Shown here one piece after another: positions 1 to 64,000 of a stretch of 64,000 bases of DNA. A program made the translations under genes and the position numbers. The notes under the pieces are model-generated. The model saw only the letters and a program-made list of their open reading frames with translations, ran no database searches and was not told the DNA's origin. Positions within the stretch are counted from its first letter, which is position 1. Every line of letters begins with the position of its first letter. The DNA comes from Taiwanofungus camphoratus (Eukaryota; Basidiomycota; Agaricomycetes; Polyporales; Taiwanofungaceae). Location of the stretch: assembly GCA_003999685.1 (NCBI GenBank), contig CP021221.1:806001-870000 (forward strand). Reading direction: 5' to 3'.

Positions 1-2162
1 CTTCCGCCTCTAATATGAGGAAAGGAAAGCGAAAAAAGCTCGAGGATGATGATGGTGATCTGGAGGACGGCAGAGGTCCTCCGCCTCCTCCGCCTCAGTC
101 GTCTGGGATAGCAACTGAGCATGATGGTGCCAGCATGGATGGGACTGAAACTGCAGCTGGCCGTGATAGCGTTGCTCCGAGTGTGGCAGAGACGGCTAGT
201 GAAGGCGATTGGCTGATGGCCGCCATTGGCGGAGATGAAGGGGAGGGCGAGGAAGGGAACAGTATGCACGTGAGCGACGTTGACCAGTTTCATGACGCTG
301 ATGCAGAGGGTGAATATGGTAAGCATCTTCTTAACGACCGAGACCGTGCACAGTGTGGACGCGAACCTCGCTCGAACGATCACGTTCGCACCGCTAATCT
401 ATACTTTCTCAAGAAGGCAATGCTTTTGATGACATGCAAGGGGATGGGCACGACGAATATCATCTTGGCGATGATGATGTCCATGGCTCGATAGACAGGC
501 AGCATGATGAGAATGCCTCCGGCGCTGAGCAGGACAATGCGTCCTCTGCTTTTCATGCCCATAATGGTGTTAATGGCACTGAACATCACTCGTTGAATGG
601 TGCTTCCGATGTGGCGTCGGAGGCTACGCCTGATCACTGGGGGAACGGCTTGGGAACAGGCCCTGATGGCAAGGCTGCTTTCGAGGTTGGGTCGGAAAAT
701 CTCCAGCATGCTGGTCATCCTGTTTCTGCTGATCCGTCTGTTTCCCATGATGTTTCTCCCTCTATGGTATCCTCCTCCAAGTCTCCTGCTGTTTCTGTCC
801 CTCCTACCGATCATGCTAACGATTCACGGAACGGTGACGCCCAGGCCGAAGCTGTCCATCGTGTGGCCCCTTTGCAAGCCGCGAGTTCCATCGCTTCTAC
901 CGTGCCCGATACAAATCTGCAGAATCCTAACCAGTCTTCCTTTGCATCTACCGTAATCGAAGAACATGGAGCGGAGCCCGAGGGGGAGGAGCCTCCTCAA
1001 ATGGAAGCTACTCAGCCCGCAGAAAATTTATCCCAGTACGAACAACACTTCCGCGAGACATCCGTTTCTCCTGCATCAAACACTGTTGTCTCTGGCACTA
1101 CATATACTGGTTCTACGGCTTTCAGCGACCCTTCTGCATCACAATCGAATGCGAAGTTGGGTAGGATTGCATCGGCCAATCGGCTGTCTGTATCTTATGC
1201 CGCAGGCATGAGGAGAATGGTAATCGATGCCGAAATTGTTGACAAGCTCAAGGTTCTCAGAGGAGAGGGCCGTGTCGAAGTCTACATGAATGTCGAAAAA
1301 GACGAATTCGGCGCCTTCAAGGGAATAATGGTTGGTCCATACATGCCTTCATAATTTTTCGTAATCTCATTGTTCCCTTCTTGATAGATGGAGGGTTACT
1401 CCGAGGCGACTTCATCCTATGCTCCTTTGGACATGTTAGACAATTCCAGTGCCGACTCGACAGTGCCTGCTTTCTCGAAAGTATCGCTGCCTTCCAAAAT
1501 GCTTTTGGTTGGTCATTTGGACAGGGAACGACCCCTCTCCGAGCCACGATGGGTGAAGACTGGAGATGTCCAGGAATGGCTTAAAAGCATGTTTGGCCGT
1601 ATGTTTTGGGTTGCTGGTGACGCGGCGGGCGGCTGGGAGAAGAAGATTGAAGTTGTGGATCCTGATCCAGTAAGCAAACCTTCGATTCCTACTCACCACG
1701 CGCTGACAATCCTCGCAGGCTCCTACCATCTGGACCGTACTCGAGGCGTGGGCGCAAAACTCAAGCGTAGGCCTCCCAGTCGAGCGCCAACGGTTCCTAC
1801 GCACGCACATGACTGAGACGGACAACATTCTCGAGATATTGCTGCGCCTGGTCCGTGGTGAGCGCTCGACATATAATCAGACATCACCCGCAATCTCCGC
1901 ACCGAGCGTCTCGGGCCCGTTGCTATCCGCGCTGTCGCCAGGTGCAGCCCATGGTGCACAGCAGACGCACGTCTCGCTCGCCGTGCTAGCGATATTCCGC
2001 CTTGCGGTAGAGTATGCAAAGAAAGCGGCGCCTGACGCGGGCAAGGGCGAGGCGGAGGAACGCGTTGGCGAAATCATCAGGTCGCTGCCATCGCACTTGT
2101 TATACAAGAGCTTGGACGGAATTTTCAAGGAGTGGAAAGTGGAGAAAAAGGGCGGCAGATGA
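1..2162 (+). CDS. Acidic conserved hypothetical protein, 5' partial
   Basis: I do not recognise this protein. Exons are read as 1-318, 417-1330, 1388-1669 and 1719-2162 (TGA); all junctions are GT-AG and keep frame. The frame is open from the first base, so the real start probably lies outside the window, although a Met codon sits at 15. The N-terminal two thirds is low complexity, rich in Ser, Asp, Glu and Gly, with a short basic run near the first Met and a six-proline run. The conserved-looking part begins near base 1200 (MRRMVIDAEIVDKLKVLRG) and continues through a Trp-rich segment (WVKTGDVQEWLKSMFGRMFW) to a helical C-terminus ending in basic residues. An acidic tail plus a compact C-terminal domain suggests a nuclear protein, but that is inference. 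It converges with the CBM48 gene. Confidence 0.7.
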
Positions 2163-2605
2163 TATAAATTGGACGCTTGGTGATGTCGAGTTTTCTGTGC
2201 ATCTTGAGTGTGGCCCTCGTCTTCTGTTACATTACGAGTAGTGCCCGCAAATGTTAATCTCCCAGCTTGAAGCCTGCCTACATTGATATCCTTCTGGAGG
2301 TCAATGGAGGAAGATGTGGTAGCGCATTAATATTATGTAGAATCCACCGAGAGATATCAGCTAAAATGTATATTACAGGATTTGAGAAGGTCTAATGCTA
2401 CTGAACGGACCGAACAAGAAACAAGAATTGAATAGCAAGAAAGAAAGAAGACGTGATCGTCGTTGAGAATCATCACTAGTCATCAACAAACGCCTGAGAC
2501 ATCCAACTTCATCCAAATCCCAACCTAGGAGTGTCGCCTTCATCTTTCTTCCTCACATCCACCATATCGACCCTCCCTCACTCGTGCATCGCTGCATTGG
2601 CAACC
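2163..2605. other. Convergent intergenic spacer
   Basis: This stretch lies between two convergent genes and must hold both 3' ends. It is AT-richer than the flanking exons. No conserved frame or RNA gene is seen. Confidence 0.6.
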
Positions 2606-3852
2606 TCATTTGCCCGGCGAACCCTCATGGTGGAACATCTCCTTCAGTCGTCCAAAGATACTGTTCCGCTGCTTGCGCGAACTCCCGAGCCGGCTCGCGT
2701 GCGTGTCGGGCTTGCCGTTCGACGTCGAGCTCTGGCTCTCCCCGAACTCGGAAAGCGACGCGCTGCTCGAGCGGTGCGAGTGCGACGAGAGCGACGGGAA
2801 GCGCATGCGCCGCTCCTTCGCGGGCGTCGACGGCGACGAGGCCGTCGAGGTGGTGGCGGAGAGCGCGTTGCCGTTCATAGCGGGTGTGGTGGGTGCTGAG
2901 CCTGTACCGTTGAGCGCGGGGGTGGTGGGCTGAGAGCCGCCGTTGATAAGGGGGGTGACAGGTGCAGCCTCAGAAGCTTCCTTTGCAGGAGAGTTGATGG
3001 CGGTGGTGTCCACGCCATTGGCTCCCGCGGGCGTATGTGTTGAGGGCTGCGCCTCGGGTGTGCTCGCAGCGGTGGGCGCAGCGTCCGCCGCCTTGGCGTC
3101 CTCGACGATGGTAGCATCAGCAGGTGTGCCATTCGCAGGCGGCTCGAGGGGCACCATATGAATGGGGACGATAGGCAGGACAGGCGCGGACTCCGCCTCA
3201 GATGGGAGGACCACCTCTGAAGTGATTTTCCCGACGGTTTCTGGCTCCGTGGGTGCAGGCGCTGGGGGCCCTTCTCGGGGAGGAGGGTATTTGGGTTGGG
3301 GGTCGACTGCGGTCCCAGCCTCACTCTCTGCCTCTGCAGGTGGACTCGGGGCTTGACACGTCGTCCCAGGTGCGATGGCCTCTACCATGTCCATGGCGGC
3401 CTCCTTCGCCGTCTGTATCGCGCCGGCTACTGTGCCCGCAATTGAAATACTTGTTTCTGGCACGACGGCGGGCCTTGCGGGTGAGCGATAGACATTGTTC
3501 AGGTTGCCTATAGAGTCGTATTCGGTAGGCTGGTCGTCGGTGGTCGTCCACCGCCCGTCAACGATGTATTTGTATGGGACCTTCTCGCCCCATGGAACGT
3601 TCGCTCTGCCCTCAAACCCTGAGCCCGTTCTGGATAGGTGTATTGAGCCTGACCACTGCGCATGAAGGTGAGCTTGAACTGGGCTGACGGGAGAGCAAAC
3701 GATACCACGCACGCTGTCAAATGAGCCTGTAACGATCACATTCGAGGCATCTGGGTGCGGCCTGGAGGGCACAAGACACATCAGCCAAGAAAGATAGGAG
3801 CGACATCCGATGGCGCTCACCATCTGAAGAGGGCCTCGTGGAATTCAGACAT
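2606..3852 (-). CDS. CBM48/AMPK1 glycogen-binding domain protein, Mdg1/Crp1-like
   Basis: Exons on the minus strand are 3821-3852, 3713-3761 and 2606-3655, giving 376 residues. The N-terminus starts MSEFHEALFRWPHPDAS and the first 90 or so residues form an AMPK1-type carbohydrate-binding fold: VIVTGSFDSWSG, then VPWGEKVPYKYIVDG and NLNNVYRSP. Splicing at 3656-3712 restores the family FDxW motif, which the unspliced frame breaks. The rest is low complexity, rich in Pro, Ala, Thr and Ser, and ends in a basic C-terminal helix (NSIFGRLKEMFHHE). Yeast relatives Mdg1 and Crp1 (cruciform-DNA binding) share this plan of N-terminal CBM48 and disordered tail. Glycan binding is expected from the family; the cellular role is not shown here. 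Confidence 0.85.
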
Positions 3853-4405
3853 GAGGATGCGTGCAAGGAGTATATCAATGGGATTGACTGGTGTGTGTGG
3901 TATGAATTTTTTGGAGGTCTGCAAGGTGTTTTAGCTTGCCGCGGAGCTGATAGCCGACCCAAATCGAAGATGTCATAGCGTGCGTGACGCGGGGAGCGTG
4001 TGGGGGATTCATTAGCAGTGTAACAAGGCGTGACAAACACAAGTCTTTGCTCACGGTGGAAAGCGTCGATGGGCTGGCGAGATGAGGACGATGAAGAACA
4101 GGAGAAGGGGGGTGCAACGAGGACAGAATATATAGCTCAGTAGTACTCGTGATAGCGCCAAGTCGCTTGTGGACTGAATTGAAATGGGCTTCGTGCCCCA
4201 GACTGGCCTTTCTCGCGAGACGTAACTCCTTGCAAGAGAGCCAAAGTCGCGGCACTCGAATTCGTCTGCTCGCCCTTGATTTATATACCGCCCGTCCTTG
4301 CACCTTGTCAAATCACTAACGCGCGTCAAACTAATTAGCTTCCGCTTGTCGTCGGCCTGTCATTGCCCCTGTACTCCAGCACTCGGACGCGAGCAGCGTC
4401 GTGCT
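3853..4405. promoter_or_regulatory. Divergent promoter region
   Basis: This spacer separates the start of the CBM48 gene (minus strand) from the start of the methyltransferase (plus strand), so it probably carries both promoters. No specific factor site is claimed. Confidence 0.5.
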
Positions 4406-5435
4406 ATGATTGATCTAGTGCTCGAGGAGAAACTCGACGAGCTCGACCCTCTCAGGCATCTCCGGAACGACGACGATCTGCAATCAAACGGCATTGTGCC
4501 TGTGCAACCGCCATCGGTCCACGGCCAGATCATACATCTCTCGTTCCCAACTTTCAGTATCGCTGATGATGTTCCCGATCCTGTTGCGATCAAACTAGCG
4601 GTCGATGCCTCACCAGGGTGTGGCGGGATCGCTTGGCCAGCAGGTGAAGTAAGTCGGTGATCAGACGGTTCGCAGCCTTACCAGAGGCTGAACCGATCGG
4701 CACGTCCTGCGTTGCTAGGTTCTCTCAAGATACATCGCTCTTCGTGGATCTCTGAAAGGGAAGTCAGTCCTCGAGCTGGGCAGCGGCACCGGACTCGTAG
4801 GGCTCGTAGCGGGCGTGCTCGGTGCCTCAGTCTGTATCACCGATCAGGCGTTAGTCTTTGTCTTCTACCGATCCTGAGATTCTCGATACTTAACTTGTAC
4901 CGGCCTGCAGTCCATTGCTCGACATCATGTCCCGCAATGTATCCATGAACGACCTCGCCTCATCCGTGTTCGTCGCGGAGCTGAATTGGTCTGCCAGCCT
5001 TGACCTCGGTTTCTTTTCTATGAACGTCTTCTGATGCTCCGTAGGGCAGGGGCGAACAGCTCCAGCAGAATATCCCCCGACCCGACCTGATCCTGGCAGC
5101 AGATTGCGTGTACTTTGAGCCAGCGTTCCCACTCTTGGTCAAGACTCTAGCGGACCTCGTCCTGGATGACTCCACTGAAGTGCTGTTTTGCTACAAGAAG
5201 CGACGGAAGGTCGGTTTCGGTTTGCGGCCTCTAGAACATTATTCAACAAAAGTCTTTTCTTAGGCCGACAAGCGCTTCTTCACGTTGCTGAAGAAAGAGT
5301 TCACTTGGGCTGAGGTACATTACTTCATGCCATTTGAGCACCCATGGTTGACACGACCTGCAGGTAACGGACGACCCCGAACGAGACGCTTACTCGCGAG
5401 AAGCAATCTCTCTTCTGCGACTGTCTCGGAATTGA
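4406..5435 (+). CDS. EFM6: EFM6-type protein-lysine N-methyltransferase
   Basis: Six exons (4406-4648, 4719-4849, 4911-4988, 5050-5209, 5264-5314, 5364-5435) give 244 residues. The fold is a class I SAM methyltransferase of family Methyltransf_16: motif I is VLELGSGTGLVG, an acidic residue ends strand 2 (VCITDQA), and the post-I motif is LILAADCVYFEPAFP, the D-x-x-Y-F signature typical of METTL21-like lysine methyltransferases. The ADCVYFEPAFP form and overall length fit yeast Efm6, which methylates elongation factor eEF1A. The third intron uses a weak donor (GTCTGC) with acceptor at 5049; I chose it because it alone keeps the frame through the catalytic motif. Substrate assignment is by family resemblance. 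Confidence 0.8.
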
Positions 5436-6247
5436 TGAGGATTATCAAGGGAACGACACCCAGCAGACTTCTGGAGAGAATTTACTGTAAAGTTTACTCT
5501 AGGTTTGTTTTCTGGATTGCTATTATGGTGCGAAGGCTGGTACACGTCCTACCTTCCTCTTCGACAGTAATCTATCTATTAAACTGCAGAGGGTTAGTAG
5601 ACCGCCTGAAGAGACAAACAGGCTCATGAAGAAGTCCACGTCAATCATTCGCCCTAGGTTCCAAAGGCCGAAGAAGATATATAACCTCGCATTGTGTCTT
5701 TTCCGACGTGTTCATCGTTAATACACCACCCCCTCATGAGTCAAGATTGCTCGGATGTGTAACATTACCCCACCCTCATCGTTTCTCTGCAGCCTAGCAT
5801 TGCAGCGATAGGTTCCAATGAATAGAGAGGCAGCGTCTGGCCCTCTATCACCAAAGTTCTCACTCCAGAGAACTGACTAAGTGCCTGTAGCCTCCCTCAA
5901 GTGCTCCAAGATAACGCACCCTTGTGAGTGTCAACACGGCAACCGCGACCTTCTAGCTTGGAGAAGTCTACAACGTGGACGGGCAATGTCCAGTGTTCTC
6001 ACATGACGTACTATACATGGTACTTTCACTTCGACACATGCAAAAGACGAGCGGAATCTGTTCGGGAAGGTGAAACGAGGGGCAGAAGTGAGAGTCTTAT
6101 CAAGAAAAGAGCGTATCAGTCGTTGTTTTCATCGGAGCGTAATAAGGACCGAGAAGATTTTGGGGTTGTCCTATACTGCCTCTCCCTTCATGATCGACGT
6201 GTTGTCGCCTTTTGTTGACTGTCACAACCGTCAGTCAAGCCGATTGA
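5436..6247. other. Convergent intergenic spacer
   Basis: About 0.8 kb between two convergent genes. Only short frames with no family resemblance are seen on either strand, and no RNA gene is recognised. It presumably holds both 3' untranslated regions. Confidence 0.55.
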
Positions 6248-8252
6248 CTAGATGAGACTTGCACTCACAGCGTTGTCATGAATAGACTCTTTAACAGTGT
6301 CGATCACTATGGCAATACCGCCAGACGTGTTACCCTAGGTAATATACGATTAGTCTCTGTTCTTATGCTGGATAGATAGGGGCTCACGGTGTGATGGCTG
6401 CGAGACAAGTCTGAGTCTTGAAGATCCTGGAGCGAGAGCGAAAGAACGTCGTCCCCAGAAGTCCTGGCACGAAGAATGCTGCGTGCATTCAGGGTAGCGA
6501 GAATGGAGTTCGTGTATACTGTGGACGAGGTAGATTGAGCACAGTGGATATGCACTCCGCTGCTTTCGAACTCACATCGACCCAAAGTGAAGTAGAAGCA
6601 GATATAGATGAAGGTGCCAGGCAACACAACAATCTGGTGCAAAAGTTCATCTCTAACTATGTAAATTTGGGGCACGGTGGACTTACTGCTATCAAAGAGC
6701 AGACAGCGCAGACACTATAATTGTGTTCATCGCGTCGTCATGGCATAGCTGAATACAATACATACCTAGTGAGCAACCCGGTATTCACAGTAAACACGAT
6801 CTGCGTCACATCCTATTCAGACGAAAGGAGTTTCAGACAAATGCAAGTGACCCACCAGCTTGTTGATCAGTCCATCAGATCTAATGAGTTATGTTAACCT
6901 GCAATCTTAACCCAAGAGCTACCTTCAAGTGAGCGCTAACCTTCTGAAACCAGTCCGAGACCGATGAAGCATGAAACACAGGCTGAGAGCAATGACCAGG
7001 TCACCAGCTGCGGCGATAGCATTCACGGACATCGATAAACCCTGACGACATGCATGCAGTAGTACGTCCGAAGTCACACAAAGTTCCTTACCTTGAGCTG
7101 CGACAGTTCCGCAAACGTGTGCATTTGGATGCTACGGCGCGTTGGTCAATATGAAGGGAAGACATCCGATGGAACACTTACGCCAGGATCGCGTAGGCTG
7201 CAGTAGAGGATAGATAGCATCAACATCGTGGGATGTATATAACATACAAAGACGCACCGAGGACACAACCTCAAGAAACCGAATAAAGGTCGTTTCAACG
7301 GAAGATTTTGCTCCAGGTGGCGAAAACACTTACTGAATTCTCCGAGAATTAGAAGCATCTAAATTAAGTCTGTGGGCAAGCAGGTATTAAGGACTTCAGG
7401 AACAAATCATACCACTATTGCCGTGATCCAGATGTTCTGACTGCTCACTGGTTGAGATGTCAGTATCGGGGGTAACTGGCGTCAAGGGAGATCTCACGTT
7501 TCCAAATTCGTAAGGCATAGAAGCTATATTACATCATGAGCAATTGTACCGAGGCAGGTATCGAAAGCAAACCTCTGGACTAGTAGGGCAGTGAAACCCT
7601 GATGGGCATGCTTCAGAACATTACTTCGACAGCAGAAACAAGAGGGCCTTACATTAAATAGAACCTCGATAATGAGGCTCCTTCAAACAAAACTCTGATG
7701 AGGGAAAGGCTCGGAGATATCTAGAGAATTTACCAGATAATGATTCCTAGAATTGGGGGATTGGAAAAATTGGTGACCAGATATGTATACACTAGCGGCA
7801 TGATGATAATTCTCAGTCGGATTTGAGGTAGAGGTAGAGCAGTATATACCCGTATGTGTAATGAGAGCTTGATGTACAGTATCGAAAAGCCACACCGCAG
7901 CAACCTGGGCCAGCATCATAAGTCCATGTCCCAGAAGAAAAAAGGAAACATTACCAGAAACTTGAGATGCCAGGCATCGGTGGGATAGCGAGCGTAATAA
8001 TACAGTAGTTGAACACAAGAGACTACGCTGCCATCAGCGCTTGTTCACGTGGAAGTCATTCAGTACTGGTACCTCCGTATAGACTATGAGTATGACATGA
8101 GTGCACTGATGTTGTGAACATAAATTGGCACACTCACACCGCTGCCACCACAACGCCGATGAACGCAGCGCCCATACTAAAAAAATCAAGTCAATATCAG
8201 CACGTGCTATTGAAAGTGAAATAAAACAGTACGTTTCATCAAGGACGCTCAT
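6248..8252 (-). CDS. DUF6534-type seven-helix membrane protein
   Basis: A mosaic of roughly a dozen very small exons on the minus strand. Joined in frame they read MSVLDETMGAAFIGVV, then VSCVQLLYYYARYPTDAW, FDTVHQALITHTVYTYL, an internal EVLFN followed by FTALLVQ, TFAELSQLKGLSMSVNA, FMLHRSRTGFQKSDGLINKL and finally SNSILATLNARS-like text. These are landmarks of the Agaricomycete DUF6533/6534 family of integral membrane proteins, with about seven hydrophobic segments and a conserved C-terminal LATLNAR motif. The stop is read at 6248-6250 after a tail ending SIHDNAVSASLI. Function of the family is unknown. The order and landmarks are secure; two junctions (around 7200-7340 and the last exon) are less certain. 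Confidence 0.8.
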
Positions 8253-9097
8253 AGCTGGCGGATACGGTCAGTGAGCAGTACAGGGGACGAAGGCAGATCA
8301 GGGCGACGGGGACACGACCGATATCGTTATATAAGTATGCCAAATCCAATGACGACTTGGAATTTAAGGCACTCGTTTGACACATAAAGGTAAGGATACA
8401 GCCTCAATCGGAAGGAGAATATGGGCGGGATTGAACAGTTGCGAGAATCGCGCATGTGCACTCGTGTGTTCCCAAGGAACTTCCAGAATAGCAGCCAAAC
8501 GAGAACAGCAGTACGCAGGAAGGAGAGTAGGATTCGAAGTGTCGTTCTTATATAGCAATGACAACACTTTATGGGCCAAACAGCAAGCCGAAGCTCACAA
8601 CTCGGACATATCTGCTGAATTGTAATAATACTTTTGGGTTTACTGATCCGCGCACAGGTAGGTGAATTTGACAGGCAAAGAGCTGTGGTACACGTTCCTA
8701 CTAGTTAGTCCTCGATTGAGTGCATGAATGGAAGTTCTTCCGTTCAAGGATACCCAATTTCAACTCTTGAAGAGTATCGTGAATCTTCACGTGCATATAG
8801 ACCCATGCAGTTGCCAAAACGAGACACTGTGGAAGCATTGAAGAAGCCACAAAGCAGGGTTGTGTCGCAGAAAAGTCTCAAGGAATTTCTCGGCATTTGC
8901 ACTGCTATCACAGTAAGAGCAGAGATCCGCATCCGTCTTTCGGAAGACACTCAATGTCTCTCGACTTGGAAGTTCGAGCAGACGGCGGACGCGTCGGGTC
9001 CGCCTACCACGTGATTCTGCACGTGGATGCCAATGGCGGATTTTCCAGCTGGCCGAGTCTGATATTGCAGGCTTGTAGCACAATCCTTGGACATATC
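8253..9097. promoter_or_regulatory. Divergent intergenic region
   Basis: This lies between the start of the DUF6534 gene (minus) and the start of bL12m (plus). Open frames here (for example 8377-8625 and 8724-9014 on the plus strand) look like chance frames without family resemblance. It probably holds two promoters and 5' untranslated regions. Confidence 0.5.
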
Positions 9098-9931
9098 ATG
9101 GCGGTGAGTTCGCTCATAAGTTTGGACACAATTTGGCCTCAACTTTCGCTAGTCTCGGTGTTCTTCAGCTCTGCGGGCAATTGCCCGGACACGTTGTGCT
9201 GCCCGGTAAGCCTCCGACCCTTGTTTAGTCGTCGTAGTGTCCTAACAGAGTAACATTAACAGTACATTTACGAGCCCGTCAAGATGCCTTGCGACCGCGG
9301 CAGCAGCGCCCTCATCCTCAGCGACCCCTCCCCCACCATCATCAGCTTCCGCCGACCCAAAGCTGAGCAAGATTGTTGACGACATTTCTGGCCTGACCCT
9401 TCTGCAGGCGGCAGATCTTGTGACGATGCTGAAGGTAAAGTTTTCAAGAAGCACCATAGTTGCGCCTCTGTACTCACCCGATTCGGTCTTAGTCACGGCT
9501 AAATATACAAGAAATTGCAATGCCTGCAGCAGCCCCGGCTGCGGCCCCAGCTGCGGCTCCTGCCGAGGAGGCTGCAGAGGTGGGTTTCTCCTTTCGATAC
9601 CAGCTTCATTTTTTTAAATTCTAAACTCGATGGAATATAGGAAAAGCCAAAAGAGAAGACTATATTTACTGTCAAGCTTGAGTCATTCGATGCAGCCGCC
9701 AAGCCCAAAATCATCCGGGAGGTCAAGGCGATGGTCCCTAACTTGACGCTCATCGAGGCAAGTACCTCTGCATCACCAGTGCTGTTATGGTGCTGACGAA
9801 ACAATTTTTAACAGGCAAAGAAGTTTGTGGAGTCATTACCACAGGTTTTGAAGGAGAACTTGTCGAAGGAGGATGCTGAGAAGATGAAGAAGACCTTCAC
9901 GGATCTTGGTGCTGTCGTCGCCCTCGAGTGA
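9098..9931 (+). CDS. Mitochondrial ribosomal protein bL12m (L7/L12)
   Basis: Six exons (9098-9103, 9153-9205, 9263-9434, 9493-9579, 9641-9757, 9815-9931) give 183 residues. Residues 1 to about 60 are an Arg/Ser/Ala-rich mitochondrial targeting sequence (SSALRAIARTRCAARTF) followed by a Pro/Ala stretch. Next comes the L12 dimerisation domain (LSKIVDDISGLTLLQAADLV), an Ala/Pro hinge, and the C-terminal domain (FTVKLESFDAAAKPKIIREV, then LTLIEAKKFVESLP) ending in VVALE. L12 forms the ribosomal stalk that recruits translation factors. The first coding exon is only six bases (ATG GCG). Intron 5 (9758-9814) starts with GC rather than GT; no GT donor keeps the LIEAKKFVE motif. Confidence 0.92.
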
Positions 9932-10121
9932 TTTAGAGCCGTACATTATCATCTCACTATTCATTGCCCGCTTCATCACAATAAGAGGAAGACAGGTAAA
10001 CTTCATTGTCCTTCGCGAACATAACGTACAGGTGCGCGGGGGCACATCAAGGAAGGTACCAGGTTGAGTGGAAATGAAAAATGAAGGGACAAGTTATGCC
10101 AAGCAACAAAAGGTGAAGAGC

Positions 10122-13100
10122 CTAATCTTCAGAGAGGTATCGGTACTCGAAGCGGAAGTCGCTCTTCTTGCGCTGACACCAGGAGCCCTCCCAGTCAAAG
10201 TAGACATATACGCCTTGCTCGTATTCCTCCGTGATTGCTTGCGGCTCAGAATGGCGTTGAAACCATGTCAGATACTTCACGTGGAATCGCCAGGACTGCC
10301 TCTTTAGTTCTTTTGCTGCAAGAAATCTACATCAAAGCCACTTTACTTAACGACAGAATCCTAAATGTAAGCTGAAACCCTTACTGCTGATATGTTCCAG
10401 GATGGAAGTAGAACACATAGAACAGTGTCTCGACATCGAGCTGCGAGAAGATTCCCGCAGTGTTCAAGATAGGGTTTGGTGCCTGAGGATAATATGGCGG
10501 CGTCTGAATTGGATTCCTGGGCACATAATACTTGGGTCTGAACGGTTGTCAGCGACGTTTGCTCTTATAGATACGTTGACACATCACTCACTTCTCGGTA
10601 TCCTGAGGTTGCGGCATGCTCGAATAGCTTCCCTGGAGCAACTTGTGGACTTGATCAAGGTTGGACATACGATGTGGAGCTAAAAAATGTGGCCTATGAG
10701 TTCACCGCAACAACATTTTTGAAATACTACATAAAGGACAAATGACATACCCTTTTGCTTCACATTCTCAAAGGACATGACCAAGTCTGACAATGACCCT
10801 GGGAAAGCACTCGACACAGAGGGTCTTGGTTGTTGCTGGAGATTCACATGTTGTGACGGAGCAGCCGAAGTCGGCCTCGGCATACCAGCGGTATGTGTCT
10901 GTTGTGCTTGTGGTACACCAGGTGGCAGAACATGCTGTTGGTCTACTGCTGAACTTGCGGCAGACACTTTCACACCAGGTGGATACTGCGGCTGCTGCTG
11001 TTGCTGCTGTGGTGGCATTGGCGATGAACCTTCTGATGATGTGTTTAGTGCACTTGCTGATGCAGGATATGCATATATTTGCTGTGGTAATGGCGAGTGT
11101 CCCGGCAATGTTGATGGCTGCTGGGTACTTGGCTGTGGAGGCTGCGATGCACCATTGGTGTATGAAAGTGGTTGCTGTGATTCTGATGGCCCTTGTTGCT
11201 ACAGAAAGTCCTCAACAACTCATCATACAGCAATGAACGAGGGCAAATACGCACCGAGCTACCAAGTGACTGAAATGCCGTTGGTGAAGACGCTGACACT
11301 GGGCAAAAATCATGGATAATCAAACGAGTTGAAAAGACGTCGATGACATACTTTTCCGAGCCACCACGCGCTGTGGCGAAGACGTCGCCGCGGGACCACT
11401 AATGGAACTAGGTACTGCTTCCGACAAAGCTGGAGAGTCATGGGCAGAATACAGCGAACCGTCGGCCGGTTGTGCCGAGACTGACGCCGAAGAAAGCATT
11501 GGACTCGTCACCGAGGGGTGTGTCAAGCTTGGAGATGATGTTATGGCCGAGTTCTGGTCTGGCGCAAGCGACGATGAAGCAGCTGTTGAAGATATTGATA
11601 GTGCAGTAGGAGCAGCAGGATGACTTGACGATGCCATTGAAGGCGTCAGCGGCGGCTGCGTGGCTAATGGCTGCGTTGAAGACGATGGTGCAACCGCTGC
11701 GGCTGCGGCCGCTGCATATCGTACTGGTAGAGCTGCTGCTGGCCGAGGTTGTGGGGGGAGACCTGCCTTAAGGATACTTGCCATAGGCTGTTGTGTAAAA
11801 TTTGGGTTCGGCGGAGGCTTCGATGCTAGTTAGAGGAGCTTAGTGACAAGTTGCACCTGGTACAGGCGTCAAATAAACCGTACTATCTGCAGCTATTGAA
11901 GGTTCTGCAATGACGGACGATTATCGTCGCCGAACAGAAACATAAAATCACTGCACTTACTGCGTAGCTGTAATGTTACCGTTGCTTTCTTCAATACTGG
12001 ACTCCCATCGCGCTTATTACTACTTGCTATGCTCTCTTCGTCGTGCTTTTTAGATGGTGTCCGAGGAGGCAAATCTAAACAAAAATCTAACTGAGACCAC
12101 CTTGACATTTGTCTCATACAAACTCACCATCGCTTGCCTCGTCGGACTCATCGCTCTCATCATCATTCGCCAAGCCAAACTTCTCTTCTTCTTCATCGAG
12201 GTTAAGTTCATCATATATGCCCTCATCCTCGTCGAAATTTTCTTCCTACACCCCGGAGTGTCCAGAAGTGTCCACGAAGAACATAGAATCACAAGGGAAC
12301 GAACCGTATTACTTTCCACAAAATACGAGACGTCGTCCTTCAAAGCGAACACCTTCTCCGTCGGAAGTGTACCATTGTCCAATAGTCGTAGGATGATCTC
12401 CAGACGACTGATATGCCACTTCCGGCGCTCATTCAGGTGCTCAAGCCCTTCTAACCGCTCTGCCGCTGCACCACCAGCCTTGTTCTTCTTCTTTCCACCT
12501 CCTTGCAGCGTCTCGATCTCTGCCTCCGCCTGTTCAACCTGCAGCAACAGCTCCTCGACCTGTGTCTGGACCCATTGTGTCGTCTCCAGCTTCTCCTGTG
12601 CCTTAGGATCGAGTTTCGCAGACTGAATCAGGCCTTCCTTCGAGAAAGCCTTTGTTTTCATCTCTTTCTCGCACGCCTTGAATTTCTCCATTTGCTAGAG
12701 ACACATAGAAAAAGCCATAAGGCGCATTGCGGACACACGCAACGTCAGTTATACATAACTTCACATTACACCCTGCCCCCACGTGCCTTCCCGTACGGGA
12801 AAGACGTACGTCTCAGGGGCTACATGCGTGTGTGCGCAGTAATACTCACCGTCTCTATCAGTCTACGATTGTCCAGGAGAGCGGTCTTGTCCTTGATGTC
12901 ATTGCTCGCGACCCAAGTCTTAATTTGGTCTCGTAGTCGCTGAAGCTTCTTGATTTGCGTTTTCAAGTCTGTCTCTAGCTTCTCCTTCTGGGTTTGATTT
13001 GTGGAGGCCTGCATCTTGTCGTATATGCTCTCGAACAGTTCGACACCCTCTGCAACCTTCTTAAGTGTGCGGTCGATTTCAGCTACGTGACAGAATATCC

Positions 13101-13174
13101 AAAATGCAACCTTTAGCAGGATTTATACAGAACCATTATAATATGATCTCACTTTGCAGCTTTCTCGCCGCCAT
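10122..13174 (-). CDS. NOT3: CCR4-NOT complex subunit NOT3/NOT5
   Basis: The N-terminal coiled-coil domain is unmistakable: [20 protein letters not shown], then [30 protein letters not shown] and [20 protein letters not shown], continuing to [15 protein letters not shown] disordered middle follows, with an acidic patch ([20 protein letters not shown]), poly-Ala, poly-Ser and poly-Gln/Pro segments. The C-terminus is the NOT box: [51 protein letters not shown]. The protein is a scaffold of the deadenylase complex that shortens mRNA poly(A) tails. The start Met is at 13174 in a 22-base first exon whose splice restores the canonical first helix; the stop is at 10122-10124. Several short introns interrupt the gene, and not every junction in the disordered middle was fixed. 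Confidence 0.93.
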
Positions 13175-14222
13175 AGTGGGCGAACCAATGAAGATTATCA
13201 CACAGGAGAATAAGCAAGCAGTAGCGGAGTTTCAGAGCTGTGCGAGCCTGGTGGTGAAGTAAGTTTGTCCCAGCTGTCACGCTCACGTGGCCGAAAGAAT
13301 TACTACGAATTCAGTCGAATTTTAGTCCCCAATTGCAATCCTTTGGTCATTTGCCAATATACGATCTTTGGGTCTTTTTATGTAGGGCATTGGTATGCGA
13401 GAAATGTACGTAGAGATTGATCTACTGGTCGATGAGACCAGTGATATTTTACAGAGTAGGTACTTCCATGTCGTTCAGTCTGGACCACTTGGTCTCATGA
13501 AATCAGCACGTATCTGAGGGATTTACCTAATTTTAATAGACTTTTTACCTTGTGAAGAAAAGGCACGATGATCATGGTGGGACCGTCCATCGACACATCA
13601 CTTATCCGCCTGACAGACCCAACTGTAGATGCAACTGTGCGGAGTAATAAGTACCATGGATTTTAGGGTCATCCAACCTGATCATGCATGTGAGAATTTG
13701 ACTGACTGAAGCTGTCTGTCTTGGTGATTTTAAAATGTTGATTCGTCATATTATTTCCCTCAGCCGAGGTCGCGTAGTTGATCTACTAGCGCGACAGAAC
13801 CAGAAGCTGCCAGACTGAGCTTGTGCAGCTTTGTAGGCCAGTGATTGGATCATCAACACTTCATCAATCGATCTGGCTGTAGCGGAAGTCGTCAGAAGAA
13901 TCAAGATACCAGCATTGTCGAACGTATGGGCGGTGGTGGTGCAAAAATAAGTGCGAGTCGGTGGGATCAATTGTTCTTATGTGACTAGCAGAGTGGTCGT
14001 TCTCGATGGAAGCGGCTGCGGAGGCGCTAAAGACAATACAGAAAATCCACACATGTATTTCCATTTATGGGTCTTGCACGGTAAAGTATATCGTGGGAAT
14101 TTCCAACCAACAAAGCCTTATGTCTCACAGATAATACCACCGTCCTCAGCTTGCCGACCACTTCCTTTTCTCTCTTCACGCCCCTTTACGACGTCTGACC
14201 GCTCTCATAGCACCTATTGACG
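13175..14222. promoter_or_regulatory. Divergent intergenic region, NOT3/BEM1
   Basis: About 1 kb between divergent starts. Bases 13290-13740 are AT-rich with no gene-like frame. Short frames elsewhere have no family resemblance. It probably contains both promoters. Confidence 0.5.
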
Positions 14223-16367
14223 ATGAAGTCACTCCGCAAGTCACTGAATGGCCACAGGGACCATGCTCAGAACATCTCTACTCCTTTGCCGCTTCCATCC
14301 CTATCGAAACCACCCAGTGCCATATTACCCCCTAAGAAAGTAATCAGGGCCCTTCATTCCTACAAGTCGAATGCTCCGCAAGAGCTTTCATTTGAGAAGG
14401 GGGACTTTTTCCATGTTCTCAATGATGTGAACAACCAGGGACTGTGGTATGAAGCGCACAACCCGATGACCGGAGCGCGAGGACTTGTCCCCTGTCATAT
14501 TTTTGAAGAATTTCAGAAGGGCACTCCTACGTGAGTTATATTGACATATTCTCCAAGCGAGGGTTCTGATGATTGAGGGCGTAGACCGCGTACCCCTCAA
14601 GTAGTCGGTGTCAACAAGCCAGGCTCGCCTAATGGACTCTCAAGTGATGAGAGGCCGCTATCAGCAGCGTCTGCTAAGGTCCAGGCTTACTACGCAGTCG
14701 TACTTCACGATTTTGCTGCTGAACGAGCAGATGAGCTGGATGCGAAAGCGGGAGATTCCATCACCGTCGTTGCTCAATCCAACCGCGAATGGTTTGTGGC
14801 CAAACCTATCGGTCGGTTGGGTCGACCTGGCCTCATTCCTGTTTCTTTCGTCGAGATTCGCGATCCCACTACAGGCCTGGCTGTTCAGGATGTAATGGCG
14901 CTCATTGATGGCGGAGCTTTACCTCGCGTGGAAGAGTGGAAGCGCGCCATGATGAATTACAAGGCGAATAGCATCGCTCTGGGTGTGCTGGATGAATCGT
15001 CCAGGCCGGCTGTGGTCAGGGCTTATTCCGCGAAGACTGAGCATAGCATTACTGCTTACGGCTTGACTCGGCCCTCTCATCAGACACAGCAACAGCAGGC
15101 TCTACCTACTGATCCACCTCGACCACCAACTCCTAAAGCTCTACCTGAGGGCATCTTACTCTCCGCCGACGTCCAGTCATTCCATTACGAGATGGAAGAA
15201 TATTGGTTCCGTGTCCATGCTATATTCCAGCCCTATGATCCATCTGGGTCGCAGTCGCTACCAAAAGCAAAACAGTTGGTTCTCTTTCGATCATACAACG
15301 ATTTCTATGACTTCCAAGTCGAGCTTCTCAATGCATTTCCTACCGAAGCTGGTCGTCCCGACCATGCAACGCGGATTCTACCATACATGCCTGGCCCAGC
15401 AGAGCAAGTTGATAACGAAATTACCAACAGCAGGCGAGCGGAGCTTGACGAATACTTGCATTTGCTCTGCGAGCTGCAACATCATACCCGCTATATCTTG
15501 GAGCATAAACTGGTTCGTACGTTTCTGGCGTTGAAGCCCGGCGACGTGCAGGTCGAAATCGAACCTCGTGTAGACGAATTGGACGCATTAGCGCAGCCAA
15601 CGTACGGTAACCAGACCATGCACGAGCAGGGAGACCTCGAGCCTGAGTATGAGGCGGAATTTTCTCGATTGCAGATTTCGGAGAGACCTGAGGAGGAACC
15701 AGCGAGTGATGGATCGGATTATGAAGATGATGCAGACGTAATGGGCCGCACATATGACCAAGACTCGTACGATTATCGCCTGCATGAGCAGGTCCCGCCT
15801 CGCCACTCAGCAAACCATGATCTGAATGGTACGCAGCCACTGCGGCCGAGGTCACGGACCACACCAAGTCATGACAGAACAGGCATAGTTCCTTCATCTT
15901 ACGGTCGGCCCCAGCAAGCACCACGAAGTTCCGGCATGGACATTGACCCATCCCATGCAGATGCCCAATCGCGCTCCTCTACCATGTCATCTCATGACCC
16001 ATCATCGGTCTCAACGCGAGCATCACAGGCGGGCTCTACTGCCACCTCTCGTACTTCAGCTTCAGGGCGCTCACGGTCGCATTCTAATGCTACTTATAAC
16101 CCGCCCATATCTGCTACGAATCCTCAGACTGCCTTCATCAAGATCAAAATTTTTGACGAGGCTTCGTCCGACTTGATTGCTATCAGAGTACATCCTAAGG
16201 TCACGCATGCCCAGCTGATGGACAAAGTGCAAGCCAGGCTGGGAAACAACGTGAAGAGGTTGCGATACCGTGACAGCATCAACAACGAACTTGTCAATAT
16301 GGACGATGATGATGAGTTCAGGAATTGGCTGGACAGTACAGAACGGCATGTACTATATGCCCAGTGA
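14223..16367 (+). CDS. BEM1: Bem1/Scd2 polarity scaffold (SH3-SH3-PX-PB1)
   Basis: Two exons (14223-14530 and 14585-16367) give 696 residues. Domains in order: SH3-1 at about residues 40-100 (VIRALHSYKSNAPQELSFEK, ending GLVPCHIFEEF); SH3-2 at about 130-195 (YYAVVLHDFAAERADELDA, REWFVAKPIGRLGRPGLIP); a PX domain at about 290-420 (ADVQSFHYEMEEYWFRVHA, LVLFRSYNDFYDFQVELL); a disordered Ser/Arg-rich linker; and a C-terminal PB1 domain (FIKIKIFDEASSDLIAIRV, NNELVNMDDDDEFRNWL). In yeasts this scaffold links Cdc42, its exchange factor Cdc24/Scd1 through PB1-PB1 pairing, and PAK kinase at sites of polar growth. I chose the ATG at 14223; the codon two upstream in frame is TTG. Confidence 0.95.
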
Positions 16368-17043
16368 CATTCGCCACTATTCTACGTCTATCTCCATCAT
16401 TTCAATCCTATTTTATTACCTTGCTAGCCTTCGTTTATCAGTAGTATCTTTGGTTCCCTGCGAACGAGACTTTCTAGCTGTGCGTTCCTATACAATAGCT
16501 TGTTGTATTTCATGTGTTGTGTAGCACTGAGAATTTGTTCCCTATGTACTTTCGAGCTCTAGCCTCAGTGAATTAATTGCCAACTCAGACATCAGGAGTC
16601 ACGATACCGGACACTTATCAGCCGAGCCGTCATATGTCCGAGTCGCTCGTGCTGCCTAAGTATACGAACTTTGATCCCAAATCACCGAAAATGGGGGTTT
16701 TGGAGCCGAAAACCGAATTTCTGGTCCGCAGGTGCCAAAAATCATCGCTTTTTTTAGAGGTTCGATTTCATTTTTAACCGAAAACGGCCATTTGCGGCCG
16801 ATGTTATGTGAAAAACCGAATTGACCATGTCCAGACCACCGAAAAAGGACAGGCTCAGGACCAAAGTTCTTTCAGGGATTGGCGGTGGTCTTGTGCTGCC
16901 TAACAATCATCGCACTGCCTGTAGGCCTCGTTGCAGCCTCCCCACAATACTCTCAGGAGATACGCAGCATGCTTCGGCGTTTCTTATGAATAGATCCCGC
17001 ACTGTGCTGCATAACACGTTCTTGATCTGTTATTCCTCAAGAT
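16368..17043. other. Intergenic region with CCGAAAA-type motif cluster
   Basis: This spacer separates two genes on the same strand. Between about 16680 and 16850 the word CCGAAA, or close variants, occurs six or so times. A phrase like gtgctgcctaa appears on each side (near 16650 and 16892). No gene is seen. It should contain the 3' end of BEM1 and the promoter of the GAR-domain gene. Confidence 0.5.
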
Positions 17044-20000
17044 ATGTCTGCGGAAGCCAACGTCATCTTCGTTCCAGAGGGACCTATGATTCGAGTCGAG
17101 CAGTCTGGCACTCTCGCCTCAAACGACAGCCACGTATCTAACGATTCCAAGAATTCAACTAACGAACCTGGTCAGCCTTCGAAGGAGCAGACTGACTCTC
17201 ACCAAGACGAACAAGCGTTGGAATGGCACGAGGTCATCGAGCTGCAGGCATTCAGTGAGAGGAAGGCATGGATCGAGGACAAGATCAAGGTCTTTCCTTA
17301 GCCGTTTCTTTTACAATTACACATGCTAACACTTCGCACAGTTCTTAGAGAGGCTTCCTCCCATTGAAGTTTTTGTTGGTCTCGATGCAGTACGCTCATC
17401 CGCCTACGAAGTTCCAGGACTACCGACCCGTGGTCAGCTCCAAGAATGGATTGCCGAGCATGACAGAATAGAGAAGGAGACAGAGATATTTGATTCTGGT
17501 GAGCTCAAGAAGCTCAAGAAATTGACGAAAGGTGAGTCATACACATTGCAACGAATGTATCCGTGAATATAATCATGGCCTCGTCAAGCTGCGGCGCAGC
17601 GCAACTTGTCCCCAGCGGACACGGACCTAATCGAACTCACACTGACTACTATTTACGAACTGGACAAACTGTTACATCTCCTGCGGGACAGGTCGGAGAA
17701 CCTTGACCTTCTAGGGACCCGGTTGACTTGGGAAGAGCGGCGTATAGCCGGATGGAGAGAGCTCAACATTCTACTTACTGATATCCGGAATTATCTGACT
17801 ACTCGTGCTCGTTGGTCGCCTGCTGTCTATGACGCCGCAGTCACGGAGGACGAACCTACCCACGAACCTGAGCTCAAGAGAAGAAATTCTGTAGTGTCTA
17901 TCACTTCAATGGCGTCTGATTCATCTTATCTTTCTGCCCCTGGCTATTCCCGCGGCGCACGGTTCAAGTTGACTGAGCTGCTTTCCCGAGATGCTGCACA
18001 ATTCGCTAGCCGGATTTCTTCCCTGAGACATATGAAGATTGCTGGTGCCGGGAAGGCCTTAGACAAGCTTATTGATAATAGTCGCAAACCAGTACCGGAC
18101 GAGCTACTAGATGAACAAGACAAGCTGGAAAACCACGGCATCAACGAAATGGAAGACGTAGCCAAGTTCATTATGAACGTCGTCATGCAATGGAAAAAGT
18201 ACAGCCATGCTATTTAGCTTATCATTGGTAGTCTAACACTTCTCCAGGGCTGACGAGATCTATATTGAAACGTTGAAGGATAAGGCTGCTGCGCAGACGC
18301 TTTTGGAAGAGATTGAGCTTGCAAGATCTAGCCATCCTACTTCACGTCAAGATGCGGCTTTTCTCTCCCGCGCGAATGCCTTGGTCAAGCGGTTATTCAC
18401 GAGAGGCGATCCTGCATTATCCACGACCGCATTACTCCGTCCCGTTCATCCATTGTTCCCTGATCAGCAAGCTTCTAACGAAGCAACCCTTGACCTTCTC
18501 TCATCGGAAATGTGCTCTGCTACCGATCAGGCCAGAAAGGCCGAATTTTTCGCGAAGGAATATCATCTGACATTTGAGGCCGTCAAACGCGTCGAAACCG
18601 CTTGCAAAACCGCATCAGACCTGTCTTCCAGATTGATTTCTCTTGTCGAGCGCCTCGAGAAAGGCATCGAGACCGACCGTGGTGGTGGTACGCCGCCAGA
18701 CCTGGAGACAGAAGCATGTCTTGAATCAACTCGGCATGCTGTCTTCCTCACAATGCTACCTTCTACAATACAAGAGTTGGAAGAGGTACATGCGGATGGC
18801 GTTCGTCTTCTACCAAGCGCGCGGGCTGCTCTCTTGCACCTAGATCGTCCAGGAGTGGACCCACAGTTCAAGATTGATTCCGAATCCGAAATTGAACGAC
18901 TCGTTACTTGTCAACATGCAGCTTTAAGAACGCAAGAGTGGGTGATGGCTCATGCTTCCACATTGGAGGAAGTGAGGCGCTTGTGGTCCGTGATGGCACA
19001 GTTGTTCAAGGAATTGCAGAGCATTCAAAGTGAAGTGATTGACAATGTGGAGAGACGAATGTGGCGGCAGCAGGTCCGTCCACACGATGCACCTCCTACC
19101 CCGGAGAGCCCCACAACAGCCTTGCCGCCTCCACTTATATCACCTGTGTCAGTACTTGCTCGGTTAATCGATTTGCAAGAGCGACTTCATCAGGAGGTTT
19201 CCCGGCCATTAACTGCAGTATTGCCCTTGACAGGTATGCAGTTGAGAGAGTACCTCACGCATTGTTCCACCGAACTGGCTACTTTTCATGCTAACACGAG
19301 TCAAGTGGTCCATTTTTGGGAGGCTGTCCAGAAGCAAGCCGATATTATGGGAATTGTTCGGGACGAAGTCCATGGTCTTCAGGTTCAGATGGAAGACCTC
19401 AAGGTCCGTTTCGAGAAGGGAGTCCGGGATGTACTCGCAGGTGTGTTGTCTGGAGATGGGTTACTTCTCACCGAAGGTGGGTTGGCCAGCGACTTGAAAC
19501 GATCCCAGGAAACAGTTCGAGCATTCATTGATGATCTGCACCGTCGGGTTCCGTTCGTGAACCAGGCTCATTTGACGCGCGGAGCCACTGATCATGCTTC
19601 CCAAAAGAGACGGTGCCCTATCACGACCAATTTCACCTTAGATGTCGTGCGACATGCAGCTTCATTGCATATACCCTTTGATTCAGCCGCGTTGGACCAT
19701 GTGGTTAGAGCGGACTTAAATGCCTACAGCATGATGCTTTCTGGGACGGTCAAGATCCTCCAACAGAAGGCCGACCACTTCCAGTTGGCCAAAATTGCGC
19801 AAACAATAGATGTCGCAATAGCGTCCGCTGTGGACAATATCCGCCGGGGAGTCGAAGCTGTTGACCTCATCTGGCATTCCCTCACAGAGAGCAACAGTCA
19901 GCCAACCCTAGAGCATTTGAATCATCTCTCTAAAGAAGTTGAGCGACTCTTACAGACTGATGGTCCTGCCATTATGCAGTCTTTTACTCCCATTCATGAA

Positions 20001-22525
20001 CTTGTTCACCGTCTCAGGTCAGCATCTGAGGGTTTCAACTTCATCTCATCGGACAATATGATCAACATGCGGCGGAATGCTGTTGAAGATGCCGAGTTTC
20101 AGCATGAGACTTGGAAGCAAAGCATACGCGCTCTGCAACAAAAAATCGTGCTGACACTGCAGGCTGAGCAGGCTCGATTGACAGAGGAGAAGGAGCGCTC
20201 AGAAGCTGATGGTCGCGCGAAGGTCGACCAGGAACGCTTGGAGGATGAATTGCGCGCAAGGGCTGAACCAGAACGACTGGAGGAAGAAGGATTGGCGACT
20301 GATGGACGGGAGCATCAGCAAAGGGATGAGAAGGAGAAGGTTGATCAGGCGCATATTCAGGCAGAAGAGAGAGAAATTTATGAGCGGGAACGGCTTTGGA
20401 TGGAGGAAGAAGCAAGCTCGAAGCAACAGTCCCTCGCGATAGAAGAGTTGGAAAAGCAAGCAAGCCCACGAGGAAGGGGGGCATCCTCAATACGAGAAAC
20501 ATGCGTAAGTGAGGATCAACCGGGAGTTGGGCTGCTGCTCGAGCCTGTGGAGGAATCTGATTTGGAGAACTCCATGATTTATAGCAAGCAAGATCCAGAG
20601 GTCGTAGAGGGTAAGTGTTACCACTTTTTGTTGTGATAGATACTGGCATGCTCACACGGAGATAGACGTCTTTGGCTTGCGAATACAGCCATCCGCAGTG
20701 CAAGTCAATGGTCAACAACGAAGTGATCTGCAAGCTCGAATATTCTCGTTGCGCAAGCTGTTGAGATCTATTAACATCAGTGAGCTTGTAAGGCCCAACG
20801 CACATTCTGATTTTTCTCTTCCAAGTGACGAACAAAGGAAACGCGTTCAGAGCCACTTGTTGGCGATTATTGCTGAAGTAGATGGGTTACCTGTGCCGAC
20901 ACCAGAAGATCCTTCTGTCGAAACCGAACTCTGTTCTCTACGAAGTGAAGTCTCGGCTTCCATTGAATGGATGCAAAAAGTGCACCAGCTGGCAGACCTA
21001 TCTATTACTCTCTATAACTGTGACAATGCTCTCAGCGACCTCTTGGAGCACATTGACAGTTATCCCTCCCCGCCACTGGGGCCCTTATCTACATCACATA
21101 CGTCCGATCCGGCCTTAACCCCTGAAGAACAACTGTCTGCTCGCTTGTTGTTCACGAAGACCACCATCAGAGATATGTCATCTCGGTATTCTTCAGCCGC
21201 TGACGACCCTCGCGCTGCACCAGAGCGTGACCGTATATTGCAAACTTGGAGTGAATTAGAAGCTATGAGTATGGATCGCATAAATGGCCAAAGATCAAGA
21301 CCGGGCAGTGTCATCAGCTCGGGCCGGAGTAGCAGAGCCTCTGCAATGACGAGTTCTACATCTGCGAAAAAGAAGACTGGTACTTATGCGAAGCTCTCTG
21401 TCGGGTCCTCAGGAGATCGATTTCTCGCGCCGCCACCGCTGAACTCCAGACGATCCGTCTCTGGTTCTTCTACAGGACATCACGGTCGTTCATCTAGTAG
21501 AATGTCCATTACGTCTTCCAGCCGGTCAGTATCAGGCCCAATTTCGAATTCGTCTTCACTACACAGTTCGACATTCTCGTCTCGTCAGAGAACGACAAGT
21601 GTATCGTCAACTTTAGGTCCAATTAAATCGCCACTACTGAAGCAACCGCAGTCAACACCTGCTCGTCCGCGGGCACAAACAGGTCAATCAAAGCGAACTG
21701 CTTCTCCTGTACCTTCCGATGCTTCTTCAATCTCCGTTTCACGTTCAGGATTTAGTGCGAATCGATCATCAAATTCGCGCTCTTCTTGGGCACGCGCTCC
21801 AAGGACATCATTTCCGACATTGTCAAGGCCATCGACACCCCGAAATAAGGCGACAATGATACCAAAGAAACCATATATCGCTAACCCGAAGAACAAACTA
21901 GACGTCGCAGTCGGCCATGTCGTGAACAGGCTTCCTGTCAATATTAACGTTGAAGTTGTCGCAGATACATGGAAGGACCAGAGCGGTAAATATTGGATCG
22001 GTGATCAAGACCCTAAGCTTTGTTTTTGTCGAATATTGCGTTCACATACCGTCATGGTTCGCGTGGGCGGTGGATGGTCAGAGCTTTCGAAGCGAGTTCG
22101 GTTGTCGTTTAAGCTGTAATACTTTCCTGACCTTATGCGACAGATTTATTAAGGACCACTTTGCTGAAGCGTTTCGAATGCTGCCAGAATCTCCGCCGCG
22201 CCCAGGAACACGAGAAGAAAAGTGGATCAGCTCAACCACGCTTTCTCAGGCAGCTGAAAACATTGTACCTTTCAATCCGTCGAGAACGCCAGAGCCGAAA
22301 AGCCCGTTCATCCCATCCTTTGCTCTATCCACTCCGAGTGGGACGAGCCCTCATTCTCTCAAGTCTTCACCGTCGCCGGGTTCTCCTCTTACTCCATTGC
22401 AGTTCCTCAGACGAGCAGAGAGGGAATCGCCCAGTTCGCGATCAGATACGCCGTCGAAAATCTTGCGACCTGGGATATCTACAGTTCTCAATACCCCTGC
22501 GCGCCCACCCGTTTGGCGGCCGTAA
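17044..22525 (+). CDS. Large GAR-domain microtubule-binding protein
   Basis: Six exons (17044-17289, 17342-17531, 17589-18198, 18248-20610, 20666-22115, 22144-22525) sum to 1746 residues with all phases consistent. The first two thirds is mostly helical, spectrin-like, with a strongly charged coiled coil at about bases 20150-20450 (Glu/Arg/Lys-rich). A Ser/Arg-rich disordered region follows (about 21290-21850). A GAR (Gas2-related) domain then spans roughly 21865-22175: KLDVAVGHVVNRLPVNINVE, WIGDQDPKLCFCRILRSH, VRVGGGWSELSKR, then FIKDHFAEAFRM across the last intron. GAR domains bind microtubules in Gas2 and spectraplakins. A TMIP tetrapeptide in basic Ser/Pro-rich context lies just before it. 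Kar9-like or spectraplakin-like roles are possible; which is not settled by sequence. Confidence 0.88.
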
Positions 22526-23612
22526 CTGTTTTAACATTGTTTGTCTAGGTGTTGTGCAATTCCGCTTTTGGTTCGCAAACCCTGTTCCAGTTCGTAATGT
22601 TATATTTGGACCACACAGGCAACGTGACAACTACTACAACATATTAGGACATTGTAATATGTACATGTAATAACTGCTCAACATACAGTGATCAGAATGA
22701 CTTAAACGTTGCACGGCTGGGATGACCAGTCTCGATATACTATATACAGGCCTTTCTCATCTAGTCTAACGTGGATGACCTCCTCCAACCTGAAACTCGC
22801 CAACACGATGCGTACCTTCAGAAACTCGTGAGGCCTTGATTTCATGTCGTCTCGTAGTTAGTCAAGTTATGCAATTTTGGTACCAGAAAGGCGACTAAGG
22901 CCGACTTTCATTTTTTAGAGTGTCACATGTAGCGAACTTACGGTCGTATCAGTAATTGCAAGATCAGGTAACTGTGGAGTCTGTATATCATACATAACAT
23001 CATCACCCTCTAACTTTGCATGACTCAGTAAGACGAAGCAGAATAAGGCCGCATCTACACTCACGCGGTATCTCCTGAAGTTGTCAACTAGACCAGCGCT
23101 GCAATTGTGTCGCATTCTGTCCCTGAGAACCTCCATTTTGGATTATTAGCACCAACCGATTTACGCCTGGCCCTTTCCTGATTTTCAGGTTTGAACTTCA
23201 TATCGAGATTGTTATGCCTGTGATCTTTACGGAGGGCCTCGAAATCTCAGGCTTGTGAGATTCCAAGATGTCTCCTGATTGTCGGAGAAATAAGCGGTAT
23301 TGCCATGTACAAATGAGCTGTCATAAACATTTTGTTAACTTGGTTATTTTCTGTAGCAGTCCAGAACTATAGAGGTGAAATTCACATCAATGCAAATTGG
23401 CCGTCAGTGGTTGATTGTAAACGTTCGAAAGCTATACATGTCTAGGAGTCTCGTATTACATCGGCTTTGTTAAGTAGTATAGCCTATGTATACGCTCCAT
23501 GTCTGGTGGCCAAGGATCAACTAGTCCGGAATTGAGAGCTATACAAGCGAAATCCATGCATACGAGATGAAAAAAATTAACTAACAAACGGCAATAACCC
23601 ATCGGTATATTT
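22526..23612. other. Spacer holding half of an inverted duplication
   Basis: No gene is recognised. From 23401 onward the sequence matches, in reverse orientation, bases ending at 35581. The rest is AT-rich. Confidence 0.5.
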
Positions 23613-23905
23613 CTAGGTGCTTGAAGAATTGTTTTTCAGCCCCATCAGCGCTATGCGCACCTGGCGAAACTGAAATAAGTTCAACCCTACATCCTCCTTC
23701 AGAAATCTTTCACACTCTAACTTGGGCCAGCCGCACAGACTACGGAAGGAAGCCTGCTCAGTGACCCCTGCATCCTCAAAGTGAGGAGCCAAATGGAGCA
23801 AGCTTGGCGTCAAGGCTTGCAAAAACGCACTGAAAGAATTAGTCTGACTTCGACTCCGCAAGGCATAGGACGATGTTTGAGAAGCAGTCGAGGATGATGG
23901 CAAGT
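23401..23905 (-). repeat. Inverted duplication, copy 1
   Basis: The reverse complement of this segment is nearly identical to about 35100-35581. It covers the 3' part of the neighbouring paralog gene, including its stop codon, plus about 210 bases of 3' flank. Copy 2 has lost about 25 bases and gained an in-frame stop, so copy 1 is the intact one. No terminal inverted repeats or target-site duplication are evident at the edge near 23401. Confidence 0.85.
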
Positions 23906-24668
23906 ATGTAGCCGATGAGGTTGAAGCAACTATGGTAGGTGATTGCCCATGTGGAGCTTTTGTGTGCTCTCCCACAGCTTGCTGTTTCACGGTACATATT
24001 ACTGACAGGTTATTATGGGAACTTGTCAAAACTCACCCTAGCAGCAGCCCCAGTCGCACTGCGTGTAGCTTTTCGGTGGCCCTGAATGGACCGTTTCTGG
24101 TGATGTTGCACAAAAGAAATGATGAACTATGATCCATCCACCCTGGGAGCATACATATCATACCTCTGTCGTTGGGATTATATTCTCCTTCTCTTTAACA
24201 GCCCCAGAAGCACTAGGCTGCACAGATCGAGAATGGCTTGCTCGTATTTTGAGGTGTTTGCGTAGATATATACGGACAGGCCAAGCATTTTCATAGTTTT
24301 TGAAGAGCGGAAACGAGCCTATTGCCTGCCAGTGAACAAATTAACAGATGTGCAGACATAAAGATAGATGTATTTTAGAGAAATGCTCATGTTACATACT
24401 TTTGCAACGAAAGCCTCTACCTGTTGCGGATCTTGGTGACTAATCGACAGACTCTCATCAAACCACTCTGCGCTCAATTGCCGCAAATATGCCTTGATGA
24501 CAGTGTCAAACAGCTCTGTGTTGAGAATAAGGTGATGAAAAAGGTACACACAGTAGCATTTGAGAATGATTGCTTGTCATGTAAAAGCTTCATTGCTTTG
24601 CACAAAGAAGATGACTCCTTTTTTGATGGAGGTGGAATAGGCCTCGTTCGAACAGAGTGAACGCGCAT
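23613..24668 (-). CDS. Paralog A: unnamed family, central domain plus SAM-like C-terminus
   Basis: I do not recognise a named family. A start Met at 24668 opens a short exon ending KQSFSNAT. An intron (about 24490-24545) leads to AYLRQLSAEWFDESLSIS, then HQDPQQVEAFVAK. After a further intron comes AIGSFPLFKNYENAWPVRIY and LRKHLKIRASHSRS. Then follow a basic segment (QKRSIQGHRKATRSATG), a Ser/Thr-rich linker and a C-terminal helical domain (LLHLAPHFEDAGV, FRSLCGWPKLECERFLKED, NLFQFRQVRIALMGLKN) that looks like a SAM or SAM-like fold. Related copies lie at 33214-34595, 35100-35384 and 35700-36150. An intron after the SFxxAT motif is shared by the three copies that have that region. A regulatory or DNA-associated role is only a guess. 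Confidence 0.65.
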
Positions 24669-25456
24669 AGCTGATACTGTCTAAACCCCAATTGCGTTGA
24701 CCTACAGCTTCACAGGGGGGTCTTGATATCCGACTGAGGAAACCGGATTATTTGAACGTTGATGTTTGGTTGTTCCGATCACAATCACGTATCAGATACA
24801 ATACAACCATCTTTGGAGAACATGCGGACATGGGCCGACCCGGATAGCACAGCGCATTCACATACACGAAGTAGCCACCAGAAAGGGGAAACATGGGAGG
24901 TCATACGCCCGTTTACTCCTGCTCAATCGGGCGTATGATAGCAGAACTTGAGGTCAGCTGAAAGGTCGGAAGTGGACGTATAGTCAATCACATGCATGTC
25001 ATACATGCATAACGTTCCCCAAGTCAGACGGAGCCTGAGGTAGACATCGTGAAGCCCTGCAGCTTATACTATGTCATACAGTTATTCGGTGGCAAGACGT
25101 CCTGAAGAGGAGGAAAGGTCAGGGCCGCGATCAGTCGGTGACACGGTACGTACGTATTGTATGTTCCTCATGTGACCGTTTTGAATGTATTCTCCCCACA
25201 CCCCTGAGTCCCGGAAACTAGTCACGGTGAACACACAATCATCACCATACTCAGTGTACTCAGTGAGACTTAGTCCGCGAGTGACCGTGGACAAAGTCGA
25301 CCATGGTTCCTCTCAGGTTTAGTGTAACAATACATGATTAGAAAAACGCAATGGCAAGTATAGTACAAGTCCAATAACTTAGCTGTGTCGAACCCGTGCC
25401 CATGCTCTTCCGGAACTAGCCCAAAAATCTGGGTCTTGTATCTCGCAGGCCGAATA
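24669..25456. other. Intergenic region with a perfect hairpin
   Basis: No gene is recognised. It contains a perfect 11-bp inverted repeat (24901-24938), listed separately. It lies upstream of paralog A and downstream of the EAF gene, both on the minus strand. Confidence 0.5.
24901..24938. repeat. Perfect 11-bp inverted repeat (hairpin)
   Basis: The arms tcatacgcccg (24901-24911) and cgggcgtatga (24928-24938) are exact reverse complements separated by 16 bases. It lies upstream of paralog A on its 5' side. It could be a dimeric binding site or an RNA hairpin; nothing decides this. Confidence 0.8.
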
Positions 25457-27235
25457 TCAGTCATCGTCGCTCTCATCACTGCTGGAATAGTCTTCATCCT
25501 CCCCCCATTCCGGTGCACCCCCAGATTCGACATTCGGTCCACCAGCGACAGGCGACACCGCCGCCGCCAGGAAGTCCTCGTCATCGTCTGCCGCACCCTC
25601 CGCCTCCACATCTCCCTCGCCCGTTCCAAGATGCATATTTATTTCCTCCTGGAACGCGTTCAGATCGATCTCTTCTTCCTCCTCCGCGTCTTCGTCTTCC
25701 GCGGGGCGCGGTACCGATGTCGGTACGATCTCTTCCATCTCGATTGTCCTTGGACCAGCTGCGGTGATGGGCGCAGCAGGGAGATCAGAGGCAGGGGGCT
25801 GAACCTCGTCCCAGTCTTCTTCCGAATCGGAGACTGCAGGCGGTAAGGAGACCGCCGCAGTGGAAGATCCGGGGAAAGACAATGGCGTCGGCAGTGCAGG
25901 AGCAGGGGCAGACGAGGAAGAGGGCAATACCGGGCCGAGAGCTCCCTTGGGGGAAGGGGATGCTCGTGCGCGCTTCGCAGGCTGAGCAGGTCTCCCGAAT
26001 TCCAACGTCTCTTCTTCCACGTCCGAGGCGTATGCACGCTTGTTGTTCAGCGATGCGGTGGTAGAGGGACATGCTGCGGGCTTGGCTGTCGTGGGAGCCA
26101 GACGCTGTGGTTGTGTGGGGCGTAAATTTACAACGGGCACCTGGCCCTGTGGTGCGGGCGCAGGTTTGGAATTAGATGCCTCTCGTGCTCGGGGGTGTCG
26201 TGATGTCTTCGCTTTTGGCAAAGGCTTGCTCTCCACGATCTCGCCCTCGCTCTCCTCTTCTTCCCGCTTGATGACATCCTTCTTGATTTTTCCCAATGCG
26301 CGCACAGACGAGCCCTTCCCTTTTGCTTTACTAGCACTTGCACTACCAGTGTCGGCTGCAATACGACCCTTGGACCGCGGCTCGAGAAGCGCGACTGGCA
26401 AAATCTCTGCGAACCCGTCATCCGGTTCGCCTTCTGCATCCTCATCTGGCCCCAGGAGCTCACGTTCGATCTCCGCATCGAGGTCGCGAGGCTGCGGCGT
26501 GAATACGGGCTGTGCCTGTGAGTGAGTGTGTGCGGAGGAAGTGGAGGCGGATGTGGTGAGGCGGGGCGGAAGGGCTGTATTGAGAGAGTCCTAAAATCAA
26601 ATGACGTGATATGAAAAGGTGTCGAGAAGACTTACGAGAGCCTGGGTGACGTGGAGCGTGGGTAGTCTTGCGGTCGTATGTTAGGTTGACGTAAGAGTCT
26701 AGCTTTTCTAGAGTAAATGTCTGCGTGAAATAAATATTAATGCAGACGGGAGTCGCCGTTTCAGGTGTGTACGAGATGAGAATTATGTGGACCCACCCCC
26801 ATCTCTTCATCGTAAATCAACACACAGTCCCACTCTCGAGCGGGTAGCTCCTGGCCAAGGAAGACATGTCCACCTTCGCCAGTCTACATGAGAAGGTTGC
26901 CAATTGAGCACTGTAGCAGGTGGTAGGAAGATGTCGAGCACACACCTGTGCGCTTGCCCGTTCGACAGTGACGCTCGTCGTGTCTTTGCCCCTCCTCACT
27001 TCTATCGTCCCTGGCTTGGTGGAGTCGACCGACTCCGGCTTGAAGTTATCTTGGCGAGATACAGCATGTCAACACGAGTGTCAACGCGCAAGAGCGGTGA
27101 ATACACACAGCGGAAAGAATAAAAGTCTCGGTCAGGTATCTTGGTGGCCTTTGGCGCTGACCCGCTCTTGCGGGCCTTGAGTGCCCGCCCGAGCGAACTG
27201 CCGATGCTAACACTGTGTCGCCCAGAGGCAGGCAT
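25457..27235 (-). CDS. EAF-family RNA polymerase II elongation factor
   Basis: Five exons on the minus strand (27109-27235, 26946-27049, 26797-26883, 26636-26720, 25457-26574) sum to 506 residues in frame. The first 130 or so residues form the ELL-associated factor (EAF) N-terminal domain: DFYSFRYNFKPESVD, GTIEVRRGKD, GHVFLGQELPAREWDCVLIY, TFTLEKLDSYVNLTYDRK. EAF proteins partner with ELL to stimulate elongation by RNA polymerase II. The long C-terminus is disordered, Ser/Pro/Ala-rich, with several acidic patches and a strongly acidic end (SSSDESDDD), typical of EAF transactivation regions. The last acceptor is at 26575-26576 rather than at the nearer ttttag, because only it keeps frame. The start Met at 27235 precedes ASGRHSVSIGSS; another ATG four bases upstream is out of frame. 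Confidence 0.85.
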
Positions 27236-28877
27236 CCATGAGGTTGATGCGGCTGTTGTCATTGTCGGTGTAGGAGGGAGCGATATGGTGAAGACCCGAG
27301 ACAACAAGGCAGTCCAAAACGCACGATCGGTGGCGCACCGGACTGCATCACGTGACCCATTGACGCGTGTAGACAAAGAAGCACGCACCGGCAGATGCCG
27401 AGACACAGAGTAGGGGAGGAACAGTCACGGACAAGCAAAGTCCACCCAGTTTCTAAATCATTGATATCTCGAAATTGCGATTCGTTCGACTCACAAACCT
27501 CAAATGACGGGGCATGATGTTTGTCATGCCCCGTTGTTGCGATTACACAAGCCCAATGATGGATGGCCTATTTCCCGACTGGCTTGACAGCCAAGTCACT
27601 AAGCTGGAGGACCAAGAAGAAGAACGGGCAATTGACCACCTTGTTTCTCATCACAGGGCCGGTACAGAGGCCATTTTTGAAAGGGTGTGGAAGTCAGGGG
27701 ATCATATACATATACATACCTAGCTGCCCGCACGATGTTTCTCCGAGTCAAGGGTCGAGTCATATTGACCTTCTCTCTCACGTCCAAATCTCAATGCACA
27801 TCGCTTACCGTGTGAGACAGGCTCAACGAAACAGCTCAGAGCGACCTGAGATAGTAGATACATCGCAGCCATTACTTATGTACAAACGCATGTGCGACGT
27901 CCTGAACGCAACGTACCAACGCAATTCGAGACACAGCCGACCCGAGCACAGGCGTATCTCGACGAGCTTCTCCAGGCCCGTCCGACGGACGGTTGAACAG
28001 AATCCCATCTTATCTCATCTCATGCATGGGCTCGTGGTCGGACATGACAGACAAGCAAGCCTGCCTTCTGGCAGAAACGCACTGAACGACCGCACGCAAA
28101 ATGTTCAGCCACATACGCTACACATGCATGCATGAATGGTATCATGGAACACAAAGCCCCGCGCGGACGGTAACAATACAGAATATTACACGTCCCCTGT
28201 CCTCAGACCGCCTCCGCCTCCAATTCACACACGCGCGGGCGAAGAAGCAGCACGTCCGTGCGAGGACACGGCGTCCTCGCATCAGGCACGCGAAAGAACG
28301 CCAGAGTGATATTGCACGACGACGGCACACAAGCACTCGGAGCCGCGGCTGCTGCGGGGGCGCGAACACGGCGGGGAACGACGACGCTGGGAGTGAAGAC
28401 GACACGAATAATATTACGATTCTGATGACAGAGAAGGATACACTCGGTATGACAGAGGGGAAGGGATGGATCATGCGAGACACGATGCACTCTCGCCGAT
28501 AGGACTGGGGATGGGTTTGGAAATAGAGTAGGAAGGCCGTGCGATGCAGCTTCAGAAGCCCAAGACGAGTGCGAGAGCGAAAGCGAGGCAGAAGTAGTGG
28601 GTGTGTGCGGAGAAGAGGGCGAGAAAAACGGACGCGACGTGGGAACAGTGGCCTCGGGATTGCATACGGGAAACGGAACGGTGAGCGGCGCAGTCGATCT
28701 CGGACGTGTTTGCGAGATACGAAAAGGTCCGACCAGGGGAGAGAGCTACAGAACAAACGGACACGGCAGAGGGCGACTAGGGACGTGTGTGGGAAGTGGC
28801 AGAGCGATGGAGGCAGGGAGAGCCGGGACCGCTCCACAGACAGTGCGCACTGAACAAGAGAAACGCAGACGCAGCGC
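27236..28877. other. Intergenic region between EAF and the stress kinase
   Basis: About 1.6 kb upstream of the EAF gene and downstream of the kinase gene. A perfect hairpin lies at 27507-27534. Above about 28100 the base composition turns GC-rich, and long frames occur on both strands without family resemblance; these look like chance frames in GC-rich DNA. Part is probably the kinase 3' untranslated region. Confidence 0.5.
27507..27534. repeat. Perfect 11-bp hairpin, 6-base loop
   Basis: The arms acggggcatga (27507-27517) and tcatgccccgt (27524-27534) are exact reverse complements around the loop tgtttg. It lies about 270 bases upstream of the EAF start codon. Its role is unknown. Confidence 0.85.
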
Positions 28878-31715
28878 CTAGTCCACGCGCATCGGGCTCC
28901 CCGGCACGTCCACCAGCTGCCTCTGCATCACCCGCGCGAGCGGGCTCCCCGCGTCCACGCCCGCCACGAGCATCGCGCCCGGCGCGCCCACCGCACCGCG
29001 CTTATGTCTCCGCCCGAGCAGCGTCGCGCCGTCTATGTCGAGCTCGAACGGCACGTTCCCCTTCCTCCTCCCGCGATCGCGCTGGCCCGCGCGCCCATCA
29101 TAGTCCTGCACCGCGCGCTGCGCCGCCGCCCTCGCTCCCGCGCCGCCGCCCGGCTGGGCCTGCGCATTCGCATTCGGCTGCTGCTGCTGCTGCTGCTGCT
29201 GCGCGCGCCGCTGCACAACCACCGTCTCCTCGTCCCCGTAACCGTCCTCCTCTCCCTCTCCCTCTCCCTCCTCCTCTTCCCCTTCATCCTCGTCGCTCTC
29301 GTTCAGATTCTGCAGGAACCCGCGGTTCGCGCCGCCCCGAGCCGCACGCCGCCGCGCGCCCTCTTCCTCCATGCGGTGCACCGCGTACGTGATGTCGAAC
29401 GCCTCCTTGAGCGACGCGAGCCCCGGAGACCGCGCCGCGCCGCGCGCCTCCGCGAGCAGCGGCGAGTCGAGCGGCGGCCCGCGCGGCGTGGGCAGCGGTG
29501 GGGGGCCCGGCGCGGCGGTGCACCACGGGTGCGCGAGGAACTCGTCGATCGTGTAGCGCTGCGCGGGGTCGACGCAGAGGAGGTGCGTGATGAGGTCCTT
29601 CGCTGCGGGAGAAGGAGAAAAGGTGTCAGCATCGAGCACCAGGAAGAAGGGAGAGAGGAGACAAGCGCATACGCACCGGAGGCGCTGATGGTGTCCCACC
29701 ACGGGCTGAGGAACGTGTAGTGCCCGCGGGCGACCTTCTCGGTGAGCACGCTGATGCTCTCGTCGTAGAAGGGCGGGAAGCCGCACAGGAGCGTGTACAG
29801 CACGCACCCGAGCGCCCACATGTCCACGCTCTTGCTGTACCGCTCGTCCTTCACGATCTCGGGCGCGGTGTATCCCACGGTGCCGCACGGGGTCATCGTC
29901 TGCTCGTCCCAGACGACCTTGCTGAGCCCAAAGTCGGCGATCTTGACGCGCCCGATGCCGCCGCCACCGACGCCGGCGATGAACTCGCCCTCGTCCTCCT
30001 TCTCCTCATCCAACTGGCCCACCGGCGGGTGCGCGGACGGCACCAATGGGATGTTCTCGAACAGCAGGTTCTCCGGCTTGATGTCGCGATGCACGACCCC
30101 GCGCTCCTCGTGCAGGTACCGGATGCCCTGCGCCACCTGCAGGATGACGTGCCGGGACAGGTTCTCGCTGAAGTACGTCAGCTTCACGATCTGGTGGAAC
30201 AGCTCGCCGCCCTCGAGCACTGCACGCGCGCGCGGCGCTGGGTCAATGTCGATATCAGTGGACGACGCGACGCGGACGTACATTCAAGGATGAGGAAGTA
30301 GTGCTCCGGCGACTCGAAAAAGTTGATCAGCTTGACGATCGACGGGTGGTTGATCCCGCGCATGATCTGCACCTCTGCTGCCCCGCGTCAGCCCTTCCAC
30401 AACAACACACGCACACGCGCACGCACCTTTGAGTATGTTCGCGCGCTGCACACACAACACAAATGACGGTCAGCAACGACAGTAACACACCACAAGAGAC
30501 GGCACCTCTGTCACCCGCGGCTTTTTTTTGAACTCGCGGTTCAGGTGCTTGTCGCCGGCCTGGACGGACGCGGCGCACGGGGAGACATGAATATGGGAGG
30601 AAGGAGGGGCGGAGGAACCGGCACTGACCTGCGAGGCGCTCAACTCGTACTTCCGCACCACTTTCACTGTGGGGAGGGAGGCGTGCGTCAGAGACGGCGG
30701 ATCATGGGGGCTGTGTTGTACTACCTGCTACTTTTTGGCCTGTCCGTAGATCGATCGCCTTGTATACGTTGGAGAACGCGCCGCTGGGAGGTGTCAAATG
30801 AGTACCATCAATGCGACAAGCGTGAGAGGCACCACATGTGTAGCGCCACCGTCGGGTCGAAGCCCACGTCTCGCCACGACGTCCGTCATACGCCCGTAGC
30901 ACGGCCATTCAAGGCGGCGCACGCCGCATCGGGCCTGGCTCTATGGTCCGAGCACGACCGCTGTCCTCGAACACGCCCCTGCGCGCCAGTGGCGCGACGC
31001 GCTCGCCAGCCGCCGCCCTGGTTGTCCACATGCACCCATGAAAGGCGAAAGACAGAGCTGCCGCCATGCCGGCAGGCTGCGTCGAGGTCGCCAGGTCGTG
31101 CTCAGACAAGGCACCGGCGGGTGCCTGTAATGGGGACCGCTTCGCGGCTAGAAGGCGGCGCACGAAGCGATCACCGTTACCGATCAGAAGGGAGTGCTGG
31201 TTCGTGTGAACCGGACGCGCAGAAGGGCGGTGGGCGTGATAGGACGGGGGACGGCGGAAAGAAAGGATGGAGCAGACGGGAGCAGACGAGAAAACACTCA
31301 CTCTCCCATTTTGTCGAGTAGCTTGTAGTCGTCGAGGCCCTTGTAGACGGGCATCTTTGCCTTTGCCTGGCGCTCCTCGTTGACGATGGACTCTGCGTGC
31401 TCTTTGAAGCGGGAAGAGGCGTGGTGCTTCTGTGTTTGCTGCTGTTGCGGCTGCTGGTGCTGCTGGTGCTGGGGCGGCTGCTGGGGCGCGGGTGGCTCAC
31501 GGTGCTGACCCCGCGGCTGATGCTGCTGCGGGAGTGGCTGGTGTCGCGCAGCGTAGACGTTGTGGGCGGGATCGTCCTGCGGGCGGACGGGGTGGTGATT
31601 CTTTCCATGGCGGATGAGATCTGCAGCGGGGATGTGAGCGTGAGCGCGCGGACCGGAGGAGGCGAAGACGGGACGGACTCTTGAAGGCGTCGACGACGCC
31701 TGTTCCAGACGGCAT
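28878..31715 (-). CDS. Rck2/Srk1-type MAPK-activated Ser/Thr kinase
   Basis: The first exon (31679-31715) joins the second to give MPSGTGVVDAFKNLIRHGKN, matching the N-terminal LIRHGK motif of Srk1/Rck kinases. A Gln/His/Pro-rich stretch follows, then the kinase domain: KMGDGAFSNVYKAIDL (glycine loop), VKVVRK (catalytic Lys), LLEGGELFHQIVKLTYFSE, VVHRDIKPENLLFE, IADFGLSKV, TPCGTVGYTAPEI and WALGCVLYTLLCGFPPF. All catalytic residues are present. The C-terminus carries an acidic run, a seven-Gln run encoded near 29180-29205 and basic segments. Family members (S. pombe Srk1, S. cerevisiae Rck2) are phosphorylated by the stress MAPK Sty1/Hog1. The 518-base intron 30784-31301 splits the glycine loop and is far longer than its neighbours. 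The first donor (GTCCGT) is weak but is the only one that restores the family N-terminus. Confidence 0.9.
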
Positions 31716-33213
31716 CGGGTAGCGGGCAGAGAGAGAGAAACTAGGTAGGTGGTGAGCAAGAAACAAGAACGATCGCGAGGTCAAGGTGCAAGCGACGTGA
31801 CGATGCTCCGCACTCAAACCGGTGCTGGCGCGGCTGACAGTGCATGCCGTCATCGGGCAGTCGACGTCATGTTCCCCCGCCTCGCCCATGTGCGTGACTC
31901 ATCCTCGACCCGCTCTCGTGCCCGTGTCCAGCGCCCGCTCGCCATTCCAGACCGGCGCCCTCCAGCCTGCGCCGTGACGACACCAGCCTCGCCCCATCAT
32001 CGTCGTCCCCCCAGGACCCCGGTCGTCATTGGCTTCCTGGAGCCCCCCGGCCAATCCCTTCTCCGCAATCGCTGGCAGATCGTATCTGCCGTTCTCTCGC
32101 TCGTCTTTCTCGCCGCCAGCATGTCTCGGTGTTCCCGCCAGCGCCTCACATAGATGCGCCGTCAAATTGCAGTGCCCGCTCGGCCCACTAAATTGTCGCA
32201 TGGAACAACCACCGTTGTTGGTACTAACCGTGACAGACCGGCCGCTCTGCGCGACTCGCGCCACCTATTCCCTCCCGGCGTCGACTGCTCGCTATGGTAA
32301 TATCTCAGAGGCACACGGTTCGTCGGTGGTCCATCCCCCCTCTGAACATCAACACTGATATATTGGTATGTACACGGAGCTACTCCGCCCTCGCTAGCCA
32401 GATTGCCCTGCCTCATGCTCAATCCACTTACGCACCAGGGGCCGTCGGAGAGGTGACGGAACGCACTCACGCTTGCGCCAGGCAGCCCTCTGCCGTTTGT
32501 GGACAACACCGCACTGCGCCCGCCCCCGCGCGGACGCGAGGCAGGCCCGCGTGCATCTGGCGCAGCCCTCCTGCCCTAGGAAAATACGGTCCCTTCGGTC
32601 GCACGCACCAGATTCGCTCACGGGCGGACGCGCCACGCGCCCTCGCCCTGGCCGGCGACAACCAACCGCGCCGCGGCCTGTGCGGCTGCGCGCAGGCAGA
32701 GCTGCTTCCGTTCCCCTCCACTGACTCCTCCGCCAGCCACCCACAGCAGCGAGGCAGCGAGGGTGTCGGCAGGGGTGCTCTGGCACCAACCCACCGAGAG
32801 CGGCGCGGCTTCTGGAGTCAGGTCACGTCCCCCCGTGCACGCTCGGCTGACCGTGAGCCGGGCATGAGCGCAGCGCGGACGGGGCCTCCCTGACCGCCGC
32901 GCCCACCGCGCAGATGTGTGCCGGGGCTTGTTTGCCGCTCCGGCGCGCCGCTCGAGCGTTTGCGCGAGTCGTGCACTTGTGCAGCACGATACGGGTGACC
33001 CTGGCGGCGAGACGTTTTGGGCTCGCCCGGTCCTGACGCGAGTGAGGCGAGCCGAGGAGAGACTGACGTACTACTATACAGGTTCACGCCGCAGACGGCA
33101 TAATACAACTACAGTGCCCTTTCAGCATACTTGCTGCAGCCCAGAATGCACCTGCCCCGCATATCTTACAACCCCGCAACCCCACAGACACCACACCGCA
33201 CCATCTCGCATGC
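31716..33213. promoter_or_regulatory. GC-rich upstream region of the stress kinase
   Basis: About 1.5 kb of GC-rich sequence upstream of the kinase start and downstream of paralog B. Overlapping frames on both strands carry no recognisable motif; I read them as chance frames. It probably contains the kinase promoter. Confidence 0.45.
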
Positions 33214-34595
33214 TCACACAGTGCTCCCTGCGCCCTGTAGCAGGTTCGCGACGGCGACCCGGGCCGAGTGGTAGTCGAACGGGGTGAGCATCATATCCTG
33301 CCTGAGCAGCGTCGCGCGCTCGGCCTCCGGCCACGCCGCCATGGCCCGGAAGCGGCTCTCGCTGCTGATCCCCGCGTACGCGAACGCCGGCGCGAGGTGC
33401 GCGAGGTCGGGCTCCAGCGACCGCATGAAGGCCGTGAAGTCGTCGCCTGTCTGGTGGGGCGTGGGCGTTGTAACGGTCAGTGCGGTCTGGGTGGCCAAGG
33501 AGCTGGAGGAGGCGACAGCCCGTGGGCGGAGATCTCGAGGTGTGACGGGAGTACTCTTGGGTACCGCATCGTGGCTGTTGGCCCGGGACTTTGATTGTCC
33601 AGTAATGTGGTTGTTCAGACAGACAGCCATGCTCTGTGTGAGAAGGTAGTGACTCACAGCTGTGTCCTGGTGAGGGTTTTCATGCATTGTCACTTGGGCC
33701 TGTGATGCTTGTTGAGGCATGTGTGGGTGCATGATGGGAACTGGACCTGACAGGCATGAGGATGTGTGCTTTTTGTCATGTCTTTTAGAAGATAGTGGTC
33801 TTATGATAGATGGCAGGACTTACAGTGGTGGCTTTGCTGGAGGCTCTGAGTTTGTATCGATTGAAGGCAGACCGTTTAAGAAATTGAATGTAATATAGTT
33901 TGACAGGCCAACTTTTAACATAGTTCCCAAATAGTGGATACTCCACTGTTGCCTATAACAGCTACTTTGGCAGATGTCCCACAGGACCACCCTAATCAAA
34001 AGCACATACCCTTTCAATGACTGCCTTTTGCAATTTTGGATCCTGTCTTGTCCATGTTGTGGTTGTATTGAGCATTTCCCTTCCAAGCTGGCGCAAGTAG
34101 GACTGTCCAAAAGTCAGTAGCAATAGAATGAGTTTCTCTACAGTTGCTTACAGTAGCTGCATTAAAGCTTTTGACATCAATCTTCATGGCTACCCTCAAA
34201 GATGACCTGTTAGCATGCTTTGGTTGGGGGATGAGAGACATCTGTGATGCACGCAATGGCAACTCAAGTTCCATAGTGTGAGTGTGGATAAGCACAGACT
34301 CCAGTGGTTGAATGTTGAAGGTCAAACCATGCATCGTTTGTCTATGTTACAGCCGTATAATCAACCGCAAAGTTTCCACTTGTGTTCAGATCAACTGCAC
34401 CCAGTTTGGTTGAGTTTCACTCCAACATCCGTTGCCTCTCAAGGATGGCCAATCTCCATGCGGTGAATTGTAAATAGGCCTTACCATTCCAGGAACCATT
34501 TGTATTGACCCAAGCGTCATGGATGCTCCCTCATGTGATGGCCAGGGATGATAACATATCCACAGCGGCGGAGACGCGTTCTCAAATTGAGTCAT
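33214..34595 (-). CDS. Paralog B: same unnamed family as paralog A
   Basis: The core reads SSLRVAMKIDVKSFNAAT, an intron, SYLRQLGREMLN, RQDPKLQKAVIER, another intron, then YPLFGNYVKSWPVKLYYIQ. A Ser/Thr/Pro linker follows and the C-terminal domain DLAHLAPAFAYAGISSESRF, MAAWPEAERATLLRQD and FDYHSARVAVANLL. This is collinear with paralog A, including the intron after the SFNAAT motif. The C-terminal exon is GC-rich while the 5' half is AT-richer, so the two parts differ in composition. The 5' end is uncertain: a Met at 34595 opens MTQFENASPPLWICYHP, but the link from there to the conserved core is not resolved. Confidence 0.5.
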
Positions 34596-35099
34596 GTGAC
34601 CGCGTACTTAGCGTCCACCAAGTACAGTTCTGAATTCACAAGTCCTGCAACCCTGACAGGTCTCAATGCCTCGTGTCAAGCTCACCGAGGCGAAGAAGAT
34701 ATACCATGATCTACTCTATAACTGGCCTCTGACGGCAATACCAGTAGAGCCGCAATACAACGGTACCGGGCACGACACGAGCGACGACCTGTGCATAGAG
34801 GTTCATCTGCAGACTGGCCTGCAATCGCATCTTCTCGAGCTCAGGCACCGCCATATGTCGCTCACGCTTCTCGACATCTCGCCTTCTCGCTTCGCGTGAC
34901 TTGCACGCTCGAGCCTATGCTTCGCCGATGCGACCCCGTGCTTGTTTTGCTTGACGTTGAGGAAGGCAAGGTCTCGCTCAAGCGCGCGTTGCGCTACTCG
35001 CGTTCCACCGCATTGAAGAGGGCACGGGAGAAGTCGGTGAGTTTTGTGGGTGAATGACTAGGGGCTGAGGAACTGCAGAAGGATGGTGTGGATGCAGCA
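34596..35099. other. Unresolved stretch with a short plus-strand frame
   Basis: A frame opens at the ATG at 34666 and runs to 34899 (77 codons, beginning MPRVKLTEAKKIYHDLLYNW). It resembles nothing I know. It could be a gene remnant between two members of the paralog family. Confidence 0.3.
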
Positions 35100-35384
35100 G
35101 AGGATCATCCTTGACCGCTTCTCAAACATCGTCCTATGCCTTGCAGAGTCGAAGCCAGACTAATTCTTTCAGTGCTTTTTCGCAAGCTTGCAACATTCAC
35201 TTTGAGGATGCAGGAGTCACCGAGTAGGCTTCCTTCCGTACTCTGTGCGGCTGGCCCATGTTAGAGTGTGAAGGATTTCTCAAGGAGGGTGTAGGGTTGA
35301 ACTTATTTCAGTTTCGCCAGGTGCGCATAGCGCTGATGGGGCTGAAAAACAATTCTTCAAGCACCTAGAAATATACTGATGGGT
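35100..35384 (+). pseudogene. Paralog C: broken copy of the SAM-like C-terminal exon
   Basis: This segment matches the last exon of paralog A in inverted orientation at near-identity. Compared with A it has lost about 25 bases near 35190, which shifts the frame, and has a stop (TAG) at the codon where A reads GluGln. It still encodes the family ending FQFRQVRIALMGLKNN in the original frame followed by the same stop. It is therefore a recent but non-coding duplicate. Confidence 0.75.
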
Positions 35385-35581
35385 TATTGCCGTTTGTTAG
35401 TTATTTTTTTTTCATCTCGTATGCATGGATTTCGCTTGTATAGCTCTCAATTCCGGACTAGTTGATCCTTGGCCACCAGACATGGAGCGTATACGTAGGC
35501 TATACTATTTAACAAAGCCGATGTAATACGAGACTCCTAGACATGTATAGTTTTCGAACATTTACAATCAACCACTGACGG
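35100..35581 (+). repeat. Inverted duplication, copy 2
   Basis: The mate of 23401-23905. Identity continues through about 200 bases of 3' flank beyond the stop codon and ends abruptly at 35581 (ccactgacgg). The two copies are inverted and about 11.2 kb apart. Confidence 0.85.
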
Positions 35582-35699
35582 TCAACTACCAAAAAAGGCG
35601 CGTGGGATCACTTCTGCCAGTGACAATGAGAAGAGTGAATGCTGGATTGTGGTATACCATCAAATTGTTTGATACAATGTCACAATAGATTCACTTTCG

Positions 35700-36150
35700 T
35701 TTCGTTAGATTGCATCACCTAACCACACAACAACGCGATGCATTCCTCGACCAACGAGATCTCCCTCCACTTTGCGAACCTCATTGCGGGCTGCAATCGT
35801 TTAGGAATGCGACGGTCAGTTTCTTAGTCAGTGCATCTCTCATTTTCACGCCATTCATCATCCTATTTCAGGTTGTCATGCGGAATTTATGTCATGATAT
35901 ACTGGACGAGCGCCTTCCCCTTAAGCACCAGGATCCACAGAAGCTCGAGCTTCTCTTTGAGATGGTATGTACTATTACTGTCGTTCCATTCGGATCAACC
36001 CTTATCGCTCGAACGTGATTGCTGTATACCCTAGGCAATAGAGGCGAATCCATTGTTTAAAAGATACGAAGAAGCCTGGCCCATCGAACAGTATCTGTAC
36101 CATCACCTCAGAACGAAGACTTCGAAGTACTCCAGGCAACAATTTTTTTG
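35700..36150 (+). pseudogene. Paralog D: central domain only, probably a fragment
   Basis: Reading across one intron (about 35815-35872) gives LQSFRNATVVMRNLCHDI and ERLPLKHQDPQKLELLFEM. After a second intron comes AIEANPLFKRYEEAWPIEQY and LYHHLRTKTSKYSRQ, then a stop. This matches the central domain of paralogs A and B, with the intron after the SFxxAT motif conserved. No in-frame ATG is found upstream and no SAM-like C-terminus follows, so it looks like a fragment, or a gene with a missing first exon. It lies on the plus strand, opposite to A and B. Confidence 0.55.
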
Positions 36151-36674
36151 ATCAGGAGCAGAAGCACTCGAAACGCAAACCCCTTGGTCTAGGCACGATA
36201 CAGTCCGCGTCCACCACGGTAATTCGAAAATGAATTCTCACGTAACTCGTTCAGAGTTTGAATTGGTGAGCTTTGTGTCACGTCGGGTTGACTCGAAAGC
36301 TGCTGTGCTAATGATTGCATTCCATTGTGGAATCAGTTGAAGAATAAAAATCCGTGGCGCTTAGGTGCACTACTTTCGACTTCTCCTTTTATGTTTCCGT
36401 CAGCCAATGTAACGAACGGCGCGTATGCACGCCTCACACTTGATTAGCCACTCGTGCACAGTAGCATTTTAGCGTTCGAGTCAAGCAATGTAGGTCGACA
36501 AAAGTCATTCATGAGGAGAGTGATCGTCGAGTTGTTCAAATACTATGCAAGAAGCACTAATATTATTTTGCAGCTGTGTGTTATGAGCACCGTACCGTAA
36601 AAATACAGCAATTACAATGGTTAGTTTAATCAACCTCGGAAGATGGAAACACTTGAGTGCTCCGTCAAGCAAGC
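36151..36674. other. Spacer with no recognised gene
   Basis: AT-rich sequence between paralog D and the 3' end of the MFS gene. Nothing gene-like or structured is seen. Confidence 0.5.
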
Positions 36675-38856
36675 CTATAATAAATATCTGTAATCCGGAT
36701 TTAAGTCGCCCATATTGTTCTTCTCATCCGCCGTAAGCATAGAGTGCTCGTTCGTGTCCGCACGACTCCGCTTCCGGTTTTCGAAGATGATTCCCAGGAA
36801 ATACACACAGTTGGCAACGACGGAGAGGCAAATGAATGCAATGCAGATACTGTATCCAGAGATGTACTTTGGTGCATCTTTCGCAAGGAATGCATACACA
36901 GCAATGATACCGCCGACTGTGAACGAAGGTTGGCGCATTAGAGCTATAAGCGTCCTCTCTGAATGCACAAGATACACACTGTTTCCAAACCCGACCTGCC
37001 ATGCTGTGCCGACGGCGCGCCGGTGATGTCCTCCGACTAGGGATAATGGAATCAGGTGAGGGATGATGGATCTGTTAATGATCACGCACGATTTGTATTG
37101 AACCAGCAGACAATTATGGGCATTGCAGAGTATGTGCCCATCACTGCCAGAAACAATGCCGCATACTGTAGCTTCGTGTGATGGTGTACAACGAGAAGGA
37201 TGACGAAGCCAGTAAAAGCTATTGCTGTGGGAATGAGAACGAAGAGGAAGCGATGGCAGAAATAGTCTGATGCCACTGCGACAATCATGGCAAGAGCGAA
37301 ACTACACGCCCATGGAGGAACGGAAAGTAACTGGGTGTGGATGGTGCTATGCCCAAGACTCTGGATGATGGAAGGCGCGAAGTATGCTAAATATCAAATG
37401 TCTCAGCAGTCAAACCTAACGCAAGGCACGTAGCATACACACCATAGCCATATGCGGGAACAATGAGTCCGAAGTACATGAAACCGCCTACGATGATTTT
37501 GTCTGCGACTTGCTTAACCATGGTATCCGGACATCCGAATTTGTAAAAGTACTCACAGTCTTTGAAGACATCAAATATGCTTCTTAGAGTCAGCGGATCG
37601 TGTCTCTTCGAGCGGCCCACGTCTTCATATAGACGGGCTTTGACGAATTCTTTCTCCTCTGGCGTCAACCACTTGACTTCCTCGGGGAAATCGGAGATGA
37701 AGAAAAACAGTGTCGCAGAGACGACACAAGTCAAAGCGCCCTCTATCGCAACTGATAAGTGCGATATTTAATGAGATATTCCTGCAAACATACCCAAGAT
37801 GAAAATCCATCTCCAACCATGGTAACCGCGCATCCCGTCCATTTTCCCAATTGCACTAGCGAGCAACCCAGCGAACGCACCCGCCAATGTGGTGGACGAG
37901 AAGAAGAATGAGTAGCGCTTCTGAGCTTCTGCACGCTTGTACCACCTATGTCATGCCATAAGATCAGTTCGTGTGCTTGTCGAGATAGTTGTTCTCACTC
38001 ACATAGCGATGAGGTAGAAGCAAGCTGGGAAGACACCACTCTCGACGAAACCTGCGCGATAATACCGGGTCAGTGTAGGCCTTGCCAAAAAGAGAGTACT
38101 CGTCCTCTACTTGCCCAAAAAGAATCGTGTGGCGACCAAGCCGCTGAAATTCTGGACAAGGCCTTGAAGGATAGACACGAGGCCAAAGAGGAACATGCAA
38201 AGAGATACTGGAAAGCAGATAATAGACCGGCGCATGTTATCTACTTGTTCAAGATCATTACTCTAAAGGAGGAAGAAAAACTTACGCCACACATGCGGCC
38301 TAAACCGCTTCAGCAGAGCATTTGATGGAATCTCAAACAAGACATATGGTACGAAGCTAACGTTCCGAGTTCAGACAAGCCTTGGTTCACCCAAAGGGGA
38401 AACTCACAAAACGACCAAAGCAGTGTTATACTCGTTCCCCTTCAGCTTCAGGTCCGTCTTTAGGCCAAATACCGCGGCATTGGATATGTTTACCCTGCAG
38501 AAGTAAGAGTCAACTCAGTGAGCTGGACTTGGCAGAAGCGCATCGATCACTTGCCTATCAAGGAATGCCAACAGGTACAAAATACATAGAACGGGTACGA
38601 CACGAATATCAATCTTCCGGAGCACTTTTGCTTCGTCGATATTAGGAAAACGTGTTCTGTAGTCGCCGATCACAGGTTTGTCCGGAGGTGACAGCTTCTC
38701 AATATCGGGGCCAGGGGCAGGCGTGTCCTGGAATTCCCTGAGCGAGGTTCTCGATCCCTTCACTTCGTCAACAATTTCTATTAGTTTATAGAACCAGGTG
38801 GCGATCAAGTGACCGCGAATAAACATTGAGAACCCACCCTCGTCTTCTGAACTCAT
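36675..38856 (-). CDS. MFS transporter, allantoate permease (Dal5/Tna1) type
   Basis: The start Met at 38856 opens a hydrophilic N-terminus (MSSEDEGGFSMFIRGH), then VLRKIDIRVVPVLCILYLLA with FLDRQ, which opens transmembrane helix 1 in the anion:cation symporter family. Further exons read VNISNAAVFGLKTDL, NTALVVFFVPYVLFEIPSN, GLVATRFFLGFVESGVFPA, WYKRAEAQKRYSFFFSST, a cytoplasmic loop with DFPEEVKWLTPEEKEFVKAR, and helices to the stop at 36675. About twelve hydrophobic segments are present. Family members import carboxylates and amides such as allantoate, nicotinate or pantothenate; the substrate here cannot be read from sequence. The gene contains several short introns. Confidence 0.9.
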
Positions 38857-39538
38857 TTTGAGCTGCGTATGCTGGGCGGACACTCAAGAACCTCGGCGAA
38901 CACGGGGAAAGTTCAGAGCTCGTTTGGGCGTTCATTTTGGCCACATAAGAGGCGGCTCTGTGAGTCAGCTGGCCTGGCTGCTGTGACTCACGAGGTGGAA
39001 CGAATGGATCTCGCTTGGCATAAATGAAAGCGCTCTATACCACTTGCATACCGTCACACCATTTTGGGAAGGTCCGCAAGAAATGCAAACGCTGATTGGC
39101 TGCAGGATCCCATCTGCTCCTGTCGTCGGCTACCTCATGACCGGCTTTAACAAAGCGCCATGATCTCGAGCGTACGGGAATGAAGCATCATTTTTAAAGT
39201 TTTACCCAGCGAACTCGTGTATGAAAGGCAGAGCACAATACAAGACTCAACACTGGTATTCGATATTCCAGGTATACACCAACGTCAAGAGCCTACCAAT
39301 TTGGGACGCTCTTTTTCGTATCGCGACGCAGGGCTGTAGACGAATAAATGACAATGCATGTTTTGATAATACACTGTATGAATGTCCCAATAGCCAGTAA
39401 GGATACATCACAACATCTTACATACACACTGACTACACATCCGTACATTAGTCGCGGCTTCTGGGGATCAGACGATCAGCACTCACGGAGACCTTGCTTA
39501 GGGGCCGAAGATAATACAACTGTCGAGACAGGGGAGAC
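38857..39538. promoter_or_regulatory. Intergenic region upstream of the MFS gene
   Basis: Both flanking genes lie on the minus strand. The region should hold the promoter of the MFS gene and the 3' end of the Shg1/BOD1 gene. No further gene is seen. Confidence 0.45.
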
Positions 39539-40384
39539 CTACTTGCTATGCTCGTCAGCTGCTAGACGTTCAGGCACGTCGGGCTCTTCGACGTCTTCAT
39601 CAGCAGGCTGCGCGTTACTGGGAACAGCGTCAACGAAACGGACAGCACGTGTCTTCTCATCTTCAGGAACTTTGTCTTGTGACGGAACTTGAGAGGGGTG
39701 AGGCACCGAACCCTTGGCTGGACTGTTCAGACCATTCGTCGATGGTCTTGGGTGGGCCGGCTCTGTTAACTCTGTGGTCATAGGATCCGACGTGCTCGAT
39801 GTAGGAGGATCTATGCGCAGGTTCATGATTGATGTCAAGCTGCAGTTAGAGGTATGATATCCACATACAGCAGCGTACTGACCTGATTGTGGTTTGCCCC
39901 TCCGGTCTTCTTGTAGGATCTTTCTCACAGACTCTCGGATACCCGACGCAAATGAAGGATCGGACAGCGCCCGAACATCTGCCACTGCACGCTCCACAAT
40001 GGGATATCTGTACAGGTTGATTATGTGAGTCGGCCAACGAGAATGAAAGGAGCGCACCTGTCCAGTTCCTGCATCAGTTCCCTAGAAACTGCAGCCTCTG
40101 ACATATACTGTAACTTTTGATCCGACGCCAACTTCTGCCTGGTGATGTCCTCTACCCGAGACATCAAGGGAATAATGCCATCCTGGGGAATTGTCTAAAA
40201 AGCCGAAGAGAAAGACTTGCATTGTTGATGACCTACACTGCTACGAAACTGGGCGAGTAATTCACGTCGCAGACGGTCAAACTCTCCAGATTTCTTAAAT
40301 CTTGTGAAGAGAAGAGATTAAAGATGACAGTCATTGAGCGTCGATCTGAAATGCGCACTCTTCGACCAATTGGGTGGGATTCAT
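39539..40384 (-). CDS. Shg1/BOD1-domain protein (putative COMPASS subunit)
   Basis: The first exon is 40359-40384 (MNPTQLVEE); its splice to 40300 gives MNPTQLVEEFKKSGEFDRLR and RELLAQFRSS, the start of the BOD1/SHG1 domain. The domain continues MSRVEDITRQKLASDQKLQY, ELMQELDRYPIVERAVADV and reaches about residue 110. The C-terminal half is disordered, Pro/Ser/Asp/Glu-rich. In budding yeast Shg1 is a subunit of the COMPASS/Set1 H3K4 methyltransferase; BOD1 in animals has mitotic and SETD1A links. The length (about 200 residues) fits a small Shg1-like protein. It is divergently paired with the uroporphyrinogen decarboxylase gene. Confidence 0.8.
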
Positions 40385-40742
40385 GATGGCCATACTGTGT
40401 TCCTACTGTGCGATCCATGTACCATATAATTCGAGATTTGAAGACCACGAAGCGTGGGCCTAACACAAGGAACCTCTTTGAAAGAGGGTATAGCCTCGAG
40501 ACGGCGGCCAGACGAAAGAAGATGAAAGGAGATGGCCCGATCGAGAGTATCGATGTCGACCTTTTTGAGCTCAATCAAGAGAGACATGGAATCACTACTT
40601 CCCGTCACCACCAAAATTCCCGGGCATTCTCTGCTGGGGATCTATCCATCGTCTTAGCGAAATTTGATAGACCTGATACTGGTATTGTTCAGCACAGAGA
40701 ATTGTCCTTAAGACCTTGTCGAACTCTCATCCACGTTTGATG
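40385..40742. promoter_or_regulatory. Divergent promoter, SHG1-like/HEM12
   Basis: A 358-base spacer between divergent start codons. A frame (40408-40740) is open on the plus strand but has no family resemblance. Confidence 0.5.
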
Positions 40743-42006
40743 ATGGGCGCCGATTTCCCTCCACTCAAAAATGACCTTCTATTACGGGCTGCCAGAGGTA
40801 GAAACAAACCTCTCTTGTTCGATTTATCCCGGTTTGATTCTCCGTCTTATTTCAAGGAGAGGAGACAGAACGTGCACCAGTATGGGTGATGCGGCAAGCG
40901 GGACGATATCTTCCTGGTATGTGCTCATGAATAATCCAATATCCGGAACTACACTGACTTTGCGATTCGAGAATTTCGACAACTACGAGCCAACCATGGC
41001 TTTTTCGAGATATGCCGCACGCCTACACTAGCGACAGAAATCACACTGCAACCCATTCGTCGTTATTCTGGGCTCATCGATGCCGCCATCATATTCAGCG
41101 ACATCCTGGTCATCCCACAAGCCATGGGCATGGAAGTGGAAATGAACCCAGGACCCTACTTCCCCGATCCGCTGAACACTCCTGAGGATGTGTCCAAGTT
41201 GCGCATCGAGGTGGATGTTAATAAAGAACTCGGATATGTCTTTGATGCCATCATCATGACACGGAAAGCTCTAGAGGGTGAAGTACCTTTGATTGGATTC
41301 TGTGGGGCGCCGTGGACGCTATTCGCGTATATGATTGAGGGTGGTGGCAGCAAGACGTTTCAAAAAGCCAAGACATGGCTCTTCAAGTATCCGGAAGAGT
41401 CAAAGGCGTTACTCATGCGAATAGCCGATGTTTGTGTAGACTTCTTGGCCGGACAGGTCAAGGCTGGAGCGCAGGTGAGAATTTCGTCAAGTTTAAGGAC
41501 AAGATGGAAATTGTAACGCGTCAGTACAGCTGGTCCAAGTCTTCGACTCGTGGGCAGGCGAGCTTGCACCACATCATTTCCAGGAATTCTCTCTCCCAAC
41601 GCTCAAGCATATCGCTGCCGGTGTGCGCTCTAAGCTCGCCGCGGAAAGCATACCTGCCGTACCTATGACGATCTTCCCGAAAGGCGCCAACACTGAGCTT
41701 ACGTCTCTTGCCGAGCATGCAGGATACGACGTGATTGGTATCGACTGGTGTATTGAGCCATCTGAGGCGCGACGACTTGTCGGGGAGGAGGTTACCTTGC
41801 AGGGAAACCTCGACCCGAATGTCCTGTATGGCGGAAAGGAGTCAATTGAGCGAGAAGTTAAGCGGATGTGCGAGAGTTTCAGGGGTGGAAGAATTACGAA
41901 AGGCTGGATAGCGAATTTGGGACATGGTATAACTCCAGGCGTAGATCCTGACGATCTTCGTTGGTTCTTTGAGTGTATGCACAGATACTCATCAAGCAAA
42001 GCATGA
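40743..42006 (+). CDS. HEM12: Uroporphyrinogen decarboxylase
   Basis: Four exons (40743-40797, 40857-40916, 40972-41474, 41530-42006) give 364 residues, the usual length. The enzyme converts uroporphyrinogen III to coproporphyrinogen III in cytosolic haem synthesis. Signatures: [16 protein letters not shown] (catalytic Arg loop) near residue 30, [38 protein letters not shown] (the catalytic Asp is in FSDI), [33 protein letters not shown], and [22 protein letters not shown] near the C-terminus. The second intron removes 55 bases inside the active-site Arg loop. No oddities. Confidence 0.97.
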
Positions 42007-42342
42007 TATCTCTGACTTGGTCGTAGTGCTCTGCTCCAGAAGGGCATAAGAGAGGGATTGCATCATACTTACTAAAATACAATGACAGAACACATGCAAC
42101 CAGATATTCAGAGACATAGATCTCTACGTACAGTCCCAAAGAGATCGAGCTAACGTTCAATGAATGGTGATCTGCGGGTAAGAATAATGCAATGCAAAGA
42201 GGGAAATTGCGTAGATAGGGTGTTGGGAGCGGAGACAAGGCAAGGCTTTGGAAAGCGATAGATATTGACAATGCAATGAGATAACAAAAAATAGACAAGC
42301 CAAACGGATCATCGTAAGTCAGAGCCAGCCCGAACTTCCATG
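42007..42342. other. Convergent spacer, HEM12/CDC14
   Basis: A short spacer between two stop codons. It holds both 3' ends and nothing else is seen. Confidence 0.6.
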
Positions 42343-44575
42343 TCATGCAATGACATCTGCAGCACTGAAACTACTTCGTCTGCGCCGCACACTCCTCAAA
42401 TTAGGTCTCTCTGACTTGGACCCCGGCACCACGACCGCCGCTGCGTTGTTCGTCATCCACGCTCCAGCCGCTGCCACCGCGGATTTCACTACCGCCGTCG
42501 CCGTAGTAGGCGTTTCCTGTACGGATGCTGCAGAGTTATGGTGCGCTCGTTTGGCCGCTAGCGTGGGCAGACGAGACGGCGATGGCGATGGCGGATGCCT
42601 CAATTTGCGAGTCGTAGTAGTGAGAGTGGAAGCGGCGGTGTCCTTTGCAACGGTGGCAGTAGCGGTACCACGGGCGCTAGTGCCGTTCGCGAGACGAGGA
42701 ATCTTATTCGGCGACTGCCCGTTTGCTTTGGTCGATCTCCCTGTGTTCAGAACCGTCCCAACCTTCCGCACTGCGGCTGCAGCAGTGGACCGCGTCACTC
42801 GTGGTGGGCGCTGCTCCGAGGTTGTGACACGTGCCCCAGCCGGTCGTGCTGATGTAGGCTTTGTCTTCGTTCGCCGAACAGGCGCGACACCCAGTGCAGG
42901 TAGCACGTCATCTTCATCTTCAATATCTGAATCCGATGCAGTCCGCTTGGCAGCGGGCGTCTTACGCGGTTGAGCAGGTGGCGAGATAGCGCGTGCTTGT
43001 GCGGTAGCTCGGGCAATATGTTTACTGGGCGTCACAGGTGGCATAGGGGTTATGGTAGAATCTGTCATAACATCCATCTGATCCTCAACTTCTGCTGGTG
43101 GAGTCGCTGGGGTCACAAGGGCGGTGGCAGCGAGGATAGATGCAGATTGAAGTCTCTTCATTTCGTCAAAAGCAGACCACTTGCACCATTCGAGTTGCTT
43201 GAGGTACATATACTGCTGTTGTGGTCCGACAACACATCCCGGACGAACTATCCGCATAAAGGCGATAGCCTCAGATGCCGTGAAGCCATACTTCCAGATC
43301 AGATACGCCCCGATGAGCGTTCCTGTGCGACCTAGTCCGGCCTTACACTGTGATGAAACATAATTTGAGCGGTTCAAGTGAGTTCAAGTGAGATTGTACG
43401 CTGATGGACTCACATGCACAGCCACAACACCACCCGCTTCGATAACTTCATCTGACATGTCGATAAATTTTCTGACAATTTCGTCTGTAGGATTTGTCCC
43501 GTCGTCGAAGTATAATTCGCAGTGATTGATATCTCTTTCCAAGAATACTTGCCGGTCGTACAGTGGGTTGTTGAGTCGTACGACAAGCTTGATATTGTGT
43601 TTCTCGAAGTAATCCAAGCAGTTGAGAAAGGGCGTGGGCAATTTACGCTGCAAGGCAAGGTTTCCCGGTCGTGTCGGAGAAGTCGTTGCGTTGTCGCCCT
43701 GCTTCTCTTGCTCTATCCTTTCCTTCTCTTTCTTAATCCAGGTAGGATCCACAGGAGATGCGAACGCAATGAAGTTGGGAGTTAACCAATTCCAGTCACC
43801 GTTCTCGACTTTCTCGTAGTACTCATAGTCTTCAACGTCGAATTCGTTCATGTCGCAAAGCCCATTCTGCATCGCTTTGTAGACACCCCAAAGACAATCC
43901 TGGATGCTCAGGTTGAAGTCTGATTGCCCCCTTCCAGCGTCACGGAAGGGCATGAACTCGATCTCCGCAATTGGGTGGAAGGCCTCCCATGGTGGTCGTT
44001 GTTGAACAATCATCTAATATCATGCGGTAGTGGGTGATGCGTGCACCATTGCAGAGGAGTGACTCACAACATAAAGTGCCATTATCAATGCAGCATTAGC
44101 CTTTCTTCTGGGATCACTCGATGAATACAAAACAAGACGATGGGACGACAATGCCTGATCCTAACATCAACATCGGTGTTAATGATTGAACATGACGGCA
44201 GAATTCCTTCGACATACCTGAAGAAGTTCATGGATCAAAATACATGCCTTGTACACCATGGCGAGGTTCAGTGGACCCCAATCTTGGAAAAATGATAGAT
44301 AGAGTAACTGGTCATCGATCGTGAAGTAATAATACTTCGAATCGTCATCAGGTGTCACGGACGATGATCCTGCAGGTGCCCCACGTATTCGCGGAGTATT
44401 TTCTGGATCATTGGCCATGCGGTTGAGGATGCCCGCTCTTAAAGGAGGATGGGGAAACGATGTGAAGTACAACCTTAGAAAAAGCCGAAATTCAACAGAC
44501 ATGTTGTATCCAAGATTGCGCGTCAGAAACATACCTTTCACCAAAATAACAAAGAGGTTCACATGATGGTGCCAT
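42343..44575 (-). CDS. CDC14: Cdc14-type dual-specificity phosphatase
   Basis: The start Met at 44575 opens MAPSCEPLCYFGERLYFTSF, joined by the splice at about 44490-44545. The N-terminal domain continues YYYFTIDDQLLYLSFFQDWG and LAMVYKACILIHELL. The catalytic domain follows: PPWEAFHPIAEIEFMPFRDA, NWLTPNFIAFASP, FLNCLDYFEKHNIKLVVRLN, and VVAVHCKAGLGRTGTLIGAY (Cys-x5-Arg signature). Then come IAFMRIVRPGCVVGPQQQY and a basic, Ser/Thr/Ala/Pro-rich tail to the stop at 42343. Cdc14 removes Cdk phosphates at mitotic exit and in cytokinesis. An intron at about 43345-43412 falls between the His and Cys of the active-site signature. The long basic tail suggests nuclear or nucleolar targeting. Confidence 0.95.
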
Positions 44576-44674
44576 CGCAGGTAAGATAGAGATGGCTCGG
44601 GGAGGTACCTACGGGCGTAAGAGGGTCGTGAAGGTCGCGATTGAAGAGGCAAGTTGTCCCCAGTTGTGGTAGTA

Positions 44675-44705
44675 CGCCGCGTGATCACGAGACCAGCACG
44701 CGGCG
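44675..44705. repeat. Perfect 9-bp inverted repeat
   Basis: The arms cgccgcgtg (44675-44683) and cacgcggcg (44697-44705) are exact reverse complements with 13 bases between. It lies about 100 bases upstream of the CDC14 start. It may be a dimeric regulator site. Confidence 0.75.
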
Positions 44706-45142
44706 ACCGCCCCCTTTGCGCGCGACCGCGCTCGTGATCGCAATTAGAAAGTGGCGGCCCTGTTCAACGGTTCCATGCTGCAGGTCACATTTATGTAGGG
44801 GGAGGGCGGCAAATTTACACCAGATAACACCAGGGACACATTCCATTGTTTCTGTCTATAGATGCGTCGCTGCTGCATGTATGTATACGATCAGAAAGTG
44901 AAGTCAAAAAGTGAATAATGTCTGTCTAATTTGAAGTCAGATCGTAACGGCACACAACTAAGAGTATCAAATACGGGCATGGCAGACGAGTCACCCAACG
45001 AGTGACTTCCCGCAATGCCCGATCCAGACGGGTAGTATGAACTTTGGTGGATTACAATGTTTGCATGGCGTCGACTGCAGCTGGGGCACGTGGACAGCGC
45101 CGCGGAGGCGCGGCGCGTTTGTCATTTGCGGGCGATTATGCT

Positions 45143-45148
45143 ACGCGT
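45143..45148. promoter_or_regulatory. MCB element ACGCGT
   Basis: An exact MluI cell-cycle box about 100 bases upstream of the MBP1 start. ACGCGT is the site recognised by the MBF complex that Mbp1 itself belongs to. Confidence 0.6.
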
Positions 45149-45244
45149 TAGAGTCTCCTCCACCACGACGTCTCATCAGCGATTGGAATATCTGGGCTAC
45201 ACTGCCAACATCTGTCAACTTTGCGAAGTGAGCCGTAGCAAACG

Positions 45245-48234
45245 ATGCCGGACAGCCAAATCTTTAAGGTGAGGTGCAGTTCGAGCTTCGTGACGCGTTG
45301 TGTTCAAATACATCTTGACCCCGTATTTTCCCAGGCCACCTACAGTGGCATTCCGGTCTACGAGATGTAAGCTTTAATTGACGCGTATAACGCGTGGCTG
45401 ATTGCTGATGTTTTTTCAGGATGTGCAAAGGAGTGGCTGTTATGCGTCGCCGTTCGGACTCATGGTTGAATGCGACACAGATTTTGAAAGTCGCTGGGTT
45501 TGATAAACCGCAGAGGACTCGCATTCTGGAACGCGAAGTGCAAAAGGGTGAACACGAGAAGGTGCAAGGTGGTTATGGGAAATATCAAGGTGAGCACTGC
45601 TTGAGCCCTGAAGGAGCTGCCCCTATTTTCGCGCGAAGATGTATGAGAGTCGAACATACTTCTTCAGTAATTGAACTCCTGGTGGTTGTTTGGAAGTCGG
45701 CCTACATGCATATGCGATAAAGGGGCTCTTACATTGACGGTGCTTCAACTATGAATGTTGCAAGTGCTTACTCTCGATTGACATTGCCTATAAGCTTGTG
45801 ACTCGAAGACAGGACATTGTCCCCGATTATATTCCCCATACTCTCGAGGGTCTCCGACTCTGAACGTGGCGAGATTCGCTGCAGAGATCCAAGCAAATAT
45901 GGTCATAACCATGCATCGCTGAAATTGGCTTTTCTTGATGCTCGATATGATGATTCAGGCTGTGCAGGTGTGCCTTTTGAGAAGGTTCACATAGCAATGA
46001 CGAGCTGGTCTTAAGGAACATGTGGAGGACTCTGGCGATGGTATAGTGCCCCCTGCCGAGTCGCAGCTTTTCAAGGATCCATCCTTATTGATGTTTGATG
46101 CCAATATCTCCATTATCTATTCGTTATCAAAAACATCATGTGCGAAATGCCCATGTGTCGTTGGCTTGAACAGGCAGCAATCTTTGATACTGAATCCTCC
46201 CACTTTTTTTAAAATTTGCAAATAGGAACATGGATTCCTCTCGAGAGGGGCCTTCAGCTGTGCAGGCTATATAATTGCGAACAACTCCTCCGACCTATTA
46301 TTGATTTCCAACCCGAGGCAACAAGTCCGCCTCTCGCACCTAAACATTTGGTTGCCGCACAAGGGAGCAAGCCGCCGTCGCGTCGGTTAGGTGCTGATTT
46401 GGCAGCAGGCGGTTCCATGATGAACACTAGGTCATCGAGAAGGAATCAACCAGATGCTGTTGATGGTTCCGAACTTGACGCCCTGTCAGTTCGAGGCTCA
46501 GAAGACGGGACAATGACCCCATCTCCTTCCGAGGCCTCCTCAAGTTCGCGGACACCTTCACCTATCCGGAGCAGCCCAGCGCCGTCGGTGGTTCCATCGA
46601 ATGGTGTTGATGAAGAGTATCGCTCTCCACCTCGGGAAAGCAATCGGAAACGTAAACAGCGACCGACGAACGTCGATTACGAATCCGATCAAGAGCCAGC
46701 GGGCGAAAACAGTTCCCATGATACATCTATCTATGGCGACCAGATTCTCGAGTACTTTATATCTGATACGAACCAGATACCCCAAATTTTGATATCCCCT
46801 CCGTCTGACTTTGACCCGAACATGGCCATCGATGATGATGGACATACCGCTTTGCACTGGGCAAGCGCTATGGGTCGTATTCGAATCGTGAAGCTCTTGC
46901 TCACGGCAGGCGCTGATATCTTCAAAGTCAACAAAGCGGGCCAAACAGCGCTGATGCGGAGTGTTATGTTCGCGAACAATTATGACGTCCGGAAGTTCCC
47001 CGAACTTTACGAACTCCTGCATCGGTCAACACTCAATATTGACAACAGTAATCGAACCGTCTTTCACCATATCGTAGACGTAGCCATGTCGAAGGGCAAA
47101 ACTCATGCTGCTCGATACTACATGGAAACCGTTCTTCATCGATTAGCAGACTTTCCCAGAGAACTGGCGGACATCATCAACTTTCAGGATGAGGACGGTG
47201 AGACGGCTCTGACGATGGCTGCTCGGTGTCGGAGCAAACGGCTGGTCAAAATTCTCATTGATCATGGGGCCGATCCGAAAATTGCCAATCGGGACGGCAA
47301 GACTACAGAAGATTATATTCTGGAGGATGAACGTTTCCGTTCGTCGCCTGTACTGCCCTCCCGCGCGATGTCAATGTCGTTCAGGAATGCACAAGCCGCG
47401 TTTCCTCCGCCTGGCGCTCCTGCCTACTACTCGTTCGGCCCATCAAACGGTGATCGGCCACCCTTGCATTATTCGACAACGGGGCAGAGGGCAGCGACAC
47501 GCTGTGTGAACGATGTTACAATGATGCTTGATAGCCTGGCAAGCGCATTCGATCAAGAGCTCAAGGACAAGGAGAGGGATTACAATCAGGCGAACGCGCT
47601 ACTTGGGAACATCCAGGCGGAGATTCTTGAGAGCCAGCGCACAGTCACGCAGTTGAAAATTCAGGCACAAGGGTTGCCCCAAGCAAAGCAGGCCCTGGGC
47701 TCGTTAGAGGAAACCCTTCGCTCAAAAATGGGCAAGCGCTACCGACTGGGGTGGGAGAAGTGGGTCAAAGATGAGGAGGAGCGCGAGAAGGCCGTCCGCG
47801 ATGCGCACGGCGGGTTCCTCATAGCATCGTCTCCTGAAGAGAATATTACGGACCTGGTTGCGCTATATGACGGCACGCCGTCACATCCGGACGCGGTCCG
47901 CGAGGAGTGCGAGAAGCTACGGGAGGAGCTTGTAGTGCACAAAAAGCGGAGAAAGGAAAAATTTGAAGAGCTTGTGAAATTCCAGGCGGAAGCAGGGACT
48001 GGGGGCCGAATGGCAGAGTATCGGCGGCTGATCGGTGCTGGGTGTGGGGGCGTCTCGCCTGGGGAGGTGGATAATGTGTTGGGCATGTTACTTGAGGTAT
48101 GTCCTAGCAGCGAGATTGATCTTCTGCAGCCTTGACAGTTTCTGTAGACATTAGAATCCGAGGAGCCTAGCTCTTCGCCTTTTGCTTGGAGTGGCAGCCA
48201 AACGGTCGGGCGTCCAGCAATGTCAGTGGGATAG
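45245..48234 (+). CDS. MBP1: APSES/ankyrin transcription factor Mbp1 (MBF DNA-binding subunit)
   Basis: Five exons (45245-45268, 45335-45366, 45420-45589, 46226-48096, 48148-48234) sum to 727 residues. The N-terminal KilA-N/APSES DNA-binding domain reads [19 protein letters not shown], then [32 protein letters not shown] and [17 protein letters not shown] disordered Ser/Pro stretch follows, then ankyrin repeats: [33 protein letters not shown] and [21 protein letters not shown] coiled coil and C-terminal helix finish the protein. MBF/SBF factors activate G1/S genes through ACGCGT boxes. Such boxes occur upstream and inside introns 1 and 2. Intron 3 (45590-46225, 636 bases) is about ten times longer than the others and splits the DNA-binding domain. 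Confidence 0.95.
45293..45395. promoter_or_regulatory. Three further MCB elements within MBP1 introns 1 and 2
   Basis: ACGCGT occurs at 45293-45298 (intron 1), 45381-45386 and 45390-45395 (intron 2). The last two are separated by three bases. Presence of several sites near the start suggests autoregulation, which is inference. Confidence 0.5.
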
Positions 48235-49384
48235 ATGCGTATACCAATGGGACTTTTGCTACGTGAAGGTCATTGGTGTTTCTGTGTGAGTAGCTTGGTT
48301 ATCTAGGTGTGTGTCAAAGGTTGCTTGTAATAATATTAATGTAGCATCGCCTGCGTACATGTACCAAATGCCGGGCAGTACTTACAAACCGGAATTTGAT
48401 GACATATTATAGTACCGCCCACAACGTATGCAAGACTTGAGAATGTAATGACTGATCTCATCCGGAACTCCTTGTTCGACACTTTTGTGTGACGCAGATC
48501 CGCATTGTACTACGTGGTGAGTTTCACACTGCGTCGGGCAACCGAACTCGCGGCAGGCGAAGCATGTGGTGGACGGGCAAACGGACCGCCTTTCCAGACT
48601 AACCTTTGTGGTCTGTACTGGCATCGATGATTGGCTGAGAAACTCTTGAGTGTTGGCAGATCCCTCATCCTTCGACGTTCCATCGGTGCCGCATGAATCA
48701 CAATTTGAAAGTGCTCTATGCTCCCTGCTGGCATCCGCCTGGTTTCGACAAGTTTTGTGTGACGGTGAGCTCATCTGCATTCTCTCCTTCTGCAACCTCG
48801 TCATTCCCCCTTACACCAACTCATCTTCGCAGGCATTACTTGCTCAGGCACAAACAGCTGTCTGAAGCTCATGAATGTCACCACATTCCCTTGTCTCATC
48901 ACTTGACTTCTGTGCAACAACAAGCCTGCATTGACGAGTTCAATCTTCTATACAGGCTGCTACCAACTTATCCTTGACCCCCTGCACATCTGAAACTATC
49001 TCAACAAAGATGGCATTGAGCTGATCACTTTTAGAAAATGTTACTGCTACTAATGTCTGCCTGGATTATTTTGACAACATGTCTCTTCTCATCTGCATGG
49101 GACCAATGCCAGTATTGAAATTCAGTGTTCTCAATACCTATATGGTGTGAAATAATGGCTGGTTTCTTGCTTAGCTTATATGTATTGAAATGGATAACCT
49201 GATTATATTCAATGGAACATTGTTGAGAGTATGTATAAATCCTATCAACAATTTGACTCACAATTTTGGTAATAACATGAGATAGTCTCAACTGTTATTT
49301 GCTTAATGTCAACAACGTTACCTGCTGTGATCTACGATTGCGAACAATATCTTTTGCAGAGAAAAAGCGACTCAATAAACTCCT
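48235..49384. other. AT-rich intergenic region with a Cys-rich frame
   Basis: Apart from the Cys-rich frame at 48382-48804, no gene is recognised. Bases 48980-49330 are particularly AT-rich. The composition differs from neighbouring genes and resembles that of the 5' half of paralog B. Confidence 0.45.
48382..48804 (-). CDS. Cysteine-rich open frame, possible gene fragment
   Basis: I do not recognise this frame. It has paired Cys motifs (NCDSCGTDG, CFACREFGCPTQC, KSCIRCGRYY) that could form zinc ribbons, and some His residues (CETHHVVQC). The frame is open for about 140 codons in AT-rich DNA, which is longer than expected by chance but not decisive. No intron structure or homolog is evident. 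It could be a remnant of a mobile element or an orphan gene. Confidence 0.25.
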   Translation of the reverse strand: MTRLQKERMQMSSPSHKTCRNQADASREHRALSNCDSCGTDGTSKDEGSANTQEFLSQSSMPVQTTKVSLERRSVCPSTTCFACREFGCPTQCETHHVVQCGSASHKSVEQGVPDEISHYILKSCIRCGRYYNMSSNSGL

Positions 49385-49463
49385 TCCGACACGGGGAATC
49401 GAACCCCGGGCTATCGCGGACATAAATGAGAGGCGATAATGTTAGCCACTACACCATATCGGA
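49385..49463 (-). tRNA. tRNA-Glu (anticodon CUC) with an 8-base intron
   Basis: Read on the minus strand the gene begins TCCGATATGGTGTAGTGGC and ends GGTTCGATTCCCCGTGTCGG plus a final A. Acceptor arms TCCGATA/TGTCGGA pair over seven positions, with one T-G. The anticodon stem is ATCGC/GCGAT, and the T stem is CGGGG/CCCCG around TTCGATT. The loop between the anticodon stem arms is 15 bases; with anticodon CTC at 49428-49430 and A37 at 49427, the standard intron position gives an 8-base intron at 49419-49426. Removing it restores a 7-base loop and 71-base mature tRNA. A box and B box motifs are present. Confidence 0.93.
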
Positions 49464-49581
49464 TCAACTTGATTGGCTCAGAAAATATACACAAACCAAA
49501 AACAAAGGCATTGGCAAGAAACTTCAGCTCTTCCACGCTGCTTACCTTTAGTACTACTGCCTTCGCTGCCTGTCCCTGAAC

Positions 49582-50864
49582 ATGAGCTGGTCCCGCTACC
49601 AAGTCCAAACCGCGTGGACATCCATCGGATGGACAAAAGATTTCCGACACCTCGCGCCCGTGCCGCGACACTGGTCGCAGCGCAGGTCGTGGCAGGATTC
49701 CGTCATCAAGGTTGTACGCCCGCGGGACAGGATCAAGTACTGGAATATCGTACCCGGCGACCAGGTGCGCCTGCTGGGCGACCCTGCGGGGCGCATCTAC
49801 GAGGTGAACATGATCAACCGGCTGAGTAACCGCGTGATTCTGAAGACGGAGGACGACGCGGTGCGTGCGGGTTTCTTAACGGAGCTGTGTGGGAGCTGAC
49901 GGCGGGCTGTGCGTGCAGCGGAAGCGGGAAAACCGGATGGACGTCGGGGGCGGGAAGCAGGTGTCGTATGCGCGCTGCCAGCTGTTCGTCGGGCGGTTCG
50001 AGTTCCCCCCGCGGGACGGCGCGAGCGAGCCGGTCACCCTCCCGTGCGTGCCATGTCGTTCTCTGCGTCTGTCGCGCTGACCCTTCCTCGCGCAGGGTGT
50101 TCGCGTCGCGCGTGGCGACGTCGAACCCGCGCTGGCTCAAGGCGGTGCAACGCTACACCTGGGAGCGCTACGCGGCGAACACCGTCCCGCGGCTGCCGTA
50201 CCTCGCCGACGGCGAAAAAGAGCGCGTTCTCATTCCGTGGCCCAAGAAGAACCGGCCTGCGCGGCCTGACCGTAGGTGCGGTCGCAAGGGTTAAGATACA
50301 ACACTAATTAGGCACACAGCTACGGACTACGATACGCCGTTGGCGGCGGTGGCGGAGATCACGTACGTCCCCCCTGCGCTGCCGTCCAACTTCATGCGGC
50401 CGCTCCCGGCGCCGCCCTCGGAGCACGAGTACATCCGCGCGGTGGCGAACCCGGGCAAGTACACGTACGACGCCTCGCAGGCGGTGGAGGTGCACCTGGC
50501 GAAGGAGCTGTCGAACCCGCACTCGCGGGCGAAGAAGCAGGCGCGGTGGCAGGCGTACGAGACGTACAAGCGGTCGCTGCTGCAGGACATGATAGCGGGG
50601 GAGCTGAAGGAGCTGAAGGGGCGCACGCGGCGGGAGGCGCGGGCGGAGGCGACGTGGAAGTGGCGGCAGCGGCTGGCGGAGGAGCGCAAGGCAGAGATGA
50701 AGCGGCGGTGGAAGAACCGGGGCTCAGAGGCCCGGCTGTTGCGCAAGAAGGGGAGGAAGGCGCGGAAGGTCGAGAAGCAGCAGGAGCGGTTGCGCAAGCT
50801 GGTGCTGCTGGAGGCGCCAAACCAGGTGATCCCCGGCCGTGCTCCTTCGGAGAGCCGTGCGTAG
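49582..50864 (+). CDS. Mitochondrial ribosomal protein uL24m (MRPL40-like)
   Basis: Four exons (49582-49860, 49919-50043, 50096-50271, 50320-50864) give 374 residues. A KOW motif lies at about residues 50-85: DRIKYWNIVPGDQVRLLGD, GRIYEVNMINRLSNRVILK. It is followed by fungal mitochondrial uL24-specific segments (GGKQVSYARCQLFVGRFEF, FASRVATSNPRW). The C-terminal third is highly basic and helical (KKGRKARKVEKQQERLRKL), typical of an extended mitochondrial ribosomal protein. The N-terminus (MSWSRYQVQTAWTS) has no strong classical presequence. uL24 starts assembly of the large subunit. The gene is markedly GC-rich in its last exon. Confidence 0.85.
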
Positions 50865-51382
50865 GGGCAGCCACGATGTGCGTGTGGGTTGTGGGTCTGG
50901 GAAGGCGGCCGAGGAAAAGTGATGCAGAACTGTCATCCATTTCATGTCACTACACTACTTGTCGATAGCATTATTCCACATCCCCCGAGGATCCCTGGAC
51001 TGCATGGCCTGCACAAGACGATGCAGCCGACGGAGGAATTGGCATCAAATTCCAGCGCCCTGGACGAGAAATGGCCGAGAATGCCATGCTACTATATATA
51101 GCAAAGTTCCCTGATGGCACGTTCCGATGACGCCTGATCGTCGATGCAGCCTTTGTCAGCTCTCGCCCAGCATCCATAAATCCAGCGGCCCGCGCAGACA
51201 AGTGAAAGCGGTTCCCTCCCTTCACCTCGGTGTCCCCTACTTATCCTCGGTGACACCCTCTCGCTCGGACTCCCGGTCCTTTTCCTGCTGTCGTTCTCAC
51301 TTTGTAGTCCCTCATCGTTACAGGCGGCCGGTCCTTCAATCTTATAGCGCTGCCACCCAGGTCTTTTCCCTTCTCCCATGTC
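50865..51382. promoter_or_regulatory. Intergenic region upstream of the MFS transporter
   Basis: A tandem spacer between two plus-strand genes. It holds the 3' end of uL24m and the transporter promoter. No other feature is seen. Confidence 0.5.
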
Positions 51383-53534
51383 ATGTCCAGCCATACCTCT
51401 GAGACGTCTACAGCTGCCGATCCAGAAAAGCAGAACACCGCACCTCATGCCCTCACGCAGCCACCCGCCGTCCCCCCGCCCCCGCCCGCAGACAGCCCCT
51501 CCACCGACTACCTCGTCCAGCTAGAGCCCGATGATGACCCCAAGCACTTTTCCACCCTCAGGAAGTGGGTCATCGTCCTCGTCATAAGTTCCGCCGCCCT
51601 CTGTGCCACCTTTGCCTCGTCTGTGGTGCGTTTCCCCGCAGCGTCCCTGGTACTTTAAGACTCACGTTCCTCCCCAGGCCACGTTCACCGAGGCAGGGCT
51701 CGCGGAGGATCTGCACACCGTGCACGAGGTCACGATCCTCAGCATCAGCCTGTTTGTCTTGGGACTCGGTGCGTGTCTGCCACCTTTCGGTACGTTCCCC
51801 CCCTGACGAATGTGCAGGCATTGGTCCCCTCTTGGTCGGGCCCCTCTCTGAGGTGTACGGACGAAACAACATCTACCGCGTCTCCTACTTTCTCTTCTGG
51901 GTGTTCACATGGCCCGTCGCATTCCCTCCAAACATCGGTGCGTGCCGACTAAATAACATCGCGGTGTATTCTTGTTAATCCGACGCCTTGGCAGAGGTCT
52001 TCCTCGTGTTCCGGTTCATTACAGGCTTCTGCGGCTCCGCCTTCCTCAGTGTCGCCGGCGGCAGCGTGAGCGACCTTTTTGTCAACGCCCAGGTTGCCAG
52101 GTAGACACCGATTTCCCTACCCCATTAAACGGTATTTTTTGCTCACGAGGCGCGCAGTCCCATGGCAGTATACACCATGTCTCCCTTCCTCGGGCCTGTG
52201 GTCGGTCCCCTGATCGGCGGGTGAGTTCCACCCGCGTCCTCGCCTGTATGCAGCCCATTGTTGAGTGTGACGCAGGTTCATCAACCAAGTACGTTCATCC
52301 ATTTCGGTCGGGAGTTTTCAGGACTAACCTCCGCCATCGCAGAACACCAACTGGCGCTGGACGTACCGGGTGCTCCTCATCTGGCAATTTTGCGAGCTCT
52401 TGCTGTTGCTGCTGGTACGCCACGCAACCTTCGTCCAGGCGTGTTGTCTCCTGACTCGTCTGCTAGCTCGTCCCCGAGACGTACGAGCCGGTTATCCTCA
52501 AGCGCAAGGCTGCTCGGTGCGTCCAGCATATTTGTTCCGTTAAATTCGCTCATAGTCGGTGGATGCAGGCTACGGAAGGAAACGGGCAACGAGAAATATT
52601 ACGCCCCGCTGGATAGACGGGAGACGAGCATCGCGAGAGCGATCTTGTTCAGCTGCTACACGCCATTCGGTTCGTCGCATTGCGCCACTCATGACGTCAG
52701 TGCTCATTTTTGCCGTAGAGTTGCTCATCTTTGACCGGATGGCGCTGTTCCTGGATACATGGTGTGTACTCTCCATAGCTGGAGCACGCGTCCCGACTTA
52801 CAGGCTTTGAACAGGAATGCGTTGCTCCTCGGGATACTGTATCTCGCGTTTCAGGCATTCCCCATCATCTTTGAGGACCTGCATGGGTTCAACTATCAGA
52901 CGACCGGCCTGTCATTCCTCGGGATCGGCGTGGGCATGATCGCCGCCCTCGCGACCCAGCCACTCTGGAATAAGTACGTCTGATAGCTACTAGCGCAACG
53001 ACATAGCAGTTCTCAACGATCTACCGCAGGTTCAACCGGAAGCAGGCAGAAAAGTACGACGGGCACCCGCCCCCCGAGACGCGGCTCGTTATAGGGCAGG
53101 TCGGCGGGATCCTCGCGCCCATCGGGCTGTTCTGGCTGGCGTTCACGACGTACCGGCACGTGCACTGGATCGCGCCGATCATCGCGTCGGTGCCGTTCGG
53201 CGCGGGCGTGTACTTCATCTTCACGTCGACGTTCACGTACCTCGTCATCGCATACCGCCCGATCGCCGCTAGCGCGATGGCGAGCAATAGTGCGCTGCGC
53301 TCGACGTTCGCTGCGGTGTTCCCGCTCTTCGCGGGCGCGATGTACCATCGCCTCGGCACGGTCGGCGCGACCGCACTCCTGGCGGGTCTGACGACGATCA
53401 TGGCGCCGCTGCCGTGAGTGCTTCGCGTTCCCATGTATCGTGCGGTATCTCATGAGCCCGATGGCAGGTTTATATACTACAAAATCGGCGCGAGATTGCG
53501 AAAGACATCGAAGTTTGCCGTCAAGGACGATTGA
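51383..53534 (+). CDS. MFS multidrug-type transporter (DHA1 family)
   Basis: About eleven exons. The first reads MSSHTSETSTAADPEKQNT, a Pro-rich cytoplasmic tail, then HFSTLRKWVIVLVISSAALC (helix 1). Later exons give GIGPLLVGPLSEVYGRNNIY (the GPLSExYGR motif of DHA1 proteins), VFRFITGFCGSAFLSVAGGS, YTMSPFLGPVVGPLIGGFIN (motif C, antiporter signature), NTNWRWTYRVLLIWQFCELL, LVPETYEPVILKRKA, and DRMALFLDTW. The last exons read APIIASVPFGAGVYFIFTST and end FIYYKIGARLRKTSKFAVKD. About twelve membrane segments are present. Family members export drugs such as fluconazole or benomyl; the substrate here is unknown. The ATG at 51383 was preferred to the out-of-frame ATG at 51378. Confidence 0.9.
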
Positions 53535-53875
53535 TCGTGATTGCTATTTTACGTGTACGCTGGGGAAGGGCGAGGACACAAAATGACTGACTGCGGGAAT
53601 GATATGCACGCTGTTGATAGACTGACAACAGTTCATAATGACTTTGCTGCAATAGCGTTTGGATTTAGTTTCTGTAGTATACTACCTGGACTGTGCTGTT
53701 GGTCCTCTAGATCTGCCTCATATTTAGTTGGGCAATGTATGCATGGCACCTTTGTTATCATTTCGTCTTTCCTTGTCTGCAATCGTGAAGAGGATGCGGA
53801 GTAGCTCGGACGCGGCCGGCTCCGATGATGTCTTACACCCGGCGTCGGGAATTCCCACGCATCTCATCCTGAACC
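53535..53875. promoter_or_regulatory. Intergenic region upstream of COX8
   Basis: A short tandem spacer with no gene. It should contain the COX8 promoter. Confidence 0.5.
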
Positions 53876-54212
53876 ATGTCTCTCCTCGCTCGCGCCAGTG
53901 TGCCCCTCCGCCAAGCCGTCCTCCGCTCGCCCTCCGCGACCTCGGTGCGCTTCTCGTCGACGCACGGCGAGTACAAGGTGCGTGCACCGTTTTCATGTGT
54001 GGAGCGGCGCGGTCTGATTTTTGTTTGCGCGTTGCAGCACCTGCCGTTCGAGTACAACAGGCCCGGAGTCTTCGGCTCCAAGCTCGCGGCGTACCTGCTC
54101 ACTGGCTTCGCGATCCCGTTCGTTGCGGCGGCGTTCCACCTGTATGTCTGCCAACAACGTGGTATGAGCGTTGACTGATGCACGTTTACTCTCTAGGAGG
54201 AAGTCGGGATGA
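53876..54212 (+). CDS. COX8: Cytochrome c oxidase subunit 8 (COX8/COX7C family)
   Basis: Three exons (53876-53977, 54038-54141, 54197-54212) give 73 residues. Residues 1-30 are a mitochondrial presequence rich in Arg, Ser and Ala (MSLLARASVPLRQAVLRSPS). The mature part has the family HLPF motif (HLPFEYNRPGVFGSKL) and one membrane helix (AAYLLTGFAIPFVAAAFHL) ending LRKSG. The protein is a small nuclear-encoded subunit of complex IV in the inner mitochondrial membrane. The last exon adds only five codons plus the stop. It converges with the Dicer gene, stops 184 bases apart. Confidence 0.88.
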
Positions 54213-54396
54213 GCATAGAGCAACTTTGCATTTGTCGCGTCACACATCACTAGAACTCTAGAGCCATCTCAATCCGCTGCAGTGCATTTAAAAAACCCTC
54301 CGAAACCATGCGCTTTCTGAAGGCATGCTAAGTGAAGCAACCAGACAGTCTAAAATGTCTACCGCTATGCACAATTTACTTCTGATTGCTACTTCG

Positions 54397-57300
54397 TCAC
54401 TGCTGTAAACCGCCCACCCCATTTGACGCGTCCGCGTCGTCCTCGTAGCCGAGTTTAGCTTTTTGGTTCTTGTGCTTCTTGCTGTGCTGTAGCGTGCGGC
54501 AGTCACATGTCCGTGTCATGAAGTCTGGATCTCCATCCAGAGCATCGAGGGCGCTCAAGGACGCGCGCCGCATTGCGGAAGAAGCCGTTGCATCCATCGC
54601 GCTCGCGAGAATGATATCGTGGACGACGACTAGTCGTCCGATGTCAGCAGTGCCCATTGCAGAGACATAGGCAACTACTGACCGTCGCAACGCACACCAC
54701 GTACTCCCTCTGCTTCCTTGACAAGCTGGTGTTGATGGCATCGCGAGGCGTCGAAGATGGCGAACAGTGTCGTGTTTGGATGTCCAGACAGTGTCTGAAG
54801 CCTGATGTGTCTGTCGTAGAACGGCTTGATGACGTTGTCGAAGAACTTCGCCACTCCGGTTTCTGAGAAGCCCTCCGAGACGTAGAGAGCACCGATGATG
54901 GACTCCACGATGTCTGAAAGGACCTGACGCAGATCAAAATGTTACACACAGTCTCCTGTGACGACTCCAAAATTCACGCTCACCTTCGGATGGTCCACCT
55001 CGAGCCAGTACTGGCCAGGCGGCCTCCTCTCGCGTTCTGCCAGCGCATACTCGTGTTTCTGCAGTGCGTTTACTTTTCCCATGTATGCTTGAATAGAGTT
55101 CCGGAGTTCAGGTGCAACATGCTGGATGTGCTCATGTAAACCACAGCTCACGCACAGTGCAGCTAATGCGCTATTCGATACCATTGCTTGCTGTAATTTC
55201 GCCTGTCACTTCCACGTTTGCTTATATAATGGGTGTTGCGCACCTTGATTAATGTGATTCCACCCGGGGACAGGTGCGGATAACGATCAAATGCGTGTCG
55301 AACTACGACTGGAGAATAAAGACGGTAATTTCAGGGGTTTCCATAAAAATAGTCATCTAAATGGCTAGGAAGACTTACAGAAGTCCAGGATTGCGTCCCC
55401 AATGAACTCGAGCCTATCATAGCCAGTAAATTCATGTCCTTCAATAGACCGATGTGTCTGACTAAACATGAGCAGGCAAACGCGTTTCATACGCAGGAAT
55501 AGGACTGACAATGGCCTGGACGAGCAGTTGCGGCTCCGCGAGGTGGTGACCAAGTATGGCCTCTACGGCTGCAAGAAACTTTGCTGGCCAGGAGGTCTTG
55601 ATATTGGGAGCTGGTATCGTTGCCTTTCGAGCGAAGTCGGACCAGTGCGCGACCTTGGGGATGTCGACACCCAGGACCTTCGTGACGTCAAAGGCTACAT
55701 GTAGGCCGCCAGACAAATACGCTGCTCCGATTATGGCCTCGACGACATCCGCCACGGTCTTGATTCGTCAGTTCGAGAGCCGAGTTGCTCATCAACGAGA
55801 ATTACCTTGTCTCCTAGCCATTGGATGTTCTGCTCATCCCCCTGCCTCTGCCTCTTGCCACGCCTTTTCTTCTGTGCTTGCGAAGCCTTTACACCCTACA
55901 TTATTATACTCCTGCCAGTATGCGAGGTTGTATGCCTACCTGTCCTTGTCCAGTCGGCGTCTGACCAGTACCACCGGTACCATTATCGCAGTTCTGGCCG
56001 TCAATTGAGTAGATTTTACTCGTCGTCTGGGAGTCAACTGAGGTAGGTTCTGAAACGACGGGCAGCCATAATTTTGCCACAAACGGCTTGCTTTGAATGT
56101 ATGGAGGTAGGCCTACACGATTCGCGCCGGATAGCAAAGCTTTGTTGCTAATAATTTGCTGGCGAATGACATGGAGAGCACCCTCCCTTTTGGTAGGCTC
56201 AATCACAAAACAATATATGGATGCCACGTATTTCAGGTAAGCGTCCCCTGTTTGATATGGTTTTTAAAGTGGATATTGGACTCAAATAACGGACGTGAAC
56301 GCATACCTAATAATTCTAGACGCTCATAATCATATTCGACGCCGGCGACAGAAGGTGTAAGCGCGGCGATCAACAACCGCTCCAGGATGGAGTGGTGGAA
56401 GAACTTTGCATTGAGCTCCTTTACAAGTAATTGATCATCGATTCTGCGAGTAATAGAAGGTAGAAGAAGCAGTGTCCGGAAAGTGCTGCGTGTCTTTTTA
56501 GTACTATCGCTGGTCAGGAAATTGTTCATACTTACCTCGCTGGAATGGTGAGTTTTGCGCATAGCTCGGGGATAAGGTCTGGAATAAGTTGCAGTGCTGC
56601 CATGAAAATGAAGAGGGGCGCTCACATTTGACTGGTGCTTGTGTAGGCGGTGACACCGATGGCTTACAGGTCGGATTCAGATTGTTCACGATGGCAGGCG
56701 CAGGAGAAACTTGTATGATAGGCTGATTGTAATTCTTGAGTCCCTCAAAGCTCTTACGACGTGCTCTACAATATTCAATGAGATTGTCGTAACCTGCTTC
56801 ACGCTAGTCACAGATGAGCATACTTTCTGCCTTAAAACCCATAGCAAACTCACCGGACTGTCATCAACCCTGCTTAGTGGCGTCAAGTCATGCCTAACTT
56901 CAGTGATAAAGAATCTGTTGGTAAACTCGACCCATCTGTCCTGAACAATTGAGTCTTCGACACAACTTTCAATTGGCATGTGTTCGCCAGGCAGTAAGGG
57001 TGCCACTGGACGATCGGCAGCGAGTCGCACCAAGTCCCATGGAATGTGGCTATCGACGGTAGGGTGCTCCCATCGCTGGCTGTGACTCTCGCTCGTATCT
57101 TTCCATGTGGAACTGAGAGGAGCGATCAAATATGGCATGCTGCCCACATCACAAGAGAAAGGCTTGTTTGTGACAGCTCGACAAACTCTAGTTGTGTAGG
57201 CATGAAGAGTGTCGAGATGATCTTGATCTACATAGAAGGCTGCCCCTCTCCGAAGCTGCACAGTAGAGGCATTACCAGAAGAGAAGACAGAGAAACTGAA

Positions 57301-60008
57301 AAGGTCTGGCAAGGGTAACTTGGTAAGTATTAGGACCGGAACATACGGTTCGTCTCTGAGATGGCCCGGCAAGACGATTGTCGGGTAAATTAACTTCTCC
57401 GGGACGGATCGAGTGTTTGACCAGAAGTCAGGTCGTTTTCTGGGATAACGATGCGTGCCAGCGGATGCCACTGCAGCAGTGACATCACCATTCGCAGGGT
57501 TGCTTGCTACAGGTAAGACGTTCAAGGACATGTCAAGGCCTGTCCGAGGTGGTTGAGGAAATAAACGGCAATCAAGGACACCTTTCGCAAACAACTGACT
57601 GCAAGCCTGATAGCAAGCCGTCCATCGTGCCTCAGAAACGGAGGAAGAGAGCGGACCATTGATGGCGGGAACAGGGCAGGCTTCGGGAAAGAAGACGGTG
57701 CATTGGAACTTCGGTTCAGCGTCCACTTCGTCTACCTTGTGGAACCCGAACAGAGATCGAGGACTGTACTTTCCCTCTTGTAAGCTTGCTGCAAGTCGAT
57801 AAATGACCGCCGCGGCATCCGACTTCCGGAGTCGTCCACTTGTTGTAGGATCCTGAATGTACTGTGCAAGCTCATCTTCATCATCGCTATCGGAATAGTA
57901 CGGATCGAGTGTATCATGCAAAGATGCAGGAGGCATAGCACTCTCAGTGCTACGAAACATCGTTGAAATCCAGTATTGCAAGTCGTCGTCGAGGTTTGTC
58001 ACTTCATTAAGTATGCGGCGATGCAAATCGTTTCCCCTTTCTAGCATGTGTACAACACGACTTTGTGAATCCACGCATCGCGCAAGTGAGAAGGCGTATG
58101 ATAGCTGGCTGTCGAAAAGATTGTAACTTGTCAAAAGAACAGGCATGAGTACGAAAAATCAAGGCCAGCTGGAGATGCAACGCCTACTGGATGACCACCG
58201 AAGACCTTGGAATATCCAAGACATCTGCAGTCTTGGTGATTACGAGGAGATTGTAGGCACCTGAACTGAAATCATGAAAAAGCTTTTGCCGCAGAACACG
58301 TTAGACGTGTCAGCCCGAGCATTGCATAAGACGACTTGCTTGGTGCTGTAATTCATTACAGACCTCTGGGCCTGTCACAACTAAAGGGCGGACAAAGCCC
58401 AGCTCATGCCCAGGCAAGTCGCTCAAAAGCTGTACAATCAGGTTCGCGACAACCCTTCTTCTGACTTTGGAAAGACACCTTGTTTCAGCTTGAATGCTCA
58501 AGATACGATGGATACTCACCGATAACCAAGCCTCGAAAATCTTCGCCGTACTTACACGTCTTCAACACTTCCACCAGCTTGGTGAACTTAGGTGAGACGT
58601 TGTGCTTAGTTGAACTGTCATCGGTACATGGCCTCTGAAATGACCAGGACCTCATGACTTCCCGTATAGCTGACTTGGCCATGTTTGCGGTTGCATCACC
58701 AGAGGTCAATGGTGTTTTCCAGATGTCGTGAAGAGCATGACTCCAGAACATGTCCGCCCCACATGATCCTAGTTCAACGAATACGTCATGCGCAACTTTA
58801 TAAAGGCGAGATGGAATCACCCCTGCGGTATCCGCCTGGCATAGCTGGTTGGAAAGTGATGTCGTCACCGAGTCGGCTCTGTCATACAGCATCACCAATT
58901 CCATCGGGTAATCCAGACCGTCTATGATGGTGATTGGTTTGCGCGATTCACACAAGTATAATGTCTCTGCTTGCAAAACCATCTGGAGTCGGGTGAGATT
59001 TGCGGGGCCTGTCACCACCGCGAAAAACTTCGATGTGGAGACAAAGTGAGGACTAGTCCGAGAAGACATGCACATGGTCGCCAAATCTATCCAGTCAACC
59101 CTCTGCGTATCGCTGAACACCATCAAAGACATATGATTTGTAGCTATGAGCTTTTCGTCCAAAGACTTCCAAAGCGCCTGTCAATCGATAAGTTCTCAAA
59201 CTCGTGATGGGTTCAAAAGTCTTACATCGAAAGTAATTATTATAACGTCGTTCTTTGACAATATAGACCATTGGAGAGAACCATTCCTGTAGTTCGAGGA
59301 ACCATACGAGCCAACCGCTAGAGGATTCTCTCGGGTTGCCGTCAATGCCTTCAGGAAATGGTTGATCGCAGCCTCGGAACTAAAGAACCAAGAGTTGCTT
59401 TGTATCACTACAATCTTACTACATTACATTCAAAACAGGACTGACTGAACGACGAGAAGTATGAATTGGCTTGGTGTATCGCTCGAGCGACGTCTCTGAG
59501 CCATGACGCTCCGCTTCGCTACATCAACAACTAGCGATGTTTGAACTAGACAAACGAAAGATTCAACGCATAGTCGAGGAACTTTCAGGTGAAACATACC
59601 ATCTCGATTCTCCACAACAGTAATCACTGCATCGCAGAGATTTAGACATAGTTGCGCGCAGAAAGAAAAGGAAAGTTTACAATTCTGTAGTCCTGCCCGG
59701 TCCAAAATCTTGTGTTCTTCTGCGGATGCATAAGACTCGTTTCCCCCAGCGATGACAGCATGATTAGATTGAACTATCCTTCGCTTCTTCGTAGGACGGA
59801 CAGGCGTATCACAGCGCGATGAGTCAGAGTCGTCGACACAACTAGTCAGAACAGATTCTGATCCCGTAGATTTAATAGCCAGGGAAGAGCTGGTATGTGG
59901 AGCTTGCCTCGGAGACAATGTTGACATTGAATCTATCGATGTTCTACTGCTTTCTGGTACTTGCACTGAGGATGCTATTTTCTGTGCTTGCTTCCATAGC
60001 TCGAACAT
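54397..60008 (-). CDS. Dicer-like RNase III with degenerate helicase domain
   Basis: A long multi-exon gene. The N-terminus (MFELWKQAQKIASSVQ, Met at 60008) carries a basic patch PTKKRRIVQS that could be a nuclear signal. A helicase-like region follows; at the Walker A position it reads VENRDVQTSLVV and at the DExH position LMVFSDTQ, so both ATPase motifs are lost. The C-terminal RecA-like lobe is recognisable (LLVITKTADVLDIPRSSVVI, SYAFSLARC) but motif VI has also decayed. The dimerisation domain (DUF283) is at about 57600-57850 (AAVIYRLAASLQEGKYSPR, EARWTACYQACSQLFAKG). RNase IIIa has YERLELLGDAYLKYVASIY and VADVVEAIIGAAY; RNase IIIb has GYDRLEFIGDAILDF and LSDIVESIIGALYVSEG. All catalytic acidic residues are kept. 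A degenerate dsRBD ends TRTCDCRT. Dicers cut dsRNA into small RNAs. No canonical PAZ domain is seen. Confidence 0.88.
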
Positions 60009-60316
60009 GGGTAGGAGTGAGGCTTGCTGAGCTACGAATTGCCGTCTCTCAATTCGCGTTTGCCAGGCTGAAGAACACAGGATGTAGAAGCCGTCAAGTA
60101 TTCATACTAAGTATTTAGTATGCCAGTGTGCTCTGCGGACAAAAAAGTCATGTCGTCAAATGATCCAGATCATCTCTCGGTTACAGTGATATTTAGCGCC
60201 CAGGGATTGCACTGCGTTGCCGGATCGAACCTGTGCTAAGCAGAGAACAGCCACTAGCATCCATACAGGAATCGCATTATACTGTTGCTCATGGACGCTA
60301 TCCATCCCACACTGTC
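60009..60316. promoter_or_regulatory. Divergent promoter, Dicer-like/unknown
   Basis: A 308-base spacer between divergent starts. No gene is seen; both promoters probably lie here. Confidence 0.5.
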
Positions 60317-61918
60317 ATGGTCAATAATGCATACATTGTGTTACAGCTCGCCAGCGAGCTCGAGAATGAAGGAAACAATCCATTCGCGACGGTAAGAGAG
60401 CGATTGCCGCCTGCCCCGTGTCTCCTGACTCGTCTTCCTTCGACTGGTCTGTTTACGATTGGGACCATATTGTTACTAGAGCTGACATGATACTATCAAG
60501 GTTTTCTTCTGCGAGAAGCGGAGCAACTTGCGCCAAAGGCTGTGATCAGACAATTACGGCGGACGCCTAGCCCTTCGCCACCAAGCTCTCCTTCATTGAG
60601 TCTTGCGGCTGTAGACGAGCGGGAAGACCGTACGATCGATAACCAGGGCAATCGAGAAGATGCAATACAATCGCAGTCTGAGAGCTCTCGGATCACAAGT
60701 ATCACTTCAGTGCTATCCTCCGTATCCCTCGCGACTTCCAAGTTGTCGCCTAGTCGCACTACACGGGTTGACACTCAAGACAGAAAGTCATGGAAAGTGC
60801 CTGAGGCAAGTGCTCAGATAGTGGTTGGAATAACATGTGCTTGACGAACCTTGATAGCCGTATGAAGTTTTCCGCGCAGTCGAGAAGAAGGATGTAACTT
60901 TCCTGATGGAGGTTCGAGATCGGGCATTTCATGTATGGATATTAAGCATTATTCCTTTCCCTGGGTTATTTTTATTATTGCTACTGCAGTTACTGGTCCG
61001 GAAACATGGCGATGCTACTCCTCTCCTCCATGCCATGCGCATCGGCAAAACTCATCAGGATGTGGCCATTGTCCTTCTGGGTGCCTTCTCGCGGTATGTC
61101 AACAATCTGCAGGACGACGAAATCTCACTACCGCGTACGAAGATGCTTCTTAAAGCTCTGCGTAAGTCTAGCTTCTATTGTGGGTGACTGAAGCTGGAAT
61201 GACAGGACGCAGGTGTGAACCTCAGATTGGCAATCGATTTCGGCCTGCAAAGCTCCCAGAGCGACCTAATCGCTTCTTTTTTTCAAACCCTAATTATGAG
61301 TGAAGGTGATAAATGGGTCTCAGGACAGGTGGCGGATATTGCTGTGGCTTTGCGCGCAGGAACAGCGGGCAAGCCGGTTCAGACAGCCGATTCTGCTATC
61401 AGGAAATTTGCTACAAAGGAGTTGGGGAAGGCTAAGATGATAGCGGCTCTTGAAGATTAGTAAGTCGTCAGGACTCTTAGCATATTGCATTGTTACAAAT
61501 TGATGAATGCCGCAGTGTTGCCAACGCCACAGCCGACCTCCTGATGATGGCTGCTTGGTGGTGTGCATTGGAGTCCATCATGGGTGACCCCGTCCCGGTA
61601 CGCGGAACACAACATATGACTAGAGTCCCAAATTGATATGCTTGTCCAAAAGACTTACTATTTTGCCCGAGATGATCGTGTGTACAGGGCATTCGTTGAA
61701 CGCCTCAATCAACACAAGAGTGATATCGAGCGCTTATTAGGTCGACGTCTTCGGTGGCAGATCAGAGTTCTGCGGAAGGTCATGGAAGGAAGGAGCAGGA
61801 GTTGGCATGTCAGTATTTATGTCTTTTCCTTGGTCTTTACTGACCACGATATCTTATTCGATTGCAGGGAAAGGTTCAGTTACTGGCTGAGGAGTTCGAC
61901 GAGGGCGAGGGCGTGTGA
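60317..61918 (+). CDS. Conserved helical protein of unknown function
   Basis: Eight exons (60317-60446, 60501-60805, 60858-60932, 60990-61161, 61213-61459, 61516-61597, 61653-61808, 61868-61918) sum to 405 residues. The N-terminal 140 residues are variable and Ser-rich (TPSPSPPSSPSLSLAAVDE). From about residue 145 the text looks conserved and helical: PYEVFRAVEKKDVTFLMEVR, LLHAMRIGKTHQDVAIVLLG, VNLRLAIDFGLQSSQSDLI, KFATKELGKAKMIAALEDY, VYRAFVERLNQHKSDIERLL. It ends in an acidic tail. The PLLHAMRIGKTHQDVAIVL stretch resembles an ankyrin-like pair of helices but I would not call it one. I do not recognise a named family. The intron at 60806-60857 starts with GC. It is divergent from the Dicer-like gene. 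Confidence 0.75.
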
Positions 61919-62864
61919 GATGTGGACCTCATCTTAACATTATTTCATATGAATTTGCGTGTTGGCCGTTTCATGATTGTCATGATTGTATCAACAGATT
62001 CCATGCAAGATCCCTCATCAAGTGCATCACCCCCATCAAGTTGTTTGTTGGTGAGTCGAGTTTGTTTGGTAACCTTAACTTCCACTATATTCAGATCAGC
62101 CAATTCAAATGGTTGAGCTGATCACCCATTTCGCCAGTTGGTGGACTATCGCCAACACGTATACTTCCGCGTTTGTCTGTTCATTTGGAACCGATTATTG
62201 CTCATACAAGGTGCCATGCGGGTTCAAGAGCAATGCCTGTACTGATGGCGTATCATTGAGCATATATCAAATGTCGTCGGAGTGTTGAGATAACCTAGTA
62301 CATCGTGCACTTGTCTCAATTATGTCTGACCTGCTCGTACAAGGTGCCTTCCGGGTCCAAACATACAACCCGTGTCGGGGCGTATTCTCGAGCACACACC
62401 GCATCACATCGCTGTAGTCGCATGTAATTCCACACCCTTTCATAAGAATGACTAGTGCGTCATCCGAGACTCGGAATTTTTATTCAATGCCAGCTATGTA
62501 TCGCGGTGTGTATCATCATTGGTCGAACCGGTCAAAGAGGGGACAGAATAGGCAGTTCTAGACAGCCACTCATTATGCAGGACGAGCCCTCTGGCGCCCA
62601 TATTTCCTCGTTCATATTGAGCTGGAAGTGAAACTCCAGACTACTTGAGAAACAGGAAGTGCAGCCTTCTTGTTTAAAGATAGTCGTCATTGATGACAGT
62701 TGCTAACAGTATTGGCGTCTGTTAGGGTTGGCCTACTTCGAATATGCGGTGCGCTTCTAGATGAGTCCCACATAAGAAAGCATAGCAATGATTATAGAGG
62801 AGACCAAGATATACTAAGTCCGAGTAGATGCCGTTGAAACCTCAAGTGTACGATACTAATGAAC
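61919..62864. other. Convergent spacer with a diverged tandem duplication
   Basis: This region lies between two convergent genes. Two imperfect direct copies of about 80-90 bases occur near 62200 and 62330 and are listed separately. No gene is recognised. Confidence 0.5.
62203..62420. repeat. Diverged tandem direct repeat, two copies
   Basis: Copy 1 near 62203 (gctcatacaaggtgcc, followed by gcgggttcaa) and copy 2 near 62333 (gctcgtacaaggtgcc, followed by ccgggtccaa) align over about 80 bases with scattered changes. They are about 130 bases apart start to start. Confidence 0.6.
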
Positions 62865-63663
62865 TTAGAAGATAATCTTCATTTTCTTGACCCATAACCA
62901 CACAGCCACGATGAGTAAGCTCAGCACAGCCGGGGCGAGGTCTAATTGAAGTATGGTATATACCCATATTGTGGCCAAGGGAGGGCACTGGTGGAGGATG
63001 CTTTGAACTACGTGCCAGATGTCGCTACACGATCACTTACCTGTTTCATGACAACACGCCATGATGCACGATTGACGATCCATATCATTCGAGGTCCCAC
63101 TAGCAAAGAAATAATAAAGAGAAAGCCTTGCATCGAGCGATATTGCTTATAACGAGTAGCTAAAAGACAGTAAGCAGTTCAGTCTGTCAAGATCTAGATG
63201 GAAATTCCATACTGTAGAATATGAAAATAGACAGAACTTGCAGTGTTAATATTACTATGTGTAAGACGACGGGATATGCACATCCTACACTCACTTGGCA
63301 CGCTTGGCAGCATCCGATCTGCCAGATCCCGATACGTAGGTTTTCTGCCATACTGCCAGTGAACCAAACTAACAGCCGATCAGAGGTTGAGGGAGTTTGA
63401 TCCCGTGTGTAGACGTACATTTCCATCAACAGTAGAAGGAAGGACATGGGTATTATGAAAAGAGTGGCATTGAAAATCTCCTCTGCAAATGGAGTATCTT
63501 CTTCTGGGACTCCTGTGACCGTCGGTCCACCCGTAGACTGCGGCAAATTCTTGAGGATCCCAGTTTGGTTGATGATGCGCCATTGGTCTTCCTCAGGTAT
63601 GCCTACGTCTTCCGTTGCCTTGGGAGATTTGGACGCCTTCGATTTTTTGCGATTCATGGTCAT
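62865..63663 (-). CDS. DUF7719-type small integral membrane protein
   Basis: Five exons (63419-63663, 63295-63368, 63213-63236, 63041-63159, 62865-62987) sum to 194 residues in frame. The N-terminus is basic (MNRKKSKASKSPKATEDVG), then EEDQWRIINQTGILKNLP. Membrane segments follow: IFNATLFIIPMSFLLLLMEI, a loop with LVHWQYGRKPTYRDLADRML, PSVPILSIFIFYTTRYK, FLFIISLLVGPRMIWIVN, and a last segment LDLAPAVLSLLIVAVWLWVK with a KKMKIIF end that could retain it in the ER. These features fit the fungal DUF7719 family, whose function is unknown. The acceptor at 63369-63370 was chosen because it restores the LVHxQYG motif. An alternative start two codons downstream (63657) is possible. Confidence 0.82.
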
Positions 63664-63843
63664 AGGCGACGAGCGACTACGATGCAGACTGCAACTGCAA
63701 TGCAATTCAAAAGCAAGAGCCGACTGAGAAGTGCGGCGATCTATCACGTGCATAAGAATGCGTGTCGCCGCAGAGCATTCTTGAAAACTCTGCGGCAGTG
63801 TCAACACAATGCCAGGTTTCAGTATTCAAATTTGACTTAGTCG

Positions 63844-64000
63844 ATGGCTGAGACCAACCAAGAAAGATTGCTACGCATCCTCGAGGCCCGCGGTCAACAA
63901 TTCCTAGGTTCTTTCGCATCCCCGGTCACGATCGGGAAGAGGAAGAGCAGAGGAGTAGCAGAGGAGCAACGACATAGCAGAAAGCGAAAGGTGCAAGAGC
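63844..64000 (+). CDS. Start of a further gene, 3' partial
   Basis: An ATG at 63844 opens a frame that runs off the window: MAETNQERLLRILEARGQQF, followed by a Lys/Arg-rich stretch (KRKSRGVAEEQRHSRKRKVQ). The basic start suggests a nuclear or nucleolar protein, but 52 codons are too few to name it. It shares a 180-base divergent promoter with the DUF7719 gene. Confidence 0.55.
   Translation, partial: MAETNQERLLRILEARGQQFLGSFASPVTIGKRKSRGVAEEQRHSRKRKVQE

Follow-up and report, generated by a model that had tools for sequence, protein, structure and literature searches.

Dicers whose helicase is active spend ATP when they process long dsRNA; among those that cleave short hairpins, some work without ATP. 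A Dicer-like gene on the minus strand of a 64,000-nt stretch of the Taiwanofungus camphoratus genome raises the question of which of these two kinds of enzyme it encodes. This whole stretch is called the window here, and plain coordinates refer to it. A preliminary description had proposed a Dicer-like protein that has lost the ATPase motifs of its helicase, and the full-length gene model, the motif alignment, and the pattern scans reported below bear this proposal out. The genome also contains two paralogs with intact helicase motifs, which were used as references throughout, and the gene in the window is therefore referred to as the third Dicer.

Gene structure and domain composition

Candidate introns on the minus strand were listed and the exons joined, which yielded a spliced coding sequence of 4608 nt with a single terminal stop, encoding 1535 aa. 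All 18 introns were 44-81 nt long and had GT-AG borders. The least certain parts of the model are the start codon and the last intron (54682-54630); several splice acceptors are ambiguous, and an extra exon may lie upstream of 60008. The coordinates of the gene, its helicase motif positions, and its other domains are collected in Table 1.

Table 1. Features of the third Dicer gene in the window, with the basis on which each was assigned
Feature	Position	Strand	Basis or remark
Third Dicer gene, Taiwanofungus camphoratus	54397..60008	-	19-exon model, coding span; frame and GT-AG check, Pfam
Helicase lobe, about residues 90-506	58072..59741	-	HEL1 weak, HEL2i fair, HEL2 strong similarity to paralogs
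Walker A (motif I) position, residues 114-121, VENRDVQT vs LDTGSGKT in both paralogs	59538..59615	-	Alignment; split by intron 2
DExH (motif II) position, residues 223-229, VFSDTQR vs VFDECHH (C3) and VFDEAHH (C7)	59100..59120	-	Alignment
Motif III position, AVVTGP vs GMTASP/GLTASP	59004..59021	-	Alignment
Motif IV, GLVIVRRR, kept; paralogs GIVFVEQR/GLVFVTRR	58454..58532	-	Alignment; split by intron 5
Motif V position, VITKTADV-LD vs IATSVAEEGLD	58214..58243	-	Paralog and PDB alignments
Motif VI position, YAFSLARCV vs YLQSRGRAR/WAQSRGRAR	58072..58098	-	Paralog and PDB alignments
Dicer dimerisation domain (DUF283)	57553..57816	-	PF03368, 53.3 bits in genome search; E 6.3e-13 in spliced protein
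PAZ region, residues 881-1010, human Dicer PAZ-like	56413..56949	-	4ngb E 1.2e-7; Pfam PAZ E 0.0062
RNase IIIa first acidic signature, YERLELLGD	56243..56328	-	Intact; split by intron 11
RNase IIIa second acidic signature, ADVVEA	55735..55752	-	Intact
RNase IIIb first acidic signature, YDRLEFIGD	55395..55421	-	Intact
RNase IIIb second acidic signature, SDIVES	54900..54917	-	Intact

The Pfam family Ribonuclease_3 matched the spliced protein in two stretches (E 6.6e-42), and the signatures of both domains agreed with the earlier statement that the two RNase III sites downstream of the helicase are intact. The helicase families produced no Pfam match in the spliced third Dicer at E up to 10, whereas the Dicers on contigs C3 and C7, included in the same run as controls, matched DEAD, ResIII, and Helicase_C at E 1.0e-12 to 1.1e-16. 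The C3 control sequence was used without its last 67 residues. The dsRBD family was found at E up to 10 neither in the third Dicer nor in the C3 and C7 Dicers. The PAZ region of the third Dicer scored 16.9 bits with the Pfam PAZ profile, under the cut-off of 28.8, and resembled the human Dicer PAZ (4ngb) at the E value given in Table 1; the C3 and C7 Dicers had no Pfam PAZ match at E up to 10.

Loss of the helicase motifs

Nine helicase motif stretches of the third Dicer were aligned with those of the C3 and C7 paralogs, whose intact motifs served as positive controls. In addition to the positions listed in Table 1, the Q motif and motif Ia were broken in the third Dicer, while the TAQ stretch was partly retained as VIIITFD. 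Judged by this alignment, the third Dicer is a protein that has lost helicase motifs Q, I, Ia, II, III, V, and VI and has retained motif IV. The alteration of motifs III and VI, already claimed in the preliminary description, was confirmed in the comparison with the paralogs, with the motif VI position (58098-58072) lying outside the span of 58485..60008 to which that description had assigned the protein. The two canonical paralogs also differed from each other in motif II, which reads VFDEAHH in the C7 Dicer (C7:2027000-2036500) and VFDECHH in the C3 Dicer; their other motifs were full in both.

The security of the alignment to the paralogs was assessed separately for each subdomain with 1000 shuffles each. 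The local alignment of HEL2 reached a z value of 18.4 and that of HEL2i a value of 5.1, and HEL1 reached 2.3 locally and 4.1 globally. Within HEL1, the C-terminal half, which includes the DExH position, had z values of 2.2 (local) and 3.2 (global), and the N-terminal half, in which Walker A is expected, had values of 1.1 (local, 141/1000 shuffles scoring as high) and 2.3 (global, 17/1000). Similarly, hhalign aligned the end of HEL2i together with HEL2 at 95.6% and did not align HEL1. The construct AncD1D2 (PDB 9mw6), which comprises a Dicer helicase and DUF283, scored 38 bits against the third Dicer and 297 and 209 bits against the paralogs; the helicase lobe of the third Dicer alone scored 24 bits. 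A sub-threshold stretch of AncD1D2 (0 bits) paired with the same region as the Walker A position. The prediction of exon 5 alone (58521-59177) by AlphaFold2 without an alignment was uninformative (pLDDT 36.5, pTM 0.22).

HEL1 has diverged so far that it is recognised by its place in the domain order and a weak alignment. HEL2 is securely aligned, and motifs V and VI are therefore broken within a secure domain. At the positions of Walker A and the DExH box, the residues ENRDVQTS and VFSDTQ named in the preliminary description were indeed present and the motifs absent, but because HEL1 aligns weakly to the paralogs, it is uncertain which residues correspond to Walker A one by one. Consequently, what the alignment places opposite Walker A and DExH is a best guess; the absence of the motifs themselves is not a guess.

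Dicers and other RNAi genes of the same genome

The assembly searched comprised 33,194,378 bases in 15 contigs. The RNase III profile produced eight matches in the whole assembly, and the Dicer dimerisation domain produced four matches at three places. From these profile matches, the genome was read as containing three Dicer genes, on C3, on C7, and at the locus in the window. Since two of these Dicers have intact motifs, ATP-driven dicing need not depend on the third. Two more RNase III matches were located outside the three Dicers, at C5:993176-993502 (31.4 bits) and C1:2020958-2021200 (30.4 bits). One scan of viral contigs, made with the RNase III part of the third Dicer, found no relative.

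Matches to Argonaute (22) were grouped into about seven loci on C2, C3, C7, C13, and C14, and matches to RdRP (16) into about six loci on C1, C2, C3, C10, and C11. Several of the Argonaute and RdRP matches contained internal stop codons, which may be introns. The counts of three Dicers, seven Argonaute loci, and six RdRP loci fall inside the ranges given for Agaricomycotina in the cited section of a comparative study, namely 0-10 Argonautes, 0-4 Dicers, and 0-14 RdRPs (PMC4290597). The assembly further contained 13 matches to PF20153 (DUF6535). This family is not known outside Agaricomycetes. These counts and matches are those of a likely mushroom-type basidiomycete.

Relation to known Dicers and proposed mode of action

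With a probability of roughly 70%, we read the third Dicer as a PAZ-bearing, helicase-poor enzyme of the type known as clade Ba2 or mushroom DCL-3, which would dice independently of ATP and anchored at dsRNA ends. A survey from 2025 classified 2911 fungal Dicers, and its cited sections describe a non-canonical C group of 273 proteins in which PAZ was detected and helicase and dsRBD were not, mainly from Basidiomycota and associated with clade Ba2 (PMC12663654). According to the same sections, Dicers without any helicase component or with HeliC alone belong mainly to Ba2, the Ba2 Dicers are "potentially lacking ATPase activity", and the commonest number of Dicers per Basidiomycota proteome is three (PMC12663654), the number also counted in this genome. 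The third Dicer shares with this group, as there described, the RNase III pair, DUF283, a resemblance to animal-type PAZ, and a helicase and dsRBD that are negative in profile searches. It differs in that its PAZ scores under the Pfam cut-off, whereas a canonical PAZ was detected in the C group.

The mushroom-specific, PAZ-bearing DCL-3 was reported from Coprinopsis cinerea in 2018 (CC1G_00230; PMC6145500). As described in the cited part of that paper, it resembles the third Dicer as a PAZ Dicer of a three-Dicer mushroom and in its length (1499 aa vs 1535 aa), a comparison made by description. By its domain make-up, the third Dicer fits the Ba2/DCL-3 picture, of which it would be another example rather than a new kind of system. 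The new detail suggested by the alignments is that the motifs have been erased in a lobe that is apparently still largely present, having been eroded rather than cut off.

Two Dicers outside the fungi are instructive for comparison. Drosophila Dicer-1 likewise has a degenerate helicase, including HEL1, and acts independently of ATP, and the second Dicer of the fly retains its ATPase, according to the cited passages of PMC10328071 and PMC11658451. The helicase loss of the fly enzyme is also centred on HEL1 in the account of PMC11658451. Unlike the third Dicer, Dicer-1 is an animal enzyme with an established substrate (pre-miRNA) and an established partner. The Giardia Dicer, as presented in the cited parts of PMC12663654, PMC10328071, and PMC11658451, needs no helicase to cut dsRNA and possesses PAZ and platform; its helicase lobe is wholly absent, whereas the third Dicer still has one. 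For the consequence of losing Walker A, the passage cited from PMC11658451 reports that human Dicer with the Walker A mutation K70A has almost no ATPase left.

In the mechanism that we propose for the third Dicer, the ends of dsRNA would be bound via the platform and PAZ, and the RNase III pair would cut at a fixed distance, releasing a single product per binding event. Dicing would be non-processive, and the enzyme would not use ATP to travel along the duplex. What is left of the lobe, chiefly HEL2i and HEL2, may at most serve passively, as a clamp, gate, or docking surface. The two canonical Dicers would process long blunt dsRNA, and the third Dicer might prefer short hairpins or dsRNA with 3' overhangs, comparable to the division between Drosophila Dicer-1 and Dicer-2. 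By this analogy, substrate rules differing from those of the canonical Dicers, which the preliminary description had also envisaged, are plausible.

A fungus with two ATPase-motif Dicers and one without would make the division of labour known from flies accessible to study in another kingdom. The case further suggests that where domain surveys score a helicase as absent, they may be counting lobes that are eroded but present, so that the question shifts from loss to re-use. No Dicer described as a pseudohelicase was found among the open-licence papers searched, and the motif-level finding is not claimed here to be unpublished. A paper in Mycologia from 2013 reportedly dealt with Dicer and Argonaute in Basidiomycota and may already cover this Dicer group.

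Erosion and possible re-use of the helicase lobe

In the helicase, the third Dicer was identical to the C3 Dicer at 94/398 positions and to the C7 Dicer at 91/399, compared with 169/443 between the two paralogs. The corresponding counts were 49/170, 58/175, and 53/166 for RNase IIIa and 44/165, 55/170, and 56/161 for RNase IIIb. Where the C3 and C7 Dicers agreed, the third Dicer retained 56 of 172 helicase columns and 66 of 110 RNase III columns. From these column and identity counts, it follows that the helicase has diverged more than the nuclease relative to the paralogs.

A loss specific to the motifs within an otherwise conserved helicase found no support when tested. The motif columns were lost no faster than the others, with 16/54 motif columns retained compared with 40/118 other conserved columns (Fisher p 0.60), and the same held for HEL2 alone (5/15 vs 21/47, p 0.55). 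To judge from these columns, the helicase loss looks like general erosion rather than targeted loss.

The lobe has nevertheless kept its reading frame, as the preliminary description had maintained: each of the seven introns that cross it is GT-AG, and its coding sequence contained no stops, compared with a mean of 22.7 and a minimum of 8 in 2000 base shuffles. The codon score of residues 91-540 was 0.136 bits per codon in frame, higher than in all 1000 shuffles and not lower than that of the RNase III part of the same gene (0.113 bits per codon). The helicase lobe thus still looks coding. Between the Walker A position and the beginning of Dicer_dimer, the third Dicer has 478 residues and the paralogs have 530 and 553, which makes the lobe 10-14% shorter than theirs. 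A lobe that is still coding and just this much shorter speaks against wholesale truncation. This sets the third Dicer apart from the picture in the cited sections of the survey, which relied on domain hits and regarded the shorter N-termini of groups C and E as possible true truncation (PMC12663654). However, since motif columns were lost no faster than others, coding state and length are no proof of present selection.

What this lobe now does can be read in two ways. The preliminary description had suggested that it was kept for structure or partner binding, but the data would be equally compatible with a passive relic. As a tentative extension of the main reading, to which we would give somewhat less than even odds, the lobe would be a true pseudo-helicase, that is, an ATP-free clamp or partner dock under selection, which would have arisen in mushrooms independently of fly Dicer-1; the helicase-negative Ba2 Dicers in general would then be eroded and re-used, not truncated. 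Alternatively, the lobe may be a passive relic in an enzyme that still dices, free of useful constraint and heading for loss as in the helicase-less Dicers. The equal erosion of motif and non-motif columns, the nearly unrecognisable HEL1, and the shortening of the lobe are in favor of a relic, as is the possible truncation in groups C and E considered in the cited part of the survey (PMC12663654). The unbroken frame with its normal codon score, the seven regular introns, and the strong relationship of HEL2 to the paralogs (z 18) argue against it, and we consider it rather unlikely.

The gene as a whole might also be a pseudogene or unexpressed. A third copy that diverges fast would agree with this, but 1535 open codons, 18 GT-AG introns, the retained RNase III signatures, and the conserved RNase III columns noted above do not, and in view of the open frame, the splice sites, and the codon score we judged this possibility highly unlikely.

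Finally, an error in the gene model, such as missed exons or an assembly fault, might conceal an intact helicase, and the ambiguous splice acceptors leave some room for it, especially at intron 2 (59599-59546), which adjoins the Walker A position. Three in-frame acceptors are possible there, none of which produced a Walker A in the pattern scan. The minus strand of 54397-60110 was scanned for Walker A, DExH/D, QxxGRxxR, and QxxGR, and its sole match was a DEVD in the Dicer-dimer exon; the plus strand of the same interval contained three further matches. On the minus strand of 58100-64000, the sole full match was a DEVH at 61933, accompanied by two bare GKS triplets; this DEVH lies 1.9 kb upstream of the Dicer gene and is flanked by stops. 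The ATPase motifs are supplied by no minus-strand frame of the Dicer gene, and the scan thus also covered the case, raised with the original proposal, that they are located elsewhere in the protein. With motifs V and VI broken within the securely aligned HEL2 as well, a gene-model error was judged very unlikely.

Other features of the window

On the plus strand, the window contained a large open frame with ankyrin repeats (46213-48135) and an open frame with a GAS2 domain at its end (20608-22119). A single tRNA gene, tRNA-Met (cat), was located on the minus strand at 49384-49463 by both ARAGORN and Rfam.
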